DNA from: Cellulomonas fimi
GTDB lineage: Bacteria; Actinomycetota; Actinomycetes; Actinomycetales; Cellulomonadaceae
Assembly (NCBI RefSeq): GCF_028583725.1
Contig: NZ_CP110680.1
Coordinates: 4,402,001-4,466,000, forward strand
DNA: 64,000 bases
Direction: 5' to 3'
The translations under genes were made by a program, and so were the position numbers. This document shows, piece after piece, positions 1-64,000 of the stretch (within the stretch, counting starts at the first letter, position 1; each line of letters opens with the position of its first letter). Below the pieces are notes generated by a model. That model ran no database searches. It was not told the origin of the DNA and saw only the letters and a list, made by a program, of their open reading frames with translations.

Positions 1-1067
1 ACGACGACGAGCGTGAGGATCCACGGCACGCGACCCGCCCACCATGCGGAGGACCCGGCGTCGGCCGACGGCAGCAGCCCGAGCGCGTCGAGGAGGACGG
101 CGCCCGCGAGCGCCGCGACCATGTGCCACAGGAACAGGGTCAAGATCATCGAGTTCACGCCGACGACGACGGTCCACGGTCGCGGACGTCGCAGCCACCG
201 CTCGGACGGCCCGGCGACGAGGCCGACGACCGCGAGCTGCGCGGCGGCGAGCGCCATGAGCGCGAGGGTCGGCGGGCCTGCGTTCTGCATCGCGGCGCCG
301 GGGACGCTCACCATGCTGACCGGGTAGGGGCCGGGACCGGTGAGCAGGACCAGCGCGGTGACGGCGCCCGCGAGCAGCGCCACGGCCCGTCGCCGCGTGA
401 GCCGCAGGCGGCCGTCCTCCCACGCGAAGCCGACCTGGTGCACGGCGAGCCAGGCGAACGCGAAGTTGCCGTACGCCCAGACGTCCTGCCCGCTCGCGAG
501 GTGGGCGGCGTCGCCGACCGCGACGCCCGCGAGCAGCACGAGCGGGACGGTCATGCCCCACCGCTCGTGCGCGCGGTACATCAGCGGTGTCAGCGCGATC
601 ACGGCGAGGTAGACGACGAGGAACCACAGCGGCAGCGTCACCAGGTGCACCGCCTGCGCGACCGTCCCGGGCTCGACGCCGAGCCGGCCCGCGACGAACG
701 CGCCCCCGGCGACCGCGACGAGCAGGGCCGTGACGGGCGGGAAGACCCGCGCGCTGCGGTCCAGCAGCCAGCGCGCCGCGGTGCCGTCGCGGTCCTGGTG
801 CCGCCGCCACGAGATCGCGTTGGCGATGCCGCCGACGAGGAAGAACACCGGCATGACCTGGAACAGCCACGTCGCCGGGTGCAGGGACGGCGCGTCACGC
901 AGCGCGGTGAACCCCGTGAGGCGGCCGGTCGCGTCGCGCTCGACCGTCATGACGAGCCAGTGCCCGAGCACGACGGCGGTGATCGCGACCGCGCGCAGCA
1001 GGTCGACGTGGCGGCGGCGCGTGTCGGGCGTGCCGTCGACGAGCTCGCGGATCGTCGGCACGATCAT
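1..1067 (-). CDS. Acyltransferase family 3 membrane protein (3' end cut by window edge)
   Basis: Reading the minus strand from the ATG at 1067 gives an integral membrane protein that opens MIVPTIRELVDG and then RRRHVDLLRAVAITAVVLGHW. This is the usual first helix of acyltransferase_3 (OafA/NodX-type) proteins, with the conserved His in helix 1. Several further hydrophobic helices follow, including a 'LWFLVVYLAVIALTPLM' segment and 'ILTLFLWHMVAALAG' near the cut end. Members move acyl groups onto extracytoplasmic sugars or glycans; the substrate cannot be read here. About 355 residues are visible and the C-terminus lies beyond the window. The start codon overlaps the stop of the upstream small ORF (ATGA), which suggests co-translation. 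Family call confident, substrate unknown. Confidence 0.85.
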   Translation of the reverse strand, partial: MIVPTIRELVDGTPDTRRRHVDLLRAVAITAVVLGHWLVMTVERDATGRLTGFTALRDAPSLHPATWLFQVMPVFFLVGGIANAISWRRHQDRDGTAARWLLDRSARVFPPVTALLVAVAGGAFVAGRLGVEPGTVAQAVHLVTLPLWFLVVYLAVIALTPLMYRAHERWGMTVPLVLLAGVAVGDAAHLASGQDVWAYGNFAFAWLAVHQVGFAWEDGRLRLTRRRAVALLAGAVTALVLLTGPGPYPVSMVSVPGAAMQNAGPPTLALMALAAAQLAVVGLVAGPSERWLRRPRPWTVVVGVNSMILTLFLWHMVAALAGAVLLDALGLLPSADAGSSAWWAGRVPWILTLVV

Positions 1068-1306
1068 CCCCCCAGTGTGGCCCGGTCGCGGGACCGCGGA
1101 CCGACCCGCTGGGCCCGGAGACCCAGCGGGTGATGCCCGGTGCCGACGGCGATCGCGAGCACACCGTCGCCGAGCTCGCGCACGGTCACCGGGCGCCACG
1201 CCTCCGCGCGCTCACGGTCGACGACGTCGGGAGCGCCACGGCCGACGCCGACGGTGCGGCGGGCGTCGTCGGGTCGACGGGCGGTGTGCTGTTCGGGTCG
1301 GTCCAT
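1064..1306 (-). CDS. Small hypothetical protein coupled to the acyltransferase
   Basis: An 80-residue reading frame begins MDRPEQHTARRPDD and ends with its TGA overlapping the acyltransferase ATG by four bases (ATGA). A GAGGAGGA ribosome-binding site lies about 6-10 bases before the chosen ATG. The middle contains RPVTVRELGDGVLAIAVGTG, which looks like a small beta-rich segment. No family is recognised. The good ribosome-binding site and stop-start overlap support a real gene, but in DNA this GC-rich a chance frame of this length is possible. Confidence 0.45.
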   Translation of the reverse strand: MDRPEQHTARRPDDARRTVGVGRGAPDVVDRERAEAWRPVTVRELGDGVLAIAVGTGHHPLGLRAQRVGPRSRDRATLGG

Positions 1307-1623
1307 CGGGGCCGTCCTCCTCGGGTTCACGCCGCGGTGACGGCGTCACCCGGCAGGTGCGGCCGGTGCTCGCGGAGGGCTGCGGGTGCACGGACGAGCG
1401 TGCTGGACCTGCGCCGTGGGTCGGTGGCCCTCCTGCGGGAACCACGCAGGCGCGACCGTGCTGCCCGGGTCGCCGTGGGAGGGACTCCCCCGACACCGTT
1501 CGCCCCGGCCGTCACGAGGCCCGCACCTGACCCTCGCCGCGTTCCGCACGCCCGTCGGCCGGGAGACGCGCACACCCGTGGCGCCGACCTGCCGGCCGAC
1601 GCCACGGGATGCTGACGGCGGGC
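1307..1623. other. Intergenic region without a recognised gene
   Basis: This stretch lies between the small ORF at 1306 and the stop of the sigma-linked membrane protein at 1624. Frames on both strands give only arginine/proline-rich translations typical of shadow frames. It probably holds the promoter of the acyltransferase pair near 1306, but I could not place -35/-10 boxes with confidence. Confidence 0.4.
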
Positions 1624-2439
1624 TCACTCCGGCCAGGCGTAGCCCCATGCCTCGCTGACCGGGCTGCCGTCCGCCCGAACACCCGTGACCTCGACGGGCA
1701 GGGCCGCGCTCGGCCACCAGGCGGCGAACACGCCCTCCGACGCCGACGCGTCCACGACCGTCCCGTCGTCGAGCACCACGCGGACCGACCCGACGTCCGA
1801 CGCGACACGTCCGAGCACCGCGCTCCACCGCCCGCTCTGGTCGTTCCCGTACGAGCTGCCCGCCCCGACCGTGAGCTCGCCGGGCTCCGGGTCGTCCAGG
1901 CCGCCGGTGGGCACGACGCTCACCATCGACACGTCGGACTCGCCGCGCGGCTCACCCGTGACCCACCCGTAGGCCGCGCCGTCGTCGTCGAACCCGGTCG
2001 CGAAGCTCTGCGACGGCCCCTCGAGGCAGGTCAGCAGCACACCCCCGACGTCGGCGACGGTGAACGACCACGGACCTCGCAGCTCGGACAGGACGGGCGC
2101 CGCGGTGCCCACCGGCATGCTCGGGTTCTCGGCGGCGAGCTGCACGCACGAGTCGGTGTTCGCGGCGAGCGCGGCGGGGTCGGCCGCCGTCGGCACCTCG
2201 CTCCACCCGGCGAACGCCGGCTGGTCGCCGAGCGACGGCAACGTCAGGCCCGCGACCGTCAGGACGGCCACACCCGCGGCCGCCACACCCCAGCGCTGCG
2301 CAGGGCGGCCGTGCCGGGCGGGGAGCGGCGTGACCGTCGCGTCGAGACGGTCGAACGTCGCGAGCCTCGCCTCGGTCAGCCCGTCCGGGTCGACCGGAGG
2401 GCGGGGTGCGTGGCGGGTCAGGATGTCGGTGCTGGTCAT
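1624..2439 (-). CDS. Single-pass membrane protein partnered with an ECF sigma factor (putative anti-sigma)
   Basis: A 271-residue protein starting MTSTDILTRHAPRPPVD. A short cytoplasmic N-terminus with the phrase LTEARLATFDRLDA is followed by one transmembrane segment (about residues 50-67, GVAAAGVAVLTVAGLTL) and an exported domain of about 200 residues with two cysteines. It starts two bases after the stop of the sigma gene at 2442, so the two are one operon. In such sigma/single-pass membrane pairs the cytoplasmic tail normally sequesters the sigma factor. No zinc-anti-sigma HxxxCxxC motif is visible, so the anti-sigma role rests on context. Confidence 0.7.
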   Translation of the reverse strand: MTSTDILTRHAPRPPVDPDGLTEARLATFDRLDATVTPLPARHGRPAQRWGVAAAGVAVLTVAGLTLPSLGDQPAFAGWSEVPTAADPAALAANTDSCVQLAAENPSMPVGTAAPVLSELRGPWSFTVADVGGVLLTCLEGPSQSFATGFDDDGAAYGWVTGEPRGESDVSMVSVVPTGGLDDPEPGELTVGAGSSYGNDQSGRWSAVLGRVASDVGSVRVVLDDGTVVDASASEGVFAAWWPSAALPVEVTGVRADGSPVSEAWGYAWPE

Positions 2440-2441
2440 GG

Positions 2442-3194
2442 TCAGCCTCTCGGAGTCGTGGCGGATGTGGTGGCGGGAGTCGCGGTCGTCGACGGGGCCG
2501 GTGCGCTGGGCGACGTCGACGCGACGGCCGGCCCCGGCGCGGTGGACCGTGCCGAGGGGGTCGACGTGGTCGGGGTGCGCAGGGCGGTCACGACGCCGAC
2601 CTGCGGACGAGGCGACGCCCGCGGCGTGGCGGGTGGTCGCTCGTCGGACGTGATCGCGGCGTCGAGCCGGCGGCGGGCACGGTGCAGCCGGACGTTGAAC
2701 GTCGCGGGGCTGCACCGGGCGACACCCGCTGCCTGCGCGGGCGTGAGGCCGTCCCACGCGACGAGCAGCAGGGCCTCCCGCTCGCGCGTCGTCAGCCGCG
2801 CCAGGGCGCGCAGCAGCGCGTCACGCTCGGCCACGAGTCCGTCCGTGGCGTCCGTCGTCCGGGGCATCACGAGCTCCAGACGGGCCACCGCGGTCACGAG
2901 CAGCCGTGCCCGATGGTGCGCCCGCCGATGGTTGGCGATGGTGTGGCGTGCCACCACGAGCAACCACGGGAGCGGCTCCGCCGGCACGTCGGCCCACCGT
3001 CGCCACGCCACGAGGAACGTCTCCGACACGACCTCCTGGGCGGTGTCGCGGTCGACGTGCCGCAGCGCGTACGCCTGGACGCGTGGTGCGTACCGGTCCC
3101 ACAGGTCCGCGAAGCGGGCGGCGTCCCTCGGCGGCTCGGGGAGCCCGACGACCGCGTCGGCGTCGGACCCGAGGGAAGCGTCGTTCGAGGTCAT
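2442..3194 (-). CDS. ECF-type RNA polymerase sigma factor
   Basis: A 250-residue protein starting MTSNDASLGSDADAVV. Region 2 is visible at about residues 28-95 (RFADLWDRYAPRVQAYALRH, then TAQEVVSETFLVAWRRW). Region 4 with its HTH is at about 125-180 (LTTREREALLLVAWDGLTPAQ, then CSPATFNVRLHRARRRL). The ATG at 3194 was chosen because region 2 follows at the usual distance; earlier in-frame starts run into low-complexity sequence. The last 65 or so residues are a Pro/Thr/Ser-rich tail, unusual for an ECF factor, and may be disordered. It is directly followed by its likely membrane regulator. Confidence 0.85.
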   Translation of the reverse strand: MTSNDASLGSDADAVVGLPEPPRDAARFADLWDRYAPRVQAYALRHVDRDTAQEVVSETFLVAWRRWADVPAEPLPWLLVVARHTIANHRRAHHRARLLVTAVARLELVMPRTTDATDGLVAERDALLRALARLTTREREALLLVAWDGLTPAQAAGVARCSPATFNVRLHRARRRLDAAITSDERPPATPRASPRPQVGVVTALRTPTTSTPSARSTAPGPAVASTSPSAPAPSTTATPATTSATTPRG

Positions 3195-3299
3195 ACCGGG
3201 AAGTGTCGCGAGACGGCCGGAAGTTACACCGCGCTTCGGGCCGTTCGTCGCGCCCGCGAGGGCCGAGCCCAGGACGGCGGCTGGCTGCTGGCGTCGACG

Positions 3300-3333
3300 A
3301 GTCGGTCGCGTGGATGTAGCGAGCTGCGGCTCC
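3300..3333 (-). pseudogene. Remnant of a second copy of the duplicated-HTH gene (3' end only)
   Basis: About 34 bases match the 3' end of the HTH gene at 6143-6177, with two substitutions and a single-base gap. In the minus-strand reading this encodes AARYIHATD, the same residues that end the intact protein, but the stop codon is lost and nothing recognisable lies upstream. Both copies sit beside the GH10 gene, one on each side, which suggests a duplication or rearrangement around the xylanase. The match is short, so this is a modest call. Confidence 0.45.
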
Positions 3334-3340
3334 GGGGTGA

Positions 3341-6004
<2,664 letters not shown>

Positions 6005-6077
6005 CAGGCGGGGTGCGCGGTCCGGCCCGACGTCACTGACGGGCACGGAACGGCACACCCACGACCGTGGGAACCGG

Positions 6078-6112
6078 GGAGGGTGGGCTCGATCCGATCG
6101 AGCCCACCCTCC
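6078..6112. terminator. Bidirectional transcription terminator hairpin
   Basis: A near-perfect inverted repeat with 16-bp arms (core AGGGTGGGCTCGAT / ATCGAGCCCACCCT) around a 3-base loop lies between the convergent xylanase and HTH genes. There is no clear U-tract on the plus strand beyond CTCGTCT, which is common for high-GC actinobacterial terminators. Confidence 0.8.
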
Positions 6113-6137
6113 TCGTCTCCATGGCCGCGAGCGACGA

Positions 6138-6677
6138 CTACCAGTCGGTGGCGTGGATGTAGCGGGCTGCGGGCTCCCCGAGCCACTGGGTGATCTGCAT
6201 GACCAGCCCCATGTCGGCGAGCCGCGCCGTCCTGAGGTTGGTGAGCCGGTTGGGCGTGCAGTCGAGCTCGGCCCCCAGGACCGCCCAGGTGAGCCCCCGG
6301 TCCCGGCGGCGCGCGTCGACCGCCGCGTGCAGCTCCGCGAGGTCCCAGCGCAGCTGCCGGTCGGGCCCGGCCTCGGGGAGCCGGGCATCGCCGGTTTCCG
6401 CCCTCTCACCGACGAGGAAGTCCTCGGGCGGTCGACCCAGCCATCGCAGGAGCGGCAGCGCGTACTGGCACGACATCGTCCCCCGCAGGGAGGTGCGGTA
6501 GAGCGCACCCGGGCACAGCGCGTCCCCGCCCAGCCGCGCGTTGAGCACGGCGGTCTGCTCCCAGAGCTCGACGGCGAGCCTCGTCCACGTCAACCCGCGC
6601 GCGGTCCGTTCCTCGTCCAGCGCGTGGATGAGCTGCTCGCCGTCGAAGACGGCCCGCGTCCTGGTGGCCCCGCCCAT
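6138..6677 (-). CDS. Protein with two XRE-like helix-turn-helix repeats
   Basis: A 179-residue protein starting MGGATRTRAVFDGEQL. Two halves are alike: about residues 14-88 (LIHALDEERTARGLTWTRLA ... LRWLGRPPEDFL) and about 113-176 (LHAAVDARRRDRGLTWAVLG ... TQWLGEPAARYI). Each has the RGLTW turn followed by a recognition-helix-like stretch and a C-terminal 'WLG' helix, so the gene looks like an internal duplication of a lambda-repressor-like domain. It sits between the GH10 and GH59 genes and could regulate them, but its strand and weak ribosome-binding site do not show this. A fragment of a second copy is at 3300. Confidence 0.7.
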   Translation of the reverse strand: MGGATRTRAVFDGEQLIHALDEERTARGLTWTRLAVELWEQTAVLNARLGGDALCPGALYRTSLRGTMSCQYALPLLRWLGRPPEDFLVGERAETGDARLPEAGPDRQLRWDLAELHAAVDARRRDRGLTWAVLGAELDCTPNRLTNLRTARLADMGLVMQITQWLGEPAARYIHATDW

Positions 6678-6725
6678 GTTCGGACAGTAGGCCCGGCCGG
6701 TGACACCCGGCCCCTCGGCTCGGGA

Positions 6726-9326
<2,601 letters not shown>

Positions 9327-9351
9327 TCATGGGGCGCGGCGTCCACGTCGA

Positions 9352-10227
9352 TCACCCGTTCACGGCCTCCGCAGCGATCTCGACGAGCAGACGGTCCCGG
9401 GCCTCCTCGTGGGCCGTGATCGTGACGACCGCGTCGCCGTTCGTGGGGAGGTACACGAACTGTCCGTAGAGCCCGTCCAGGCGCCAACCCTCGCCCGGGC
9501 CCTCCCACACGGCGACGCCGTAGCGCGACGAGGCTTCGCCCCAGCCCGTGGCGACCCAGCTCGAGTGCATGGCGTCGATCCACGAGCCACTGACGATCCG
9601 ATGCCCGTGCCAGCTCCCGCGGTCGCGTAGCACACGACCGATCCGCGCGAGCTCCTCCGTTCGCAGCTCCAGGCCGCTCCCCGCCACGATCCAACCCTGT
9701 GGGCATCGATGCCACTGCGGATTGTGGATGCCGAGCGGGTCGAACAACCGCGGCAGGAGCCAGTCGCGCACGTCGCCGACGACCGAGCCCACCATGCGCA
9801 TCGCGACGTAGGTGCTGGCGTCGGAGTACTGGAAGACCGCGCCGGGCCCGCGCGTGGGGCGGCGCAGCATCTCCTGGGCGAGATCAGGCCAAGGGACGAC
9901 CTGGCTGCCGAACCACTCGAAGTCGATGCCGCTCGTCATGGTCAGGAGATGACGCAGGGTCACGGCCTCGACGCCGTCGCCGAGACGCATCGCCGGCAGC
10001 AGCTCGGCGGCTCGTGTCTCCATCGACAGGAGCCCTTCGTCGACGGCGATCCCGGCCGCGAGCGCGCTCACTCCCTTCGAGACGGAGTAGACGTTCACGC
10101 GATCGTCGCTACGCCAGCGGTGCTGCGCCTCGTCGTCGCCGACGAGAACGTGCACGCCGTAGGCGGCCAGCTTCTCGGCGTTGATCGCCGTGACGACTCG
10201 GTCGAGGACGGATGTCGCTGTACGCAC
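9352..10227 (-). CDS. Serine hydrolase of the beta-lactamase/class C PBP-like family
   Basis: A 291-residue protein without an obvious signal peptide. The SxxK motif SVSK is at about residues 48-51 (VNVYSVSKGVSALAAG), followed by the family hallmark VTLRHLLTMTSGIDFEW and YSDAS in the position of the YxN tyrosine. The C-terminal YGQFVYLPTNGDAVVTI stands where HTG/HxG usually falls. Members are esterases, D-aminopeptidases or small-molecule hydrolases. Its place between GH59 and GH127 would fit deacetylation or de-esterification of plant polysaccharide, but a cytoplasmic location argues for small substrates. Function beyond family not assigned. Confidence 0.8.
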   Translation of the reverse strand: MRTATSVLDRVVTAINAEKLAAYGVHVLVGDDEAQHRWRSDDRVNVYSVSKGVSALAAGIAVDEGLLSMETRAAELLPAMRLGDGVEAVTLRHLLTMTSGIDFEWFGSQVVPWPDLAQEMLRRPTRGPGAVFQYSDASTYVAMRMVGSVVGDVRDWLLPRLFDPLGIHNPQWHRCPQGWIVAGSGLELRTEELARIGRVLRDRGSWHGHRIVSGSWIDAMHSSWVATGWGEASSRYGVAVWEGPGEGWRLDGLYGQFVYLPTNGDAVVTITAHEEARDRLLVEIAAEAVNG

Positions 10228-10305
10228 GCCGTGAGACTAGCGACGACGTCGTCGAGGCAAGTCGGCTGCGGTACCGGCCTCGGGGCCGCAGACGGCGACC
10301 TCACC

Positions 10306-13068
10306 TCACACGAAGCGCCAGAGGTGGTCGTTCGTGCCGTTGTCGTCCCAGACGAGCGCCTGAGCCCCCTGCGTCGTCGACATGTCGGCGACGCCGAGGA
10401 CACGCCCGCCGGCCGCCTGGATGCGGAAGGTGTCGCCCGCGGTGTACCGCAGCCGCCACTGCTGGCTGCTCGCGCCGGTGTCGGTCACCTGCACCGCGCG
10501 GGTGCCGTTGCCCGTGCCGCCGCCCTCGACGGCGAGCACCTTGCCGGTGTGCTGGTTGCGCAGCCGGAGGTAGCCGTTGCTCGCCACGACGGCGGTCCAC
10601 AGGTGGTCCGCGGTGCCGTTGTCGCCCCACTGGATGACGGCCGCGCCGTCCGCCGTGGACATGTCCCGGACGCCGAGCACCAGGCCGGTGTGCACGTTGA
10701 GGATCCGGCGAGCCCCCGACGGGACGAAGCGCCAGCGGTTGTCGGCCGAGCCGTTGTCGGGATCCATCACGACCGCGGCGCCACGCGCCGTCGACCCACC
10801 CGCCGTGCCAAGCAGCTTGCCGGTGTGGTTGTTGCGGACCCGGTGGGTGCCGTCGCCGTTGTCGAGCACGGTCCACAGGTGGTCCGCCGTCCCCGTGTCG
10901 CCCCACTGGACGACCTGGGCACCGTCGGCGGTCGACATGTCCCGGACGCCGAGGACCTTCCCGCCGTTCGCGCAGCGCAGCTTGAGGGCGGTGCCCGAGA
11001 CGACCAGGCCCCAGTCGTGGTCGGCCGTGCCGTTGTCGTCCCAGACGAGCGCTGTCGCCCCGTCGGCTGTCGAGGCGTTCTGGATGCCGAGCACGAGGCC
11101 GCTCGCCACGTTGGCCAGACGGAACGCCCCGGTGGTGGCGACGCCGGAGCCGTTGGTGGACCAGTACACGGTGTAGTTGAAGCCGTGCGCGTCGTAGAAC
11201 GGGACGAGGTTCACGGTGGAGCCGTCCGCCTGGGCCGTGAACGCGAGCGCCGTCGTGCTGGTGCGCGTGATCGACGACGTCACGAGCGCCGGCGGGCCTG
11301 ACAGCGACGTGCTGCCGTAGTTCCCCGCCAGCACGACGGGTCCGTAGAGGATCGCGGCCACCGCGGGGTTGTCGTTCGTCGGTTCGACCCGCACGGTCAT
11401 CGGCAGCCGGACCGTCACCGTGTCACCCGACGTCCACGACCGGGTGAGGCTCGCGTAGGTGCCGGGCGTCGTCGGGATCGCCTGGACGGCGCCGTTCACC
11501 GCGACCGTCGCGCCCGTCGCCCACGAGGGGATGCGCACGCGCATCGTCCACGAGCCGGAGACGGACCCGGTGACCGTGAGCGTCGTGGTGTCGCTCGCCG
11601 GGTACGTCGTCGTCTGCGTGACGGTGATCCCCCGCTCCGCCCACGTCAGCACCGACGGCACGAACAGGTTGACCGTCAGCGTCGTGCCCGACCGGAAGTA
11701 CACCGAGTCGGCCAGCTTGGTGTTCGTCTCGATGCCGGTCCCCTGGCAGCACCAGAAGCTCGCGTAGTCGGTGCTCCACGTGCCACCACCCCAGGCCGGG
11801 CCGACACCCTTGCGGCCGCCGGGCTGCAGCGGCGTGAAGTAGGTGATGTGCCCGTGCGCGCTGGTCGGGTCCTGTGCCCCGATCAGGTGGTTGAGGAGCG
11901 CCCGCTCGTAGAAGTCGAAGTACGACGCCTTGTCCGGCTCCATCACCCACAGCTCGCGCGTCAGCTTGAGCATGTTGTACGTGTTGCACTGCTCGCAGGT
12001 GTCGTTGCGCAGGTAGGTCGAGATCGCGTTCGGCGCCCGGAAGTGCTCCGCCTGGCTGTTCCCGCCGATCGCGTACGTGTGCGCGCCCACGGTGAACGCC
12101 CACGCGTTGCGCGCGATGTCGCGGTACCTCGTCGTGCCCGTCGCCTTGTACTCGCGGGCCGCGCCGATCCACTTCGGCACCTGCGTGTTGGCGTGCAGGC
12201 CGTCGAGGCGGTCGGTGTTGGCGGCGAGCGGGTCGAAGACGGCGGCGTGGTCGAACCGCCGGGCGACCGTCAGCCAGCGCGCGTCGTTCGTCATGAGGTG
12301 CAGGTCCGTCAGGACCGCGTTCATGCCGCCGAACTCGACCCTCAGGGTGGTCTGCATCTGGGTGGTGCTGAGCCTCGCGGTGCGCGTGTCGACCCACGCG
12401 GCGAGCCGCAGCAGCACGTCGCGGGCCTGGGTGCTCTCCAGGTAGCGCCACACGTCGAGAAGACCGGCCAGGGTCTTGTGCAGCGCGTAGTACGGCACGT
12501 TCCCGTTGCCGGTGCCCGTCTCGGCGACCGAGAAGTCCGACTCCGGGAAGCCGGCGAGGTAACCGGCGGCGAACCCCTTGGCGCCGTTGTTGGCCTGGCA
12601 CTTCGCGAGCTCCGCCACCATGTACGCGGCCTTGTCCCGGCACACGGTGTCGCCGAGCGCCGCCCACGCCTGCGCCCACGCCGACAGGAAGTGGCCCTGG
12701 CTGTGCGAGCGGAACGGGAAGCTCGGTGCCTCCCACCCCCCGAGCGGCGCTGCGCCCGCGGTGGAGAGCCCGTGGTTGGCGCGGAAGTTGTACAGCAGGC
12801 GGTTCACGTCGACGAACCGGAGGTACGCCAGCGTGCGGTTCTGGTTGTCCATCCACCGGCTCGCCGTGAGGCGGACCTGATCGAGGGAGAACTCCGCGGC
12901 ACCCACGCCGACCTCCCCGCGCGCGGGCGGGACGACGGCGGCCGCCGGGGCGGCCGTGAACAGGGACGGACCGATCGCCGTGACCGCTCCGGCGAGTGCG
13001 GCACCAGCCAGGACCGTACGGCGGCTGACCTCGGCGGATGCTGGGGTCGCAGACTGCTGACGTGTCAT
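10306..13068 (-). CDS. Secreted GH127 beta-L-arabinofuranosidase with ricin/CBM13-like repeats
   Basis: A 920-residue protein with a twin-arginine signal (SRRTVLAGAALAG, residues 15-27). Residues 55-620 or so match GH127 (formerly DUF1680): acid/base candidate Glu341 (SQAEHF) and the Zn/thiolate set Glu359 and Cys361 (TCEQCNTYN) with Cys440-Cys441 (WCCQGTG), where the first Cys of the pair corresponds to the nucleophile in characterised members. The C-terminal 280 residues hold six lectin-like repeats of the type VLGVRDMSTADGAQVVQW ... DHLW. Start ATG at 13068 has GGAGA five bases upstream; an ATG 12 bases earlier lacks one. It should release L-arabinofuranose from arabinan or hydroxyproline-linked glycans outside the cell. 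Upstream lies a variant of the shared operator. Confidence 0.9.
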   Translation of the reverse strand: MTRQQSATPASAEVSRRTVLAGAALAGAVTAIGPSLFTAAPAAAVVPPARGEVGVGAAEFSLDQVRLTASRWMDNQNRTLAYLRFVDVNRLLYNFRANHGLSTAGAAPLGGWEAPSFPFRSHSQGHFLSAWAQAWAALGDTVCRDKAAYMVAELAKCQANNGAKGFAAGYLAGFPESDFSVAETGTGNGNVPYYALHKTLAGLLDVWRYLESTQARDVLLRLAAWVDTRTARLSTTQMQTTLRVEFGGMNAVLTDLHLMTNDARWLTVARRFDHAAVFDPLAANTDRLDGLHANTQVPKWIGAAREYKATGTTRYRDIARNAWAFTVGAHTYAIGGNSQAEHFRAPNAISTYLRNDTCEQCNTYNMLKLTRELWVMEPDKASYFDFYERALLNHLIGAQDPTSAHGHITYFTPLQPGGRKGVGPAWGGGTWSTDYASFWCCQGTGIETNTKLADSVYFRSGTTLTVNLFVPSVLTWAERGITVTQTTTYPASDTTTLTVTGSVSGSWTMRVRIPSWATGATVAVNGAVQAIPTTPGTYASLTRSWTSGDTVTVRLPMTVRVEPTNDNPAVAAILYGPVVLAGNYGSTSLSGPPALVTSSITRTSTTALAFTAQADGSTVNLVPFYDAHGFNYTVYWSTNGSGVATTGAFRLANVASGLVLGIQNASTADGATALVWDDNGTADHDWGLVVSGTALKLRCANGGKVLGVRDMSTADGAQVVQWGDTGTADHLWTVLDNGDGTHRVRNNHTGKLLGTAGGSTARGAAVVMDPDNGSADNRWRFVPSGARRILNVHTGLVLGVRDMSTADGAAVIQWGDNGTADHLWTAVVASNGYLRLRNQHTGKVLAVEGGGTGNGTRAVQVTDTGASSQQWRLRYTAGDTFRIQAAGGRVLGVADMSTTQGAQALVWDDNGTNDHLWRFV

Positions 13069-13101
13069 CGGATTCTCCATCGAATCGGCGCGGAGCGGCG
13101 A

Positions 13102-13146
13102 TGTTAACGCTCACACACGCAGCCGGTCCGGAGAGCGAAACGGTTC
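13102..13146 (-). promoter_or_regulatory. GH127 gene operator (variant)
   Basis: TGTTAACGCTCACA at 13102-13115 differs at two positions from the TGTGAGCGCTCACA sites at 3467 and 9269. GAAACGGTTC follows at 13137. The site ends about 35 bases upstream of the GH127 start, close enough to overlap the transcription start or leader. Confidence 0.55.
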
Positions 13147-13229
13147 AGCCCCCCAACGCCTGCCGCGGCAGCGAGAAGGCATCGACCGCGTGGCCGTCGC
13201 CGTGCCGACACCTCGCTAGCGTCGGTCGC

Positions 13230-13643
13230 ATGTCCTTCGACCTTGCCGTCTGGCGCCGTGCCCCCTCGGCCAAGACCGCGATGATCGTCGAGGTGTACGA
13301 CAGGCTCGGCGAGCGTGACCACCCAGCGGCCGGGATGTTCGACACCCATGAGTTCATCGCCGCCGCCGGCGAGAGGTACGGCCTGCTCCCCGACTCTTCC
13401 GAAGGCGTGACGTGGATCGGCATCTCAGACGATGCGGGAGAGCGTGCGGGTGTCTCGATGTCGGCGTGGACGGGCCGCACGTCGGCGGTCGTCCACGTCT
13501 CCGGACCGTTTCCCTGGCTCAAGCCGACGATCATGTCGCTGCGGCCACTCGTCTGCGCGCGCAACCTGATGCTCTATGACCCCCAGGACCAGGCGGTGTA
13601 CAACAACCGGCGTCGGTATCCCGAGATTCACACGGAACGCTGA
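13230..13643 (+). CDS. Hypothetical protein, possibly immunity-like
   Basis: A 137-residue soluble protein starting MSFDLAVWRRAPSAKTAMI. It has alternating acidic helices and beta segments, including GISDDAGERAGVSMSAWTG and the ending YNNRRRYPEIHTER. The small size and mixed alpha/beta make-up recall polymorphic-toxin immunity proteins, but no toxin gene is adjacent and I do not recognise the family. It is transcribed divergently from the GH127 gene. The ATG at 13230 was chosen as the first start that leaves the operator region free. Confidence 0.6.
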   Translation: MSFDLAVWRRAPSAKTAMIVEVYDRLGERDHPAAGMFDTHEFIAAAGERYGLLPDSSEGVTWIGISDDAGERAGVSMSAWTGRTSAVVHVSGPFPWLKPTIMSLRPLVCARNLMLYDPQDQAVYNNRRRYPEIHTER

Positions 13644-13782
13644 TCGAACAGCGGCGGCGGACGCTCGCGGACGGCTGGGGTGCCCTCTCACAGGGCCCGG
13701 ACGAGCCGTCGACGACGGCACGACGGAAACCACGCAGACAGGTGCCCGCCCGCCCGGGGCGACTCCCGACGTGACGCGCAGG

Positions 13783-14172
13783 TCAGGACGGCGACGAGGC
13801 CGTGAGGCGAGCGGGCTTCCGCCAGCAGTCCCGCGGGATCTCGCCGATACGGTTCCCGAGCCCGTCGCGGACGACCTTCGTGCCCGTGGCCGAGTCCCAC
13901 CGGACGAGGAATGCACCGTGGCGGCGGTAGAGGTCCGCGAGGTACTCCCCGGCGCACGCGACCTCCTCGGTCTTGCGCGCGATGTCCGCGTGGCGCGAGC
14001 GCTCGTACTCACCGATGACGGTCCCGTCGAGGGTGATCTCGAGGCGGAAGAGCGTGTCGGAGACCGGCTGGGCCTCGACGTCGAGGGGCATGGCGCTCCG
14101 ATCGATTCTCGGTCGACGGTCCATCTCGAGCGCGGCCAGGCTATCGGCGCCGCTCCGGGATCCGGTCACCAC
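13783..14172 (-). CDS. Hypothetical protein, second gene of a small operon
   Basis: Up to 129 residues from a GTG at 14172 that overlaps the upstream stop codon; an internal ATG (MPLDVEAQPVSDTLF) at about residue 28 is an alternative start. The core reads LFRLEITLDGTVIGEYERSR, then an alpha-helical CAGEYLADLYRRHG and a C-terminal VRDGLGNRIGEIPRDCWRKP. No family recognised. The overlap with the preceding gene supports a two-gene operon. Confidence 0.55.
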   Translation of the reverse strand: MVTGSRSGADSLAALEMDRRPRIDRSAMPLDVEAQPVSDTLFRLEITLDGTVIGEYERSRHADIARKTEEVACAGEYLADLYRRHGAFLVRWDSATGTKVVRDGLGNRIGEIPRDCWRKPARLTASSPS

Positions 14173-14591
14173 CAGTTGCCCAGCGGGACGCGGTACGTGA
14201 ACGCCGACCCGGTGCCGAGCGTCTTCGCGACGATCGCCATCCGTTCCAGCGTCGTCGTGTAGTACGTCTGCACCGGTGCGGGCACGGCGACGTCACCGTG
14301 ACGCCCTTGGTACAGGGTCACGGCCCACAGGGACACGTCGAGCTGCTCGATCACGATCAGCTCGGCCCACGGATTCGGCCTGTCGTCCCCGTCCCGCAGC
14401 ACCCATGCCGCTACCGACGGGTCGGGGTGATCGGTCCGTCCGACGACGTGGAACCGCGCGAGCTCGGCGACGATGGCTGCCCGCTCGGTGGCGCTCACCA
14501 CTCGTGGTGGGTTGCGCGCGTACGCAGCATCGATCCGCGCCGCTCGCGACTCGTGCGTGTCGCGTGCGGCCTGCCCGGTCGTCTCGTCCAT
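14166..14591 (-). CDS. Hypothetical protein, first gene of a small operon
   Basis: A 141-residue protein starting MDETTGQAARDTHESRAA. A helical N-terminal half (RVVSATERAAIVAELARFH) is followed by a segment with SVAAWVLRDGDDRPNPWAEL and LWAVTLYQGRHGDVAVP, and ends FTYRVPLGNWW. It overlaps the next gene by seven bases. No family recognised. The amino-acid mix is normal for a protein rather than the Arg/Pro-rich mix of shadow frames. Confidence 0.6.
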   Translation of the reverse strand: MDETTGQAARDTHESRAARIDAAYARNPPRVVSATERAAIVAELARFHVVGRTDHPDPSVAAWVLRDGDDRPNPWAELIVIEQLDVSLWAVTLYQGRHGDVAVPAPVQTYYTTTLERMAIVAKTLGTGSAFTYRVPLGNWW

Positions 14592-14938
14592 CCGAGAGCT
14601 CTCCGTGGGAAGCCGGAACTGGTTCGCCTGCTCGCCACCGTACGGGAACCATCCGCGCCCGGCGCTTGGCCGGCGCTTGGCCGGCGCCTGCGTCGTGACC
14701 CGGTCGTCCCCACCACGGCGTCGCGTCAGGGCGACTCGCTGACTGTCCCACGCCTCGCCCTACGCGGCGAAGAGGTGAGTTCGGTACCGGTCGATGAATG
14801 CGTCCAGCGTCGAGGTCCTGGGGCGGGACGCCCCGGTCGTCTGCGGCGCCCGATGGCGGCGAACGACGACGCCGCACCACCGCTCGGCGTCGTCGCGGGG
14901 CGCGTCGCGCGGAACGCGTCGCGCGGGACGGACTGCCG
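14592..14938. other. Intergenic stretch with a short direct repeat
   Basis: A near-duplicate GGCGCTTGGCC unit occurs twice in a row around 14666-14690. A minus-strand frame ending at 14760 (tail TLDAFIDRYRTHLFAA) might be the end of a small gene but overlaps the HTH gene and has no clear start. I see no other feature. Confidence 0.35.
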
Positions 14939-15298
14939 TCAGCGGGACCGGCGCGCGACGACGGCGACCAGCTCCCGGCTGCAGCCCAGCGCCGCGGCGA
15001 TCGCGGAGTAGCTCCACCGCGCGGGGTCCTCGGCGCGGAGCTGGAGAACGAGGCGGTCGCGCTCCAGGCGGTACCGCGCGGCCACCTCGTCCGCCTCGGC
15101 AGCCTTGCGATGGAGCTCGCGTGCGCGGGCGGCCCGGGGATCCGAGGTACCCCGGCGGGACGGTCTCGGGGGTGCGTCCGAAGGTGCGGACGCCGGCCGT
15201 GCGGGCGCCGATCGTGCGGACGCCGGCCGTGGGGCGGCCCCGTGATCGGTGCCGCCCCCGGCCGGCGCGTCGGACCGGCGCGGGGCCCTAGAGGCCAC
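14939..15298 (-). CDS. Small coiled-coil/HTH protein translationally coupled to rsr
   Basis: A 119-residue protein from a GTG at 15298, inside the last codons of rsr (11-base overlap). The first 45 or so residues are a Pro/Ala/Arg-rich basic stretch. The C-terminal half is a helix (ARARELHRKAAEADEVAARY, RLERDRLVLQLRAED) leading into a compact HTH, WSYSAIAAALGCSRELVAVV. A basic N-terminus plus an HTH and co-translation with Ro60 suggest a nucleic-acid-binding partner. No family name can be given. Confidence 0.6.
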   Translation of the reverse strand: MASRAPRRSDAPAGGGTDHGAAPRPASARSAPARPASAPSDAPPRPSRRGTSDPRAARARELHRKAAEADEVAARYRLERDRLVLQLRAEDPARWSYSAIAAALGCSRELVAVVARRSR

Positions 15299-16883
15299 GC
15301 GCGAACTCCGTGATGAGCGACGGCACCGCGCCGTCGAAGCCGACGACGTCGAGCATCCCCGCGTCCGACGGGTCGGCGATCGAGAAGCGCGTCGCCGTCA
15401 TGCCGACGACCACGAGCCGCGCGTCGATCCCCGACCGTCGCCGGTACTCGGCGAGCGCCTGGTGCGGGTGCACGTTGCCCGCCCAGGTCTCGTTGTCCGT
15501 GTAGATGACGAACGTGTCGACCTCGGCGCCCTGCTCGCTCGCCCACACCATCGGCAGCGAGCAGTCGGTCCCGGACATCGGCATCGCGTCGACCACGCGC
15601 AGGGCGTCATCGAGCCGCTGCCGCGGCGAGATCGCGAGCGGCCGCAGCGCGCTGTCGTTCCAGCCGCCGCCCAGCCGCGTGGTGAACCCGACGGCGGAGA
15701 CCGCCGGCTCCGTCGCGAGCTGCACCAGGGCCAGCGCGGCAGACGCCTCGCGGGCCGTGATCGGCATGCCCGAGATCGGCGCCGCCATCGACCCCGAGAC
15801 GTCGAGCGCGAGCAGCGTGCGCTTCCCCGAGGGCTCGACGGCCCCGAACGCCGCGTAGAACGCGGCATCGAGGGCATCGGCGACCTTCCGGCTCGGCGAC
15901 CACTCCCCCGCGCCGCTGGCCGAACGCCCGGAGGCGTACGTCCGCTGCGCCACGAGCACGTTGACCGGGTGGACGCGCGCCGACCGCAGCCGGTCGGGGT
16001 CGACCAGCTGCGCGACGACCTCGTCGGTCCGGCCCCCGAGGTCCGGGAGCATGCCGAGCCGCGTGAGCCGGGGCAGCTGGCGCATCAGCGCCGTCTGCGG
16101 CACACCGACGTCGAGCAGCGCGTCCCACACCGCGACCTCGGCCAGCGCCGCGTCGGGCAGCATCTCCCACGACAGCCGGTGCCGCTCGACGAGGTCGACC
16201 CACACCGCGGTCTCCGTGGCCGCCTGCGCCGCCACGAAGCCCTCGACGAGCGACGGTGTCGCGTCGCCGACCGAGCCCCGGACGATCCAGTCGAACGTCG
16301 CCCGCAGCTCCGGCGAGGCCGTCGTCGGGTGAGCCAGGCGCAGCAGGTCGCGGTGCGACCAGCCCTCACGCTGGCGGTACTTGACCGCCTGGTACGCGAG
16401 GGCGTCGGCGTCCTTGGACGTGTACCAGCCGCCGACCGCGCGCCGCAGACCTCGGCCCCAGCCGCGGAACTGCTCGACGTAGCCCGCGAACAGGAACAGG
16501 TGCGTCCCGGTCCGGGCCACGGCCGGCAGCGCCGCGAGCGCGAGCTGTGCCGACTCCGGCACCGACGCGGCGTACGCCAGGGCGAACAGCGCGGGGTTCT
16601 GGCGCGGGGCGACGCCACGGACGGACACGTCGACGATGGTGCTGACCAGCGTCTCGGGGTCCTCGTGGGCCATCCGCCCGACGACCTCGGCGTGCTCCCG
16701 GGCCCGCGCGCGCGGCGCGGCGTAGTACGTGCCGCCGTCCACGCCGAGGGTCAGGAAACGCCGCAGCCGCGCGACGTCGTCGAGCACGAACGCGTAGCCA
16801 CCGGCGGCGTTCAGCTCCTGGCGGGTGTCGGCGCGCTCGCTCTGCGGCGTGCGCCGCAGTCCGAGCGTGCGCAGCACGTCCAT
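15288..16883 (-). CDS. rsr: Ro60-family RNA-binding protein (TROVE + von Willebrand A domain)
   Basis: A 531-residue protein starting MDVLRTLGLRRTPQSER, the same length as the Deinococcus Rsr as I recall it. Residues 15-345 are the TROVE HEAT-repeat ring (YAFVLDDVARLRRFLTLG, then GTYYAAPRARAREHAEVV). Residues from about 350 form a vWA domain with an intact metal site: DVSGS, the Thr in SGTDC, and the Asp in YTDNE. Ro60 binds Y RNAs on the outer face of the ring and misfolded or single-stranded RNA in the hole. In bacteria it works with exoribonucleases in rRNA processing, stress survival and RNA quality control. The ATG at 16883 follows GAGAGGA. An upstream in-frame start at 17255 would run through the Y RNA genes and is not used. 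Four Y RNAs precede it on the same strand. Confidence 0.92.
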   Translation of the reverse strand: MDVLRTLGLRRTPQSERADTRQELNAAGGYAFVLDDVARLRRFLTLGVDGGTYYAAPRARAREHAEVVGRMAHEDPETLVSTIVDVSVRGVAPRQNPALFALAYAASVPESAQLALAALPAVARTGTHLFLFAGYVEQFRGWGRGLRRAVGGWYTSKDADALAYQAVKYRQREGWSHRDLLRLAHPTTASPELRATFDWIVRGSVGDATPSLVEGFVAAQAATETAVWVDLVERHRLSWEMLPDAALAEVAVWDALLDVGVPQTALMRQLPRLTRLGMLPDLGGRTDEVVAQLVDPDRLRSARVHPVNVLVAQRTYASGRSASGAGEWSPSRKVADALDAAFYAAFGAVEPSGKRTLLALDVSGSMAAPISGMPITAREASAALALVQLATEPAVSAVGFTTRLGGGWNDSALRPLAISPRQRLDDALRVVDAMPMSGTDCSLPMVWASEQGAEVDTFVIYTDNETWAGNVHPHQALAEYRRRSGIDARLVVVGMTATRFSIADPSDAGMLDVVGFDGAVPSLITEFARGL

Positions 16884-16913
16884 CGGTCGTTCCTCTCGGT
16901 CGGTCGTCGGGGC

Positions 16914-17019
16914 GGTGGCGGGCGTGGTGCGCGCACCGGGTGGACCCGGCGAACCGGGCTGCCCTCCTCCGAGGGCGTCCAGAGAGGTGAGGAGAACCGA
17001 TCCGCTCCGGCCCGCCACC
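16914..17019 (-). ncRNA. Y RNA 4 (Ro-binding stem, no tRNA-like module)
   Basis: The ends pair perfectly: minus-strand GGTGGCGGGC (17019-17010) with GCCCGCCACC (16923-16914). The 5' strand continues CCGGAGCGGATCGGTTCTCC, matching the Ro-recognition side of the other three RNAs here, and the 3' side keeps CACCACGCCCGCC. The interior holds two hairpins, GCCCUC-GGAG-GAGGGC and a UUCG-capped CCCGG/CCGGG. It ends 30 bases before the rsr start, so it may lie in the rsr leader. Confidence 0.6.
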
Positions 17020-17033
17020 GCTCCGACGTGGGT

Positions 17034-17155
17034 GGAGCGGGCGTGTGGTCGGGTCTCCGGTACGACAGCTCGCGCCGCCGGGCAGTACCCCGAGGGGTCG
17101 GGGGTCGAACCCGCACTGCCATCACCAGGTAACCGAAGACACTCCGGCCCGCTCC
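17034..17155 (-). ncRNA. Y RNA 3 with degenerate tRNA-like module
   Basis: Terminal helix GGAGCGGGC (17155-17147) pairs with GCCCGCTCC (17042-17034). The Ro-site strand reads GGGCCGGAGTGTCTTCGGTTACC. The module keeps a T-arm-like CGGG-UUCGACC-CCCG and, directly after it, a capped acceptor-like hairpin ACCCC-UC-GGGGU, enclosed by GGCAGU/ACUGCC, but no canonical D arm is visible. It is three bases from Y RNA 2, so the two are probably processed from one transcript. Confidence 0.65.
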
Positions 17156-17157
17156 GG

Positions 17158-17296
17158 GGAGGCTCGGGTGGGCGTGTGATGACGCCGGGATCCTGCTCTG
17201 CCATCTGAGCTACGTCACCGAGTGACGGCGGGACTCGAACCCGCGACCTGGCCATTAGGAGTGGTAACCGACAGTCTCCGGCCCACCCGAGTCTCC
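17158..17296 (-). ncRNA. Y RNA 2, YrlA-like, with permuted tRNA-like module
   Basis: Ends pair through UCGGGUGGGC (17290-17281) and GCCCACCCGA (17173-17164), with an imperfect extension. The Ro-site strand is GGGCCGGAGACTGTCGGTTACC. Then comes a canonical T arm, GCGGG-UUCGAGU-CCCGC, followed by an acceptor-like hairpin CGUCAC-UCG-GUGACG, and only then a canonical D arm, GCUC-AGAUGGCA-GAGC. The T-before-D order with a capped acceptor helix is a circularly permuted tRNA, as in bacterial YrlA RNAs. It could be misannotated as a tRNA fragment. Confidence 0.85.
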
Positions 17297-17400
17297 CCGT
17301 GTGCTGTTGTCGTCGAGGACTGTAGGGGTCTACACAGGGCTGCCAGTAGCGCTTTTCGAGAGTGTGTCACCCGGTCGGACAAGCGAGCCGCACGCGCGGG

Positions 17401-17563
17401 GGCCCGGGCGGGCGTGGGGTGGCCGCCGGAGAGCCACCGCCCCTGACGGGACGGTGCGCAGCCCGCTGCTCTGCCGACTGAGCTACGACGTCGAGACGCC
17501 GGAGGGACTCGAACCCTCGACCCGCGGAACCAGATAACCGATGACCTTCGGCCCGCCCGGGCC
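17401..17563 (-). ncRNA. Y RNA 1, YrlA-like, with permuted tRNA-like module
   Basis: A perfect 13-bp terminal helix is formed by GGCCCGGGCGGGC (17563-17551) and GCCCGCCCGGGCC (17413-17401). The Ro-site strand GCCGAAGGTCATCGGTTATC closely matches the CCGAAGG-U-GUUAUC pattern of animal Y RNAs. The module has T arm GAGGG-UUCGAGU-CCCUC, a capped acceptor-like hairpin around GGCGUC/GACGUC, D arm GCUC-AGUCGGCA-GAGC, then CGGG/CCCG and a further GGUGGC/GCCACC hairpin. A -10-like CATACT sits about 8 bases upstream of the proposed 5' end (17572-17577), so this may be the promoter-proximal RNA. Confidence 0.85.
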
Positions 17564-17824
17564 GAGGCGCCAGTATGCCGTCCAGGCCCGCGGCGCGGAC
17601 GCATCGACGCCCGGACGTGCGCCGGCACACGCAAACGGACGCATCGTGGGACAGTCGAAGTGACAACCGTCGATGCCACGGGAGCGCGGCTTGCCGCGCC
17701 CCCGCGGACGATGTCGGGCAGCAAACGTGCGACCCGCGGCTCAGCGACACACGCGCCGAGCGCGGTCAGCACGGCGCTCGTCGTCCGCGGGCGGAGCTGC
17801 TCTGTGACGCCGCGACTCAAGTCG
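17564..17824. other. Intergenic region upstream of the Y RNA array
   Basis: It contains the probable Y RNA promoter at its left edge (CATACT at 17572-17577, minus strand). The rest shows no plausible gene and leads into the IS-end-like repeat at 17825. Confidence 0.4.
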
Positions 17825-17868
17825 CACTGTCGAGATGTAGGACATATTGACCGGGGCTGAGCGTCGTA
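17825..17868. repeat. IS-end-like repeat, left border of defence island (copy A)
   Basis: ACTGTCGAGATGTAGGACAT continuing ATTGACC and GAGCGTCG aligns with about 35 of 44 bases at 26455-26498. The TGTCGAGATG opening resembles terminal inverted repeats of actinobacterial insertion sequences, though no transposase is nearby. It lies just outside the last gene of the Wadjet-like operon. Confidence 0.6.
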
Positions 17869-17895
17869 CTTTGACCGGCTACCGGTCGCGATCGG

Positions 17896-19239
17896 TCACC
17901 AGTCAATGTGTGCAGTCTGCGAGCCCCTCGGCGAGCGGTCTGCCCTGAGAGCGGTCAGCGTCGCCGCCAGCCCTCGCCGGATGGCGGCTTCCTGCTCCAC
18001 CGGGAACCCACGCTCGAGCACGTCCCCCGCGAACCGTGCCACCCACGGGTTCGGGTCCTGGGCGAGGTTGACCAAAGCCGCCTGTGAGGTCGCGGAGAAC
18101 GCCCGGGTCGGTGCCGGAGCCCACTGCCCTACATCGATGACGGTGGGGCTGTGCCCGGCTCGCAAGGCCGGCGCGAGCCGCCGGGCGATGTACACCCCTC
18201 CCAGGTCGGCGTCCGGTGCGAGCAGGACCGGTATGCCCCGGTCGGCGGCCTCGTGGGTCAACGGCCGGCACACGTCCAGCACGGTGTCGGCTGGCTGCCC
18301 GGCGAACCAGATGACCGCGACATCGCCGAACCGGTCGCACACGGTCTCGGCCGCTTGAAGGTTCTCCACCAGCACCAACGCCGTCGCGTCCGCACCCAGC
18401 CGGGTCCCCCAATCCTTCCCGGTCGCGCGAAGGCGAACCGGACCGGCGAACATCGTCAAGTCCAACCCCGGGACGACAAGCGCCCCACCGAGGCCGACGT
18501 GCGGTGAACGCGCCAGCCCAAGCCGCGTAATCGTCTCGTCACTGACACCGGCGTCCCGCAGCAGCTTATGCGCGTCCTCACGAGCTTTCGTGTTCTCGAA
18601 GTGGACCTGGGAGAAGGCGCGGGGCCCGTCGTGCGCCACCCCGTCGAGCAGATCCCGGCCCGCCGCGAGCAGCACCCGCGTGGTGACGGTGTGCCCAGCG
18701 GTGGCCCGCAGCGCCTGCGCGAGGGAACGGTCGAGGCCCTCCACCTCGTCGGCCAGGTCGGATGCTTCACGTGCCACCGTGAGCCGCTCGTTCTCGCGTT
18801 GCTGGACGCGTTGCTTCCGGTGCTGCGACCACTGCGAGGAGAGCACCCAGCCGGCGGGCCGGTGGTCACGACGTCCTGCCGGTGCGGTGTGCACGTCGAG
18901 CTCGACCACACCGGCGCTGACCAACGCCATCGCTTCGTCCAGCGCACCGGTTCCCCACCGCTTGCGGACCGCGTCCCAGCCGCGCCGGTCCGCTCCGAGG
19001 ACCCATTTCCAGTCCGAGTCGCCCAGAGTGAGGTCGATGGCGTCCCGCGCCGGTGGGTCGTTCGCCACGAGCCATAGCCGCTCCGTCTTGACGCGCCCGT
19101 ACCGGTCCAGGGGGTCGCGACATTCCCCGTTCCTGACCACACGCGGCAGCACCGCACGCACCTGGTCGCTCGGGTCCGCCCACGACACGCGTCGGCGCCC
19201 GTCGGGTAGACGCTCGACGGCGTCCTCGCTCACAGCCAC
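17896..19239 (-). CDS. jetD: JetD-like TOPRIM nuclease of Wadjet-type SMC system
   Basis: A 447-residue protein, last gene of a five-gene operon. The N-terminal 150 residues are winged-helix-like, then a basic helical stretch (QHRKQRVQQRENERLTVARE). A C-terminal TOPRIM-like fold follows, with the acidic Glu in ALVLVENLQAAE and the Asp pair in LLAPDADLGGVYIARRL, the E...DxD arrangement of topoisomerase VI A/JetD nucleases. In Wadjet systems JetD cuts circular plasmid DNA after the SMC motor has extruded it. The GTG start at 19239 overlaps the end of the SMC gene by ten bases. Family membership is by motif and context; the subtype is not determined. Confidence 0.78.
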   Translation of the reverse strand: MAVSEDAVERLPDGRRRVSWADPSDQVRAVLPRVVRNGECRDPLDRYGRVKTERLWLVANDPPARDAIDLTLGDSDWKWVLGADRRGWDAVRKRWGTGALDEAMALVSAGVVELDVHTAPAGRRDHRPAGWVLSSQWSQHRKQRVQQRENERLTVAREASDLADEVEGLDRSLAQALRATAGHTVTTRVLLAAGRDLLDGVAHDGPRAFSQVHFENTKAREDAHKLLRDAGVSDETITRLGLARSPHVGLGGALVVPGLDLTMFAGPVRLRATGKDWGTRLGADATALVLVENLQAAETVCDRFGDVAVIWFAGQPADTVLDVCRPLTHEAADRGIPVLLAPDADLGGVYIARRLAPALRAGHSPTVIDVGQWAPAPTRAFSATSQAALVNLAQDPNPWVARFAGDVLERGFPVEQEAAIRRGLAATLTALRADRSPRGSQTAHIDW

Positions 19240-22200
19240 GGTCGTCCGGCGCGCACCTGCTCACCGAGCAGGTCGACCCGTCGCCGCTCGTCGTCGTACC
19301 CCCACGCCTTGACCGGCTGGTTGTACGGGTGGTCGACGGACGCGTGGGTGAACCACAACAGCTCACGAGAGGCGGTCACCGCGTCGTCGAGCACGGAGTC
19401 CTGGCACACCCCGAGGATCGTGACCCGGTTGCTTTCCGCGACGGACTGCAACGACTTGAGCACGTCGCGCCGGTTCACGTCCCCCAGGGAGTTGCCGAGC
19501 TCGTCGATGACCAGGACCTGCCCGGCGCGCGCGTCCGGGTCACCGGCGATCAACGCGGACAACGTGACGTGGAACGCGGCGACCTTGATCTGCGCACCGT
19601 TGGCGGCCTGCTGGTAGCTGACCATCTTCGCCCCGCGTGCCCGACGCCACTGCGGGGTGACCCGCCACTTCCACGCCCCGGTCGCGGTCTCGGGTCGTTC
19701 GGAGACGACGAGAAGCTCACCACCGAATCCGCCGTGCTGGATCGTCAACGTGTTGAACGCCGTGCTCATCCGCGCGAACCGTGACTCGACGGACCGCTCG
19801 ATCATGTCCTGTACCTCCGTGAGCGAACGCGACGCACCGTGCATCTCGGTGGTGAGCTCCGCCAAGGTCTGCTCGCGGTGCGCTCGGTCACGTTCGATCC
19901 CGGCGCCGATGACCAGGTCACGTTCGGCCGACCCGTCCAACCGGGTCTGCAAGGGCAACGCCAGCTCGGCGAACGACGGCGGGAACGGCTTACCGGCCCC
20001 TTCCTCGCGGCCTTCTTCGGGTTCTAGCTCCGAGCGTCGGCCTTTGATGGCGGCGATGTCGTCGGACAGGTCGGTGTCGTGCCCGTACGCGTCGATCGCT
20101 TCGGCGAGCGCGTCGGTCGCACGGTGACGGATCGTCTCGTGCTTGAGGTTGCGCACGTCCTCAGGTTCGGCGTCGAGAGCGACCTGCGCGTCCTCTACAG
20201 TGCCGCCCCACCCGAGCGTCCAGTACGTGATGTTCAGCTTGTCGAGCCGCGTCTGCACCCGGGCGCGGTCGTCGACGGCGTCGGCGTGCTCCTTCTCGCG
20301 GCCGTTGAGCGCCATCTCGGCAGCCAGGACACGGCTCTGGTGCCCGCTGACGGCCGCGACGGCGACCTTCCATTGCGCTTCGGCGGCCTCGTACTCCGCG
20401 AACGTGGCCGGGCGCGGCTTGGCCGCCTCCTCGAACCGCTCGTGCATCACGGTGATGGCGGCCTCGAGTGCCGCGAGGTCGTGCGCCGCCGTCGCGACCT
20501 CCAACCGCCGCTCCGCCTCGGTCAGGTTCCGCTCCGCGGCGGCGAGCTCGCCAGCCTTGGCGTCTGCTTCGCTCACGGCGGCGTCCAGGGCGGCTTGCGC
20601 CTGGGCGACACGGGCGTTCCTGCCGGTGACGGGTGCGTCGAACCCGCCGACGGTGACGATGCCTGCGTCGAGATCGTGCGTGCGGTGCGGGTCGTGCTCG
20701 TGCCGGGACCGGGCCGCGAGCGTGCTCAGGAACGCACCCAACGGTGCAGCGGACTGCACACCGGCAGGTGCAGCCGCGGTGCGGGTCGCGTCGTCAGCAG
20801 CCACGAGGGTGGTGCCGGGCAGGTGCGCGACCGCACGGACTGCCGCGCTGAGCTGGTCACCGGAAACGACGATCGCGTCGCGCCACGGCCAGAGCAGCGG
20901 CTCCCAGTACGCGCGTGCGGTCTCGTCGAGCGTGACGGTGTCAGCCAGGCCGACGCACCCGACACCGGCGGCTTGCAGCGCGTCGATGACGTTCGTGGTG
21001 TGCGGGCTGCGACCGGTCTTGGCTTGCTCGAGCGTGCTCTCGGCGGCGGCGGCCCGTTCCGCGGCTTGGGTGGCGTGCACCCTTGCGGTCGCGCGCGCGT
21101 CCACAGCGGCGGCCTGCGCGGCGGTGGCGTCCTCGACCGAGGCGCCATCCCACCCGTGCGCGGCGTGCTGCAACGCAGGACGCTTCTCCTCGGCGCCGTT
21201 GATGCGTCCTCGCCACTCGTTGACGGCCGCGTCGATCCGTTCGACGGCACCGCGTGCCTGGTCCATGACATCCTTCGCCTCGCGTTCACGGCGTTGGGCG
21301 TCCTGGTCGTTCTTCACCGCCGTCAACGCGGCCCGCGCCCGGTCAACGTCCTCCTTCGCGAGCCGGATCGTGTCGTTGGCGTCGGCGAGCTCGCCGGTGA
21401 GGCGGGCGTGCTCAGGGACGGCGTCGACGAGCCGCTTGGCGAAGTGCAACCGCCACATGTGCGCCCCGTACGTCAACCGTTCCCGGGCCTTGGTCCGGTT
21501 CCGGATGGCAGCCAGCTCGGCGTCCTCGATCCGCCGCTGTTCCTGGTGCTTGAGGCGCGCCTCGATGAGGGCACGCTCCATGCCGGCGAGGTTGTTGCGC
21601 TGGTCCTGCTCGGCGTCAAACGAGTGCCGCATCCCGGCCAGGTCGATGAGGGCCTGCCCGATGTCGGTCGGGCTCATGTCCGTCATCGCCTGCGACAGCA
21701 GCGACGGCGCGGCCTTGCGCAACGGGGTGTCCAGGAACGCCAGGCACCGGGGCGCATCGCCGTACAGCGTCTCGGACATCTTGCGTGCCGAGCACTGCGA
21801 CGACTTCGGCAGCGACGCCCACAGGTCGTTCGCCTGCTTGTACCGGGCGTCGTCGTTGTCGGCGTCCACGACAACGATGCCCCGGGTGGAGCGCACCGTC
21901 AGGTGCGGGCTGGTGGTCTGCAACCGCACCCACACCGTCACCGACGTGTCTGGCATCGGGAAGTCCGGGTCGGCGAACACCCCGATGATGTAGCCGTGGT
22001 CGGCGGAGTACGACACGTCCAACCCGGCCGAGGCCGCCTGGAACAGCAGCCCGGCCGCGAGGGCTCCGCCGTTGATGTCGAACCGCCACTGCGGGTCGGC
22101 CAGCAGCACCGTGACCGCCGCCTGGAAGCTGGTCTTGCCGGACCCGTTGGAGTCACCCTTGGGGCCACGACCGGAGATCGCGATGAACGCCCCGGGCACG

Positions 22201-22322
22201 ATCGGTGTGACGTGCGGGGTGAGCCGGGCGATGTCGATCGTCTGGATGGCGACGAGCTCGCGGCCGCCGATAACTCCCCGGTCGGTGACGGACACCGCTG
22301 ATGTGGCGGTCATCGTGCTCAT
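19230..22322 (-). CDS. jetC: JetC-like SMC/MukB-type ATPase
   Basis: A 1030-residue ATPase. Walker A GRGPKGDSNGSGKTSF is at about residues 50-65. Two long coiled-coil arms (about 255-440 and 575-850, rich in Ala/Glu/Arg heptads) flank a globular hinge-like region (about 455-560, VGCVGLADTVTLDETARAYW). Walker B QVLVIDELGNSLGDVNR is near residue 945. This is the head-arm-hinge layout of SMC proteins, at the shorter end of the MukB/MksB/JetC range. It should form the DNA-loop-extruding motor with the kleisin and KITE subunits encoded just upstream. Its ATG overlaps the preceding stop (ATGA). Confidence 0.85.
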   Translation of the reverse strand: MSTMTATSAVSVTDRGVIGGRELVAIQTIDIARLTPHVTPIVPGAFIAISGRGPKGDSNGSGKTSFQAAVTVLLADPQWRFDINGGALAAGLLFQAASAGLDVSYSADHGYIIGVFADPDFPMPDTSVTVWVRLQTTSPHLTVRSTRGIVVVDADNDDARYKQANDLWASLPKSSQCSARKMSETLYGDAPRCLAFLDTPLRKAAPSLLSQAMTDMSPTDIGQALIDLAGMRHSFDAEQDQRNNLAGMERALIEARLKHQEQRRIEDAELAAIRNRTKARERLTYGAHMWRLHFAKRLVDAVPEHARLTGELADANDTIRLAKEDVDRARAALTAVKNDQDAQRREREAKDVMDQARGAVERIDAAVNEWRGRINGAEEKRPALQHAAHGWDGASVEDATAAQAAAVDARATARVHATQAAERAAAAESTLEQAKTGRSPHTTNVIDALQAAGVGCVGLADTVTLDETARAYWEPLLWPWRDAIVVSGDQLSAAVRAVAHLPGTTLVAADDATRTAAAPAGVQSAAPLGAFLSTLAARSRHEHDPHRTHDLDAGIVTVGGFDAPVTGRNARVAQAQAALDAAVSEADAKAGELAAAERNLTEAERRLEVATAAHDLAALEAAITVMHERFEEAAKPRPATFAEYEAAEAQWKVAVAAVSGHQSRVLAAEMALNGREKEHADAVDDRARVQTRLDKLNITYWTLGWGGTVEDAQVALDAEPEDVRNLKHETIRHRATDALAEAIDAYGHDTDLSDDIAAIKGRRSELEPEEGREEGAGKPFPPSFAELALPLQTRLDGSAERDLVIGAGIERDRAHREQTLAELTTEMHGASRSLTEVQDMIERSVESRFARMSTAFNTLTIQHGGFGGELLVVSERPETATGAWKWRVTPQWRRARGAKMVSYQQAANGAQIKVAAFHVTLSALIAGDPDARAGQVLVIDELGNSLGDVNRRDVLKSLQSVAESNRVTILGVCQDSVLDDAVTASRELLWFTHASVDHPYNQPVKAWGYDDERRRVDLLGEQVRAGRPWL

Positions 22323-22942
22323 GTCAGGGCACCTCCGGAGCGGGTCGCGCGGCGACGCTTGATGGACTCAGCCAACGGCCCGTTCGGTTCTGCGAGCAGG
22401 ACGAGGTCTTGGAACAGGTCTTCTTGGACGCGGGCGGTCAATCGGTGGAACGCCGGCCCGGGCACCAGCCACCGGTTGGTCCCCCACCCGAGGATCCCGG
22501 CCGCCCGCAGGCGCGTGATCGCGGCCCTGGCGGTCGTGTCGGGTAGCTTGCTGCGCGCGATCAACATCTTCGGGTCGACGGGCTCCCCCACGGTCCAGTG
22601 TGCTTCGGCAGGGATGGTCCCTAGAGCGCGCGGGATGGCAACCGACCACAGCAGCACCAGGGTCAGAACGGCCCGGTCGGTGTCGGGCAGCACCCCGATC
22701 CCTCGGCGCGTGAGTGCGTGGCGGGTGGTGTCGTCGTACCCGCTGGTGAACCCTGCGGGTGTTTCCAGCAGCACCCGCCCCGAGGCGGCCAAGGTTCGTT
22801 CCAGGGCGCCGCGAAGGGTCTGGTCGGTCACGGCACGAACGAGGTGCCGGGGTACGGGCTGCTCGGCTTCGTCCAAGATGCGCACGGCGGCGTACACGTC
22901 CTGGCGTTGCGCTTCGGTCAGGTCGTCCAGGTGGGTGCTCAT
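22319..22942 (-). CDS. jetB: KITE/MukE-like winged-helix subunit (JetB-like)
   Basis: A 207-residue protein starting MSTHLDDLTEAQRQDVYAAV. Two winged-helix-like parts are visible: residues 1-70, and 90-170 with ARSKLPDTTARAAITRLRAA then GILGWGTNRWLV as recognition helix and wing. It sits directly before the SMC gene, where jetB/mukE normally lies, and shares ATGA overlaps with both neighbours. MukE-type subunits bind the kleisin and regulate the SMC heads. It looks distantly related to the adjacent 188-residue protein, which makes this operon unusual. Confidence 0.68.
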   Translation of the reverse strand: MSTHLDDLTEAQRQDVYAAVRILDEAEQPVPRHLVRAVTDQTLRGALERTLAASGRVLLETPAGFTSGYDDTTRHALTRRGIGVLPDTDRAVLTLVLLWSVAIPRALGTIPAEAHWTVGEPVDPKMLIARSKLPDTTARAAITRLRAAGILGWGTNRWLVPGPAFHRLTARVQEDLFQDLVLLAEPNGPLAESIKRRRATRSGGALT

Positions 22943-23505
22943 GCGGTGTGCCTCCCCACGGTGGGGACGGCCGGCAGCCGGTGCCAGTGGGCGCGCAACA
23001 GGTCTTCGTCGCGCGCGGGCCACGTCGCGACCAACGGTCCGAGCCGCAACGTGTCCTCACCGTCGCCCGGTTCGATGAGCCCGGCCGCTTCCAGCGTCTT
23101 GAGCGCACCCTTGGCGTGCCGGGAGGCCATCTCGGTGCTGCCGGCATCGTCGGTCGCGGACCCGAGCGTCCCGTACGCCTCCAGCACCTTGGCGCGGGTG
23201 GTCGCCGCCCCGGGGTACAGCGGCTTGTCAGGGTCGGGCCAGCAGCAGCGCACGCACGCGGCCAGGACACCCAGCAGCGGCTTGGACAGCTTGTGCGTTG
23301 TGCGCACCTGGTCCATGCCGTCGCCGAACCACACACCGTCGGTCAACGGGTTCCACCCGAGGGTCACTCGGCCACCGGTGACATCCACGACGGTCCGAGC
23401 GCTGTGCGCGGTGTCGTGGTGCACCTCGTCACCGGCGGGGACCGTCAGCAGCACCCGGGCGGCGGCGACACGTTGCGCGGCGGTCAGCCCGCTCAGGTCG
23501 CTCAT
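22939..23505 (-). CDS. Second KITE/MukE-like winged-helix protein in the SMC operon
   Basis: A 188-residue protein starting MSDLSGLTAAQRVAAARVLL. The C-terminal half carries a winged helix (MASRHAKGALKTLEAAGLIE, then LRLGPLVATW). Its layout parallels the JetB-like neighbour: an LTxAQR opening, a central hydrophobic helix (KPLLGVLAACVRCCW against AVLTLVLLWSVAI), and a ...LxAAGxL... recognition helix. I infer a divergent paralogue, so the complex may use two different KITE subunits. It overlaps both neighbours by four bases. Described Wadjet operons have four genes, so this fifth gene has no standard name. Confidence 0.6.
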   Translation of the reverse strand: MSDLSGLTAAQRVAAARVLLTVPAGDEVHHDTAHSARTVVDVTGGRVTLGWNPLTDGVWFGDGMDQVRTTHKLSKPLLGVLAACVRCCWPDPDKPLYPGAATTRAKVLEAYGTLGSATDDAGSTEMASRHAKGALKTLEAAGLIEPGDGEDTLRLGPLVATWPARDEDLLRAHWHRLPAVPTVGRHTA

Positions 23506-24833
23506 GAGGTCACCACCGTCTCGTCGGTGCGGTCCTGCGGTGCTGGGGTGTCGGCGGCCAGGGCAGGTGCGGCGCGGTGCACGGTGACGGGGCTGAGGTA
23601 GGTGACGGAGCCGTCAGCATCGACGAGCAGCGCGTCGGACATCGTGATCGTGTACGGCTGGTCAGGGTGGGCGTCCAACGCTATGAGGTCCACAACCATC
23701 TGCCCGGCCGCGGGCCACCCGGCACCTTGCAGGCGGCTGGTCAGGTCGACGTCCTGCTGGCCCTGCAACGCCGCTTCAGCGCGTGCGACTCGTTGCGCGA
23801 GGATCCGTTCCTTACGTTCCCGGGCCGCGTCCACAGGGTCGGGACCGGTGTCGATGGCCTCTGTCCGCACGGGCCGTTTACGCACGGGCCGTGGCCGCAC
23901 GGTGTCGAGCAGGTCGAGCACGGCGGCGACGTCCACGGCCGGGTGCGGCGGGTCGAACAGCACCCGCTCGAACGGCACCGCGAGCTCGGTGACGGTGCAC
24001 GTCTGCGCGGCGGTGCGGTACTGCTCGGGGTCGAGCATGGAGAAGTCCCGACGCCGGCCGCTTTCGTCCAGGAGCCGTTCCATCAGGTTCTGCACGGCCT
24101 GGGTGTACTGGGTCGCCTCGAAGATGACCCGGTCCCCGGCCGACGCGAGATCGGGGTGGCGCGTGGTGACCTGATCGATGAGGTGCTTCGCATCGCGCAG
24201 CAACCGGTCGGCGGCACGGTGGTGACGACGCTGCGCGATGAGCTCGGCGTGCGGTTCGTCAGCGACGAGGCGACGCAGGTGCGCGGTGTGGATTGAGAAC
24301 ATCCGGCGGATCTTGCGCAGCGCGGCGCTGACGGTCGCGTGGGTCGCGGTCCCGGCAGTGACGGCGTCCGCGGTCCGATCCAGCAACGTCAGGAGCTCTT
24401 GGACGCCGCCGTCCTCGGCGAGCCGCCCGAACACGGCCAGCGCAGCGGCGGCTTCGGGGTTGAACAGGTACCGCTGCTGGGAGGTCTTGGGCAGGTGCAG
24501 CATCCCCATGCGGATGAACACCCCGATGCGCTCGTCGATGAGCGCGGTGTCGGGGCACACCCGCTTGCACCGTTCGACGAGCTGGGCGCGGGTCAGGCCA
24601 CGGGCGGAGTCGATGTCGCCGTACGCCTCGTACACCTCTTCGGCGATCGCCAGGGCGGTGTCGGTGTCGTCGTGCACGGCGGCAGCGTTGGCCGCGACCG
24701 GCGCGAGGAACGCTTCGAGGCGGGTGCGGTACGCGTCGGAGGGGTCCTCCGCGTCGAACAGCGTGGCCTTCACGATGCTCCTTGGGGTGCCGGGCTGGCG
24801 GTTGAGCTGGAACGTACTGATCGCCTCTGACAC
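23502..24833 (-). CDS. jetA: Kleisin-like JetA subunit
   Basis: A 443-residue protein, first in the operon. The N-terminal 170 residues are helical with an HTH-like stretch (ARGLTRAQLVERCKRVCPDT, then RIGVFIRMGMLHL). A central helical region (AALRKIRRMFSIHTAHLRRL ... ERLLDESGRRRDF) and a long charged helix near residue 345 (AARERKERILAQRVARAEAA) precede a C-terminal 80-residue domain. This matches MukF/JetA-type kleisins in place and layout, though sequence identity cannot be tested here. The GTG start has only a weak AAGG upstream. The five genes overlap throughout, so they form one transcript. Confidence 0.65.
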   Translation of the reverse strand: MSEAISTFQLNRQPGTPRSIVKATLFDAEDPSDAYRTRLEAFLAPVAANAAAVHDDTDTALAIAEEVYEAYGDIDSARGLTRAQLVERCKRVCPDTALIDERIGVFIRMGMLHLPKTSQQRYLFNPEAAAALAVFGRLAEDGGVQELLTLLDRTADAVTAGTATHATVSAALRKIRRMFSIHTAHLRRLVADEPHAELIAQRRHHRAADRLLRDAKHLIDQVTTRHPDLASAGDRVIFEATQYTQAVQNLMERLLDESGRRRDFSMLDPEQYRTAAQTCTVTELAVPFERVLFDPPHPAVDVAAVLDLLDTVRPRPVRKRPVRTEAIDTGPDPVDAARERKERILAQRVARAEAALQGQQDVDLTSRLQGAGWPAAGQMVVDLIALDAHPDQPYTITMSDALLVDADGSVTYLSPVTVHRAAPALAADTPAPQDRTDETVVTS

Positions 24834-24945
24834 GCCTTGACGAGCCCTGCCCCAATTTGCTGGGTCCGCCCTCGTCTTGGTCCCCCGTTCAGCGGATCTC
24901 GAGCGGTGGTCAGCCCGTGCGGAGATGTCGGAGGTTAGGCGCTCT

Positions 24946-24981
24946 GTGCCCGGATGGGGACTTGAACCCCGACGCCGCGCA
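24946..24981 (-). pseudogene. 3' fragment of a tRNA gene (T arm plus acceptor strand)
   Basis: On the minus strand the sequence reads GCGTC, then a T arm GGGG-TTCAAGT-CCCC, then ATCCGGGCAC, the shape of the last third of a tRNA. No D arm, anticodon arm or matching 5' acceptor strand is present. Such fragments are what integrating elements leave at tRNA attachment sites. It lies between the SMC operon and the AlbA_2 gene, inside the defence island. Confidence 0.5.
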
Positions 24982-25005
24982 GCTCGCTAGGTCTAGCCTC
25001 CGGTC

Positions 25006-26322
25006 ATGCCTTGGACACCGCTACACGCCGCCTTGGGTGAGGCCGAGCCAGTCCTCGATTACGCCTTGTTCGAGCGTGCGTGCCAGGCTCGAACGCTCGA
25101 GTCAACCAATCTCGACTGGAAGCGTGCGCTGCCACTCTCACCGGCACCGGAGGCCGGCAAGCAGGCACAGGAACTCGAGCTCGCCAAGGACATCGCGGCG
25201 CTGGCCAACAGCGGCGGCGGGATGATCGCGTACGGGGTGGTCCAGAAGGGCGGCAAGGAGGGATACCCCTCTGCCGCCGAACGCATCGCGCCCGTCGGCC
25301 CCCTGGACGAGGGCACTCTGAGGGACATTCGGCGAGTGGCGGGCATCCTGGTCTATCCACCGGTCACCGGGCTCGAACTGATACCGGTGACCGCCGCACC
25401 AGACGACGACATGGGAGTGCTCGCCCTGCTGGTCCCGGACAGCCCTGAGACGCCACACCTCGTGCATCCGAAGGCTGGTCAGCGAGACTGGTTCGTCGCC
25501 CCCTACCGCGACGGGCCGGAGACGGCGTGGATGGTGGAGCGTCAGATCGCCACCGCGTATGTCGCGCGCGAGGCGCGCCGGCGCCAGGGGCAACAGGCCT
25601 TCGACGAGCGCTTCAACGGGTTCGTCGACTCGTTGCCCGGCGGCGACTCGACCTGGGTCGTCGCCTTCGCGGTGCCAGACGTTCCACTTCCCCGACCGCG
25701 AGACCTTGGTTTCTCGACCGCCCACAGGATCATCAGCCGTGCCTCGGACACCCGCCCGCTTGTCAGCTCGTTCGGACCACTAGAACTCACGGCCGCCGCC
25801 GCCACGCGACGAGGTCTTCAGCGGTTCGTTCGACAGGCGCAGCGCGCCCTGACCGCGGGCGGCCTGGACGCGGCCCCCCGTGCGCGGGTCGAGCTGCACG
25901 GCGACGGCAGCGTTGCGGTTGCATTCACACGCGACGGCTACATCCCGGCCGAAGGGCGGGCGCGAGGGCAGGTCGCCCTCGACGACTTCGAGGCGGTGGC
26001 ACGCGACCTGTTCGCGTTGCTGTGGGAGGCGCGGGTGCGCCTGCGGGTCACGAGCGACTACATCGCCCGCATAACCGTGACTCCGACCACTCAAGTGTTC
26101 CGCGTCCCTAGCCAACAGCTGGCAGGGGCTTACGAAGCCTTCAACGAGGCGGGCCGGGTCTACGGGTACGGCCCGGTGTCCGGGCCGATCGTCGCGTCCG
26201 AAGGGCTGGAGGGAGCCCTTCGGACGTGGTTCGACGTCGCCAACGACGCCATCAACCAGACCGGGTACACCTGGCCGCTTGATGCCAGTCACGTGCTGCT
26301 GGAGATCCAGCTGGCCGACTAG
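25006..26322 (+). CDS. AlbA_2/Schlafen-type putative DNA/RNA-binding protein
   Basis: A 438-residue protein starting MPWTPLHAALGEAEPVLDYA. Residues 28-110 fit an AlbA_2 (divergent Schlafen AAA_4) domain: LESTNLDWKRALPLS, then ELAKDIAALANSGGGMIAYG, with the ESxxLDxK and NSGGG motifs. Residues 110-170 continue the fold. The C-terminal 250 residues are not recognised. AlbA_2 proteins are common in defence islands, some as nucleases or regulators. It is convergent with the methylase/helicase operon and divergent from the SMC operon. A role in either system is inferred only from position. Confidence 0.75.
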   Translation: MPWTPLHAALGEAEPVLDYALFERACQARTLESTNLDWKRALPLSPAPEAGKQAQELELAKDIAALANSGGGMIAYGVVQKGGKEGYPSAAERIAPVGPLDEGTLRDIRRVAGILVYPPVTGLELIPVTAAPDDDMGVLALLVPDSPETPHLVHPKAGQRDWFVAPYRDGPETAWMVERQIATAYVAREARRRQGQQAFDERFNGFVDSLPGGDSTWVVAFAVPDVPLPRPRDLGFSTAHRIISRASDTRPLVSSFGPLELTAAAATRRGLQRFVRQAQRALTAGGLDAAPRARVELHGDGSVAVAFTRDGYIPAEGRARGQVALDDFEAVARDLFALLWEARVRLRVTSDYIARITVTPTTQVFRVPSQQLAGAYEAFNEAGRVYGYGPVSGPIVASEGLEGALRTWFDVANDAINQTGYTWPLDASHVLLEIQLAD

Positions 26323-26650
26323 AGGGGCCGACGAGTTCCTGTGGAACGGCGACGGTGGTCTAGCCAATCGGTGCAGTCAGCCGAGCCGAAGCTGGCTGGT
26401 ACGACGAAGCGGCTGTCGGGCGTGCTCAAAGTATCCGGGAGTGATTCTGAAACTATTGTCGAGATGCGGAACAAATTGACCAACGCCGGGCGTCGCGGTT
26501 CGAACGCACGCGCTTGGCCGCGATTGTGGGTCAAGGTACGCGCTGAAGCGCCCTGGGTCTGGTGGAGGCTCTGGTGGTTACGCGTTGTGGGCTCGCGACA
26601 GATGAGCCGGGCATATCGGTCCGGCAGGACCTCGCTGACTCACGGCGCTG
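26323..26650. repeat. Intergenic junction carrying IS-end-like repeats (copy B)
   Basis: Two repeat blocks lie back to back. Positions 26426-26456 (CTCAAAGTATC ... GATTCTGAAACTA) match 24 of 31 bases at 35025-35055. Positions 26455-26498 (TTGTCGAGATG ... ATTGACC ... GGGCGTCG) match 17825-17868. The point therefore shares one block with each island border. No gene is seen in this 328-base stretch. Confidence 0.6.
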
Positions 26651-29600
26651 TCAGTCACTCGGCGCCAACTCGCCCTTGACTGCCATCCACGCGACGAGCC
26701 GGACCTCGTGCTTCTCGACCGCAGGTAGCGGCTCGCGCAGCGGCGCCGCGACAACGCCCGCGGCGTCGAGCACCTCGGTCACCTTGGCGATCTGCTCCTC
26801 GGCGGTCCGTCCCTCAGTAAGCGCGCGCCGCACCGCCCTCGCGACCTTGACCGGGGGCACGCTGCGAAGTCGGCGCAGCAAAGCGGTCTTCGCCTCGCGG
26901 TCGAGGTAGCGGCCATGTGCGCGGATCAGCTCGGTCGCATCGCGGAATGCGGCAGGTACGTCCGGCTCGAACGCGTTGGGATCGGTCATCCCCGTCCAGG
27001 TGTCGTAGACGTCGTCTCGTGCGACCGACCACGCGGCGAAGGCCCGGGCGTACACGTCCTCGGGAAGCCAGCGGTCACGATTAGTCGCGACTGGATCAGC
27101 GACCCGGAGCGAGATGAGCGTGTCGGAGGAGACCAGCGGAACGCCAGCGGCGCTTCGGCGCACGTTCCAGACATCGTCGGCTGCGACGTAGCGGAACCAC
27201 GGCTTCGCCTCGGCACCGATGCGAACGCAGAAGACAAATCCATTACCCCGGACGTTCTCACTCACGAAGCCCGCGCCGGACCCGTACGGCAGCGCCAGCA
27301 CGTCGGACTTCATCGTGGCATCCACCTGCACCGCGTCGAACAGCCGTCGCCGATACTCCTCTCCGGACAGCGACGCCGAGGAGCCGCCGTTGTCCAGAAG
27401 TCGCGCGAACTCGTCCATTGCGGCGGCGTCATGGAAGTTGATCTCGCGCCCTGACACGCGGCCGGGAAGGACGTCGCCGACGCCGACCGCCGCGTCCGCG
27501 AGGGCGAGCTTCCGGTCGATCGTCTCTTCGAGGCGGAGCATCTCGTCGAGTCGGCGCGACGGGAAGAAGAGCCCGAGGTGCACGTAGTCATGTCTCGACC
27601 CGATGCGATCGACGCGGCCGTGTCGCTGAACGATCCGCATCGGGTTCCACGGAAGGTCGTAGTTGATCATCTGACCGGCCTGCTGGAGGTTGACGCCTTC
27701 GGCGAGCACATCGGTGGTGAAGAGGATGTCGAAGCGGTCCTCGTGAACGGGCTTGCCACCGACTCGCTCGCTAGCGGTCTCGGGAGCAAAGCTACCGATC
27801 ACGGCGGCGCGTCCACCCTGGTCGACGCCACCGGTGGCACCCCGCGCGAGCGTCTTGGCGTAGGCACCCATGATCGGCTCGGCGACGCGCTCTCGATAGT
27901 CCGACAACGGCGAACCTGCCGGGGCTGCGTTGATCGCGGCGACGACGGCGTCGTGAACGGGGATCACGGTGTCGGCGAAGGCCGAGAAGATCACCACCTT
28001 GCGCCGATCGCGTCCGGAGACGCCTCGGGCGTCGATCCTGCGCGCGGCCTCCGCGATGCGCGCGAGTTCCACGACGAGCGCGCCCACCTTTGACATCAGG
28101 CGGGAGTCCGTGGGATCCACGGCGTCAACACCCGCCGAGATCGCCACGGTGAGCTCCATTGACTTGCGCTCGCTCGTCGTGACGACACCCTGCGTCAGCG
28201 CGTGCAGGCGCCGAAGCAGCTCGATGTCGGAGGTGACGTCGGCGGTGAGCTCGGCGAGGTGGTAGTCCGCAGCAGCATCCGGACGCTTGTCCGCGTCGAG
28301 TGTCTCGACGAACGCGTCGAGGTCGTCGCTGTCGGACGATGTCCAGTCCGCGAGGGAATCGCCTGTGAGGACCCACCCACCAGCCAGGGCCGCGAGGAAC
28401 GCCTCGTGCGAGCCGATCATGCGTTCCAGCGACGCCGCGAGCGCCTCGGGGCTCGACTCGAGACGCTTGAGCAGGCCGGAACGGAGGAGGCCGACGTTCG
28501 TGATCTGGTATGTCTCGAGATCATGCGCGAGCGTGTACCAACTCGACAGGTAGCGCGCGAGCATGAGGCGATCTGGGTCGACGACGCGCTGCGACCACGC
28601 GTTGGGCCGATGCGGGTCGGTTGGGTCGTCGAGCGCGTAGACCATCGCGTCGATGAGGGCCACGCCCTCGTCATCGATCGGGTAGTCGATCCGCCGCGGC
28701 TTCGCCTGGGGGAATCGGAGGGTGGTCGGCTTGCCGTCCGGCCCGGTGATCGTCTGGTTCGGGTAGTGCTCCTTGACGAACTTCCGGGTGCGGCGCACTG
28801 CCACCTGGTCCATGAGGTCGAACAGGTGCTCCGGCGTCAGGTTTGCCGGGTCGACGTCCTGCGCGGCGCGGATGTACTTCTTGATGGACGGGATGCCGAT
28901 GCCGGCGAAGCGCGCGTCGTCCCGGATGAAGTACTTGACGAGGGTCTCAAGGTCCGCGAGCGAGTTGTTGACCGGCGTCGCGGTGAGAAGGACGACCTTC
29001 TTCGGGCTCGCCCCCGCGGCAATCACGGAATCGATCGCGCCCGAGCGCTGGGCGCCCGCGTTCCGGAGGTTGTGCGCCTCGTCGACGACGACGAGCGAGT
29101 AGTCGTCCATCTTTGCTGCGAACGAGGCGTCGAACGTCGACAGCGTCGGGTCGACCTGGTTGCGCACCTTCTCGTAGGAGTAGACGTCGACCCACCTGGA
29201 GAACCGGGGGTCGTCGAGGAACGGGGTCCACATGGACGTGACGAGCGCCGCGGGGGCAACGATGAGGACGCGCTGCCGGTTCGCCGACGCCCGGGCGATG
29301 ACCTCACCCGCGAGGTAGGTCTTGCCGAGGCCGACCTCGTCGGCGACAAGCACTCCGCCGTTCTCATCGAGAAGGCGCTCCATTCGCGCTACGCCGTCCG
29401 CCTGGAACTCTGTCAGCCCGAGAAGAGTGCGCGAGTTCGGTTCCTCCTCAGCGATCGCCGAGCCATAGAGTTCCCAGAGCATGCGCAGGTAGATCGTCCA
29501 CGGGGCGTGCGGGTCCCACAGACGTCCGTAGAGGCCGGCAAGGTCGTAGGGCTCAGAGCGCGCCCAGTAGTGGTCAAACCACTCGGACACCTTGGCCGCA

Positions 29601-30175
29601 GCGTGGGTGCCGCCCATCGTGCCGAGGTTGAGCTCCGCGTTGTAGGCGAGACCCGCGTACGTGAGGTTCGAGGACCCGGCGAGCGCCGCCTGAGCGGCGC
29701 CGTCTTCGACGAGATACGTCTTGCCGTGGAGGAACCCACGCACATACCGACGTACCTCGACCTTCGCAATGCCGCTGGGGTCCACTGACTCGAGCCACTG
29801 GACCATCCGCCGCGCCTCCTGAGTCGGCGTGTAGTCGAACCCCATCGTGTCGCGCTCGGCCTCGAGCCACGCCTGGTGACGGTCGAGGGCGGCGTCACGG
29901 CGCTCGACGGCGTCAGAGTCGCCAGCGTTGACCGAGCGGACAGACTCGGCATCCGGCTCGGCGCCGAGTAGCAACCGCACTCGCGGCGCCTTCTCTAGTT
30001 CGTCGGCAATGAGCACAAACCCTGCGGGGTTGACGTATGCCGTAGCGATCGCGACTGGCGGCGGAACGACCTTATTGTCTCGCGCCGAGCAGAGCAGCTC
30101 ATTGACCTTGTCAGCAACCGTCTCGTGAAAGACACCATCCAGTGGATTTGTCGCGAAGTCGGGCAGACCAGTCAC
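26651..30175 (-). CDS. PLD-nuclease / SNF2-family helicase fusion of a restriction-like system
   Basis: A 1174-residue protein. The N-terminal domain carries one phospholipase D motif, FLHGKTYLVED followed by AGSSNLT (HxK...D...GSxN), at about residues 148-170. The SNF2/superfamily 2 helicase follows: Walker A ADEVGLGKTYLAGEVIA near 275, DEAH in LVVVDEAHNLRN near 375, motif III LLTATPVNNS, and motifs V-VI (TDVLAEGVNLQQA, then QRHGRVDRIGS) near 815. The C-terminal 250 residues are not assigned. PLD-fused helicases encoded with a large adenine methylase are typical phage-defence effectors, similar to the drmD/drmMI part of class 1 DISARM. The GTG start overlaps the methylase stop (GTGA). Confidence 0.85.
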   Translation of the reverse strand: MTGLPDFATNPLDGVFHETVADKVNELLCSARDNKVVPPPVAIATAYVNPAGFVLIADELEKAPRVRLLLGAEPDAESVRSVNAGDSDAVERRDAALDRHQAWLEAERDTMGFDYTPTQEARRMVQWLESVDPSGIAKVEVRRYVRGFLHGKTYLVEDGAAQAALAGSSNLTYAGLAYNAELNLGTMGGTHAAAKVSEWFDHYWARSEPYDLAGLYGRLWDPHAPWTIYLRMLWELYGSAIAEEEPNSRTLLGLTEFQADGVARMERLLDENGGVLVADEVGLGKTYLAGEVIARASANRQRVLIVAPAALVTSMWTPFLDDPRFSRWVDVYSYEKVRNQVDPTLSTFDASFAAKMDDYSLVVVDEAHNLRNAGAQRSGAIDSVIAAGASPKKVVLLTATPVNNSLADLETLVKYFIRDDARFAGIGIPSIKKYIRAAQDVDPANLTPEHLFDLMDQVAVRRTRKFVKEHYPNQTITGPDGKPTTLRFPQAKPRRIDYPIDDEGVALIDAMVYALDDPTDPHRPNAWSQRVVDPDRLMLARYLSSWYTLAHDLETYQITNVGLLRSGLLKRLESSPEALAASLERMIGSHEAFLAALAGGWVLTGDSLADWTSSDSDDLDAFVETLDADKRPDAAADYHLAELTADVTSDIELLRRLHALTQGVVTTSERKSMELTVAISAGVDAVDPTDSRLMSKVGALVVELARIAEAARRIDARGVSGRDRRKVVIFSAFADTVIPVHDAVVAAINAAPAGSPLSDYRERVAEPIMGAYAKTLARGATGGVDQGGRAAVIGSFAPETASERVGGKPVHEDRFDILFTTDVLAEGVNLQQAGQMINYDLPWNPMRIVQRHGRVDRIGSRHDYVHLGLFFPSRRLDEMLRLEETIDRKLALADAAVGVGDVLPGRVSGREINFHDAAAMDEFARLLDNGGSSASLSGEEYRRRLFDAVQVDATMKSDVLALPYGSGAGFVSENVRGNGFVFCVRIGAEAKPWFRYVAADDVWNVRRSAAGVPLVSSDTLISLRVADPVATNRDRWLPEDVYARAFAAWSVARDDVYDTWTGMTDPNAFEPDVPAAFRDATELIRAHGRYLDREAKTALLRRLRSVPPVKVARAVRRALTEGRTAEEQIAKVTEVLDAAGVVAAPLREPLPAVEKHEVRLVAWMAVKGELAPSD

Positions 30176-33100
30176 GCCTTGCCTCCATCGATTAGGGGCA
30201 CAAACGGGCTCATCGCCGAGAGCTGCCGCCGCGCCGATCCGGACGTCAGGGCGGACTCAAGGAGGCCGCGGTATTCGAGGGACACGGAGTCGCGCGAGTC
30301 CTTGAAGTCTTCGAAGACGACGGCGAGTTCGTCTGGCGTGATGCCGAACCCGAGCGCCGCCGTCGCATCGATGAGGACTCGCATGTCGGTCGCCGACATA
30401 GCGCCAAGTTCACTGTTCGGGGTCAGGGCGATCCGCCCGGGAAGTTGAGTGCACCCAAAGCGAAACGTCAGCTCAGCTGTCAGTGCGGCGACCCGACCTA
30501 CCGTTTCGGCATCCCACGCCGGGAGCCTGAGCCCGTTGACAATCCTCGCGCCAACGTGGCGATCGACCAATCGACGGGCCCACCAGTCCGCAACGATTGA
30601 GTTCATGTACCCGAGCAGAGCGAGCTTCTCCCTCGTCTCCGTGGCGTCCGGATGCGCGACTCCATGCGAGTAGCCAGTCGAATACAGGTAGCCGCGCTCT
30701 GGCAACGCCGCAGCGATTATTGTCCGCGAATCGTCGCTTCGCGAAGGGAACCTGTAGGTGATCAGTGGATGCGACTCATCGAGCGCTGCCACGCCGTTCG
30801 CCACGATCAATCCACGGCCGGGGTTGGCCGCCGCGAGAGCCGGCGGGTCGTTCACCCACTTCTGGATCGGATCGTCCGCAATCGCGAAGGGATCAACATG
30901 GCGTGTCATCAAGACGCCCCAGGCCGCGGGGGCCGACTTTGAGGTCGTAGCGAACGCCTTGTGCCGCCCGGATCCGGAAAAATCCCACTGGCCTGAGTTG
31001 CTCTTGCCTTCAACCCATGCGCTGCCGCTGGATAGAGTCGGCCTGTTGCGGATCTTGTCGAAGACGACTCGACCTCCGGCATCGTCAAACCACGGGACCA
31101 TCATCGTCTCGGACAGTTCGGCGAGTTGGTCCCGCGAAAACTCGATTGCCTGAGCCTCCTCGAAAGCAAGAAGATCGGCGCCCGACCCGACGACACCAAC
31201 CCGGATCGGCAGCCCTTTGAGCGGTGACGCGTTGAGCAGGACCACTGCATATCTGCTGTCGACCCCTTCGAAGAGCCACTCGCCTTTGTTCCGTCCCTGA
31301 ACAAGGAGCGCGTCGCGGAGGTCAAAGAGCTCCGCTCTCAAGGTCTTCCAGCCAGCCAGCACTGTGAACTGACGAGGTAGGACGAGCGCGACTTCGCCGT
31401 CGCGGTTTCTGGCAACCTTGAGCGCTCGCTCCAAGAAGAGTTGAGCCAGCTCAAGGTGCGTACCACCTCGCCATTGGAACGCGGTCTTGAAGAACTCCTG
31501 GAGCGCCTCTCGCTCCAAGCGTTCGGCGTCCTCGACCGCTGCATCCACCGGGCGCAGCAACCTGAGATCTTCGATTCGAGCGGTTCGCCGGCCAGCCGAG
31601 AGTGCGTGCAAGCCAGGATCACGGACGGCCCAGAAGGACGTCGACTCATGTCGCACTTTGTCCCACGGAGGGTTTCCAAGAACGACGTCAAAACCAGGAT
31701 CCTCCCGAAGGAATACCTCAGGAAACAGAACCGGCAGGTTCGCGGGCCGAAGCGGTGCGACGATCTCCGAGGGCGTGCGGTCTTCGGTAAGGCGTCGCAG
31801 CGTTGCCTGGGTCGTGATGTGCGTGGTCCAGGCACCCATGCGGATCGCGATTGCGGCATCAAAGAGTCGCGCGATGGGAGTGGACGCCTCGCGCGCGGCA
31901 GCAAGTTGCGTCGCCGCGGCCTCGACCTCCGCCTTCGTCGCCTCGGACGCATTCGCGACGTCGAGGAGCAGTGGGGTGACTCGGTCGAGGTGCTCGCGCA
32001 GCAGTGCCCGGATCGCGGCCTTGTAGCCGACGCTCGCCTTCGCCCTCGGGCGCTTCGGCGCCAGCGCGGACTCGTGCTGAACGTCGCCGAACAGAGCTTC
32101 CTGCTCGAAGTCCAAGGAGTCGGCGGCTTCGCCGGGCTCAACCGCCAGGGTGGTCTCCGCAACCTTGGCGAGCGCATCGACGGCCTCGTCCACTGTGCCG
32201 ATTCCCGTGAGCGAGTTGGAACAGACGAGCCCGTGGTCGAGGTTCGACATCGGCAGGCCGGGCACGAAAGTGTGAATCCACAGGGCGAGACGGGCAAGCT
32301 CTACGGCCATGAGGTTGATGTCGAGACCGTAGATGCAGCGGCGCGCGATCTGGCGACGAAGCAGACCTACCTCGTCGACGTCGAGCTTGGCGACGTCGTC
32401 GCTGCCGAGTGCCTCCTTAGCTACCTCCGCGAGGCGACGCAGTTCCTCGGTGACCCCGGGGACGGAGTGCTGGGTGAGGAACGTGCGCATGAGCGCCTCG
32501 ATCTTGTCGATCGCTGCGACGAGGAAGTGGCCGGACCCCATGGCGAGGTCGGCGACGCGGAAGTCGAAGAAGTCGCGAGCCGCGGCCGCGGCGTCGCCCG
32601 CACTGAGGTGTGCGGCGATGCGGTCGAGGTGCTTCGTGAGCGCCGGGACGATCGAACGCTCGACGAGGTGGTCGACGACGACCTTCGGGGTGAAGTACGA
32701 GCCGGTCGCCTTCCGCTCGCCCGATGCCGAATGGAAGTACACGCCGCCCGCACCTACGAGCACGCGGTCGCCGTCCTGCGCGGGAACCCAGGCGCCCTTG
32801 GCGTCCTCGGTGAGATCCTGGTCTGCTCGCGAGAGCGACGACTCGAGGAGGCCTTCGTAGATGGTGCCGAACTCGCGCACCGACAGGGAGCGGAAGTCGA
32901 CGAGGCCGTCCGTGCCGTCCTCGGTGCGATCGACGAGAAGTGAGCGAAGCACCGGCGCGAGAACCCGGTCGGGTAGTTCGATGCTCGCGATGAGCGCACC
33001 GTCAGGCGAGCGGTCAGCGTCGGAGGCGAACAGTCCGCCGTTGTATGCCGGGACCTGCCAGAGCGGTTGACCTTTGTCGATCGCGAGCCAGACCTGCTCC

Positions 33101-34323
33101 AGGTCGCGCCAGAGGATGGGCGCATCACCAAACACGAGCTCACCGGCGTCGAGCAGACGGCGCCCTTGGCTCTTGAGCGAGTTGGCGTCGAAGCCTTCGT
33201 TACGGCCCGCAGGCAGCAGGCCCCGATCTTCGGCGTATGCCTGGAACAGGAGCCGAAAGAGGATGCGAAGCGTCACCTGGTACGCCGTCGCCAGGCCATC
33301 GGCATCGAGCGCTCGACCTTGCTTTGCGAGCTGGTGGGCGACCTCGACAGCGACCGGCGGCACCACCTCGCCATAGACGCGTTCGCGGAGCCGCTTGCCC
33401 AGCTCTGTTGCGTAGCGAGCGGAGTCGGCGAGAATCTGGTCCGTACTGCCGTCGGTCGCGAGCGCCGCGGCGGAGAACACGAGCGGGAGCAGGGCCGCGT
33501 GGTCGGCGTCGATGGTCGCAAGATCGATCTCGAAGTACGTTTCCGTCTGGCCCTTGGCGCCCACACCGACGCCGTCGCGGCCCGGGTAGAGCCGGATCTG
33601 GTCCTTGCGGATCACCACCAGCCACGGGATCTCCTGCTGCTGGGCGATCGCGAGACCGTAGGCGACCGGCGATCCGCTGAGCCGAGCCGACTTCTGGTCG
33701 AACTGCTCAGTCGCGTCGATCAGGACCGCCACGGCACGTGGGCGGTGATCGTCGCTCGCGAGGAGAAGCGCGCTCGACGTGTGGCGAGTCGCGTGGAACC
33801 CGAGCGACTGAATGAGGTTGGTATCCCGCTTGGTCAGGATCGCGCGGCCGGCCTCCCCAAGTGACGCCCAGTCCGGACGCCTGGGCAGGTTCGCCGTGAG
33901 GTGGTGGGTCGCAAAGAGGCCGGAGTTGGTGAAGCCCGCCGCCGTCGACTCCTGTGCCTTCCGAAAGTTGGCGAGCCGTTCTGAAGCGCGTTCGACGTCC
34001 GGCTCCGCCAGCGCAGACTGAAGCTGCCGCTGCGCCGCCTCGACCGGCAGTTCGACGGTCGCAGCCTGCGGGTCTGGACCGAACAGGTAAGCGGTGTCGC
34101 CGTGTGTGACCGCGACGACGAGGGTGATCTGACGACGACCCCTTCGCGCCGTGTAGAGCTCGCGAAGCGCGGACCGAGACGGGGCAGCGGCGGCCTCCGC
34201 TGTAGCAACCTGGAGACTGCCGAGCCCATCCGCGTCGGGGCCGAGGAATACGGCCTGCGGCGTGATCCCCGCGGCCGCCTCGGGCTGAGTCCATGGCACG
34301 CGCCGGTCCGCATCGAGCTGCAC
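30172..34323 (-). CDS. Large N6-adenine DNA methyltransferase (Eco57I/DrmMI-like)
   Basis: A 1383-residue protein. Motif I is in VADLAMGSGHFLVAAIDKI near residue 590, followed by YGLDINLMAVELARLALW. The catalytic NPPW is in FDVVLGNPPWDKVRHES near residue 885. The N-terminal 500 residues resemble the nuclease/helical part of type IIG enzymes (VAYGLAIAQQQEIPWLVVIR), but no clear PD-ExK is identified. The C-terminal 350 residues probably recognise DNA. It should mark host DNA at an unknown site so that the coupled PLD-helicase attacks unmarked DNA. GTG start with GGGGAG upstream. Local GC is visibly lower than in flanking housekeeping genes, consistent with transfer. Confidence 0.85.
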   Translation of the reverse strand: MQLDADRRVPWTQPEAAAGITPQAVFLGPDADGLGSLQVATAEAAAAPSRSALRELYTARRGRRQITLVVAVTHGDTAYLFGPDPQAATVELPVEAAQRQLQSALAEPDVERASERLANFRKAQESTAAGFTNSGLFATHHLTANLPRRPDWASLGEAGRAILTKRDTNLIQSLGFHATRHTSSALLLASDDHRPRAVAVLIDATEQFDQKSARLSGSPVAYGLAIAQQQEIPWLVVIRKDQIRLYPGRDGVGVGAKGQTETYFEIDLATIDADHAALLPLVFSAAALATDGSTDQILADSARYATELGKRLRERVYGEVVPPVAVEVAHQLAKQGRALDADGLATAYQVTLRILFRLLFQAYAEDRGLLPAGRNEGFDANSLKSQGRRLLDAGELVFGDAPILWRDLEQVWLAIDKGQPLWQVPAYNGGLFASDADRSPDGALIASIELPDRVLAPVLRSLLVDRTEDGTDGLVDFRSLSVREFGTIYEGLLESSLSRADQDLTEDAKGAWVPAQDGDRVLVGAGGVYFHSASGERKATGSYFTPKVVVDHLVERSIVPALTKHLDRIAAHLSAGDAAAAARDFFDFRVADLAMGSGHFLVAAIDKIEALMRTFLTQHSVPGVTEELRRLAEVAKEALGSDDVAKLDVDEVGLLRRQIARRCIYGLDINLMAVELARLALWIHTFVPGLPMSNLDHGLVCSNSLTGIGTVDEAVDALAKVAETTLAVEPGEAADSLDFEQEALFGDVQHESALAPKRPRAKASVGYKAAIRALLREHLDRVTPLLLDVANASEATKAEVEAAATQLAAAREASTPIARLFDAAIAIRMGAWTTHITTQATLRRLTEDRTPSEIVAPLRPANLPVLFPEVFLREDPGFDVVLGNPPWDKVRHESTSFWAVRDPGLHALSAGRRTARIEDLRLLRPVDAAVEDAERLEREALQEFFKTAFQWRGGTHLELAQLFLERALKVARNRDGEVALVLPRQFTVLAGWKTLRAELFDLRDALLVQGRNKGEWLFEGVDSRYAVVLLNASPLKGLPIRVGVVGSGADLLAFEEAQAIEFSRDQLAELSETMMVPWFDDAGGRVVFDKIRNRPTLSSGSAWVEGKSNSGQWDFSGSGRHKAFATTSKSAPAAWGVLMTRHVDPFAIADDPIQKWVNDPPALAAANPGRGLIVANGVAALDESHPLITYRFPSRSDDSRTIIAAALPERGYLYSTGYSHGVAHPDATETREKLALLGYMNSIVADWWARRLVDRHVGARIVNGLRLPAWDAETVGRVAALTAELTFRFGCTQLPGRIALTPNSELGAMSATDMRVLIDATAALGFGITPDELAVVFEDFKDSRDSVSLEYRGLLESALTSGSARRQLSAMSPFVPLIDGGKA

Positions 34324-34539
34324 TGTTCTCGTCTCCCCGTAGCACGCGTGGTTCTAGCCGACAAGACCCTACCCACGACGATCGGCGCTCAGGCGGACCG
34401 CCACGTCGACTCGACGACGATCACGACGCGGATCGGCTCGTCTCCCGCCTCCTCGACGTGCGAGCCCTGTGCCGCGGCCACAGTTCTCCGGGCTTGGCCG
34501 AACTCACGACGGCGCGAGCTCAAGGGCGCGGGCGCCATC

Positions 34540-34946
34540 GTCGAGCCCGGGACGCAGGTGTGGGTGTGCGAGAACCCGCAGGTGTTGCAGGTCATAGCCC
34601 CCGAGCGTGTGGGCCACGTCGTGGTGTGCACCGCCGGGAACCCCGCGTCAGCGGGCTGGATGCTCCTGCGACAGGTCATGGCCGACGGTGGGCAGATCGC
34701 CTACCACGGCGACTCGACTGGGCGGGCGTCGCGATCGCGGGCCGGGTCATCGCCGCCGGTGCGCGCCCGTGGCGAATGAACGGGAACGACTACGCGACTG
34801 CGCTGCCGCGTGCCGGCGGGCAGTTGCTCACCGAGTCACCCGTCGCCACGCCGTGGGACCCGCAGCTGGCGGTGCTGATGAGACATCTCGAGGTGGCCGT
34901 GCACGAGGAGGCGCTACTCGGCGTCCTGCTGGCCGACGTGCGCTGA
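34540..34946 (+). pseudogene. Frameshifted 3' fragment of a DUF2399 (JetD-like, TIGR02679) gene
   Basis: The first frame reads VEPGTQVWVCENPQVLQVIA, VVVCTAGNPASAGWMLLRQV and then QIAYHGD. After 34713 the reading moves one frame to DWAGVAIAGRVIAAGARPWR and continues to a stop at 34946. Together they give the DUF2399 hallmark VCENP ... VCT.G.P ... YHGDFDW.G. Restoring one T (GACTCGAC to GACTTCGAC) rejoins the frames. The N-terminal half is missing or unrecognisable. This family belongs to the TIGR02677-02680 SMC cassette related to Wadjet, so it is a relic of a second, different SMC defence operon. Confidence 0.72.
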
Positions 34947-35024
34947 GCCCCCACCGTCGTCGCCCTGAGGTGAGCGGCTGGTGACGCTGTTGTAGGGGTC
35001 ACTGCGGACACACACGGCGGCGTA

Positions 35025-35077
35025 CTTAAAGTATCGAAGCGCGATTCTCAAACTAAATTGCATCTCGACAGCATCTC
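35025..35077. repeat. IS-end-like repeat, right border of defence island (copy C)
   Basis: CTTAAAGTATC ... GATTCTCAAACTA at 35025-35055 matches the block at 26426. It is followed by GCATCTCGACAGCATCTCGAC, two copies of the reverse complement of GTCGAGATGC seen at 26458. It lies 17 bases before the dnaB stop, so the island ends right at the conserved gene. Confidence 0.55.
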
Positions 35078-35093
35078 GACGCTCGCCAGCGCG

Positions 35094-38585
<3,492 letters not shown>

Positions 38586-38730
38586 TGGCCGCCCATCCCC
38601 GTCATCCGTTACCGTCGAACATCTGTTCTAGCAGGGGCCACCGACAACCCCGTCCGCGCACACCGCACTCGCGTCCGGTCCTGCCTCGCCCGCGAGGTTA
38701 GGACGCTCCGGCCGGGGTTCCAAACGGGCC

Positions 38731-38807
38731 TGTGGACAACGTTGTGAGGTCCGCTGTGGACGGCGCCGGAGCGCTTGTGCACAGTCCGTGGACAGTCCTG
38801 TGGATAC
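38731..38807. promoter_or_regulatory. Cluster of DnaA-box-like 9-mers upstream of dnaB
   Basis: Within 77 bases: TGTGGACAA at 38731 (exact complement of TTGTCCACA), TGTGGACGG at 38755, TTGTGCACA at 38775, CGTGGACAG near 38787 and TGTGGATAC at 38799. The cluster lies in the divergent region between dnaB and the MATE gene. It could be a DnaA-controlled promoter or a DnaA-titrating site. No AT-rich unwinding element is visible, so this is not proposed as oriC. Confidence 0.55.
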
Positions 38808-38861
38808 GGTGGACGAAAGACTCCGTACGAACCCCTGACCGGCCCGGACGCTGTGCACGGC

Positions 38862-40223
38862 ATGTGGATGCGAGAAAGGTTGGACGAGATTTCATCTGAC
38901 GGACACCGCACGTCCGCCGTCGACCGGCAGATTCTGTCCCTTGCCGTCCCGGCGCTCGGTGCACTCGTCGCGGAGCCGCTCTTCGTCCTCGTCGACTCCG
39001 CGGTCGTCGGCCACCTGGGGACGGCGTCGCTCGCCGGTCTCGCGCTCGCGTCGACCGTGCTCGTCACCGTCGTCGGCCTGTGCGTCTTCCTCGCGTACGC
39101 CACGACGGCGGCCGTCGCACGACGACTCGGTGCGGGCGACCGCGGTGGTGCGCTGCAGGTCGGCGTCGACGGCATGTGGCTCGCGCTCGGGCTCGGCGTC
39201 GCGCTCGGGGCCCTCACGTGGCTGACGGCGCCGTGGCTGATCGGCGCGCTGGGCGCGACGGGCGAGACCGCGCGCGAGGCGGTCGTCTACCTGCGGGCGT
39301 CGTCGCCGGGGCTGCCCGGGATGCTGCTGGTCCTGGCGTCGACCGGTGCCCTGCGCGGGCTCCAGGACACGCGGACACCGCTCGTCGTCGCCACCGCGGG
39401 CGCGATCGTCAACGGCGTCCTCAACGTCGTCCTCGTCTACGGCGCCCACCTCGGCATCGCCGGTTCCGGGCTCGGCACCGCGCTCACGCAGCTCGCCATG
39501 GGTGCGGTGCTGGGCGGCGTGGTCGTCCGCGGGGCGCGGGCCGCGGGAACCCGCCTCACCCCGCACGCCGCCGGTCTGTGGGCGAACGCCCGCGCGGGAG
39601 CCCCGCTGCTCGTCCGGACCCTCACCCTCCGCGCCGCGATCCTGCTCACGGTCTGGGTCGCGACGGCCCTCGGCGCGACGGCGCTGGCCGCGCACCAGGT
39701 CGTCAACGCCGTCTGGGGTCTCGCCGCGTTCGCCCTCGACGCCCTGGCGATCGCCGCGCAGGCCCTCGTCGGGCACGCGCTCGGCGCCGCCGACGTCCCG
39801 CGCACCCGTGCGCTGCTGCGTCGCACGCTCCAGTGGGGTGTCGGTGCGGGCGCGGTGCTCGGCCTGGTGCTGGGTGGTGCGTCGTGGCTGTACGTCCGGG
39901 CGTTCACGACCGACCCCGACGTGCAGCGGGCCGCCGTCGTCGCGCTCGTCGTCGCGGCCGTCACGATGCCGATGGCCGGGTGGGTGTTCGTGCTCGACGG
40001 CGTGCTCATCGGCGCGGGCGACGGCCGGTTCCTCGCCTGGGCGGGCGTCGTCACGCTCGTCGCGTACGTGCCGTTCGCGCTGGCCGTGCGTGTCTACGCG
40101 CCCGACGGGCTCGTCGGCCTCGCCTGGCTGTGGGCGGCCTTCGCGGGCGTGTTCATGCTGGCCAGGGCGCTCACCACCGGCTGGCGGGCGCGCGGCACCG
40201 CGTGGATGGTGACGGGCGCCTAG
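38862..40223 (+). CDS. MATE family efflux transporter (DinF-type)
   Basis: A 453-residue protein with 12 predicted membrane helices starting MWMRERLDEISSDG. It includes the MATE/DinF opening RQILSLAVPALGALVAEPLF, VLVDSAVVGHLGT and the inner repeat ALGATALAAHQVVNAVWGL. It should export cationic drugs or metabolites in exchange for Na+ or H+. Two ATGs (38862, 38868) are possible starts, and a GAAAGG stretch just after them would suit a TTG at 38881, so the exact N-terminus is uncertain. It is divergent from dnaB and convergent with the AraC gene. Confidence 0.88.
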   Translation: MWMRERLDEISSDGHRTSAVDRQILSLAVPALGALVAEPLFVLVDSAVVGHLGTASLAGLALASTVLVTVVGLCVFLAYATTAAVARRLGAGDRGGALQVGVDGMWLALGLGVALGALTWLTAPWLIGALGATGETAREAVVYLRASSPGLPGMLLVLASTGALRGLQDTRTPLVVATAGAIVNGVLNVVLVYGAHLGIAGSGLGTALTQLAMGAVLGGVVVRGARAAGTRLTPHAAGLWANARAGAPLLVRTLTLRAAILLTVWVATALGATALAAHQVVNAVWGLAAFALDALAIAAQALVGHALGAADVPRTRALLRRTLQWGVGAGAVLGLVLGGASWLYVRAFTTDPDVQRAAVVALVVAAVTMPMAGWVFVLDGVLIGAGDGRFLAWAGVVTLVAYVPFALAVRVYAPDGLVGLAWLWAAFAGVFMLARALTTGWRARGTAWMVTGA

Positions 40224-40263
40224 CCGAAGGGGCCCGTCTGCGACGCGCGTCGGCGTGCGACCC

Positions 40264-41202
40264 TCACGCGTCCGCGGACCCCGACGGCGTGGCGTAGCGC
40301 GCCGCGAACGCGCCCGGCGTCATCCCCGTGACGCGCCGGAAGTCGCGCGACAGGTGCGGCTCGTCGGCGTACCCGAGGCGGGCGGCGACGTCGGCGACGG
40401 TCGTGCCCCCCGCGCGCAGCAGCCCGGCGGCCTCGTGCAGCCGACGACGCTGCACCAGCCACTTCGGCGACAGCCCGAGCCTGCGTCGCGTCAGTCGCTG
40501 CAACGACCGCTCCGTCATGCCGAACCGCTCGCACAGCTGGGCGACGCGCAGCAGCTCGGGGTCGTGCTCGACGGCGTCGACGATCGCGTTCACCTGACGG
40601 CCCTCGTCGTCCACCGGCAGCCACCGCCGCAGGAGCTCGCCGACCAGGTCGGTCGCCGCGTGCTGCCGGGACTCGTCGGTCGGGTCCGGTCCCATCTCCG
40701 CGCGCACGTCCGCGACCAGCCGTCCGACGTCCGCCGCCGGCGTGGTCCCCGCGAGCGCCGCCGCGACGTCGGCGTGCCGACCCGTCCACGCCGCGACCGA
40801 CCCGCCCGTGAGGAGCGCCCCCGCCGCGGGCTGGAGCAGCACGCCGACCGCCCAGCCGCGGCCGGTGAGCGTCGTCGTCGACAGGCCCGGCGCGACGCCG
40901 TAGAACCGCGCGTAGGAGTCGGCGACGACGACGAGGCAGACGGGGTACTGCAACACCTGCTGCGCGGCCGACCCGTTGCCCGGCACGTCCCACGTCGGCA
41001 CCCAGTACCGGCGGACGAGGTCCGTGAGGTCGGCCTCGGGCGCCCACCGGCCGATGCGGAACGACCGGTCGGCGGGGTCGACGAGGTGCGCGCGCTCGAC
41101 CTCGTCGACCGCCGCACCGGACCCGCCCCGCGCGTGCGCGGCCCCGCGAGCCGCCGGCGTCGTGCGTCCGGCCGCTGCGTGGTCGCCCGTGTCGGGTTTC
41201 AT
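40264..41202 (-). CDS. AraC-family transcriptional regulator
   Basis: A 312-residue protein starting MKPDTGDHAAAGRTT. Residues 45-200 are a sensor-like beta domain (SFRIGRWAPEADLTDLVRRYW, as in DUF6597). Residues 220-305 are the double HTH of AraC proteins: LCERFGMTERSLQRLTRRRLG, then VADVAARLGYADEPHLSRDF and RRVTGMTPGAF. The ATG at 41202 follows GGAGGG. It is divergent, about 38 bases, from the DinB-like gene at 41240, which is its likely target. Confidence 0.88.
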   Translation of the reverse strand: MKPDTGDHAAAGRTTPAARGAAHARGGSGAAVDEVERAHLVDPADRSFRIGRWAPEADLTDLVRRYWVPTWDVPGNGSAAQQVLQYPVCLVVVADSYARFYGVAPGLSTTTLTGRGWAVGVLLQPAAGALLTGGSVAAWTGRHADVAAALAGTTPAADVGRLVADVRAEMGPDPTDESRQHAATDLVGELLRRWLPVDDEGRQVNAIVDAVEHDPELLRVAQLCERFGMTERSLQRLTRRRLGLSPKWLVQRRRLHEAAGLLRAGGTTVADVAARLGYADEPHLSRDFRRVTGMTPGAFAARYATPSGSADA

Positions 41203-41239
41203 CAAGCCGCCCTCCGTCCCGCCGCCTAGCGTCGCAGTC

Positions 41240-41803
41240 ATGACCGACAACCCGACCCTGCAGACCTACGCCCGCCACGCCGACGGCATGCAGGCGACGC
41301 TCGACGCGATCGCCGCGCCGTCCTGGGACTCCCCTTCGGCCTGCGCGGGCTGGACGGGGCGCGACGTCGTCGCCCACCTCGTCGACAGCCAGCGTGACTT
41401 CCTCACGACGCACGGTGCCGCGCTCGGCCCGCGCCCCGACCTCGCCGATCCCGCCGCGGCCTGGCGCGCGCACACCGCCGAGGTCCGGGGGCTGCTCGCC
41501 GAGCCCGGCTTCGTCGAGCGCGAGTACGAGAGCTTCGGGTCGACGACGACCGTCGGGGCGACGCTCGACATGTTCTACGGCTTCGACATGATCGCCCACC
41601 GCTGGGACGTCACCGCCGCCGACGGTCGCGCGTACACGTTCGACGACGCCGACCTCGACGTCATCGAGGGGATGGTCGCGGCGATGGGCGACACCCTCTA
41701 CACGAGCGGCGTCTGCGCGCCGGCCCTCGACGTCGCCCCCGACGCCGACCGCCAGACGCGGGCCCTCGCCGCCCTCGGCCGACCGGCGACGGTCGGCGTC
41801 TGA
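41240..41803 (+). CDS. DinB-like / TIGR03086-type mycothiol-dependent enzyme family protein
   Basis: A 187-residue four-helix-bundle protein starting MTDNPTLQTYARHADGM. It has the family phrase CAGWTGRDVVAHLVDSQRDF with the first metal His, and later DMFYGFDMIAHRWDVTAADG with the second HxxxD region. The C-terminus SGVCAPALDVAPDADRQTRA matches the maleylpyruvate-isomerase/TIGR03086 tail. Members are metal-dependent thiol (mycothiol) transferases or isomerases; the substrate is unknown. Divergent from the AraC gene. Confidence 0.85.
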   Translation: MTDNPTLQTYARHADGMQATLDAIAAPSWDSPSACAGWTGRDVVAHLVDSQRDFLTTHGAALGPRPDLADPAAAWRAHTAEVRGLLAEPGFVEREYESFGSTTTVGATLDMFYGFDMIAHRWDVTAADGRAYTFDDADLDVIEGMVAAMGDTLYTSGVCAPALDVAPDADRQTRALAALGRPATVGV

Positions 41804-41822
41804 CGCGCTCACCCGGAGCGCC

Positions 41823-41841
41823 TGTCCGCTGAGGGCAGACA
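41823..41841. promoter_or_regulatory. Candidate ClgR-type operator upstream of the regulator gene
   Basis: TGTCCGCTGAGGGCAGACA is a 19-base imperfect palindrome (TGTCYGC-N5-GCRGACA) 70 bases before the HTH gene start. The same core, TCTGC-N5-GCAGA, lies upstream of the clpP pair at 43952. This fits autoregulation plus control of clpP by one protein. Confidence 0.5.
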
Positions 41842-41911
41842 CGACACCGGGCCCGACGACGGCGACGCGGGTCTAGCGTGGCGGGCAGGCGCGACGACGA
41901 CGGGAGCACCC

Positions 41912-42391
41912 ATGACGCACGAGCTGACGGCCCGGCCGCACCGGGTCGCGCACCCCTCCGACGCCGCCGGCCCGGCGGGCCACCGGGTCGGGGACCGCGT
42001 CGAGCCGCTGCTCCGCCGGCTCGTCGGCGCGATCCTCCGCGAGCGCCGCGAGGACCAGGGCCGCACGCTGCGCGACGTCGCCGTCGACGCCCGGGTGTCG
42101 GTCGCGTACCTCTCGGAGATCGAGCGTGGCCGCAAGGAGGCGTCGTCCGAGGTGCTCGTCGCCGTGTGCCGGGCGCTCGGGATGCGGCTCGTCGACCTGG
42201 TCGGCGCCGCGCACTCGGAGCTCGCGCGCGCCGAGGGTCGCGTCGTCGTCGACCTGGCCGACCCGCGCCGCGCGCCGCGCGACCCCGCGGCGGCGGACCC
42301 GACGCGGGCCGTCGTCGTCGACCTCCACGCCCGTGTGCCGGGCCCGGACCGCGTCGTCACGACGACGGACGCGGTCCTGCTCGCCGCCTGA
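41912..42391 (+). CDS. clgR: XRE-family regulator, ClgR-like
   Basis: A 159-residue protein. The HTH at about residues 42-98 reads LRERREDQGRTLRDVAVDAR, then VSVAYLSEIERGRKEASSEV, which closely matches ClgR-type activators of clp protease genes in actinobacteria. The C-terminal 60 residues are not conserved and lack the usual C-terminal degron-like Ala-Ala only in part (the protein ends LLAA, which could serve as a protease tag). It is convergent with two clpP genes, and matching palindromes lie upstream of both. Assignment to ClgR is by motif and context; it may be a paralogue of the main one. Confidence 0.7.
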   Translation: MTHELTARPHRVAHPSDAAGPAGHRVGDRVEPLLRRLVGAILRERREDQGRTLRDVAVDARVSVAYLSEIERGRKEASSEVLVAVCRALGMRLVDLVGAAHSELARAEGRVVVDLADPRRAPRDPAAADPTRAVVVDLHARVPGPDRVVTTTDAVLLAA

Positions 42392-42474
42392 GCCGCGGAG
42401 CCCGCTCTCGGCCCCCGGGGGCCGTCGGGCACGGGTGCCGCCCGGCGTGCCGTCAGGACGGCCCCGACGCGACA

Positions 42475-42624
42475 GCGCCGGGCATGCGGTCGGACACGCG
42501 CCGAGCGCCCGGCGTGCGGTCGGGCACGTGCCGAGCGCCCGGCATGCGGTCGGACACGTGCCGAGCGCCCGCCGTGCAGTCGGGCACGCGCCCGGCGCCC
42601 GGCGTGCGGTCGGGCACGCGACCG
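42475..42624. repeat. Five tandem 30-bp repeats
   Basis: Units of exactly 30 bases begin at 42475, 42505, 42535, 42565 and 42595, with core GTGCGGTCGGGCACG and alternating variants CATGCGGTCGGACACG and CGTGCGGTCGGGCACG. The array fills the convergent gap between the ClgR-like and clpP genes. No spacers are present, so it is a minisatellite rather than a CRISPR array. Each unit can form a short stem. Confidence 0.8.
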
Positions 42625-42642
42625 GCCCGACCGCACGCGACG

Positions 42643-43263
42643 TCACGCCGCGGGCAGCGCGGTCGGCACGTCCTTGAGCGTCGCGACGACGCGGTCGGCG
42701 AGCCCGTACTCGACGGCCTGCTCGGCGGTGAGGATGAGGTCGCGGTCGGTGTCGCGCCGCAGCCGCTCGACGCTCTGCCCGGTGTGCCGGGACAGGATCT
42801 GCTCGACCTGCCCGCGCAGCCGCTGGATCTCGGCGGCCTGGATCTCCAGGTCGGCGGCGGTCCCCTCGGCTCCACCGGACGGCTGGTGCAGCAGCACGCG
42901 CGCGTGCTCCAGGACGTGCCGCTGCCCCGGTGTGCCCGCGGCGAGCAGCACGGCGGCGGCGGACGCGGCCTGACCGAGGCAGAACGTCGCGACGGGGGGC
43001 CGGACGTACTGCATCGTGTCGTACACCGCGAGCAGGGCCGTGAGTGAGCCGCCCGGGGAGTTCACGTAGACGTGGATGGGCAGCTCGGCGCTCTCCGACT
43101 GCAGGTGCAGCAGCTGCGCGATGACGACGTTCGCGACGCCGTCGTCGATCTCGGTGCCGAGGAAGACGATCCGGTCGGAGAGCAGCCGCGAGAACACGTC
43201 GGACGTCCGCTCGCCCGTCGGCCGCTGCTCGACGACGTACGGGATCGTGTACTGGCCGGCCAT
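42643..43263 (-). CDS. clpP: ClpP protease subunit (second of pair)
   Basis: A 206-residue ClpP starting [19 protein letters not shown]. Catalytic Ser is in [13 protein letters not shown], His in [11 protein letters not shown] and Asp in the [18 protein letters not shown] segment. N-loop [10 protein letters not shown] and NSPGGS are typical. It forms the peptidase chamber with the upstream ClpP and works with ClpX/ClpC unfoldases encoded elsewhere. It starts at the last base of the preceding stop (TGATG), so the two are translationally coupled. The main actinobacterial clpP pair usually sits by tig-clpX, so this may be an accessory pair. Confidence 0.92.
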
Positions 43264-43886
43264 CAGAGCCCCGCCTTCCGCAGGGCGCCGTCGGGGCGGA
43301 CGTCGTCGAGGTGCTCGACGACCTTGTCGACGAACCCGTACTCGAGCGCCTCCGCGGCGGTGAACCAGCGGTCGCGGTCGGAGTCGCGCTCGATGGTCTC
43401 GACGCCCTGCCCGGTGTGCTCGGCGATGAGGCCCTGCATCGTGCGCTTCACGTGCGCCATGTTCTGCGCCTGGATCGCGATGTCGACGGCCGTCCCACCG
43501 ATCCCGCCCGACGGCTGGTGCATGAGCACGCGCGCGTGCCGCAGCGCGAACCGCTTGCCGGGCGTCCCCGCGCTGAGCAGGAACTGCGCGGCCGACGCGG
43601 CGAGCCCCATCGCGAGGGTGGCCACGTCGTTCGGGATGAGCCGCATGGTGTCGTACATGGCGAGCGCCGCGCTGACGGAGCCGCCGGGCGAGTTGATGTA
43701 GAGCGCGATGTCGCGCCGCGGGTCCTCCGCGGACAGCAGCAGGAGCTGCGCGCAGACGCGGTTCGCGACGGCGTCGTCGACCTCCTGCCCCAGCACGACG
43801 ATGCGCTGGTGCAGCAGCCGGGTCGCGAGGTCGTCGTCGAACGGCCGTGCGGTCGGTGGTGCGGCGGTGCGGGCGGTGACGGTCAT
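43263..43886 (-). CDS. clpP: ClpP protease subunit (first of pair)
   Basis: A 207-residue ClpP starting [18 protein letters not shown]. Catalytic Ser in [13 protein letters not shown], His in [11 protein letters not shown], Asp in the [19 protein letters not shown] segment. The ATG at 43886 has GAGGAGGA upstream. Together with the next gene it gives a heteromeric ClpP1P2-type core. A TCTGC-N5-GCAGA palindrome lies 66 bases upstream, with a ClgR-like gene at the far side of the pair. Confidence 0.92.
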
Positions 43887-44150
43887 CGGGGTCCTCCTCG
43901 GTTCGTCGGTCCCTCGACGTTCGCACCGCACCGGCTGCCCCGGCCGCCCGCTCTGCCCTGAGCAGATCCGCCCCGGGCAGACACCCGCTGGCCCACCGAC
44001 GACCCGTCCACGCGACGACCCGGCGCCGGCGACCGGAGACGGCGTCTCAGCGGTCACCATCACCGGGTCGGACGCGGCCGACGATCGCCGCGAGAGCGGC
44101 GCAGTGACGAGACGCGTGCCGGAGAGGTGTGCCGCCACGGCGGACGGCAG
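43887..44150. promoter_or_regulatory. clpP promoter region with ClgR-type palindrome
   Basis: The palindrome TCTGCCCTGAGCAGA is at 43952-43966, followed by GGGCAGACA near 43976, which repeats one arm of the site at 41823. The rest of the stretch up to the rplI terminator shows no gene. Confidence 0.5.
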
Positions 44151-44182
44151 AGGCCCCCGGGACCGGACGGTCCCAGGGGCCT
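44151..44182 (-). terminator. Terminator of the rpsF-ssb-rpsR-rplI operon
   Basis: A stem of 14 bp with one mismatch (AGGCCCCCGGGACC / GGTCCCAGGGGCCT) around loop GGAC, 20 bases past the rplI stop. Confidence 0.75.
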
Positions 44183-44201
44183 CGCGTACGTCAGGCGGGT
44201 G

Positions 44202-44651
44202 TCAGCCGGCGACGACCTTGACGGTCACCTTCGCGGCGACGTCCGCGTGCAGGCGGACGGACACCTTGTACTCGCCGGTCGCCTTGATCGGCTGGCCGAT
44301 CTCGACCTTGCGCTTGTCGATCGCCGGGGCGCCCGACGCCTTGACCGCGTCCGCGATCTCGGCGGTCGTGACGGCACCGAACAGGCGACCCGAGTCGCCC
44401 GCCTTGGCGGTGATGACGACGGCCTTCGACTCGAGCGAGTCGCGGACGGCCTTGGCGTCGTCGAGCGTCGCGATCTCACGGGCCTTGCGGGCCTTGCGGA
44501 TCGCGGTGACGTCCTTCTCGGCACCCTTGGTCCACGGCGTGGCCAGGTTGCGCGGGATGAGGTAGTTGCGGGCGTACCCGTCCTTCACCTCGACGACGTC
44601 GCCGGGGGCACCGAGACCGGTGACCTCGTGGGTCAGGATGATCTTCGCCAT
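44202..44651 (-). CDS. rplI: 50S ribosomal protein L9
   Basis: A 149-residue protein starting [20 protein letters not shown], then [20 protein letters not shown], the L9 signature of the 23S rRNA-binding N-domain. A long connecting helix and the C-terminal domain follow, ending VTVKVVAG. It is the last gene of the rpsF-ssb-rpsR-rplI operon and lies before the terminator hairpin. Confidence 0.97.
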
Positions 44652-44666
44652 GTCAGGTCTCCTTTC

Positions 44667-44903
44667 TCAGCGGGCCGACGACGAGTACGGCAGCAGGGCC
44701 ATCTCGCGGGCGTTCTTGACGGCACGCGCGATCGCGCGCTGCTCCTGCACGGACACGCCCGTCACGCGACGCGCGCGGATCTTCCCGCGGTCGGAGATGA
44801 ACTTCCGCAGCAGGGCGGTGTCCTTGTAGTCGACCGTCTCGATCTTGGCGGCCTTGAGGGGGTTCTGCTTCTTCTTGGGCTTGCGAACAACGGCCTTGGC
44901 CAT
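44667..44903 (-). CDS. rpsR: 30S ribosomal protein S18 (zinc-free form)
   Basis: A 78-residue protein starting [20 protein letters not shown], then [20 protein letters not shown] and ending [10 protein letters not shown]. The CxxC zinc ligands found in many actinobacterial S18 proteins are absent, the usual state in Micrococcales as I recall it. If a zinc-binding paralogue exists elsewhere the two may swap with zinc supply. Start at 44903; 15 bases separate its stop from rplI. Confidence 0.96.
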
Positions 44904-44980
44904 CGTGGTGCTCCTTCGTTCGGAGCCCCGGGCTTTGCCGGACCCGGGGATGGGATGTCTGGGGGTTGGGGACCCGCCGG

Positions 44981-45511
44981 TCAGAACGGGGGCTCGTCGG
45001 AGTAGCCGCCGCCACCGGAACCACCCGCGGGAGTCGCCCACGGGTCGTCCTGCTGGCCGCCGCCGCCACCGCCGCCGTAGCCACCGCCGCCACCGGAGTA
45101 GCCGCCGCCGCCGCCACCGCCACCGCTGAAGCCGCCGCCACCCGAACGCTGGGTCCGGGTGACCTTGGCCGTGGCGTAGCGGAGCGAGGGGCCGACCTCG
45201 TCGACCTGCAGCTCGTACACGGTGCGCTTCTCGCCCTCACGGGTCTCGTAGGAGCGCTGCACGAGCCGGCCGGTGACGATGACGCGGGTGCCCTTGGTGA
45301 GCGACTCGGCGACCGACTCGGCCGCCTCCCGCCAGATCGAGCAGCGCAGGAACAGCGTGTCGCCGTCCTTCCACTCGTTGCTCTGGCGGTCGAACGTGCG
45401 CGGCGTCGACGCGACGGTGAAGTTCGCCACCGCCGCACCCGACGGGGTGAAGCGGAGCTCGGGGTCCCCCGTGAGGTTCCCGATCACCGTGATGGTGGTC
45501 TCACCAGCCAT
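44981..45511 (-). CDS. ssb: Single-stranded DNA-binding protein
   Basis: A 176-residue protein. The OB fold covers residues 1-115 ([20 protein letters not shown], then [20 protein letters not shown] and [13 protein letters not shown]). It is followed by a very glycine-rich linker and the acidic partner-binding tip DEPPF. SSB coats unwound DNA and recruits replication and repair proteins through the tip. It lies between rpsF and rpsR, the standard order. Confidence 0.97.
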
Positions 45512-45595
45512 GCCAGCTCCTCGCTCGTTCGATCAGTCGGAAACGGTCCTGGGGACCGCACGTCGGTTCCGCACGGTACGCGCGGAGACCGACAC

Positions 45596-45889
45596 TCACG
45601 CGTCGGCGCGCAGCACCTTGGTCCGCAGGACGACCTCGTTGAGGCCGAGCTGACGGTCGAGCTCCTTGGCGGTCGCGGGCTCCGCGGTGAAGTCGACGAC
45701 GGCGTAGATGCCCTCGGACTTCTTCTTGATGTCGTACGCGAGGCGACGACGGCCCCAGATGTCCACCTTGTCGACGGTGCCACCGTCGGTCTTGACGACC
45801 GACAGGTACTTGTCGAGCGACGGGGCGACGGTGCGCTCCTCGATCTCGGGGTCGAGGATGATCATGATCTCGTACTGACGCAGGCTCAT
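45596..45889 (-). CDS. rpsF: 30S ribosomal protein S6
   Basis: A 97-residue protein starting [20 protein letters not shown], with [20 protein letters not shown] in the core. The ATG at 45889 is preferred over one two codons earlier because AGGAGG lies five bases before it. First gene of the ribosomal/ssb operon. S6 binds the central 16S domain with S18. Confidence 0.96.
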
Positions 45890-46084
45890 ACCCACCTCCT
45901 CTGGTCTCGGCGGTCACGGTCGTTCCGTGACAGGAGGGTTCTGTGCGTCGCTGCGCGTGCTCGTCGGGCCGATCGGCGGCCGCCGGGCACAGGCACAGCA
46001 AGGGCCAAGCCTACCGGCCCGCCGCCACCCGCCGAAATCGCGGGTCGACGACGGGCCGGCAGGCCCGGACGTGCGGGGGCGGCG

Positions 46085-48544
46085 TCAGCCGCCGTTGCCC
46101 CCGCCGCCGCCGTTGTTGCCACCCGCGTTGGCGGGCTGCGTCGGCTGCGGCGTCGGCTGCTGGGTCGGCGGCGGCTGGGTCGGCTGCGGCTTCGGACCCG
46201 TCGAGACGACGATGGTCACCGTGCTGCCGGGCGCCGCCTGCCCGCCGCGCGGGTCGGCGCGGATCACGCGACCGGTCGTGACCGTGTCGGACGACTCCTT
46301 CTGGACCACCACCACGAGTCCCAGCGCGTCGAGCGTCGCCGTGGCGTCGGCCTCGAGCTTGCCCTCGACGTTCGGCACGTCGACCACGGTCGGCTCCGGC
46401 GGGGCCTCGGTCGCGGGCGCCTCGGTCGCCGTCTCCGTCGGGAGGGGCGTCGCGCTGGGCTTGCCGCCGACGTTCGCACGCGGCGGGAACTGCTGGACGT
46501 CGGCGTACTGCGGCAGCGTGAAGGCCTGCTTCATGTACGACTGCCAGATGAACGCCGGCCAGGTGGAGCCGGTGACGTACTTGACGCTGCCGATGGGCGA
46601 GATCGACTCGTCCGACGTCCCGTCCGGCGCCTTCTGCGACATCGCCACGACCGTCGCCATGTTCGGCGTGAAGCCGGCGAACCACGCCGCCTTGTTGTCG
46701 TTCGTCGTCCCGGTCTTGCCGGCGATCGGACGTCCGAGCGGCTTGATCCACGTCTTGCCCGAGCCGTTCTGCACGACCTGCTGCATCGCGAAGCTGGTGT
46801 CCGCCATGACGTCGGCCTGGAAGACGCGCTCACCCTCGCTGGGCGCCTGGTACGCGGTGCTGCCGTCCGGGTTCGTCACGATCGCGACCACGTGGACGGG
46901 GAACTTCACGCCCTGGTTCGCGAACGTCGCGTACGCGTGCGCCAGGTCGATCGGGTGGATCGCGTCGGTCCCGAGCACGTTCGACACGTTCTGCGGGCTG
47001 ACCCCGGGCACACCCGCCCGGGCGGCCACGTCCGCCGTCTTGTCGGGGCCGACCTCGATGTTGAGCTGCGCGTAGACGGTGTTGACCGACAGCTCCGTCG
47101 CCTTCACGAGGTCGATGGTGCCGAAGTTGTCGCCGTCGAAGTTCCGGACCGGCGTGTTGCCGCCGTCCCACTCGGGGAACTTCTGCCCCGAGCGCCCGTT
47201 GTACGTCTTCTTCAGCGGGATGCCGTTCTCGAGCCCGGCGACGAGGGCGAACGGCTTGAACGTCGAACCGCCCTGGACGTTCTCGAACGTCGCGTGGTTG
47301 CGCTGGTCGGTCTCGTTGTTCGGGCCGCCGTAGAGCGCGACGATCCCGCCGGTCTGCGGGTCGATCGACGTGATGGAGTACTTCGTCCGCTCGCCCGGCA
47401 CCGCGCCGTCCTGGCGCTCGAGCGCGCCCGCCCGGAACCCGTCGGCGGTCGCGATCGCCATGTCCTGCAGCGGCTTGCGGATCGTCGTCACGACGGACAT
47501 GCCGGCGCGGTTGATGTCGTCCTCGGACATCGTCAGCGGCGAGCCGGCGAGCTCCTTCTTCACCATCTGCAGCAGCAGGCCGTTCGGGCCCATCTTCGAC
47601 TGCGACGGCTGCTCCGGGATGAGCGTGGCGGAGGGGAACACGAGCGTCGCGCGCTCGGCCGCCGGGAGCGCGCCGATGTCGACCATGTTGTCGAGCACGT
47701 AGTTCCAGCGGGCCTCGGCCTTCTCGGGGCTGACCGCCGGGTCCCAGTTGTTGGGCGACGGGATGATGCCCGCGAGCACGGCCGCCTCGGACACGCTGAG
47801 GTCCTTCGCACCCTTGCCGAAGTACGACTGGGCGGCGGCCTCGATGCCGTACGAGTCACGGCCGAAGTAGATGGTGTTGAGGTAGCGCTCGAGGATCTTG
47901 CCCTTGTCCTCGGTGCGCGCGAGCTTGATCGCGAGCAGCGCCTCGCGCGCCTTGCCGACGTAGTCGGTGGTCGTCGAGAAGTAGTAGCGCTCGACGTACT
48001 GCTGCGTCAGCGTCGAACCACCCTGCGTCTTGCCGCCGCGCACGTTGTTGAGGAAGGCGCGCGCCATGCCGACGGGGTCGACGCCCGAGTTGGTCTCGAA
48101 CGTCTTGTCCTCGGCGGCGATGACCGCCTTGCCGACGTACTCGGGCAGCGACGCGAGCTCGACGATCGTGCGCTTCTGCACCGCGAACGTGCCCATGACC
48201 TCGCCGTGCGGCTGGTCGGGGGTCTCGGGGGCGAAGTAGACGGTCGTCGTCTGGGCTGCGGTGTCGGCGTTGGGGTCCGGGATCGTCACGCTGTTGTACG
48301 CCGCGACCGCGCCGCCCAGCATGAGGAAGACGAGCGTCACGAACGAGCCGAGCACGAAGCGCCACGACGGCAGCCAGCGGTGCAGGCCGGTGTAGCCCGA
48401 GCGCGGGTAGTCGAAGAACCGGCGCTTGCGCGGCGCGACGCCGGCGGCGCCCGTGGTGGAGGCGGTGGTGGCGCTCGACGCCGGACGGGTGCGCGTGCTG
48501 CGACGCGACCGTGCGGGCGCGGCGCGCCGGTTCGTGCCTGCCAA
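46085..48544 (-). CDS. ponA: Class A penicillin-binding protein with PASTA domain
   Basis: An 819-residue bifunctional peptidoglycan synthase. A basic cytoplasmic tail (residues 1-60) precedes one membrane helix at about 62-83 (WRFVLGSFVTLVFLMLGG). The GT51 transglycosylase has the catalytic Glu in AAEDKTFETNSGVDP, then GGSTLTQQ. The transpeptidase has SxxK in GGSTFKPFAL, SVN in TELSVNTVY and KTGTT in IAGKTGTTND. One PASTA domain at about 700-770 (VVDVPNVEGKLEADATATL) and a Pro/Gln/Gly tail end it. It lies upstream of rpsF as ponA1 does in mycobacteria. The start is an uncommon TTG at 48544, supported by AGGAAGG nine bases upstream. Confidence 0.94.
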   Translation of the reverse strand: MAGTNRRAAPARSRRSTRTRPASSATTASTTGAAGVAPRKRRFFDYPRSGYTGLHRWLPSWRFVLGSFVTLVFLMLGGAVAAYNSVTIPDPNADTAAQTTTVYFAPETPDQPHGEVMGTFAVQKRTIVELASLPEYVGKAVIAAEDKTFETNSGVDPVGMARAFLNNVRGGKTQGGSTLTQQYVERYYFSTTTDYVGKAREALLAIKLARTEDKGKILERYLNTIYFGRDSYGIEAAAQSYFGKGAKDLSVSEAAVLAGIIPSPNNWDPAVSPEKAEARWNYVLDNMVDIGALPAAERATLVFPSATLIPEQPSQSKMGPNGLLLQMVKKELAGSPLTMSEDDINRAGMSVVTTIRKPLQDMAIATADGFRAGALERQDGAVPGERTKYSITSIDPQTGGIVALYGGPNNETDQRNHATFENVQGGSTFKPFALVAGLENGIPLKKTYNGRSGQKFPEWDGGNTPVRNFDGDNFGTIDLVKATELSVNTVYAQLNIEVGPDKTADVAARAGVPGVSPQNVSNVLGTDAIHPIDLAHAYATFANQGVKFPVHVVAIVTNPDGSTAYQAPSEGERVFQADVMADTSFAMQQVVQNGSGKTWIKPLGRPIAGKTGTTNDNKAAWFAGFTPNMATVVAMSQKAPDGTSDESISPIGSVKYVTGSTWPAFIWQSYMKQAFTLPQYADVQQFPPRANVGGKPSATPLPTETATEAPATEAPPEPTVVDVPNVEGKLEADATATLDALGLVVVVQKESSDTVTTGRVIRADPRGGQAAPGSTVTIVVSTGPKPQPTQPPPTQQPTPQPTQPANAGGNNGGGGGNGG

Positions 48545-48835
48545 GGCGGTGCCTTCCTGACGACGACAAGTCCGCGGGACGTCGCGCCGGTGGCCATCGG
48601 GGGTCGGCCGGATCCGGGCGCACGTCTACCGCGGAGCCCAGTATGGGGGCACGCGCTGTGTCCGCCCAGGGATGGGAGGCCCGTCCGGCCGGACCCTTCA
48701 CACGATCGGCACGGAGCACCCAGCCCTCCCCCGCGAGCGGCCGTTCCTGTGTGGCGTGGGTCACCGATCGCACAGGTCGGAGGCCGTCCGCGCACGCGTG
48801 ACTTGTCCGGAGGCATCGGCTCGACATACTCTCCG

Positions 48836-48856
48836 GATGTATCGAGTTGATACATC
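48836..48856. promoter_or_regulatory. PadR-type operator
   Basis: Perfect 8-base arms GATGTATC and GATACATC with spacer GAGTT, 100 bases before the padR start. ATGTAT/ATACAT palindromes are the usual PadR-family targets, so this is a likely autoregulatory site that also controls ino1. Confidence 0.75.
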
Positions 48857-48955
48857 GACGGCCATCCGCCTCGACGAAGCGGTCCGGACGTCGTCCTGTT
48901 CGTCCCGGTGCGCCTCCCGCGCCCGGACCGTACCAAGCCTGGAGGAGGTAGCGCC

Positions 48956-49612
48956 GTGCGTGGTCGTTCCGACGTGCTCGAGCCCGCCATCCTCGGGCTG
49001 CTGCACGAGTCCCCCATGCACGGGTACGAGCTGCGCAAGCGGCTCAACCTCGTGCTCGGGTCGTTCCGCGCGCTGTCCTACGGGTCGCTGTACCCCTGCC
49101 TCAAGTCGCTCGTCGACCGCGGCTGGATCGTCGGCACCGAGTCCGCCCCCGGCGCCGCGCACGGCGTCGGCAGCAAGCGCGCGCGGATCGTCTACCAGCT
49201 CACGGCCGACGGCAAGGAACACCTCCAGCAGGTGCTCGCGTCGTCCGGGCCGTCCGCCTGGGAGGACGAGAACTTCGACGTCCGGTTCGCGTTCTTCGCG
49301 CAGACCGACGCCGAGACCAGGCTCCGGATCCTCGAGGGCAGGCGCACCCGCCTGACGGAACGCCTCGAGACGATCCGTGTGTCCTTCGCCCGCACCCGCG
49401 AGCGCATGGACGAGTACACGCTCGAGCTCCAGCGGCACGGCCTCGAACAGGTCGAGCGAGAGGTCCGCTGGCTCGACGGGCTCATCGACAACGAGCGCGG
49501 CCACCGTCGCGCGCGTACCGCAGGCACCGGCCGCCCGGCCGGAGCCGACACCACCGCTGTGCCGTCCGACTCCGTCGACACGGCGAACACCACCGAGAAG
49601 GAGCGAGGATGA
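48956..49612 (+). CDS. PadR-family transcriptional regulator
   Basis: A 218-residue protein starting at a GTG behind GGAGGAGG ([20 protein letters not shown]). The winged helix covers residues 5-85 ([20 protein letters not shown], then [17 protein letters not shown]). The C-terminal helices (residues 100-180, [20 protein letters not shown]) form the PadR dimer domain. Its last four bases overlap the ino1 start. The same padR-ino1 pair occurs in mycobacteria (Rv0047c-Rv0046c), where the regulator acts on inositol synthesis genes. The operator at 48836 suggests autorepression. Confidence 0.9.
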
Positions 49613-50700
49613 CCTCCATCCGCGTCGCCATCGTCGGCGTCGGCAACTGCGCCGCGTCGCTGGTCCAGGGCGTGCACTACTACGCCGACGCCGACCCGAA
49701 CGGCACCGTGCCGGGTCTCATGCACGTGCAGTTCGGTGACTACCACGTGCGTGACATCGAGTTCGTCGCGGCCTTCGACGTCGACGCGAAGAAGGTCGGC
49801 TTCGACCTGTCCGAGGCGATCGTCGCCTCCGAGAACAACACCATCAAGATCTGCGACGTCCCGCCGCTCGGCGTGACCGTGCAGCGCGGCCACACGCTCG
49901 ACGGCCTCGGCAAGTACTACTCGCAGACCATCGAGGAGTCCGACGCCGAGCCCGTCGACATCGTCGCCACGCTCCGCGAGGTCCAGGCCGACGTCCTCAT
50001 CTGCTACCTGCCCGTCGGGTCGGAGGCCGCCGCGAAGTTCTACGCGCAGGCCGCCATCGACGCGGGCGTCGCGTTCGTCAACGCCCTGCCCGTCTTCATC
50101 GCGTCCGACCCCGAGTGGGCCGCGAAGTTCGAGGCCGCCGGTGTCCCGATCGTCGGCGACGACATCAAGTCGCAGGTCGGCGCGACCATCACGCACCGCG
50201 TGCTCGCCCGCCTGTTCGAGGACCGCGGCGTCATCCTGGACCGCACGTACCAGCTGAACGTCGGCGGCAACATGGACTTCAAGAACATGCTCGAGCGCGA
50301 GCGCCTGGAGTCCAAGAAGGTCTCGAAGACGCAGGCCGTCACCTCCAACCTCTCCGGCCCGCTGGCCGGCAAGAAGGAGGACCGCAACGTCCACATCGGC
50401 CCGTCGGACTACGTCGCGTGGCTCGACGACCGCAAGTGGGCGTACGTCCGCCTCGAGGGTCGCGCCTTCGGTGAGGTCCCGCTGAACCTCGAGTACAAGC
50501 TCGAGGTCTGGGACTCCCCGAACTCGGCCGGCATCATCATCGACGCCCTGCGCGCCGCGAAGATCGCCAAGGACCGCGGCATCGGCGGCCCGATCCTGTC
50601 CGCGTCGACGTACTTCATGAAGTCGCCGCCCGTCCAGATGGAGGACCAGAAGGGCCGCGCCCAGCTGGAGTCCTTCATCCGCGGTGAGGTCGAGCGCTGA
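49609..50700 (+). CDS. ino1: Inositol-3-phosphate (myo-inositol-1-phosphate) synthase
   Basis: A 363-residue NAD-dependent enzyme starting [20 protein letters not shown], where GVGNCAAS is the Rossmann loop. It has the family marks [33 protein letters not shown] and the catalytic-domain [11 protein letters not shown], then [12 protein letters not shown]. It converts glucose-6-phosphate to inositol-3-phosphate, the first step to phosphatidylinositol and mycothiol. Mycothiol in turn would serve DinB-type enzymes such as the one at 41240. Co-transcribed with padR (ATGA overlap) and followed by a strong terminator. Confidence 0.96.
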
Positions 50701-50719
50701 TCCGGAGCGCAGCGGAGGT

Positions 50720-50753
50720 CGAGAGGGTCGGTGCGCCAGCACCGGCCCTCTCG
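50720..50753 (+). terminator. ino1 terminator hairpin
   Basis: A 15-bp stem (CGAGAGGGTCGGTGC / GCACCGGCCCTCTCG, one G-U) with a 4-base loop 20 bases after the ino1 stop. It may serve the convergent gene at 50797 as well. Confidence 0.85.
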
Positions 50754-50796
50754 GCCGTAGCGGAGCGCAAGATCAGCGCGACAGGCCCTCAACGCG

Positions 50797-52257
50797 TCAC
50801 CGCGTCGGCAGGCCCACTCCCCGCACGGCCCAGCTCGACATCCCTACGGCCCACTGCGGCACGTCCGCCGTGGGCTCGGGCTGCGGTGCGACGACCACCG
50901 ACGTACCCGCGTCGACGTCGTACGCCGTCAGGACAGCGGGCGTCGCCTCCTGGCACGAGCTGCGCGACCTGACGTAGGCGACCCCACCGGCAGCGGTGAC
51001 GTCGACGCTGCCGGCGGGCGCGTCGAGCAGCGGCACGAGCCGCCGCCCGTCCCAGACGGCCGCGCCTGCGTCGCACGCGTCGGCGCCACGTTCGACCATC
51101 CGCACGACGGTCCTGCCACCGGTAAGGGTGGCACCGCCCCACCGTTCCGGGATCGGTTCACCGTCCGCGAGCTGCTGGAGCAGCGTGACCTGGGTCGACG
51201 CGCCGGCGATGTCGAAGCGGTACAACGCCGCGTCCGCCGCGACCTCCTCGCTGCCGACGATCGTCCGGTCGGCGCAGACGACGAGCAAGGAGCCCTCGTC
51301 GAGCCAGCTCACCGCGTCGCACCGCTTCCCCGGCACGCCGTACTCCAGCTCGGTGCGGTGACCGTCCCGGACGTCGATCACCGCGAGCAGGGTGTCGTAC
51401 CCCCAGACGCTGGTGGCGATCCTCGTCTTCGTCGGGTCGAGGAGCGGCGCATGCAGGCCAAGGCCGCCGACGAGCTCGAGCGCGCCGTCGTCGGTCCGGC
51501 GGAACACGTCCGAGGTGGCGGCGTCCGTACTGGTCGCGTTGCTCCACAGTTCGTCGCCGTCGGCCGTGAGCCCGTGGTACCAGGGGCCGTCCGCGTAGCG
51601 GTTCAAGTCGAGGGGGGTCGGCGTCAGCGTGCCGGTCTCGAGGTCGAGCTCCGCCCGGGGTTCGCGCGCGCTCGAGGCGCCGCCGACGGAGTCGATGCTG
51701 ACCACCGCGGTCGTCGAGCCGGCGTCCCACCGCAGGAGCGACACGGCGGTGTCGAGCGGCAGGTCGACGACCCGGTACCGCTCGCCCGTCGGGGACACCA
51801 GGACCACGGTGTTCACGAGCGCGACGGGCACCTGCAGGTCGTGTTGCGAGGGCTCGGACCGGTAGACCGTGAGGACCCAACCGGGCGTCGTCGCCGCGAG
51901 CAGCCCTGGCGGCAGGGCCGTCGTCGGCGGGAGTCCGGGGATCTCGTCGAGCGTGGCGCTCGCCGTCGGCGACGGCGCCGGCGTGGCGGACGAGCGGGGG
52001 GTCGCGCTCGCGCTCGGCGTCGGCGTGTCCGCCGGGACGGGGGCCTCGCGCTGCTGCCAGCCGAGCCACGACGCGGCCCCCAGGACCACGACGGCCGTCC
52101 CCGCACCTCCGACCTGGAGCGTGCGGCGCAGGGCGCGCCGACGACGGACGCGACGCGCCGTCCCCGCCAGCACCGACGCGGTCGGCTCCAGCCCGGCCAT
52201 CGAGCTCTCCCGGGCGGCGACGTTCTCGTGCATGAGGTCGGTCAGGTCACGCGTCAC
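50797..52257 (-). CDS. Membrane-anchored regulator of sigma factor, copy 1
   Basis: A 486-residue protein starting MTRDLTDLMHENVAARESSM. A cytoplasmic N-terminus of about 45 residues is followed by one membrane helix (LQVGGAGTAVVVLGAASWLG), a Pro/Ser/Thr linker, and a large exported beta-rich domain (about 100-486, propeller-like repeats such as DELWSNATSTDAATSDVFRR). It is the partner of the sigma factor at 52247, which it overlaps by 11 bases. It is a paralogue of the protein at 52902 in layout and context. The anti-sigma role is inferred; no zinc motif is seen. Confidence 0.7.
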   Translation of the reverse strand: MTRDLTDLMHENVAARESSMAGLEPTASVLAGTARRVRRRRALRRTLQVGGAGTAVVVLGAASWLGWQQREAPVPADTPTPSASATPRSSATPAPSPTASATLDEIPGLPPTTALPPGLLAATTPGWVLTVYRSEPSQHDLQVPVALVNTVVLVSPTGERYRVVDLPLDTAVSLLRWDAGSTTAVVSIDSVGGASSAREPRAELDLETGTLTPTPLDLNRYADGPWYHGLTADGDELWSNATSTDAATSDVFRRTDDGALELVGGLGLHAPLLDPTKTRIATSVWGYDTLLAVIDVRDGHRTELEYGVPGKRCDAVSWLDEGSLLVVCADRTIVGSEEVAADAALYRFDIAGASTQVTLLQQLADGEPIPERWGGATLTGGRTVVRMVERGADACDAGAAVWDGRRLVPLLDAPAGSVDVTAAGGVAYVRSRSSCQEATPAVLTAYDVDAGTSVVVAPQPEPTADVPQWAVGMSSWAVRGVGLPTR

Positions 52258-52798
52258 GGCGCACCTCCTCGGTCGGGACGAGCAGGACGGCGTCGCGATC
52301 GGTCGCGACCGTCGTCCCGAGCAGGGCGTGCAGCGCGGCCACCCCGTCGGACACGTACCTCTTCACGGCGCCCTCGCTCAGACCGAGCACCGACGCGGTC
52401 TCACGGATCGAGAGGTCGTCCAGGTGCCGCAGCACCACGCAGGCACGCTGCCGCGGGCTGAGCCGGGCGAGCGCGAGCTCGAGCTCGGTGGAGATCCCCC
52501 GCTCCTCGGGACCGGGCTGCACCAGTTCCGGGTGCGGTCCGGCGGCCGCCCACGCGGACCGTTCCGTCCCGCGTCGGCGCGTGCGGTCGACGAACCGGGA
52601 GACGATCGCCCGCCGGACGTACTGCTCCGCCTGTCCGACGGAGTCGAAGCGCGCCCGCGCGCTGAACGTGGCGACCAGCGCCTCCTGGACGAGGTCCTCG
52701 GCGTCCGCCGGCGGCACCATCAGCATCGCCCGCGCGACGAGCACCGGGTAGCGCTCACGCGCCACCTGCTCGAGCATCGGCTCCCATCGTCGGACCAC
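52247..52798 (-). CDS. SigE-family (TIGR02983-like) RNA polymerase sigma factor, copy 1
   Basis: A 183-residue sigma factor starting MVRRWEPMLEQVARERYPVL. Region 2 includes ADAEDLVQEALVATFSARAR and EQYVRRAIVSRFVDRTRRRG. Region 4 has LSPRQRACVVLRHLDDLSIR, then ETASVLGLSEGAVKRYVSDG. The stop overlaps the next gene, so the membrane regulator is co-translated. It is a close paralogue of the sigma at 54298. Confidence 0.9.
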   Translation of the reverse strand: MVRRWEPMLEQVARERYPVLVARAMLMVPPADAEDLVQEALVATFSARARFDSVGQAEQYVRRAIVSRFVDRTRRRGTERSAWAAAGPHPELVQPGPEERGISTELELALARLSPRQRACVVLRHLDDLSIRETASVLGLSEGAVKRYVSDGVAALHALLGTTVATDRDAVLLVPTEEVRRDA

Positions 52799-52901
52799 CC
52801 GACCTCCTTCCCGCGCCCGTAGAACGCAGACCGACCCCGAAAGGTTGTGATCGGTCCGTGCTCGCGGAGGTCAGGTCACGGCCGACGGAGGCGTCGGTCG
52901 C

Positions 52902-54305
52902 TCACGGAGCGACGACGGGGGCCGAGGCGGACATCACGGCACCGTCGCCGGGCCCGGGCGGGAGGGTCGTCGTCCGACCACTCATGAGGTCGAGGACGAC
53001 CGACGTCGACCGCGTCTCGTCCCCGAGGCACTGATCCCGGCCGGTGATCACGAGCCGGCCCCCTGAGACGCCGAGCGACACGTACCCCTCGGGGAGGTCG
53101 GCGTCCAGGGCCGCCATGGCGCCGTCCCGCCACACGCCGACCCGGTCCATGCAGGACTCGGGCAGGACGTCGGGACCGATCGCGTACGCCGTCGCCGCGA
53201 CCCGTCCGCCGGGGAGGGTCACGCCCTGCACGGGGACGAGGTCGCCGACCGCGAAATCACGCAGGACGACGGGTGCGGAGGACCCCGTCACGTCGCCACG
53301 CACGAGGCGGGGACGACCGGTGGTGTCGGAGAACGGCCGCGCCTCGAAGGAGCTGTCCCCGCACACCGACAGGACGGTCGTCGCCGACTCCCACGCGACG
53401 AGCTCGCACATGGTCCCGGCGAGGCCGAGTGCGAGGTCGCGCGACCCGCCCGCCACGAGGTCGACGACGCGAGAGGGAGCGCCGTCGACCGACCACGTCG
53501 TGACGAGGGCCGCCGTCTCGCCCGGGTTCACCACGGCGGTCGAGGCCGTGTACGGAGGAAGGTCGTCGGCGACGAGCCGTGCGGGTCCCCCGCCGTCGCT
53601 CGTCCAGATCGACCCCTTCCCGTTGTCGTGGTCCGCCGTCCACAACGTCGCCGAGCTGCGGAGCGGCCTCGCGTCGGCGGGGAGACCGGCAGGTCGCGGG
53701 AGCTCGGTCACGTCGCCGGTGCGCAGGTCGAGCCGACCGCGCGCCGTGCCCCCGCCGGTCACGACGGGCACCTGGGGCGAACCATCCCACGGCCCGATCA
53801 CCGCGTCGACATCGTCCCCGACCCAGTAGAGCTGCCCGTCGGGCGATGCCAGGACCAGCACGTTGCCGACCGCCCCCGGGCCCAGGGCGCTCGCGTCCCC
53901 GCCCGTCGCGACGTAGAGCGTCAGGGCCCACCCGGACCCGACGGACTCGAGGACGGCGTCGTCGACGGCGACCATCGGCGGCATCCCTGGCCGCTCGACC
54001 GCGACGCGGGCGGCGGTCGGCGTGGGGGTGTGCGCGGGCGTGCTCGAGGGCGTGACCGACGGCGCGGGGGTCGGTGTCGTCGCCGGCAGGGGCGGAGCGG
54101 CGCGGACGCCGATCCAGGTGGCAGCTGCCACCACCGCGCCGACGGCCGCGACGCCCGTGGCGGCGGCGAACGTCCGTGCCGCGCGACCACGCCGGACACG
54201 TCGGACGACGGCAGCCCGCGTCGCCGGATCGGGAACGAGACCGCCAAGCCGCCCCTCGGCGACGTCCAGCTCTCGGGTCAGCCGGGCCGTCAGGTCCTCA
54301 GCCAT
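52902..54305 (-). CDS. Membrane-anchored regulator of sigma factor, copy 2
   Basis: A 467-residue protein starting MAEDLTARLTRELDVAEGRL. The cytoplasmic tail is followed by one membrane helix (about 44-66, AATGVAAVGAVVAAATWIGV), a Pro/Thr linker and an exported beta-rich domain (VLVLASPDGQLYWVGDDVDA and similar). Same plan as the protein at 50797. It overlaps the sigma stop by eight bases. Function as an anti-sigma or sigma-activating sensor is inferred from pairing. Confidence 0.7.
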   Translation of the reverse strand: MAEDLTARLTRELDVAEGRLGGLVPDPATRAAVVRRVRRGRAARTFAAATGVAAVGAVVAAATWIGVRAAPPLPATTPTPAPSVTPSSTPAHTPTPTAARVAVERPGMPPMVAVDDAVLESVGSGWALTLYVATGGDASALGPGAVGNVLVLASPDGQLYWVGDDVDAVIGPWDGSPQVPVVTGGGTARGRLDLRTGDVTELPRPAGLPADARPLRSSATLWTADHDNGKGSIWTSDGGGPARLVADDLPPYTASTAVVNPGETAALVTTWSVDGAPSRVVDLVAGGSRDLALGLAGTMCELVAWESATTVLSVCGDSSFEARPFSDTTGRPRLVRGDVTGSSAPVVLRDFAVGDLVPVQGVTLPGGRVAATAYAIGPDVLPESCMDRVGVWRDGAMAALDADLPEGYVSLGVSGGRLVITGRDQCLGDETRSTSVVLDLMSGRTTTLPPGPGDGAVMSASAPVVAP

Positions 54306-54861
54306 CGCGCCGGCCCTCCCGTCCGCTGCGTAGGACGTCGACACGACCTGGCTCGCCCTCGTCCTGCACGACAGGGCCCAGTGCCGCGCTGAGGGCGCCA
54401 ACGCCGTCGGCGACGTAGCGCTTGACCGCGCCTTCACTGATGCCGAGCACGTTCGCGGTCTCCCGCACGGAGAGGTCTTCGACATGGCGCAGCACGACGC
54501 ACGCGCGCGTCCGCGGGGGAAGCGCACCGAGCGCCCGGACGACGTCCGCACCGAAGAGCCCGTGCTCGAGGGTCGCCCCGGCATCAGGCGCGTGACCGGA
54601 CAGGCGTCGCACCGCGGACCGCTCGCTCGCGCGCCTCCGGGTCTGGTCGACCCACCGCGAGGCGACAGCCCGCCGGACGTACGACTCGGCCTGCGGCAGG
54701 GACCCGAACCGTGCGCGGGAGCGGAACACCGACACGAGCGCGTCGTGCACCACGTCCTGCGCCTCCTCCCGTGAGCCCGTGAGGAGCGTGGCGTACGCGA
54801 CGAGGGAGCCGTACCGCTCCGAGAGCAGCACGTCGAGCATCGCCTCCCACCGGCGGCTCAC
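54298..54861 (-). CDS. SigE-family (TIGR02983-like) RNA polymerase sigma factor, copy 2
   Basis: A 187-residue sigma factor starting VSRRWEAMLDVLLSERYGSL; this GTG lines up with the start of the paralogue at 52798, while an ATG at 54918 would add 19 residues. Region 2 has EEAQDVVHDALVSVFRSRAR and ESYVRRAVASRWVDQTRRRA. Region 4 has LPPRTRACVVLRHVEDLSVR, then ETANVLGISEGAVKRYVADG. The two sigma proteins share long identical stretches, evidence of tandem duplication of a sigma/regulator pair. Confidence 0.88.
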   Translation of the reverse strand: MSRRWEAMLDVLLSERYGSLVAYATLLTGSREEAQDVVHDALVSVFRSRARFGSLPQAESYVRRAVASRWVDQTRRRASERSAVRRLSGHAPDAGATLEHGLFGADVVRALGALPPRTRACVVLRHVEDLSVRETANVLGISEGAVKRYVADGVGALSAALGPVVQDEGEPGRVDVLRSGREGRRDG

Positions 54862-55156
54862 GTCGCGGCCTCGTGTCGCGTCACCGCTCCTCCTCGTCCT
54901 CGTCGTCGTCGCGACCATAACGACGGAGGGGGGTCACGAGGTTGGGTCGGGCACGACCGTGCGGAGTCGGAGCTGCGTGAGGAGCACCTCCCACGCTCTG
55001 GTCACCCTCGTCCTCCTCTGGGGCGTGCACCTTCTCACGACGAGAACGACGCACCCCGCGGGGAGGTTGGGGGTTCATCCGACGGGGTCAACGCGACGGG
55101 CCCAGTGACCGCGCCGGGCGGTGGGACGCGTCCGCACGAACGGCGGACGGGACGTG
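54862..55156. other. Intergenic region upstream of sigma copy 2
   Basis: It should hold the promoter for the sigma/regulator operons. A minus-strand frame at 54881-55078 ends in an acidic DDDEDEEER stretch but has no other support. No further feature seen. Confidence 0.35.
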
Positions 55157-55396
55157 CTACTTGGTGCCGCCCGTGGCGACCAGCCACACGGCGAACGCGA
55201 CGACCGCGACGACCGCGACGAGCACGGCGACGGCGACGCCGAGGCGCGCGGTGCGGTTGCCGCCGACGGGGACGGTCGCGCCGTCGGCGCCGACGACCTC
55301 GGGTGCGGCGACGCGCGCCGCGACGGACACGAGGGCCGGGACGCCGACGCCGAAGACGAGGCTGAGGCCGAGGACGGTCAGGACGGTGACGATCAC
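55157..55396 (-). CDS. Small membrane protein paired with phosphate transporter
   Basis: A 79-residue protein with two membrane helices (MIVTVLTVLGLSLVFGVGVP and LGVAVAVLVAVVAVVAFAVW). GTG start at 55396 behind AGGAGC. It follows pit by 17 bases, so it is probably a small accessory subunit or regulator of the transporter. No family name is given. Confidence 0.7.
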   Translation of the reverse strand: MIVTVLTVLGLSLVFGVGVPALVSVAARVAAPEVVGADGATVPVGGNRTARLGVAVAVLVAVVAVVAFAVWLVATGGTK

Positions 55397-55413
55397 GGGG
55401 TGCTCCTGGGCGC

Positions 55414-56628
55414 TCAGACGGCGAGGGGCGCCGGGGCGGCGGGCGGGACGGCGGGGGTGCTGACGTCGGCGGTCGACGCGACGGCGACGGCTCCCGCGAC
55501 GGGCGCCGGGGCGGGGGCGTCGCCGTCCCAGTCGGCGGTGACGTTGTGGGCGTCGACGGCGGCGCGGCGCGAGATCCACCAGATGACGGCGCAGACCGCG
55601 GCGACGACGCCGAGGACGGCGGGGATGCCCGCGTCGCCGCCGACGACGTGCTCGAGCCCGACGGCGAGCGCACCGAACGCGGCGGCGGCAGGCAGCGTGA
55701 CGAGCCACGCGACGCCCATCCGGCCGGCGACGGCCCAGCGGACCTTCTCGCGCCGCCCGACGCCGGAGCCGAGGATCGAGCCGGTCGCGACCTGCGTGGT
55801 CGACAGCGGGAACCCGAAGGCGCTCGACACGAGGATGACCGACGCGGACGACGTGTCGGACGCCATGCCCTGCGGGACCTGGATGTCGGTGAGGCCCTTG
55901 CCGAGCGTGCGGATGACGCGCCACCCGCCGAGCGCGGTCCCGGCGGCCATGGCGACCGCGCAGGACACGACGACCCACATCGGGACGCCGGACCCGGCGG
56001 GCACCGCTCCCCCGGCGACGAGCGCGAGCAGGATGATGCCCATGCTCTTCTGCGCGTCGTTGGTGCCGTGCGCGAGCGAGACCATCGACGCCGACGCCAT
56101 CTGGCCCCAGCGGAGCTGCTTGTCGCGCGCGTCGGCGGGGACGCGTCGCGTGATCCGGTAGACGAGCGCGGTGGACAGCGCCGCGACGGTCCCGGCGATG
56201 ACGGGCGCGAGCAGCGCCGGGACGACGACCTTCTGGACGAGGCCCGACCACACGACGCCCCCGGTGCCCACTGCGGCGAGCGTGGCGCCGACGAGCGCAC
56301 CGACGAGCGCGTGCGACGACGACGACGGCAGCCCGAGGTACCAGGTGACGACGTTCCACAGGATCGCGCCCGCGAGCGCGCCCACGACCAGCGGGAGCGT
56401 CACGACGCCCTGGTCGACGATGCCCTTGGCGATGGTCGCGGCGACCGCGAGCGAGAGGAACGCACCGACCATGTTGAGCGCGGCCGACAGGAGCACGGCG
56501 ACGCGAGGCTTGAGCGCCCCGGTCGCGATGGACGCCGCCATCGCGTTGCCGGTGTCGTGGAAGCCGTTGGTGAAGTCGAACGCGAGGGCTGCCGCGACGA
56601 CGAGCGCGAGGATGAGGGTCCCGTCCAC
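55414..56628 (-). CDS. pit: Low-affinity inorganic phosphate transporter (PiT family)
   Basis: A 404-residue membrane protein. The N-terminal signature NGFHDTGNAMAASIATGALK and the inverted-repeat copy SMVSLAHGTNDAQKSMGIIL are the two PiT/PHO4 motifs. About ten hydrophobic helices are present. It imports phosphate as a metal-phosphate complex with H+ or Na+. GTG start at 56628. Divergent from the MFS gene and followed by a small membrane protein. Confidence 0.93.
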   Translation of the reverse strand: MDGTLILALVVAAALAFDFTNGFHDTGNAMAASIATGALKPRVAVLLSAALNMVGAFLSLAVAATIAKGIVDQGVVTLPLVVGALAGAILWNVVTWYLGLPSSSSHALVGALVGATLAAVGTGGVVWSGLVQKVVVPALLAPVIAGTVAALSTALVYRITRRVPADARDKQLRWGQMASASMVSLAHGTNDAQKSMGIILLALVAGGAVPAGSGVPMWVVVSCAVAMAAGTALGGWRVIRTLGKGLTDIQVPQGMASDTSSASVILVSSAFGFPLSTTQVATGSILGSGVGRREKVRWAVAGRMGVAWLVTLPAAAAFGALAVGLEHVVGGDAGIPAVLGVVAAVCAVIWWISRRAAVDAHNVTADWDGDAPAPAPVAGAVAVASTADVSTPAVPPAAPAPLAV

Positions 56629-56793
56629 GCTCTAGAGGGTGCAGGGTCGCGGGGGGTGCTCGGGACGAAAATGGTCCTAGTTCACCGAGCGTTCATCTTC
56701 TGCGGCCTGATGTTCACGCGTTCCGGTGGCGGCTGTGGTGGATGTCACCTCGACGTCGCGGCCGTCACCGTGCCGCGCGGACCGGGTGCGAGG

Positions 56794-58155
56794 ATGGGCC
56801 GCGTGCAGGTGATCGACGACCTCCGGGCTCTGTGGCCGCTGCAGGGCTTCCGCAGGCTGTTCGCCGTGCGCCTCGTCAGCCAGACCGCCGACGGCATGTT
56901 CCAGGTCGGCCTGGCGACGCTGTTCTTCTTCTCCCCCGAGAACGCGAGCACGGCGACGGGCGTCGCGGCGGCCTTCGCCGTGCTCCTCCTGCCGTTCACG
57001 ATCGTCGGCCCGTGGGCGGGCGTGCTGCTCGACCGGTGGCGGCGGCGGCAGGTGCTGCTCTACGGGAACCTCGTGCGCGTCGTGCTCACGGTGACGATCG
57101 CGGTGCTCATGGCGACCGACGGCGTCTCGGTGGCGGTGTACGTCCTGGCCCTGGTCAACCTGTCGATCAACCGGTTCCTGCTGTCGGCGCTGTCCGCGTC
57201 GCTGCCGCGCGTCGTCGACGGGCCGCTGCTGATGACGGCGAACTCGCTCACGCCGACGCTCGGTGCGGCCGCCGCCGGCGTCGGCGGGGGCGTCGGGCTC
57301 GCGCTCGGGCTGGTCCTGCCGTCGGGTCGCGTCGAGGACGCCGCCGCGCTGGCGCTGGCCGCCGCCGTCATGGGCGCCGCCGCCGCGCTCGCGACGCGGC
57401 TGGGTCGCGACCAGCTCGGACCGGTCGAGCGGGCCGACGCCACCGAGCTGCGGCACGCGCTGGGCACGCTCGCGCGGGGTCTCGTCGCCGGTGCTCGGCA
57501 CCTCGTCGAGCGCCGGACGCCCGCGTACGCGCTGGGCATCATGGCGACGCACCGGTTCCTGTACGGCGTCACGTTCATCGCGAGCATCCTCATCTCGCGC
57601 AACCTGCTGTCGGACCCGGCGGACGCGAGCGCAGGCCTGGCCACGTTCGCGTCGGTGCTGGCCGCGTCCGCGCTGGGGTTCGCCCTGGCGGTCGTGCTCA
57701 CACCGGTGCTGTCGCCGCGCACCGGCGCGCACACCTGGATCGTGCTGTGCCTCGGGCTGGCGGCGCTCAGCCAGGGCCTCCTGGCGGTGACCGTCGACCG
57801 CACCGCGGTGCTCGTCGGGGCGGCCGCGCTGGGGCTGGCCGCGCAGGGCGCGAAGATCGCCGTCGACACGATCGTCCAGCGGGACACCGACGACGCGTTC
57901 CGCGGCCGCGCGTTCGCGCTCTACGACGTCCTCTACAACGCGGCGTTCGTCGGGGCCGCCGCGCTCGGCGCGGTGACGCTGCCGGACACCGGCTGGTCCC
58001 GCGGGCTGTTCGTCGTCCTCGCCGTCGGGTACGTTGCGGGCGCCCTGCTCTACGGCGCCGCGACGACGCGGGTCGCTGGCCGGTCCGGCCCGGCGGACGT
58101 GGCGGACCACGACCGTCCGGCCGCCTCGACGTCCCGGGAGGTGACGGGCTCGTGA
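56794..58155 (+). CDS. Major facilitator superfamily transporter
   Basis: A 453-residue protein with about 12 membrane helices. FRRLFAVRLVSQTADGMFQV and GPWAGVLLDRWRRRQVLL (the loop 2-3 motif G..aDr.grr) identify an MFS drug-exporter type. The start could be the ATG at 56794 or a GTG at 56803, the latter better placed after GAGGATGG. Its stop overlaps the start of the LOV phosphatase gene (GTGA), so the two are co-translated. Substrate unknown. Confidence 0.85.
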   Translation: MGRVQVIDDLRALWPLQGFRRLFAVRLVSQTADGMFQVGLATLFFFSPENASTATGVAAAFAVLLLPFTIVGPWAGVLLDRWRRRQVLLYGNLVRVVLTVTIAVLMATDGVSVAVYVLALVNLSINRFLLSALSASLPRVVDGPLLMTANSLTPTLGAAAAGVGGGVGLALGLVLPSGRVEDAAALALAAAVMGAAAALATRLGRDQLGPVERADATELRHALGTLARGLVAGARHLVERRTPAYALGIMATHRFLYGVTFIASILISRNLLSDPADASAGLATFASVLAASALGFALAVVLTPVLSPRTGAHTWIVLCLGLAALSQGLLAVTVDRTAVLVGAAALGLAAQGAKIAVDTIVQRDTDDAFRGRAFALYDVLYNAAFVGAAALGAVTLPDTGWSRGLFVVLAVGYVAGALLYGAATTRVAGRSGPADVADHDRPAASTSREVTGS

Positions 58156-59813
58156 TCGACCTGACTCCCGAGGAGGCGCTGCGCCTCGCGCTCGTCGACG
58201 GTGAGGTCGCCGCCTGCATCAGCGACCCGACGCAGCCCGACGACCCGCTGATCTGGGTAAACGCTGCGTTCGAGCGTCTCACGGGGCACCCCGCGTCGGA
58301 GGTCCTCGGCCGCAACTGCCGGTTCCTGCAGGGCCCCGGCACCGACCCCGGCTCGCTGGGCGAGCTGCGCACGGCGCTCGACGAGGGCCGGACGGCGGGT
58401 GCGCTCCTGCTCAACTACCGGCGCGACGGCACGCCGTTCTGGAACCAGCTCGTCATCATGCCCGTGCACGACGCCGACGGCGCCGTGGTCCGTCGCGTGG
58501 CGGTCCAGACCGACGTCACGGCCCGCGTCCAGGCGGAGCACGCCGGTCTGGGTGACGACCGGTCCGCCGCGCGCCTCGACCTGCTCGCGCGTGTGAGCGA
58601 CGAGCTCGCGCTGCACCTCGACTACAACGACGCGGTCGACGCGCTCGCCGACGTCGCCATCCCGCCGCTCGCCACCTGGGGGTTCGTCGCCGTGACCGAC
58701 GAGCGCGGCCGGTTCGAGCACGTGCACGTCGTCGCGGGCAGCGCGGCCGACGTGGCGCTCGCCGACAGCCTGGGCGCGCAGGACGTCAGCTGGTTGCAGC
58801 GCTCGCCGCGCACCCTGCAGGCGCTGTCCAGCCCGCCCGGCTACGTCGCGGAGCCGTTCCCCGTCGACGTCGGCTCGCTCCCCGGCCGGACGACCCCCGC
58901 GCAGCTCGCGCTCCTGCAGCGCCTCGGGCTCGGCAGCGCGATGGTCGTGCCGCTGCGCGCCCGCGAGCGCGTCCTCGGCGTGCTGTGCCTCGTGCACGAG
59001 AAGGTCGACGGCTTCACGCCCGACACCGTGGTCACCGCCGCCCACCTGGGCCGGCGCGCGGGGCTCGCGCTCGAGAACGTGCGGCTGTTCCTCGCGCAGC
59101 GCAGCGCGGCCCTGACGCTCCAGCACAGCCTCCTGCCCGAGATCCCGCGGGTCCCCGGGCTCGACGTCGCGGCGTCCTACCTGCCGTCGAGCCGGCTCGC
59201 CGAGGTCGGTGGGGACTGGTTCGACGTCCTCCCGCTCGCGGGTGGCACCGTCGGGCTCGCGGTCGGCGACGTCGTCGGGCACGACCTGCGGGCGGCCGCC
59301 GCGATGGGCCAGCTGCGCTCCCTGCTGCGCTCGTACGCGTGGGAGGGCTCCGCACCGGGTGCCGTGCTCGACCGCATCGACGGCGTCGTGCGCGGCCTCG
59401 ACCTCGCGGACATCGCGACGTGCGTGTACGCCCGGTGGTCGCCCGACGGCGACGGTGGCGTGCGGCTCGACTACGCGCGCGCGGGTCACCCGCCGCCCAT
59501 GCTGCGGCTGCCGGGCGGGCGCGTGCTGCGGCTCGACGGCTCGCTGCGCACGCCCGTCGGGCTGCCGGGGCTGCCCTCCGTGCCCGACGCGACGGTGACG
59601 GTGCCCGAGGGGGCGACGCTCGTGCTCTACACCGACGGCCTCGTCGAGCGGCGCGACCGCGCGCTGGCCGACGGCCTGGCCGTGCTGGAGGCGACGCTCG
59701 CCGCGGTGCCGGACGGGACGGACGCGGCAGGCGTGCGCGACGCGCTCGTCGACGCGCTCGTCGCGGTGCAGCAGGAGGACGACGTGTGCCTCCTGGTCGT
59801 ACGCCGCGGCTGA
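58152..59813 (+). CDS. LOV-GAF-PP2C blue-light-regulated phosphatase (RsbU/SpoIIE type)
   Basis: A 553-residue soluble protein from a GTG at 58152. Residues 12-125 are a PAS/LOV domain with the flavin-adduct motif GRNCRFLQ (reactive Cys near residue 56), NYRRDGTPFWNQL and QTDVT. Residues 135-315 are GAF-like (LDLLARVSDELALHLDYNDA ... ERVLGVLCLVHEKVDGF). Residues 330-550 are a PP2C/SpoIIE phosphatase with metal Asp residues in EVGGDWFDV, VGDVVGHD and LYTDGLVERRD. Such proteins dephosphorylate anti-anti-sigma (STAS) partners, here under blue-light control. No STAS or RsbW partner gene is adjacent. Coupled to the MFS gene. Confidence 0.9.
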   Translation: MIDLTPEEALRLALVDGEVAACISDPTQPDDPLIWVNAAFERLTGHPASEVLGRNCRFLQGPGTDPGSLGELRTALDEGRTAGALLLNYRRDGTPFWNQLVIMPVHDADGAVVRRVAVQTDVTARVQAEHAGLGDDRSAARLDLLARVSDELALHLDYNDAVDALADVAIPPLATWGFVAVTDERGRFEHVHVVAGSAADVALADSLGAQDVSWLQRSPRTLQALSSPPGYVAEPFPVDVGSLPGRTTPAQLALLQRLGLGSAMVVPLRARERVLGVLCLVHEKVDGFTPDTVVTAAHLGRRAGLALENVRLFLAQRSAALTLQHSLLPEIPRVPGLDVAASYLPSSRLAEVGGDWFDVLPLAGGTVGLAVGDVVGHDLRAAAAMGQLRSLLRSYAWEGSAPGAVLDRIDGVVRGLDLADIATCVYARWSPDGDGGVRLDYARAGHPPPMLRLPGGRVLRLDGSLRTPVGLPGLPSVPDATVTVPEGATLVLYTDGLVERRDRALADGLAVLEATLAAVPDGTDAAGVRDALVDALVAVQQEDDVCLLVVRRG

Positions 59814-59823
59814 CGGCACGTCG

Positions 59824-61347
59824 TCACCCCGCGGAGCGGGACTCCCACCACGCGAGCAGCTCCGCGCGCGCCGCGTCCTCGCCGAGCGGGCCGCGCTCCA
59901 TCCGCAGCTCCAGCAGGTGCTTGTACGCGGCGCCGACCTCGCGCCCCGGACCGATGCCGAGGATCTCCATGATCTGCGTCCCGTCGAGGTCGGGGCGGAT
60001 CGACGCGAGCTCCTCCTGCTCGCGGAGCGCCGCGATGCGGGACTCCAGGTCGTCGTAGGCCGCGGACAGCCGGGCCGCCTTGCGCTGGTTGCGCGTCGTG
60101 CAGTCCGACCGGGTCAGCCGGTGCAGGCGCTCCAGCAGCGGGCCGGCGTCGGTGACGTAGCGGCGCACCGCCGAGTCGGTCCAGCCGCCCTCGCCGTACC
60201 CGTGGAAACGCAGGTGCAGCTCGGTGAGGCGCGCGACGGCCTGCACGGTCGCCTTGTCGAACCGCAGCTCCTTGAGCCGCTTCGCGACCATCTTCGCGCC
60301 GACCACCTCGTGGTGGTGGAAGCTCACGCCGCCGCCCGGCTCGAAGCGGCGCGTGCGCGGCTTGCCGATGTCGTGCAGCAGCGCCGCGAGGCGCAGCACG
60401 AGGTCGGGGCCGGGCACGGCGCCGTCGGGGCCCGTCTCCAGCGCGATCGCCTTGTCCAGCACCGTGAGCGAGTGCTCGTAGACGTCCTTGTGCCGGTGGT
60501 GCTCGTCGATCTCCAGCCGCAGCGCCGGCAGCTCCGGCAGCACGTGGTCCGCGAGACCCGTCTCGACCAGCACCTCCAGGCCCGCGCGGGGCTGCGCCGA
60601 GACCAGCAGCTTCGACAGCTCGTCACGGACCCGCTCTGCCGACACGATCGCGATGCGGTCCGCCATGTCGGTGATCGCCGCGCGCGCCGCCGGGTCGACG
60701 TCGAACCCGAGCTGCGCCGCGAACCGCGCGGCGCGCATCATGCGCAGCGGGTCGTCGTCGAACGACTGCCGCGGGTCCACCGGGGTGCGCAGCACGCCTC
60801 GCGCCAGGTCCGCGAGACCGTCGAACGGGTCGACGAACGTCAGGTCCGGCAGCCGCACCGCCATCGCGTTGACCGTGAAGTCGCGGCGGGACAGGTCGCC
60901 CTCGAGCGAGTCGCCGAACACGACCTCGGGCTTGCGCGAGGACGGGTCGTACGCGTCGGTGCGGTACGTCGTGACCTCGACGAGCACGTCGCGGGTGCTC
61001 CCCCGCCGGCCGCCCGGCATCCGTCGCGCGCCGATCGTGCCGAACTCGCGACCGATGTCCCAGTGCGCGTCGCCCCACCGCGCGAGGATCGCCTCCGACT
61101 CGTCCGGCGACGCGGACGTCGTGAAGTCCAGGTCCGCGCTCAGGCGACCGAGGAACGCGTCGCGCACCGGTCCGCCCACCAGCGCGAGCTCGTGCCCCGC
61201 CGCCCGGAACAGCTCACCGAGCTCGATCGCGTCGGCCGACAGGCCCGCGAGGACGCCGAGCGCACGGCGGCGCAGCGCCGCGAGGGCCGCGGACGGGTCG
61301 GTGGTGCTCACGCCCGTGGGGGCGCCGGTCGGGTCGAGGGAGGGCAC
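59824..61347 (-). CDS. cca: CCA tRNA nucleotidyltransferase
   Basis: A 507-residue protein. The class II nucleotidyltransferase head has [14 protein letters not shown], then DLDFTT (metal DxD), [10 protein letters not shown] and the Rxx[16 protein letters not shown]. The tail has an HD domain ([14 protein letters not shown], then [10 protein letters not shown]). It adds or repairs the 3' CCA of tRNAs. GTG start at 61347. Divergent from the NUDIX gene, as in other actinobacteria near the origin. Confidence 0.94.
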
Positions 61348-61444
61348 TCGTCCAAGCCTGCCAGACGCGGTCGCCCTCGCGCGGCGCGCACCCGCACGGC
61401 CGACACGGAACCGGACGCTCCCGACGAGTCGTTACAGTGGCCGC

Positions 61445-61999
61445 ATGTCGAGCCCGGCGCAGCCCTCCGTGCCCGGGGGTGTGCCTGCGCCACCCGGTGG
61501 GCACGCGCTGCGGATCGACCCCCGGCACGCCGTCGTGCGCCCCGCACCTGCACCGTTGCCGGTCGTCGACGAGACGTCCGCGGGCGGGATCGTCGTCCAG
61601 CAGCGCGACGGCGTGTACCAGGCCGCCGTCATCGCCCGCCGCAACCGGGCGGGCCGCCTCGAGTGGTGCCTGCCGAAGGGCCACCTCGAGGGCACCGAGA
61701 CCCCCGAGCAGGCCGCGGTCCGGGAGATCGCCGAGGAGACCGGCATCACCGGTCAGGTCCTGCGGCGCCTCGGCGTGATCGACTACTGGTTCTCCGGCGA
61801 CGACCGCCGCGTGCACAAGGTCGTCCACCACTTCCTGCTCGGCGCCGTCGGCGGCACCCTCACCGTCGAGGGCGACCCCGACGGCGAGGCCGAGGACGCG
61901 GCGTGGGTCCCCGTCGTCGACCTACACGACCGCCTCGCGTACCCGAACGAGCGGCGCCTCGCGGAAGCCGCGCTCGTGGTCCTCGTCGGCGAGGCATGA
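61445..61999 (+). CDS. NUDIX hydrolase
   Basis: A 184-residue protein starting [20 protein letters not shown]. The Nudix box runs from [20 protein letters not shown] to TGI (GX5EX7REUXEEXGU), complete. [20 protein letters not shown] is the usual first strand. It hydrolyses a nucleoside diphosphate derivative of unknown identity. Its stop overlaps the start of the DUF6049 gene (ATGA). Confidence 0.93.
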
Positions 62000-64000
62000 C
62001 CGCGGCCCTGCGCCGCGGCCAGGTCCACCGCGCGGCCCTCGTCCTGCTCGCCGTCACCCTCGCCGTGCTGTGCCTCGGGACGGTGGTCGCCGTGCCGCCC
62101 GCGGGCGCCACGTCCACGCCCTCCCCCAGCCCCACCGCCACCTGGCCCGTGTCCGTGCAGGTCACGCGCGTGACGCCCGAGGTGCTGCGGCCCGGCGACG
62201 AGCTGACCGTCACCGCGACGATCCGCAACGACGGGTCCGAGGACGTCGCGTCACCGTCTGCCGTGCTGCGGCTGAGCCGCGTCCGCCCCCACACCCGCGC
62301 CGACCTGCAGACGTGGGTGTCGGGCGGCCTCGCGTCGGGCAGCGTCGTCGCCACCGCCGCGATCGAGGGTCCGCTCCCGGCCGGCGCGAGCGTCCAGGTC
62401 GAGCTCACCGTCCCGCCCCAGGACATCCGGCTCGCCGGCGGCGCCGACGTGTGGGGCCCGCGCGGGCTCACCGTCGACGCGCGGACCGGCAGCCGCCTGG
62501 TCGGCCAGCAGCGCACGTTCCTGCTGTGGCTGCCGTCCGACGACGTCCCCGCGACCGACGTCTCCGTCGCCGTGCCCGTCGTCGGGCCGCCGACCGCTCC
62601 GGTCACCCCCTCCGCCGACGACGCCACCGGGGCGGACGGCGAGGGCGGGACGGGCGACGAGGGCGGGACGGGCGACACCGCGGCCGACGACACCGCGGCC
62701 GGCGACGACGCGGCCGAGGACGGTGCGACCGCCGCCGGGCCGAGCCCGACGAGCACGCCCGCGACGACCGTGCTGCCGCCCGACCCGTCGTCCGTCGACC
62801 GGCTCGAGGACGCGACCGCGACCGGCGAGCGCCTCGCGCAGACCGCCCGGCTGCTCGCGGAGACGCCCCACGTGAGCGCCGTCGTCGACCCCGCGCTCCT
62901 CGCGCAGTCCGCGCTCGCCGGACCGCGCGCGCGGCAGTGGTCGCACCAGGTCACGCAGGTCCTCGCCGAGCGCGACGTGCTGTCGCTGCCGTGGGCCGAC
63001 CCCGACGTCGCGGCGATCGCCCACGGCGCACGCCCCGACCTCGCCGCCGCGGCCGGTGCGGCCGCGCGCACGTGGACCGAGCAGACCGGTGCCGGTGACG
63101 TGCCCGTCGTCCTGTGGGGCACGGGAGCGCGCACTCCCGACGAGGCGACCGTCAGCCTGGCCACGAACGCCGGGGCCGCCGCGTTCGTCCTGCCCGTCGC
63201 CGACGTCGACGACGCCGAGGCCGCCGTCACCGCACGCACGCAGGTCCGCGCCGGCGGCACGAACGTCGCCGCGCTCGCTCCGGACGCCGTCCTCACGCAC
63301 CTCCTCACCGACCCGCGCAGCGTCGAGCCCGGTGCGTCGCCCGCGACCGCCGTGCAGCGCACGCTCGCCGAGCTCGCGGTCGCGACCCGCCAGGAGTCCG
63401 GCCCGCCCGACGTGCTCCTCGCACCCGACCGCGAGTGGGTGCCCGACGTCGCCTACACGACGGCCCTGCTCGACGCGCTCGACGCCGCCCCGTGGGTCCG
63501 CCTGCGACCCGCGTCGACCCTCCTCGACGGCGCCGCGCAGACCCGCACGCCCGCGTCCGACTCCGCCGTGGACGACGCCGAGCTGCCGCCCGGCCAGGTG
63601 CAGGTCCTCGCCGCCGCGCGCGAGCGCACCCTCGCCTTCGCCGACGTCACCTCCGAGCCCGAGACGCTGCTCGCCGGCGTCGACCAGGAGGTGCTGGCCC
63701 CGCTCGCGGTCGCGTGGCGGGCCGACCGCACCGGCCGCAGCGCCCTGGTCGCGGCGGTCGTCGCCGACCTCGACGCCCGCACCAGCGGCCTGGCGATCGT
63801 CCAGCCGCGGACCGCGAACATCTTCGGCTCGTCGACCGACGCGCGGATGACCGTGCGCAACGACCTCGACGTGCCCGTGACGGTCCAGCTCGTCGTCACA
63901 CCGGGCAAGACGTGCCTCGAGGCCCGGCCCGTCGCACCGGTCGACGTGGCCGCGCGCGACGAGGCGAGCGTGGTCGTCCGGTTCGTCGCGCACGCGAACT
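61996..64000 (+). CDS. DUF6049-family exported/membrane protein (cut by window end)
   Basis: An open frame from the ATG at 61996 to the window edge (668 codons visible). The signal/membrane helix is [20 protein letters not shown]. Next comes an Ig-like domain ([20 protein letters not shown]) and a low-complexity Asp/Gly/Thr linker near residue 215-245. A long domain with [20 protein letters not shown] and the late [20 protein letters not shown] is typical of DUF6049. The gene is regularly found between the NUDIX gene and murJ, so a cell-envelope role is likely (inference). Confidence 0.85.

Follow-up and report, generated by a model that had tools for sequence, protein, structure and literature searches.

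Four Y RNA-type elements of three structural kinds upstream of a Ro60 gene in Cellulomonas fimi, with a candidate operator and regulator

Background

Why one Ro60 protein needs several Y RNAs is, as far as we know, not settled. Humans have four. A locus of Cellulomonas fimi raises the same question for a bacterium: in a stretch of 64,000 nucleotides of its chromosome (hereafter the window), an earlier note made from the sequence had pointed to four Y RNAs in tandem directly upstream of a bacterial Ro60 gene, and had supposed that they might give Ro60 several different tethers. Are these elements Y RNAs, how do they differ from one another, and what may control them?

Several bacterial systems are described in those parts of the literature on which the comparison draws. 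YrlA, a bacterial Y RNA with a permuted tRNA-like domain, is reported from Salmonella and Mycobacterium smegmatis (PMC4726728, PMC8394870), and this domain carries modifications like those of tRNA (PMC8394870). In the Deinococcus complex RYPER, a Y RNA links Rsr with PNPase and directs the latter to structured RNA (PMC4726728, PMC7790460). Salmonella has an rsr-yrlBA-rtcBA operon with RtcB and RtcA under the control of RtcR (PMC7790460). Near the Rsr homologue of Listeria phage CKA15, three highly transcribed regions within 2 kb were suggested to be Y RNAs (PMC12282133), and yrlA is listed among the presumed horizontally acquired RNAs of some mycobacteria (PMC9569102). Among the largely open-access papers that our literature search covered, none was found that deals with arrays of Y RNAs or with a Y RNA operon regulator in Actinobacteria. 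What is added here are the three structural kinds of element, a blind spot of Rfam and a candidate operator-regulator pair.

Four elements with paired ends upstream of rsr

The gene and the elements, all on the minus strand, are arranged as follows.

15288..16883, minus strand: rsr, bacterial Ro60 (531 aa, TROVE + vWA), assigned by Pfam and PDB homology
about 16905..17028, minus strand: Y4, 124 nt (model match 110 nt, 16912-17021), without a tRNA-like part
17034..17155, minus strand: Y3, 122 nt, T-arm (loop TTCGACC), no D-arm
about 17155..17299, minus strand: Y2, 145 nt (model match 131 nt, 17162-17292), permuted tRNA mimic
17401..17563, minus strand: Y1, 163 nt, T-arm, acceptor-like hairpin and D-arm (permuted tRNA mimic), with a terminal helix and a match to model R1
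17572..17577, minus strand: CATACT, presumed -10 box of Y1, found by eye 8 bases 5' of the Y1 5' end

Rsr matches the Pfam families TROVE (4.7e-42) and vWA_Ro60 (1.7e-62) and, among PDB structures, the solved Rsr 2nvo (7.6e-116), with clear homology to vertebrate Ro60 as well. The elements all lie within 680 bases 5' of its start codon. Y4 ends 21 bases from this codon; the 30 bases first given, counted from a Y4 end at 16914 to the ATG, are correct. Each element has a terminal helix, in which 12 of 12 (Y1), 17 of 18 (Y2), 8 of 8 (Y3) and 17 of 18 (Y4) positions pair, and the outermost base of the Y2 helix is the first base of the Y3 helix. The description in the earlier note thus held for the position of the four elements and for their shared strands, GGGCCGRAG-N4/5-TCGGTT on the 5' side and ACGCCC on the 3' side, which are present in all of them. 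Its paired ends of 9-13 bp stand as the inner parts of the helices, which in Y2 and Y4 reach further.

The presumption that CATACT is the -10 box of Y1 comes from its sequence and place: it is found at the same Y1 position in four relatives (loci L004, L005, L011 and L013), and CACACT, CAGACT and GACACT occur 6-8 bases 5' of Y1 in L014, L015 and L016.

These features are far from what chance would yield. The 5' strand written as GGGCCGRVGN4TCGGTT has three sites without mismatch in the 4.49-Mb genome, namely Y1, Y2 and Y4; Y3 has one extra spacer base. A detector that combines both the 5' and the 3' motif with a minimum of 7 pairs returned 172 elements in the 81,784 upstream bases of 84 rsr loci. 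It gave no hit on the reverse strand, a mean of 0.35 per dinucleotide-shuffled set and 9 hits within 876,556 bases of control sequence (rsr and its downstream region, both strands). The z-scores of the fold energies are -3.2 for Y1, -4.6 for Y2, -2.9 for Y3 and -5.1 for Y4.

A covariance model, R1, was trained on RNAs of the Y1/Y2 type. Y1 (86.2 bits, E 2.4e-16) and Y2 (127.2 bits, E 4.6e-25) were themselves in the training set, whereas the classes of Y3 (42.7 bits, E 4.2e-7 in the window) and Y4 (37.7 bits, E 4.8e-6 in the window) lay outside it. With strict filters, the matches in the whole genome at E <= 0.001 are exactly Y1 to Y4. A second model, R2, gives 101 bits for Y4, a member of its training set, and 48.9 bits for Y2, which was outside it.

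Rsr itself is not widespread: of 396 genomes drawn from the phylum, 4 have a match, two of them full-length, and one of these two is the window's own. Within the genus, rsr is found in 10 of 81 genomes (the window's genome included), and strong R1 matches (E 3e-17 or better) occur in exactly these ten. The claim of Y RNA-type elements directly 5' of a real Ro60 gene is borne out. Weak partial matches (E 9e-5 to 3e-4, strict filters) are seen in three of the other 71 genomes, and three of the ten rsr genomes carry such matches elsewhere too.

Compensatory changes and three structural kinds

The pairing of the ends was tested on elements picked by motif only. A 3' motif was found for 145 of 186 5' motifs, which made these scorable. 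At least 6 of the 7 outer pairs formed with the element's own partner in 103 of 145 cases, and with a partner from another element of the same locus in 34 of 268; the mean number of outer pairs was 6.03, compared with 3.93 (sd 0.09) for shuffled partners.

By motif, the 172 detected elements fall into 74 with T-arm and D-arm, 49 with T-arm only, 48 with neither and one with D-arm only. The T-arm is thus present in 123 and the D-arm in 75, against 0.15 and 0.05 per shuffled set. In the window, Y1 and Y2 carry both arms, Y3 the T-arm only and Y4 neither. Y1 and Y2 accordingly have a YrlA-type domain, a permuted arrangement of T-arm, hairpin and D-arm, which Y3 and Y4 lack.

The alignments of three classes share one layout, in which the terminal helix is followed by a bulged CCG/ACG region, then by an upper helix that closes with TCGG/CCGG, and last by the inner domain. 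In the class with both arms (41 of the 74 sequences aligned), 95.2% of cells are paired, double changes occur in 23 of 36 pairs, and the covariation score is 0.488, compared with 0.165 for shuffled and at most 0.112 for slid alignments. In alignment A1, the inner GGG/CCC pairs, the T-loop and the D-arm letters belonged to the selection criteria, while the upper stem and the hairpin between T-arm and D-arm lay outside them. For the T-only class (27 of 49 aligned) the score is 0.422 against 0.186 shuffled and at most 0.130 slid, with a structure that was written from Y3 and hence leans towards the Y3 sequence; it replaced the structure proposed by RNAalifold, in which the 5' strand was paired with itself. 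The Y4-like class (16 of 49 elements without T-arm) scores 0.229 against 0.112 shuffled, and one of its five measures, pair types, is not above the shuffles. Covariation of the terminal helix among relatives, the lack of which would have counted against the Y RNA assignment, was found, and compensatory changes are abundant.

A reading of the elements as decayed tRNA genes or as a repeat derived from tRNA, with no role related to Rsr, is barely credible: the T-arm and D-arm are tRNA-like and the Rfam tRNA model reaches 15.6 bits over Y2 (threshold 29), but the T-arm lies 5' of the D-arm in all 74 elements that have both, ARAGORN calls no tRNA in the window, the compensatory changes fall in a terminal helix of an architecture foreign to tRNA, and the strong matches in the genus are confined to rsr genomes, so that arm order, covariation and the absence of an ARAGORN call exclude tRNA remnants, and covariation and the link to rsr in our view already refute this reading.

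Rfam thresholds and known relatives

In searches with Rfam models, none of the four elements reaches a Y RNA or YrlA threshold. YrlA (RF02553), whose gathering score is 69, gives 46.6 bits for Y2 and 40.8 bits for Y1, with an alignment confined to the tRNA-like core. The Deinococcus Y RNA (RF01053) gives 23.6 bits over Y3 at a gathering score of 80. The resemblance of the Y1 5' strand to animal Y RNAs, which the earlier note had seen, found no echo in the vertebrate Y RNA model, which has no match at E <= 10 in 16900-17580. In 16 relatives, no Y RNA or YrlA was called at the gathering thresholds. Since these thresholds miss the Y RNAs of the window and yield no call as Y RNA or YrlA in the 16 relatives, surveys based on Rfam would undercount bacterial Y RNAs. 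The two calls that were obtained among the 16 relatives are a tRNA and the nematode small-RNA family RF01656, which lies over a Nocardia Y RNA (L049, 3765-3870; 38.9 bits, threshold 38) and hints at a shared helix on the Ro side.

The likeness to YrlA consists in the position beside rsr, the long terminal stem, and a shared order of T-arm, hairpin and D-arm; the differences are that Y1 and Y2 score below the gathering score and that Y3 and Y4 have no D-arm. With the Y RNA of Deinococcus radiodurans, Y3 shares a 5' strand (GGGCCGRAG...CGGUUAC) and a terminal helix that can be aligned, whereas its inner domain is a different one. Vertebrate Y RNAs are partners of Ro60 and, as here, occur as several different RNAs per genome, while the tRNA-like domains of the window elements set these apart.

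Two further systems also have several known or putative Y RNAs. In the Salmonella rsr-yrlBA-rtcBA operon, a Ro60 gene is accompanied by at least two of them, but in C. fimi there are four of them, the candidate regulator is another one, and RtcB lies 485 kb from rsr (3932105-3933208 of the chromosome). Due to this distance, an RNA-repair operon that includes Ro60 was rejected as a description of the locus. Listeria phage CKA15 has more than one putative Y RNA close to a single Rsr gene and on the same strand; there, the Y RNAs are a suggestion from transcription (PMC12282133). The genome of the window has one PNPase gene above the family cut-off, so that the genes for both proteins of RYPER, Rsr and PNPase, are present.

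Copy number and orthology

The 84 loci comprise the window, three genus genomes (L003-L005) and the best 80 of 151 relatives of the window Rsr; being drawn from the best-ranked relatives, they are close kin by choice. L001 (the window's own genome) and L002, L006, L007 and L008 (the same records as L011, L012, L013 and L015) were left out, and L009 and L010, which have a divergent rsr, were examined apart. With a strict count, four elements were detected in 16 loci, three in 11, two in 29, one in 17 and none in 11. Among the last are L037 and L053, with less than 120 bases of upstream sequence, and the distant loci L084 and L087-L090. These counts are lower bounds: inspection by eye revealed additional elements in L017 and L021, and 5' motifs suggest undetected ones in L028 and L039. 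A fifth element considered in L029 was rejected, as it has a 5' motif match only and the detector gives four. With three or four elements in at least 27 of 84 loci, an array of four is ordinary in this clade, contrary to what had been supposed.

The comparison of rsr upstream regions in related Cellulomonas that had been proposed as a check was carried out on ten Cellulomonas-type loci (the window, L003-L005 and L011-L016). Seven have four elements, in one case with a truncated Y3. Y2 and Y4 are present in all ten. A deletion has removed Y3 from L005 and L012, L011 has a truncated Y3, and L003 and L012 lack Y1 or retain a remnant of it. The losses of Y3 and Y1 in close relatives imply that not all four are needed. 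In L005 and L012, a short remnant of the Y3 terminal helix is seen about 145-170 bases 5' of rsr; in both, Y3 looks as if it had been lost by recombination between the stem ends.

All four elements of the window match those at the same positions in L014 and in L016, with scores of 0.51-0.81. The paralogues in the window score 0.14-0.30 among themselves, which places the divergence of the four before the splits from L014 and L016. One-to-one positional orthology is weaker outside the Cellulomonas group. In comparisons with Propionicimonas-type loci (the window with L024, L026 and L029, and L016 with L026), Y4 matched by position in four of four, Y2 and Y3 in three of four, and Y1 in one of four. 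The window matches Arachnia L035 in one of four positions, while L024 matches L035 in three of four; for Nocardia, the values are one of four (L045) and none of four (L049). Upstream of the divergent rsr of L009 and L010, the core of a second Y-like element is altered and reads GCGGGTCG in place of GCGGGCCG.

The arrangement next to rsr could also be read as a leader: the elements would be modules of the rsr 5' UTR through which Rsr binds its own message and represses its translation, and free Y RNAs would be by-products. In keeping with this, Y2 to Y4 lie nearly end to end, no promoter is seen by eye between Y2 and Y4, and Y4, 21 bases from the start codon, is near the presumed ribosome site. 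However, the last detected element and rsr are between about 18 and more than 80 bases apart, depending on the locus, and a variable distance between Y4 and the start does not favour autoregulation that acts via a fixed distance. Moreover, Y1 lies about 100 bases 5' of Y2 and has its own -10-like box, and simple feedback needs no conserved tRNA-like domains inside the elements. We therefore regard a leader as improbable. That the locus is a Ro60-Y RNA operon, whose Y RNAs would be bound by Rsr, appears to us distinctly likely.

A palindrome and a small protein that occur together

Three further features are needed to describe the presumed promoter and its candidate regulator.

17321..17334, minus strand: palindrome TGTAGACCCCTACA (TGTA-N6-TACA), candidate operator at the presumed Y2-Y3-Y4-rsr promoter
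17319..17324, minus strand: TACAGT, -10-like box, overlapped by the palindrome
14939..15298, minus strand: ORF119, small protein and candidate regulator, whose start overlaps the end of rsr by 11 bases

The palindrome TGTGTAGACCCCTACA begins 37 bases 5' of the outermost pair of Y2 and overlaps the -10-like box. It is the sole match in the genome at up to two mismatches, and it is conserved letter for letter in loci of several genera. In six Propionibacteriales-type loci the palindrome precedes the first Y RNA and has a TTGAC box 5' of it; the centre of the palindrome is changed in L025. ORF119 lies directly 3' of rsr and is kept in many of the loci with the palindrome. Within the genus it is found in 8 of 81 genomes, which are those with a close rsr. 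The loci with a divergent rsr (L009, L010) have Y RNAs and neither ORF119 nor the palindrome.

Using a first pattern, TGTAG-N4-CTACA with at most one mismatch, 25 of the 84 loci had both palindrome and ORF119, three the palindrome only (L079, and L033 and L038, in which the contig stops after rsr), seven ORF119 only and 49 neither. As promoters with ORF119 only contained variants such as TGTAA-N4-TTACA, the pattern was widened to TGTA-N6-TACA. This is found in 30 of 31 loci with ORF119 and in none of 49 without it, counts for which the pattern was generalised after viewing the same loci, with only L009 and L010 outside that set, and which do not include L033 and L038 (both with the palindrome) or L037 and L053 (too little upstream sequence). 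The one ORF119 locus without it, L016, differs by one mismatch. No TGTA-N6-TACA was found in 272,374 downstream bases.

In 25 of 30 loci the palindrome lies 16-55 bases 5' of a detected Y RNA. Of the other five, L025, L039 and L040 have the next Y RNA 166-192 bases away, L031 has no detected element, and L046 has an exact match between Y RNA and rsr. The half-sites are kept and the centre varies. On a quick tree of the 84 Rsr proteins, ORF119 requires seven changes, at least four of them on supported branches, and ORF119 and the palindrome change together in four of four independent pairs on supported branches; with this small number of pairs, a sign test gives p 0.125.

For ORF119 itself, the predicted model has a disordered N-terminus, and one long and two short helices whose order resembles a helix-turn-helix, with a mean pLDDT of at least 95 from residue 61 on. 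The nearest folds are mostly DNA-binding domains with weak scores, and the mitoribosomal protein mS109 is one of them; it is also among the weak sequence matches. Foldseek gave no match for ORF119 below E 0.29, and a profile search of solved structures gave none below E 0.14. The mitochondrial ribosomal family MRP-L20 is matched by 25 of 25 ORF119 members at E <= 0.1, the ORF119 of the window scoring 27.3 bits (cut-off 30.4), and many of the listed homologues carry MRP-L20 as a precomputed domain. Among the 120 homologues listed out of 570, the readable names are hypothetical protein, uncharacterized and, once, homeodomain-like.

Palindrome and ORF119 need not be partners. ORF119 might do another job, such as RNA binding in the Ro60 particle, and the palindrome be read by another factor, as the MRP-L20 matches, the appearance of mS109 among the weak matches and the small number of independent events on the Rsr tree would allow. 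Against this stand the spacing of 16-55 bases to a Y RNA in 25 of 30 loci, the half-sites kept around a varying centre, the lack of the palindrome wherever ORF119 is absent in every independent pair of the tree, and nearest folds that are mostly DNA-binding domains. We hold such separate roles to be possible, though the less probable case, and lean towards ORF119 as a regulator of the Y2-rsr promoter that acts through the palindrome.

A working model of the locus

The following scheme would accommodate these findings. Y1 is probably transcribed from a promoter of its own, and Y2, Y3 and Y4 probably share one promoter with rsr and ORF119; the Y RNAs would then be cut out of the transcript. Rsr would grip each of them by the conserved terminal helix, with the inner domain turned outward. 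These outward domains differ, as Y1 and Y2 mimic the elbow of tRNA, Y3 has the T-arm only and Y4 neither arm, and different RNAs may thus join Rsr to different partners. In line with proposals made for YrlA, the tRNA mimics might bring in PNPase or else compete with enzymes that bind tRNA. ORF119 would read the palindrome over the -10 box, and the promoter would probably be held down until a stress signal arrives.

The idea of several different tethers for Ro60 gains plausibility from the three structural kinds, from which we infer it. In a bolder version, Ro60 of Actinobacteria would serve as a hub for three kinds of RNA adaptor that can replace one another and each bring in a different partner, while the undescribed ORF119 family would switch the whole set together via TGTA-N6-TACA at the Y RNA promoter. 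This version is speculative, and we consider it rather unlikely as a whole.

In a culturable genus, the locus brings distinct Y RNAs together on a short stretch of DNA, apparently as a single operon. Due to this compactness and to the natural relatives that miss one or two of the RNAs, the role of each can be tested by simple deletion. A candidate regulator with its operator would in addition provide a handle on the timing of Ro60 particle production.

Neighbouring genes

The array is adjoined by a block of four genes on the minus strand (17896-24833), for two of which PADLOC gives weak matches, to JetD (5e-6) and JetC (3.8e-5) of Wadjet; the other two have no PADLOC match. Judged by these sequences, the block is perhaps a divergent Wadjet-type system. 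A block of this kind was seen in no locus of a relative, where 1.5-4 kb upstream of rsr were covered. Beside it, a protein encoded on the plus strand (25006-26322) has a borderline match to the Schlafen domain AlbA_2 (24.9 bits, cut-off 25.3). On the 3' side of rsr lies an ORF of 129 aa and unknown family (13783-14172, minus strand), a relative of which, 78% identical, is found 5' of rsr in Cellulomonas phragmiteti (L011, 2870-3193).
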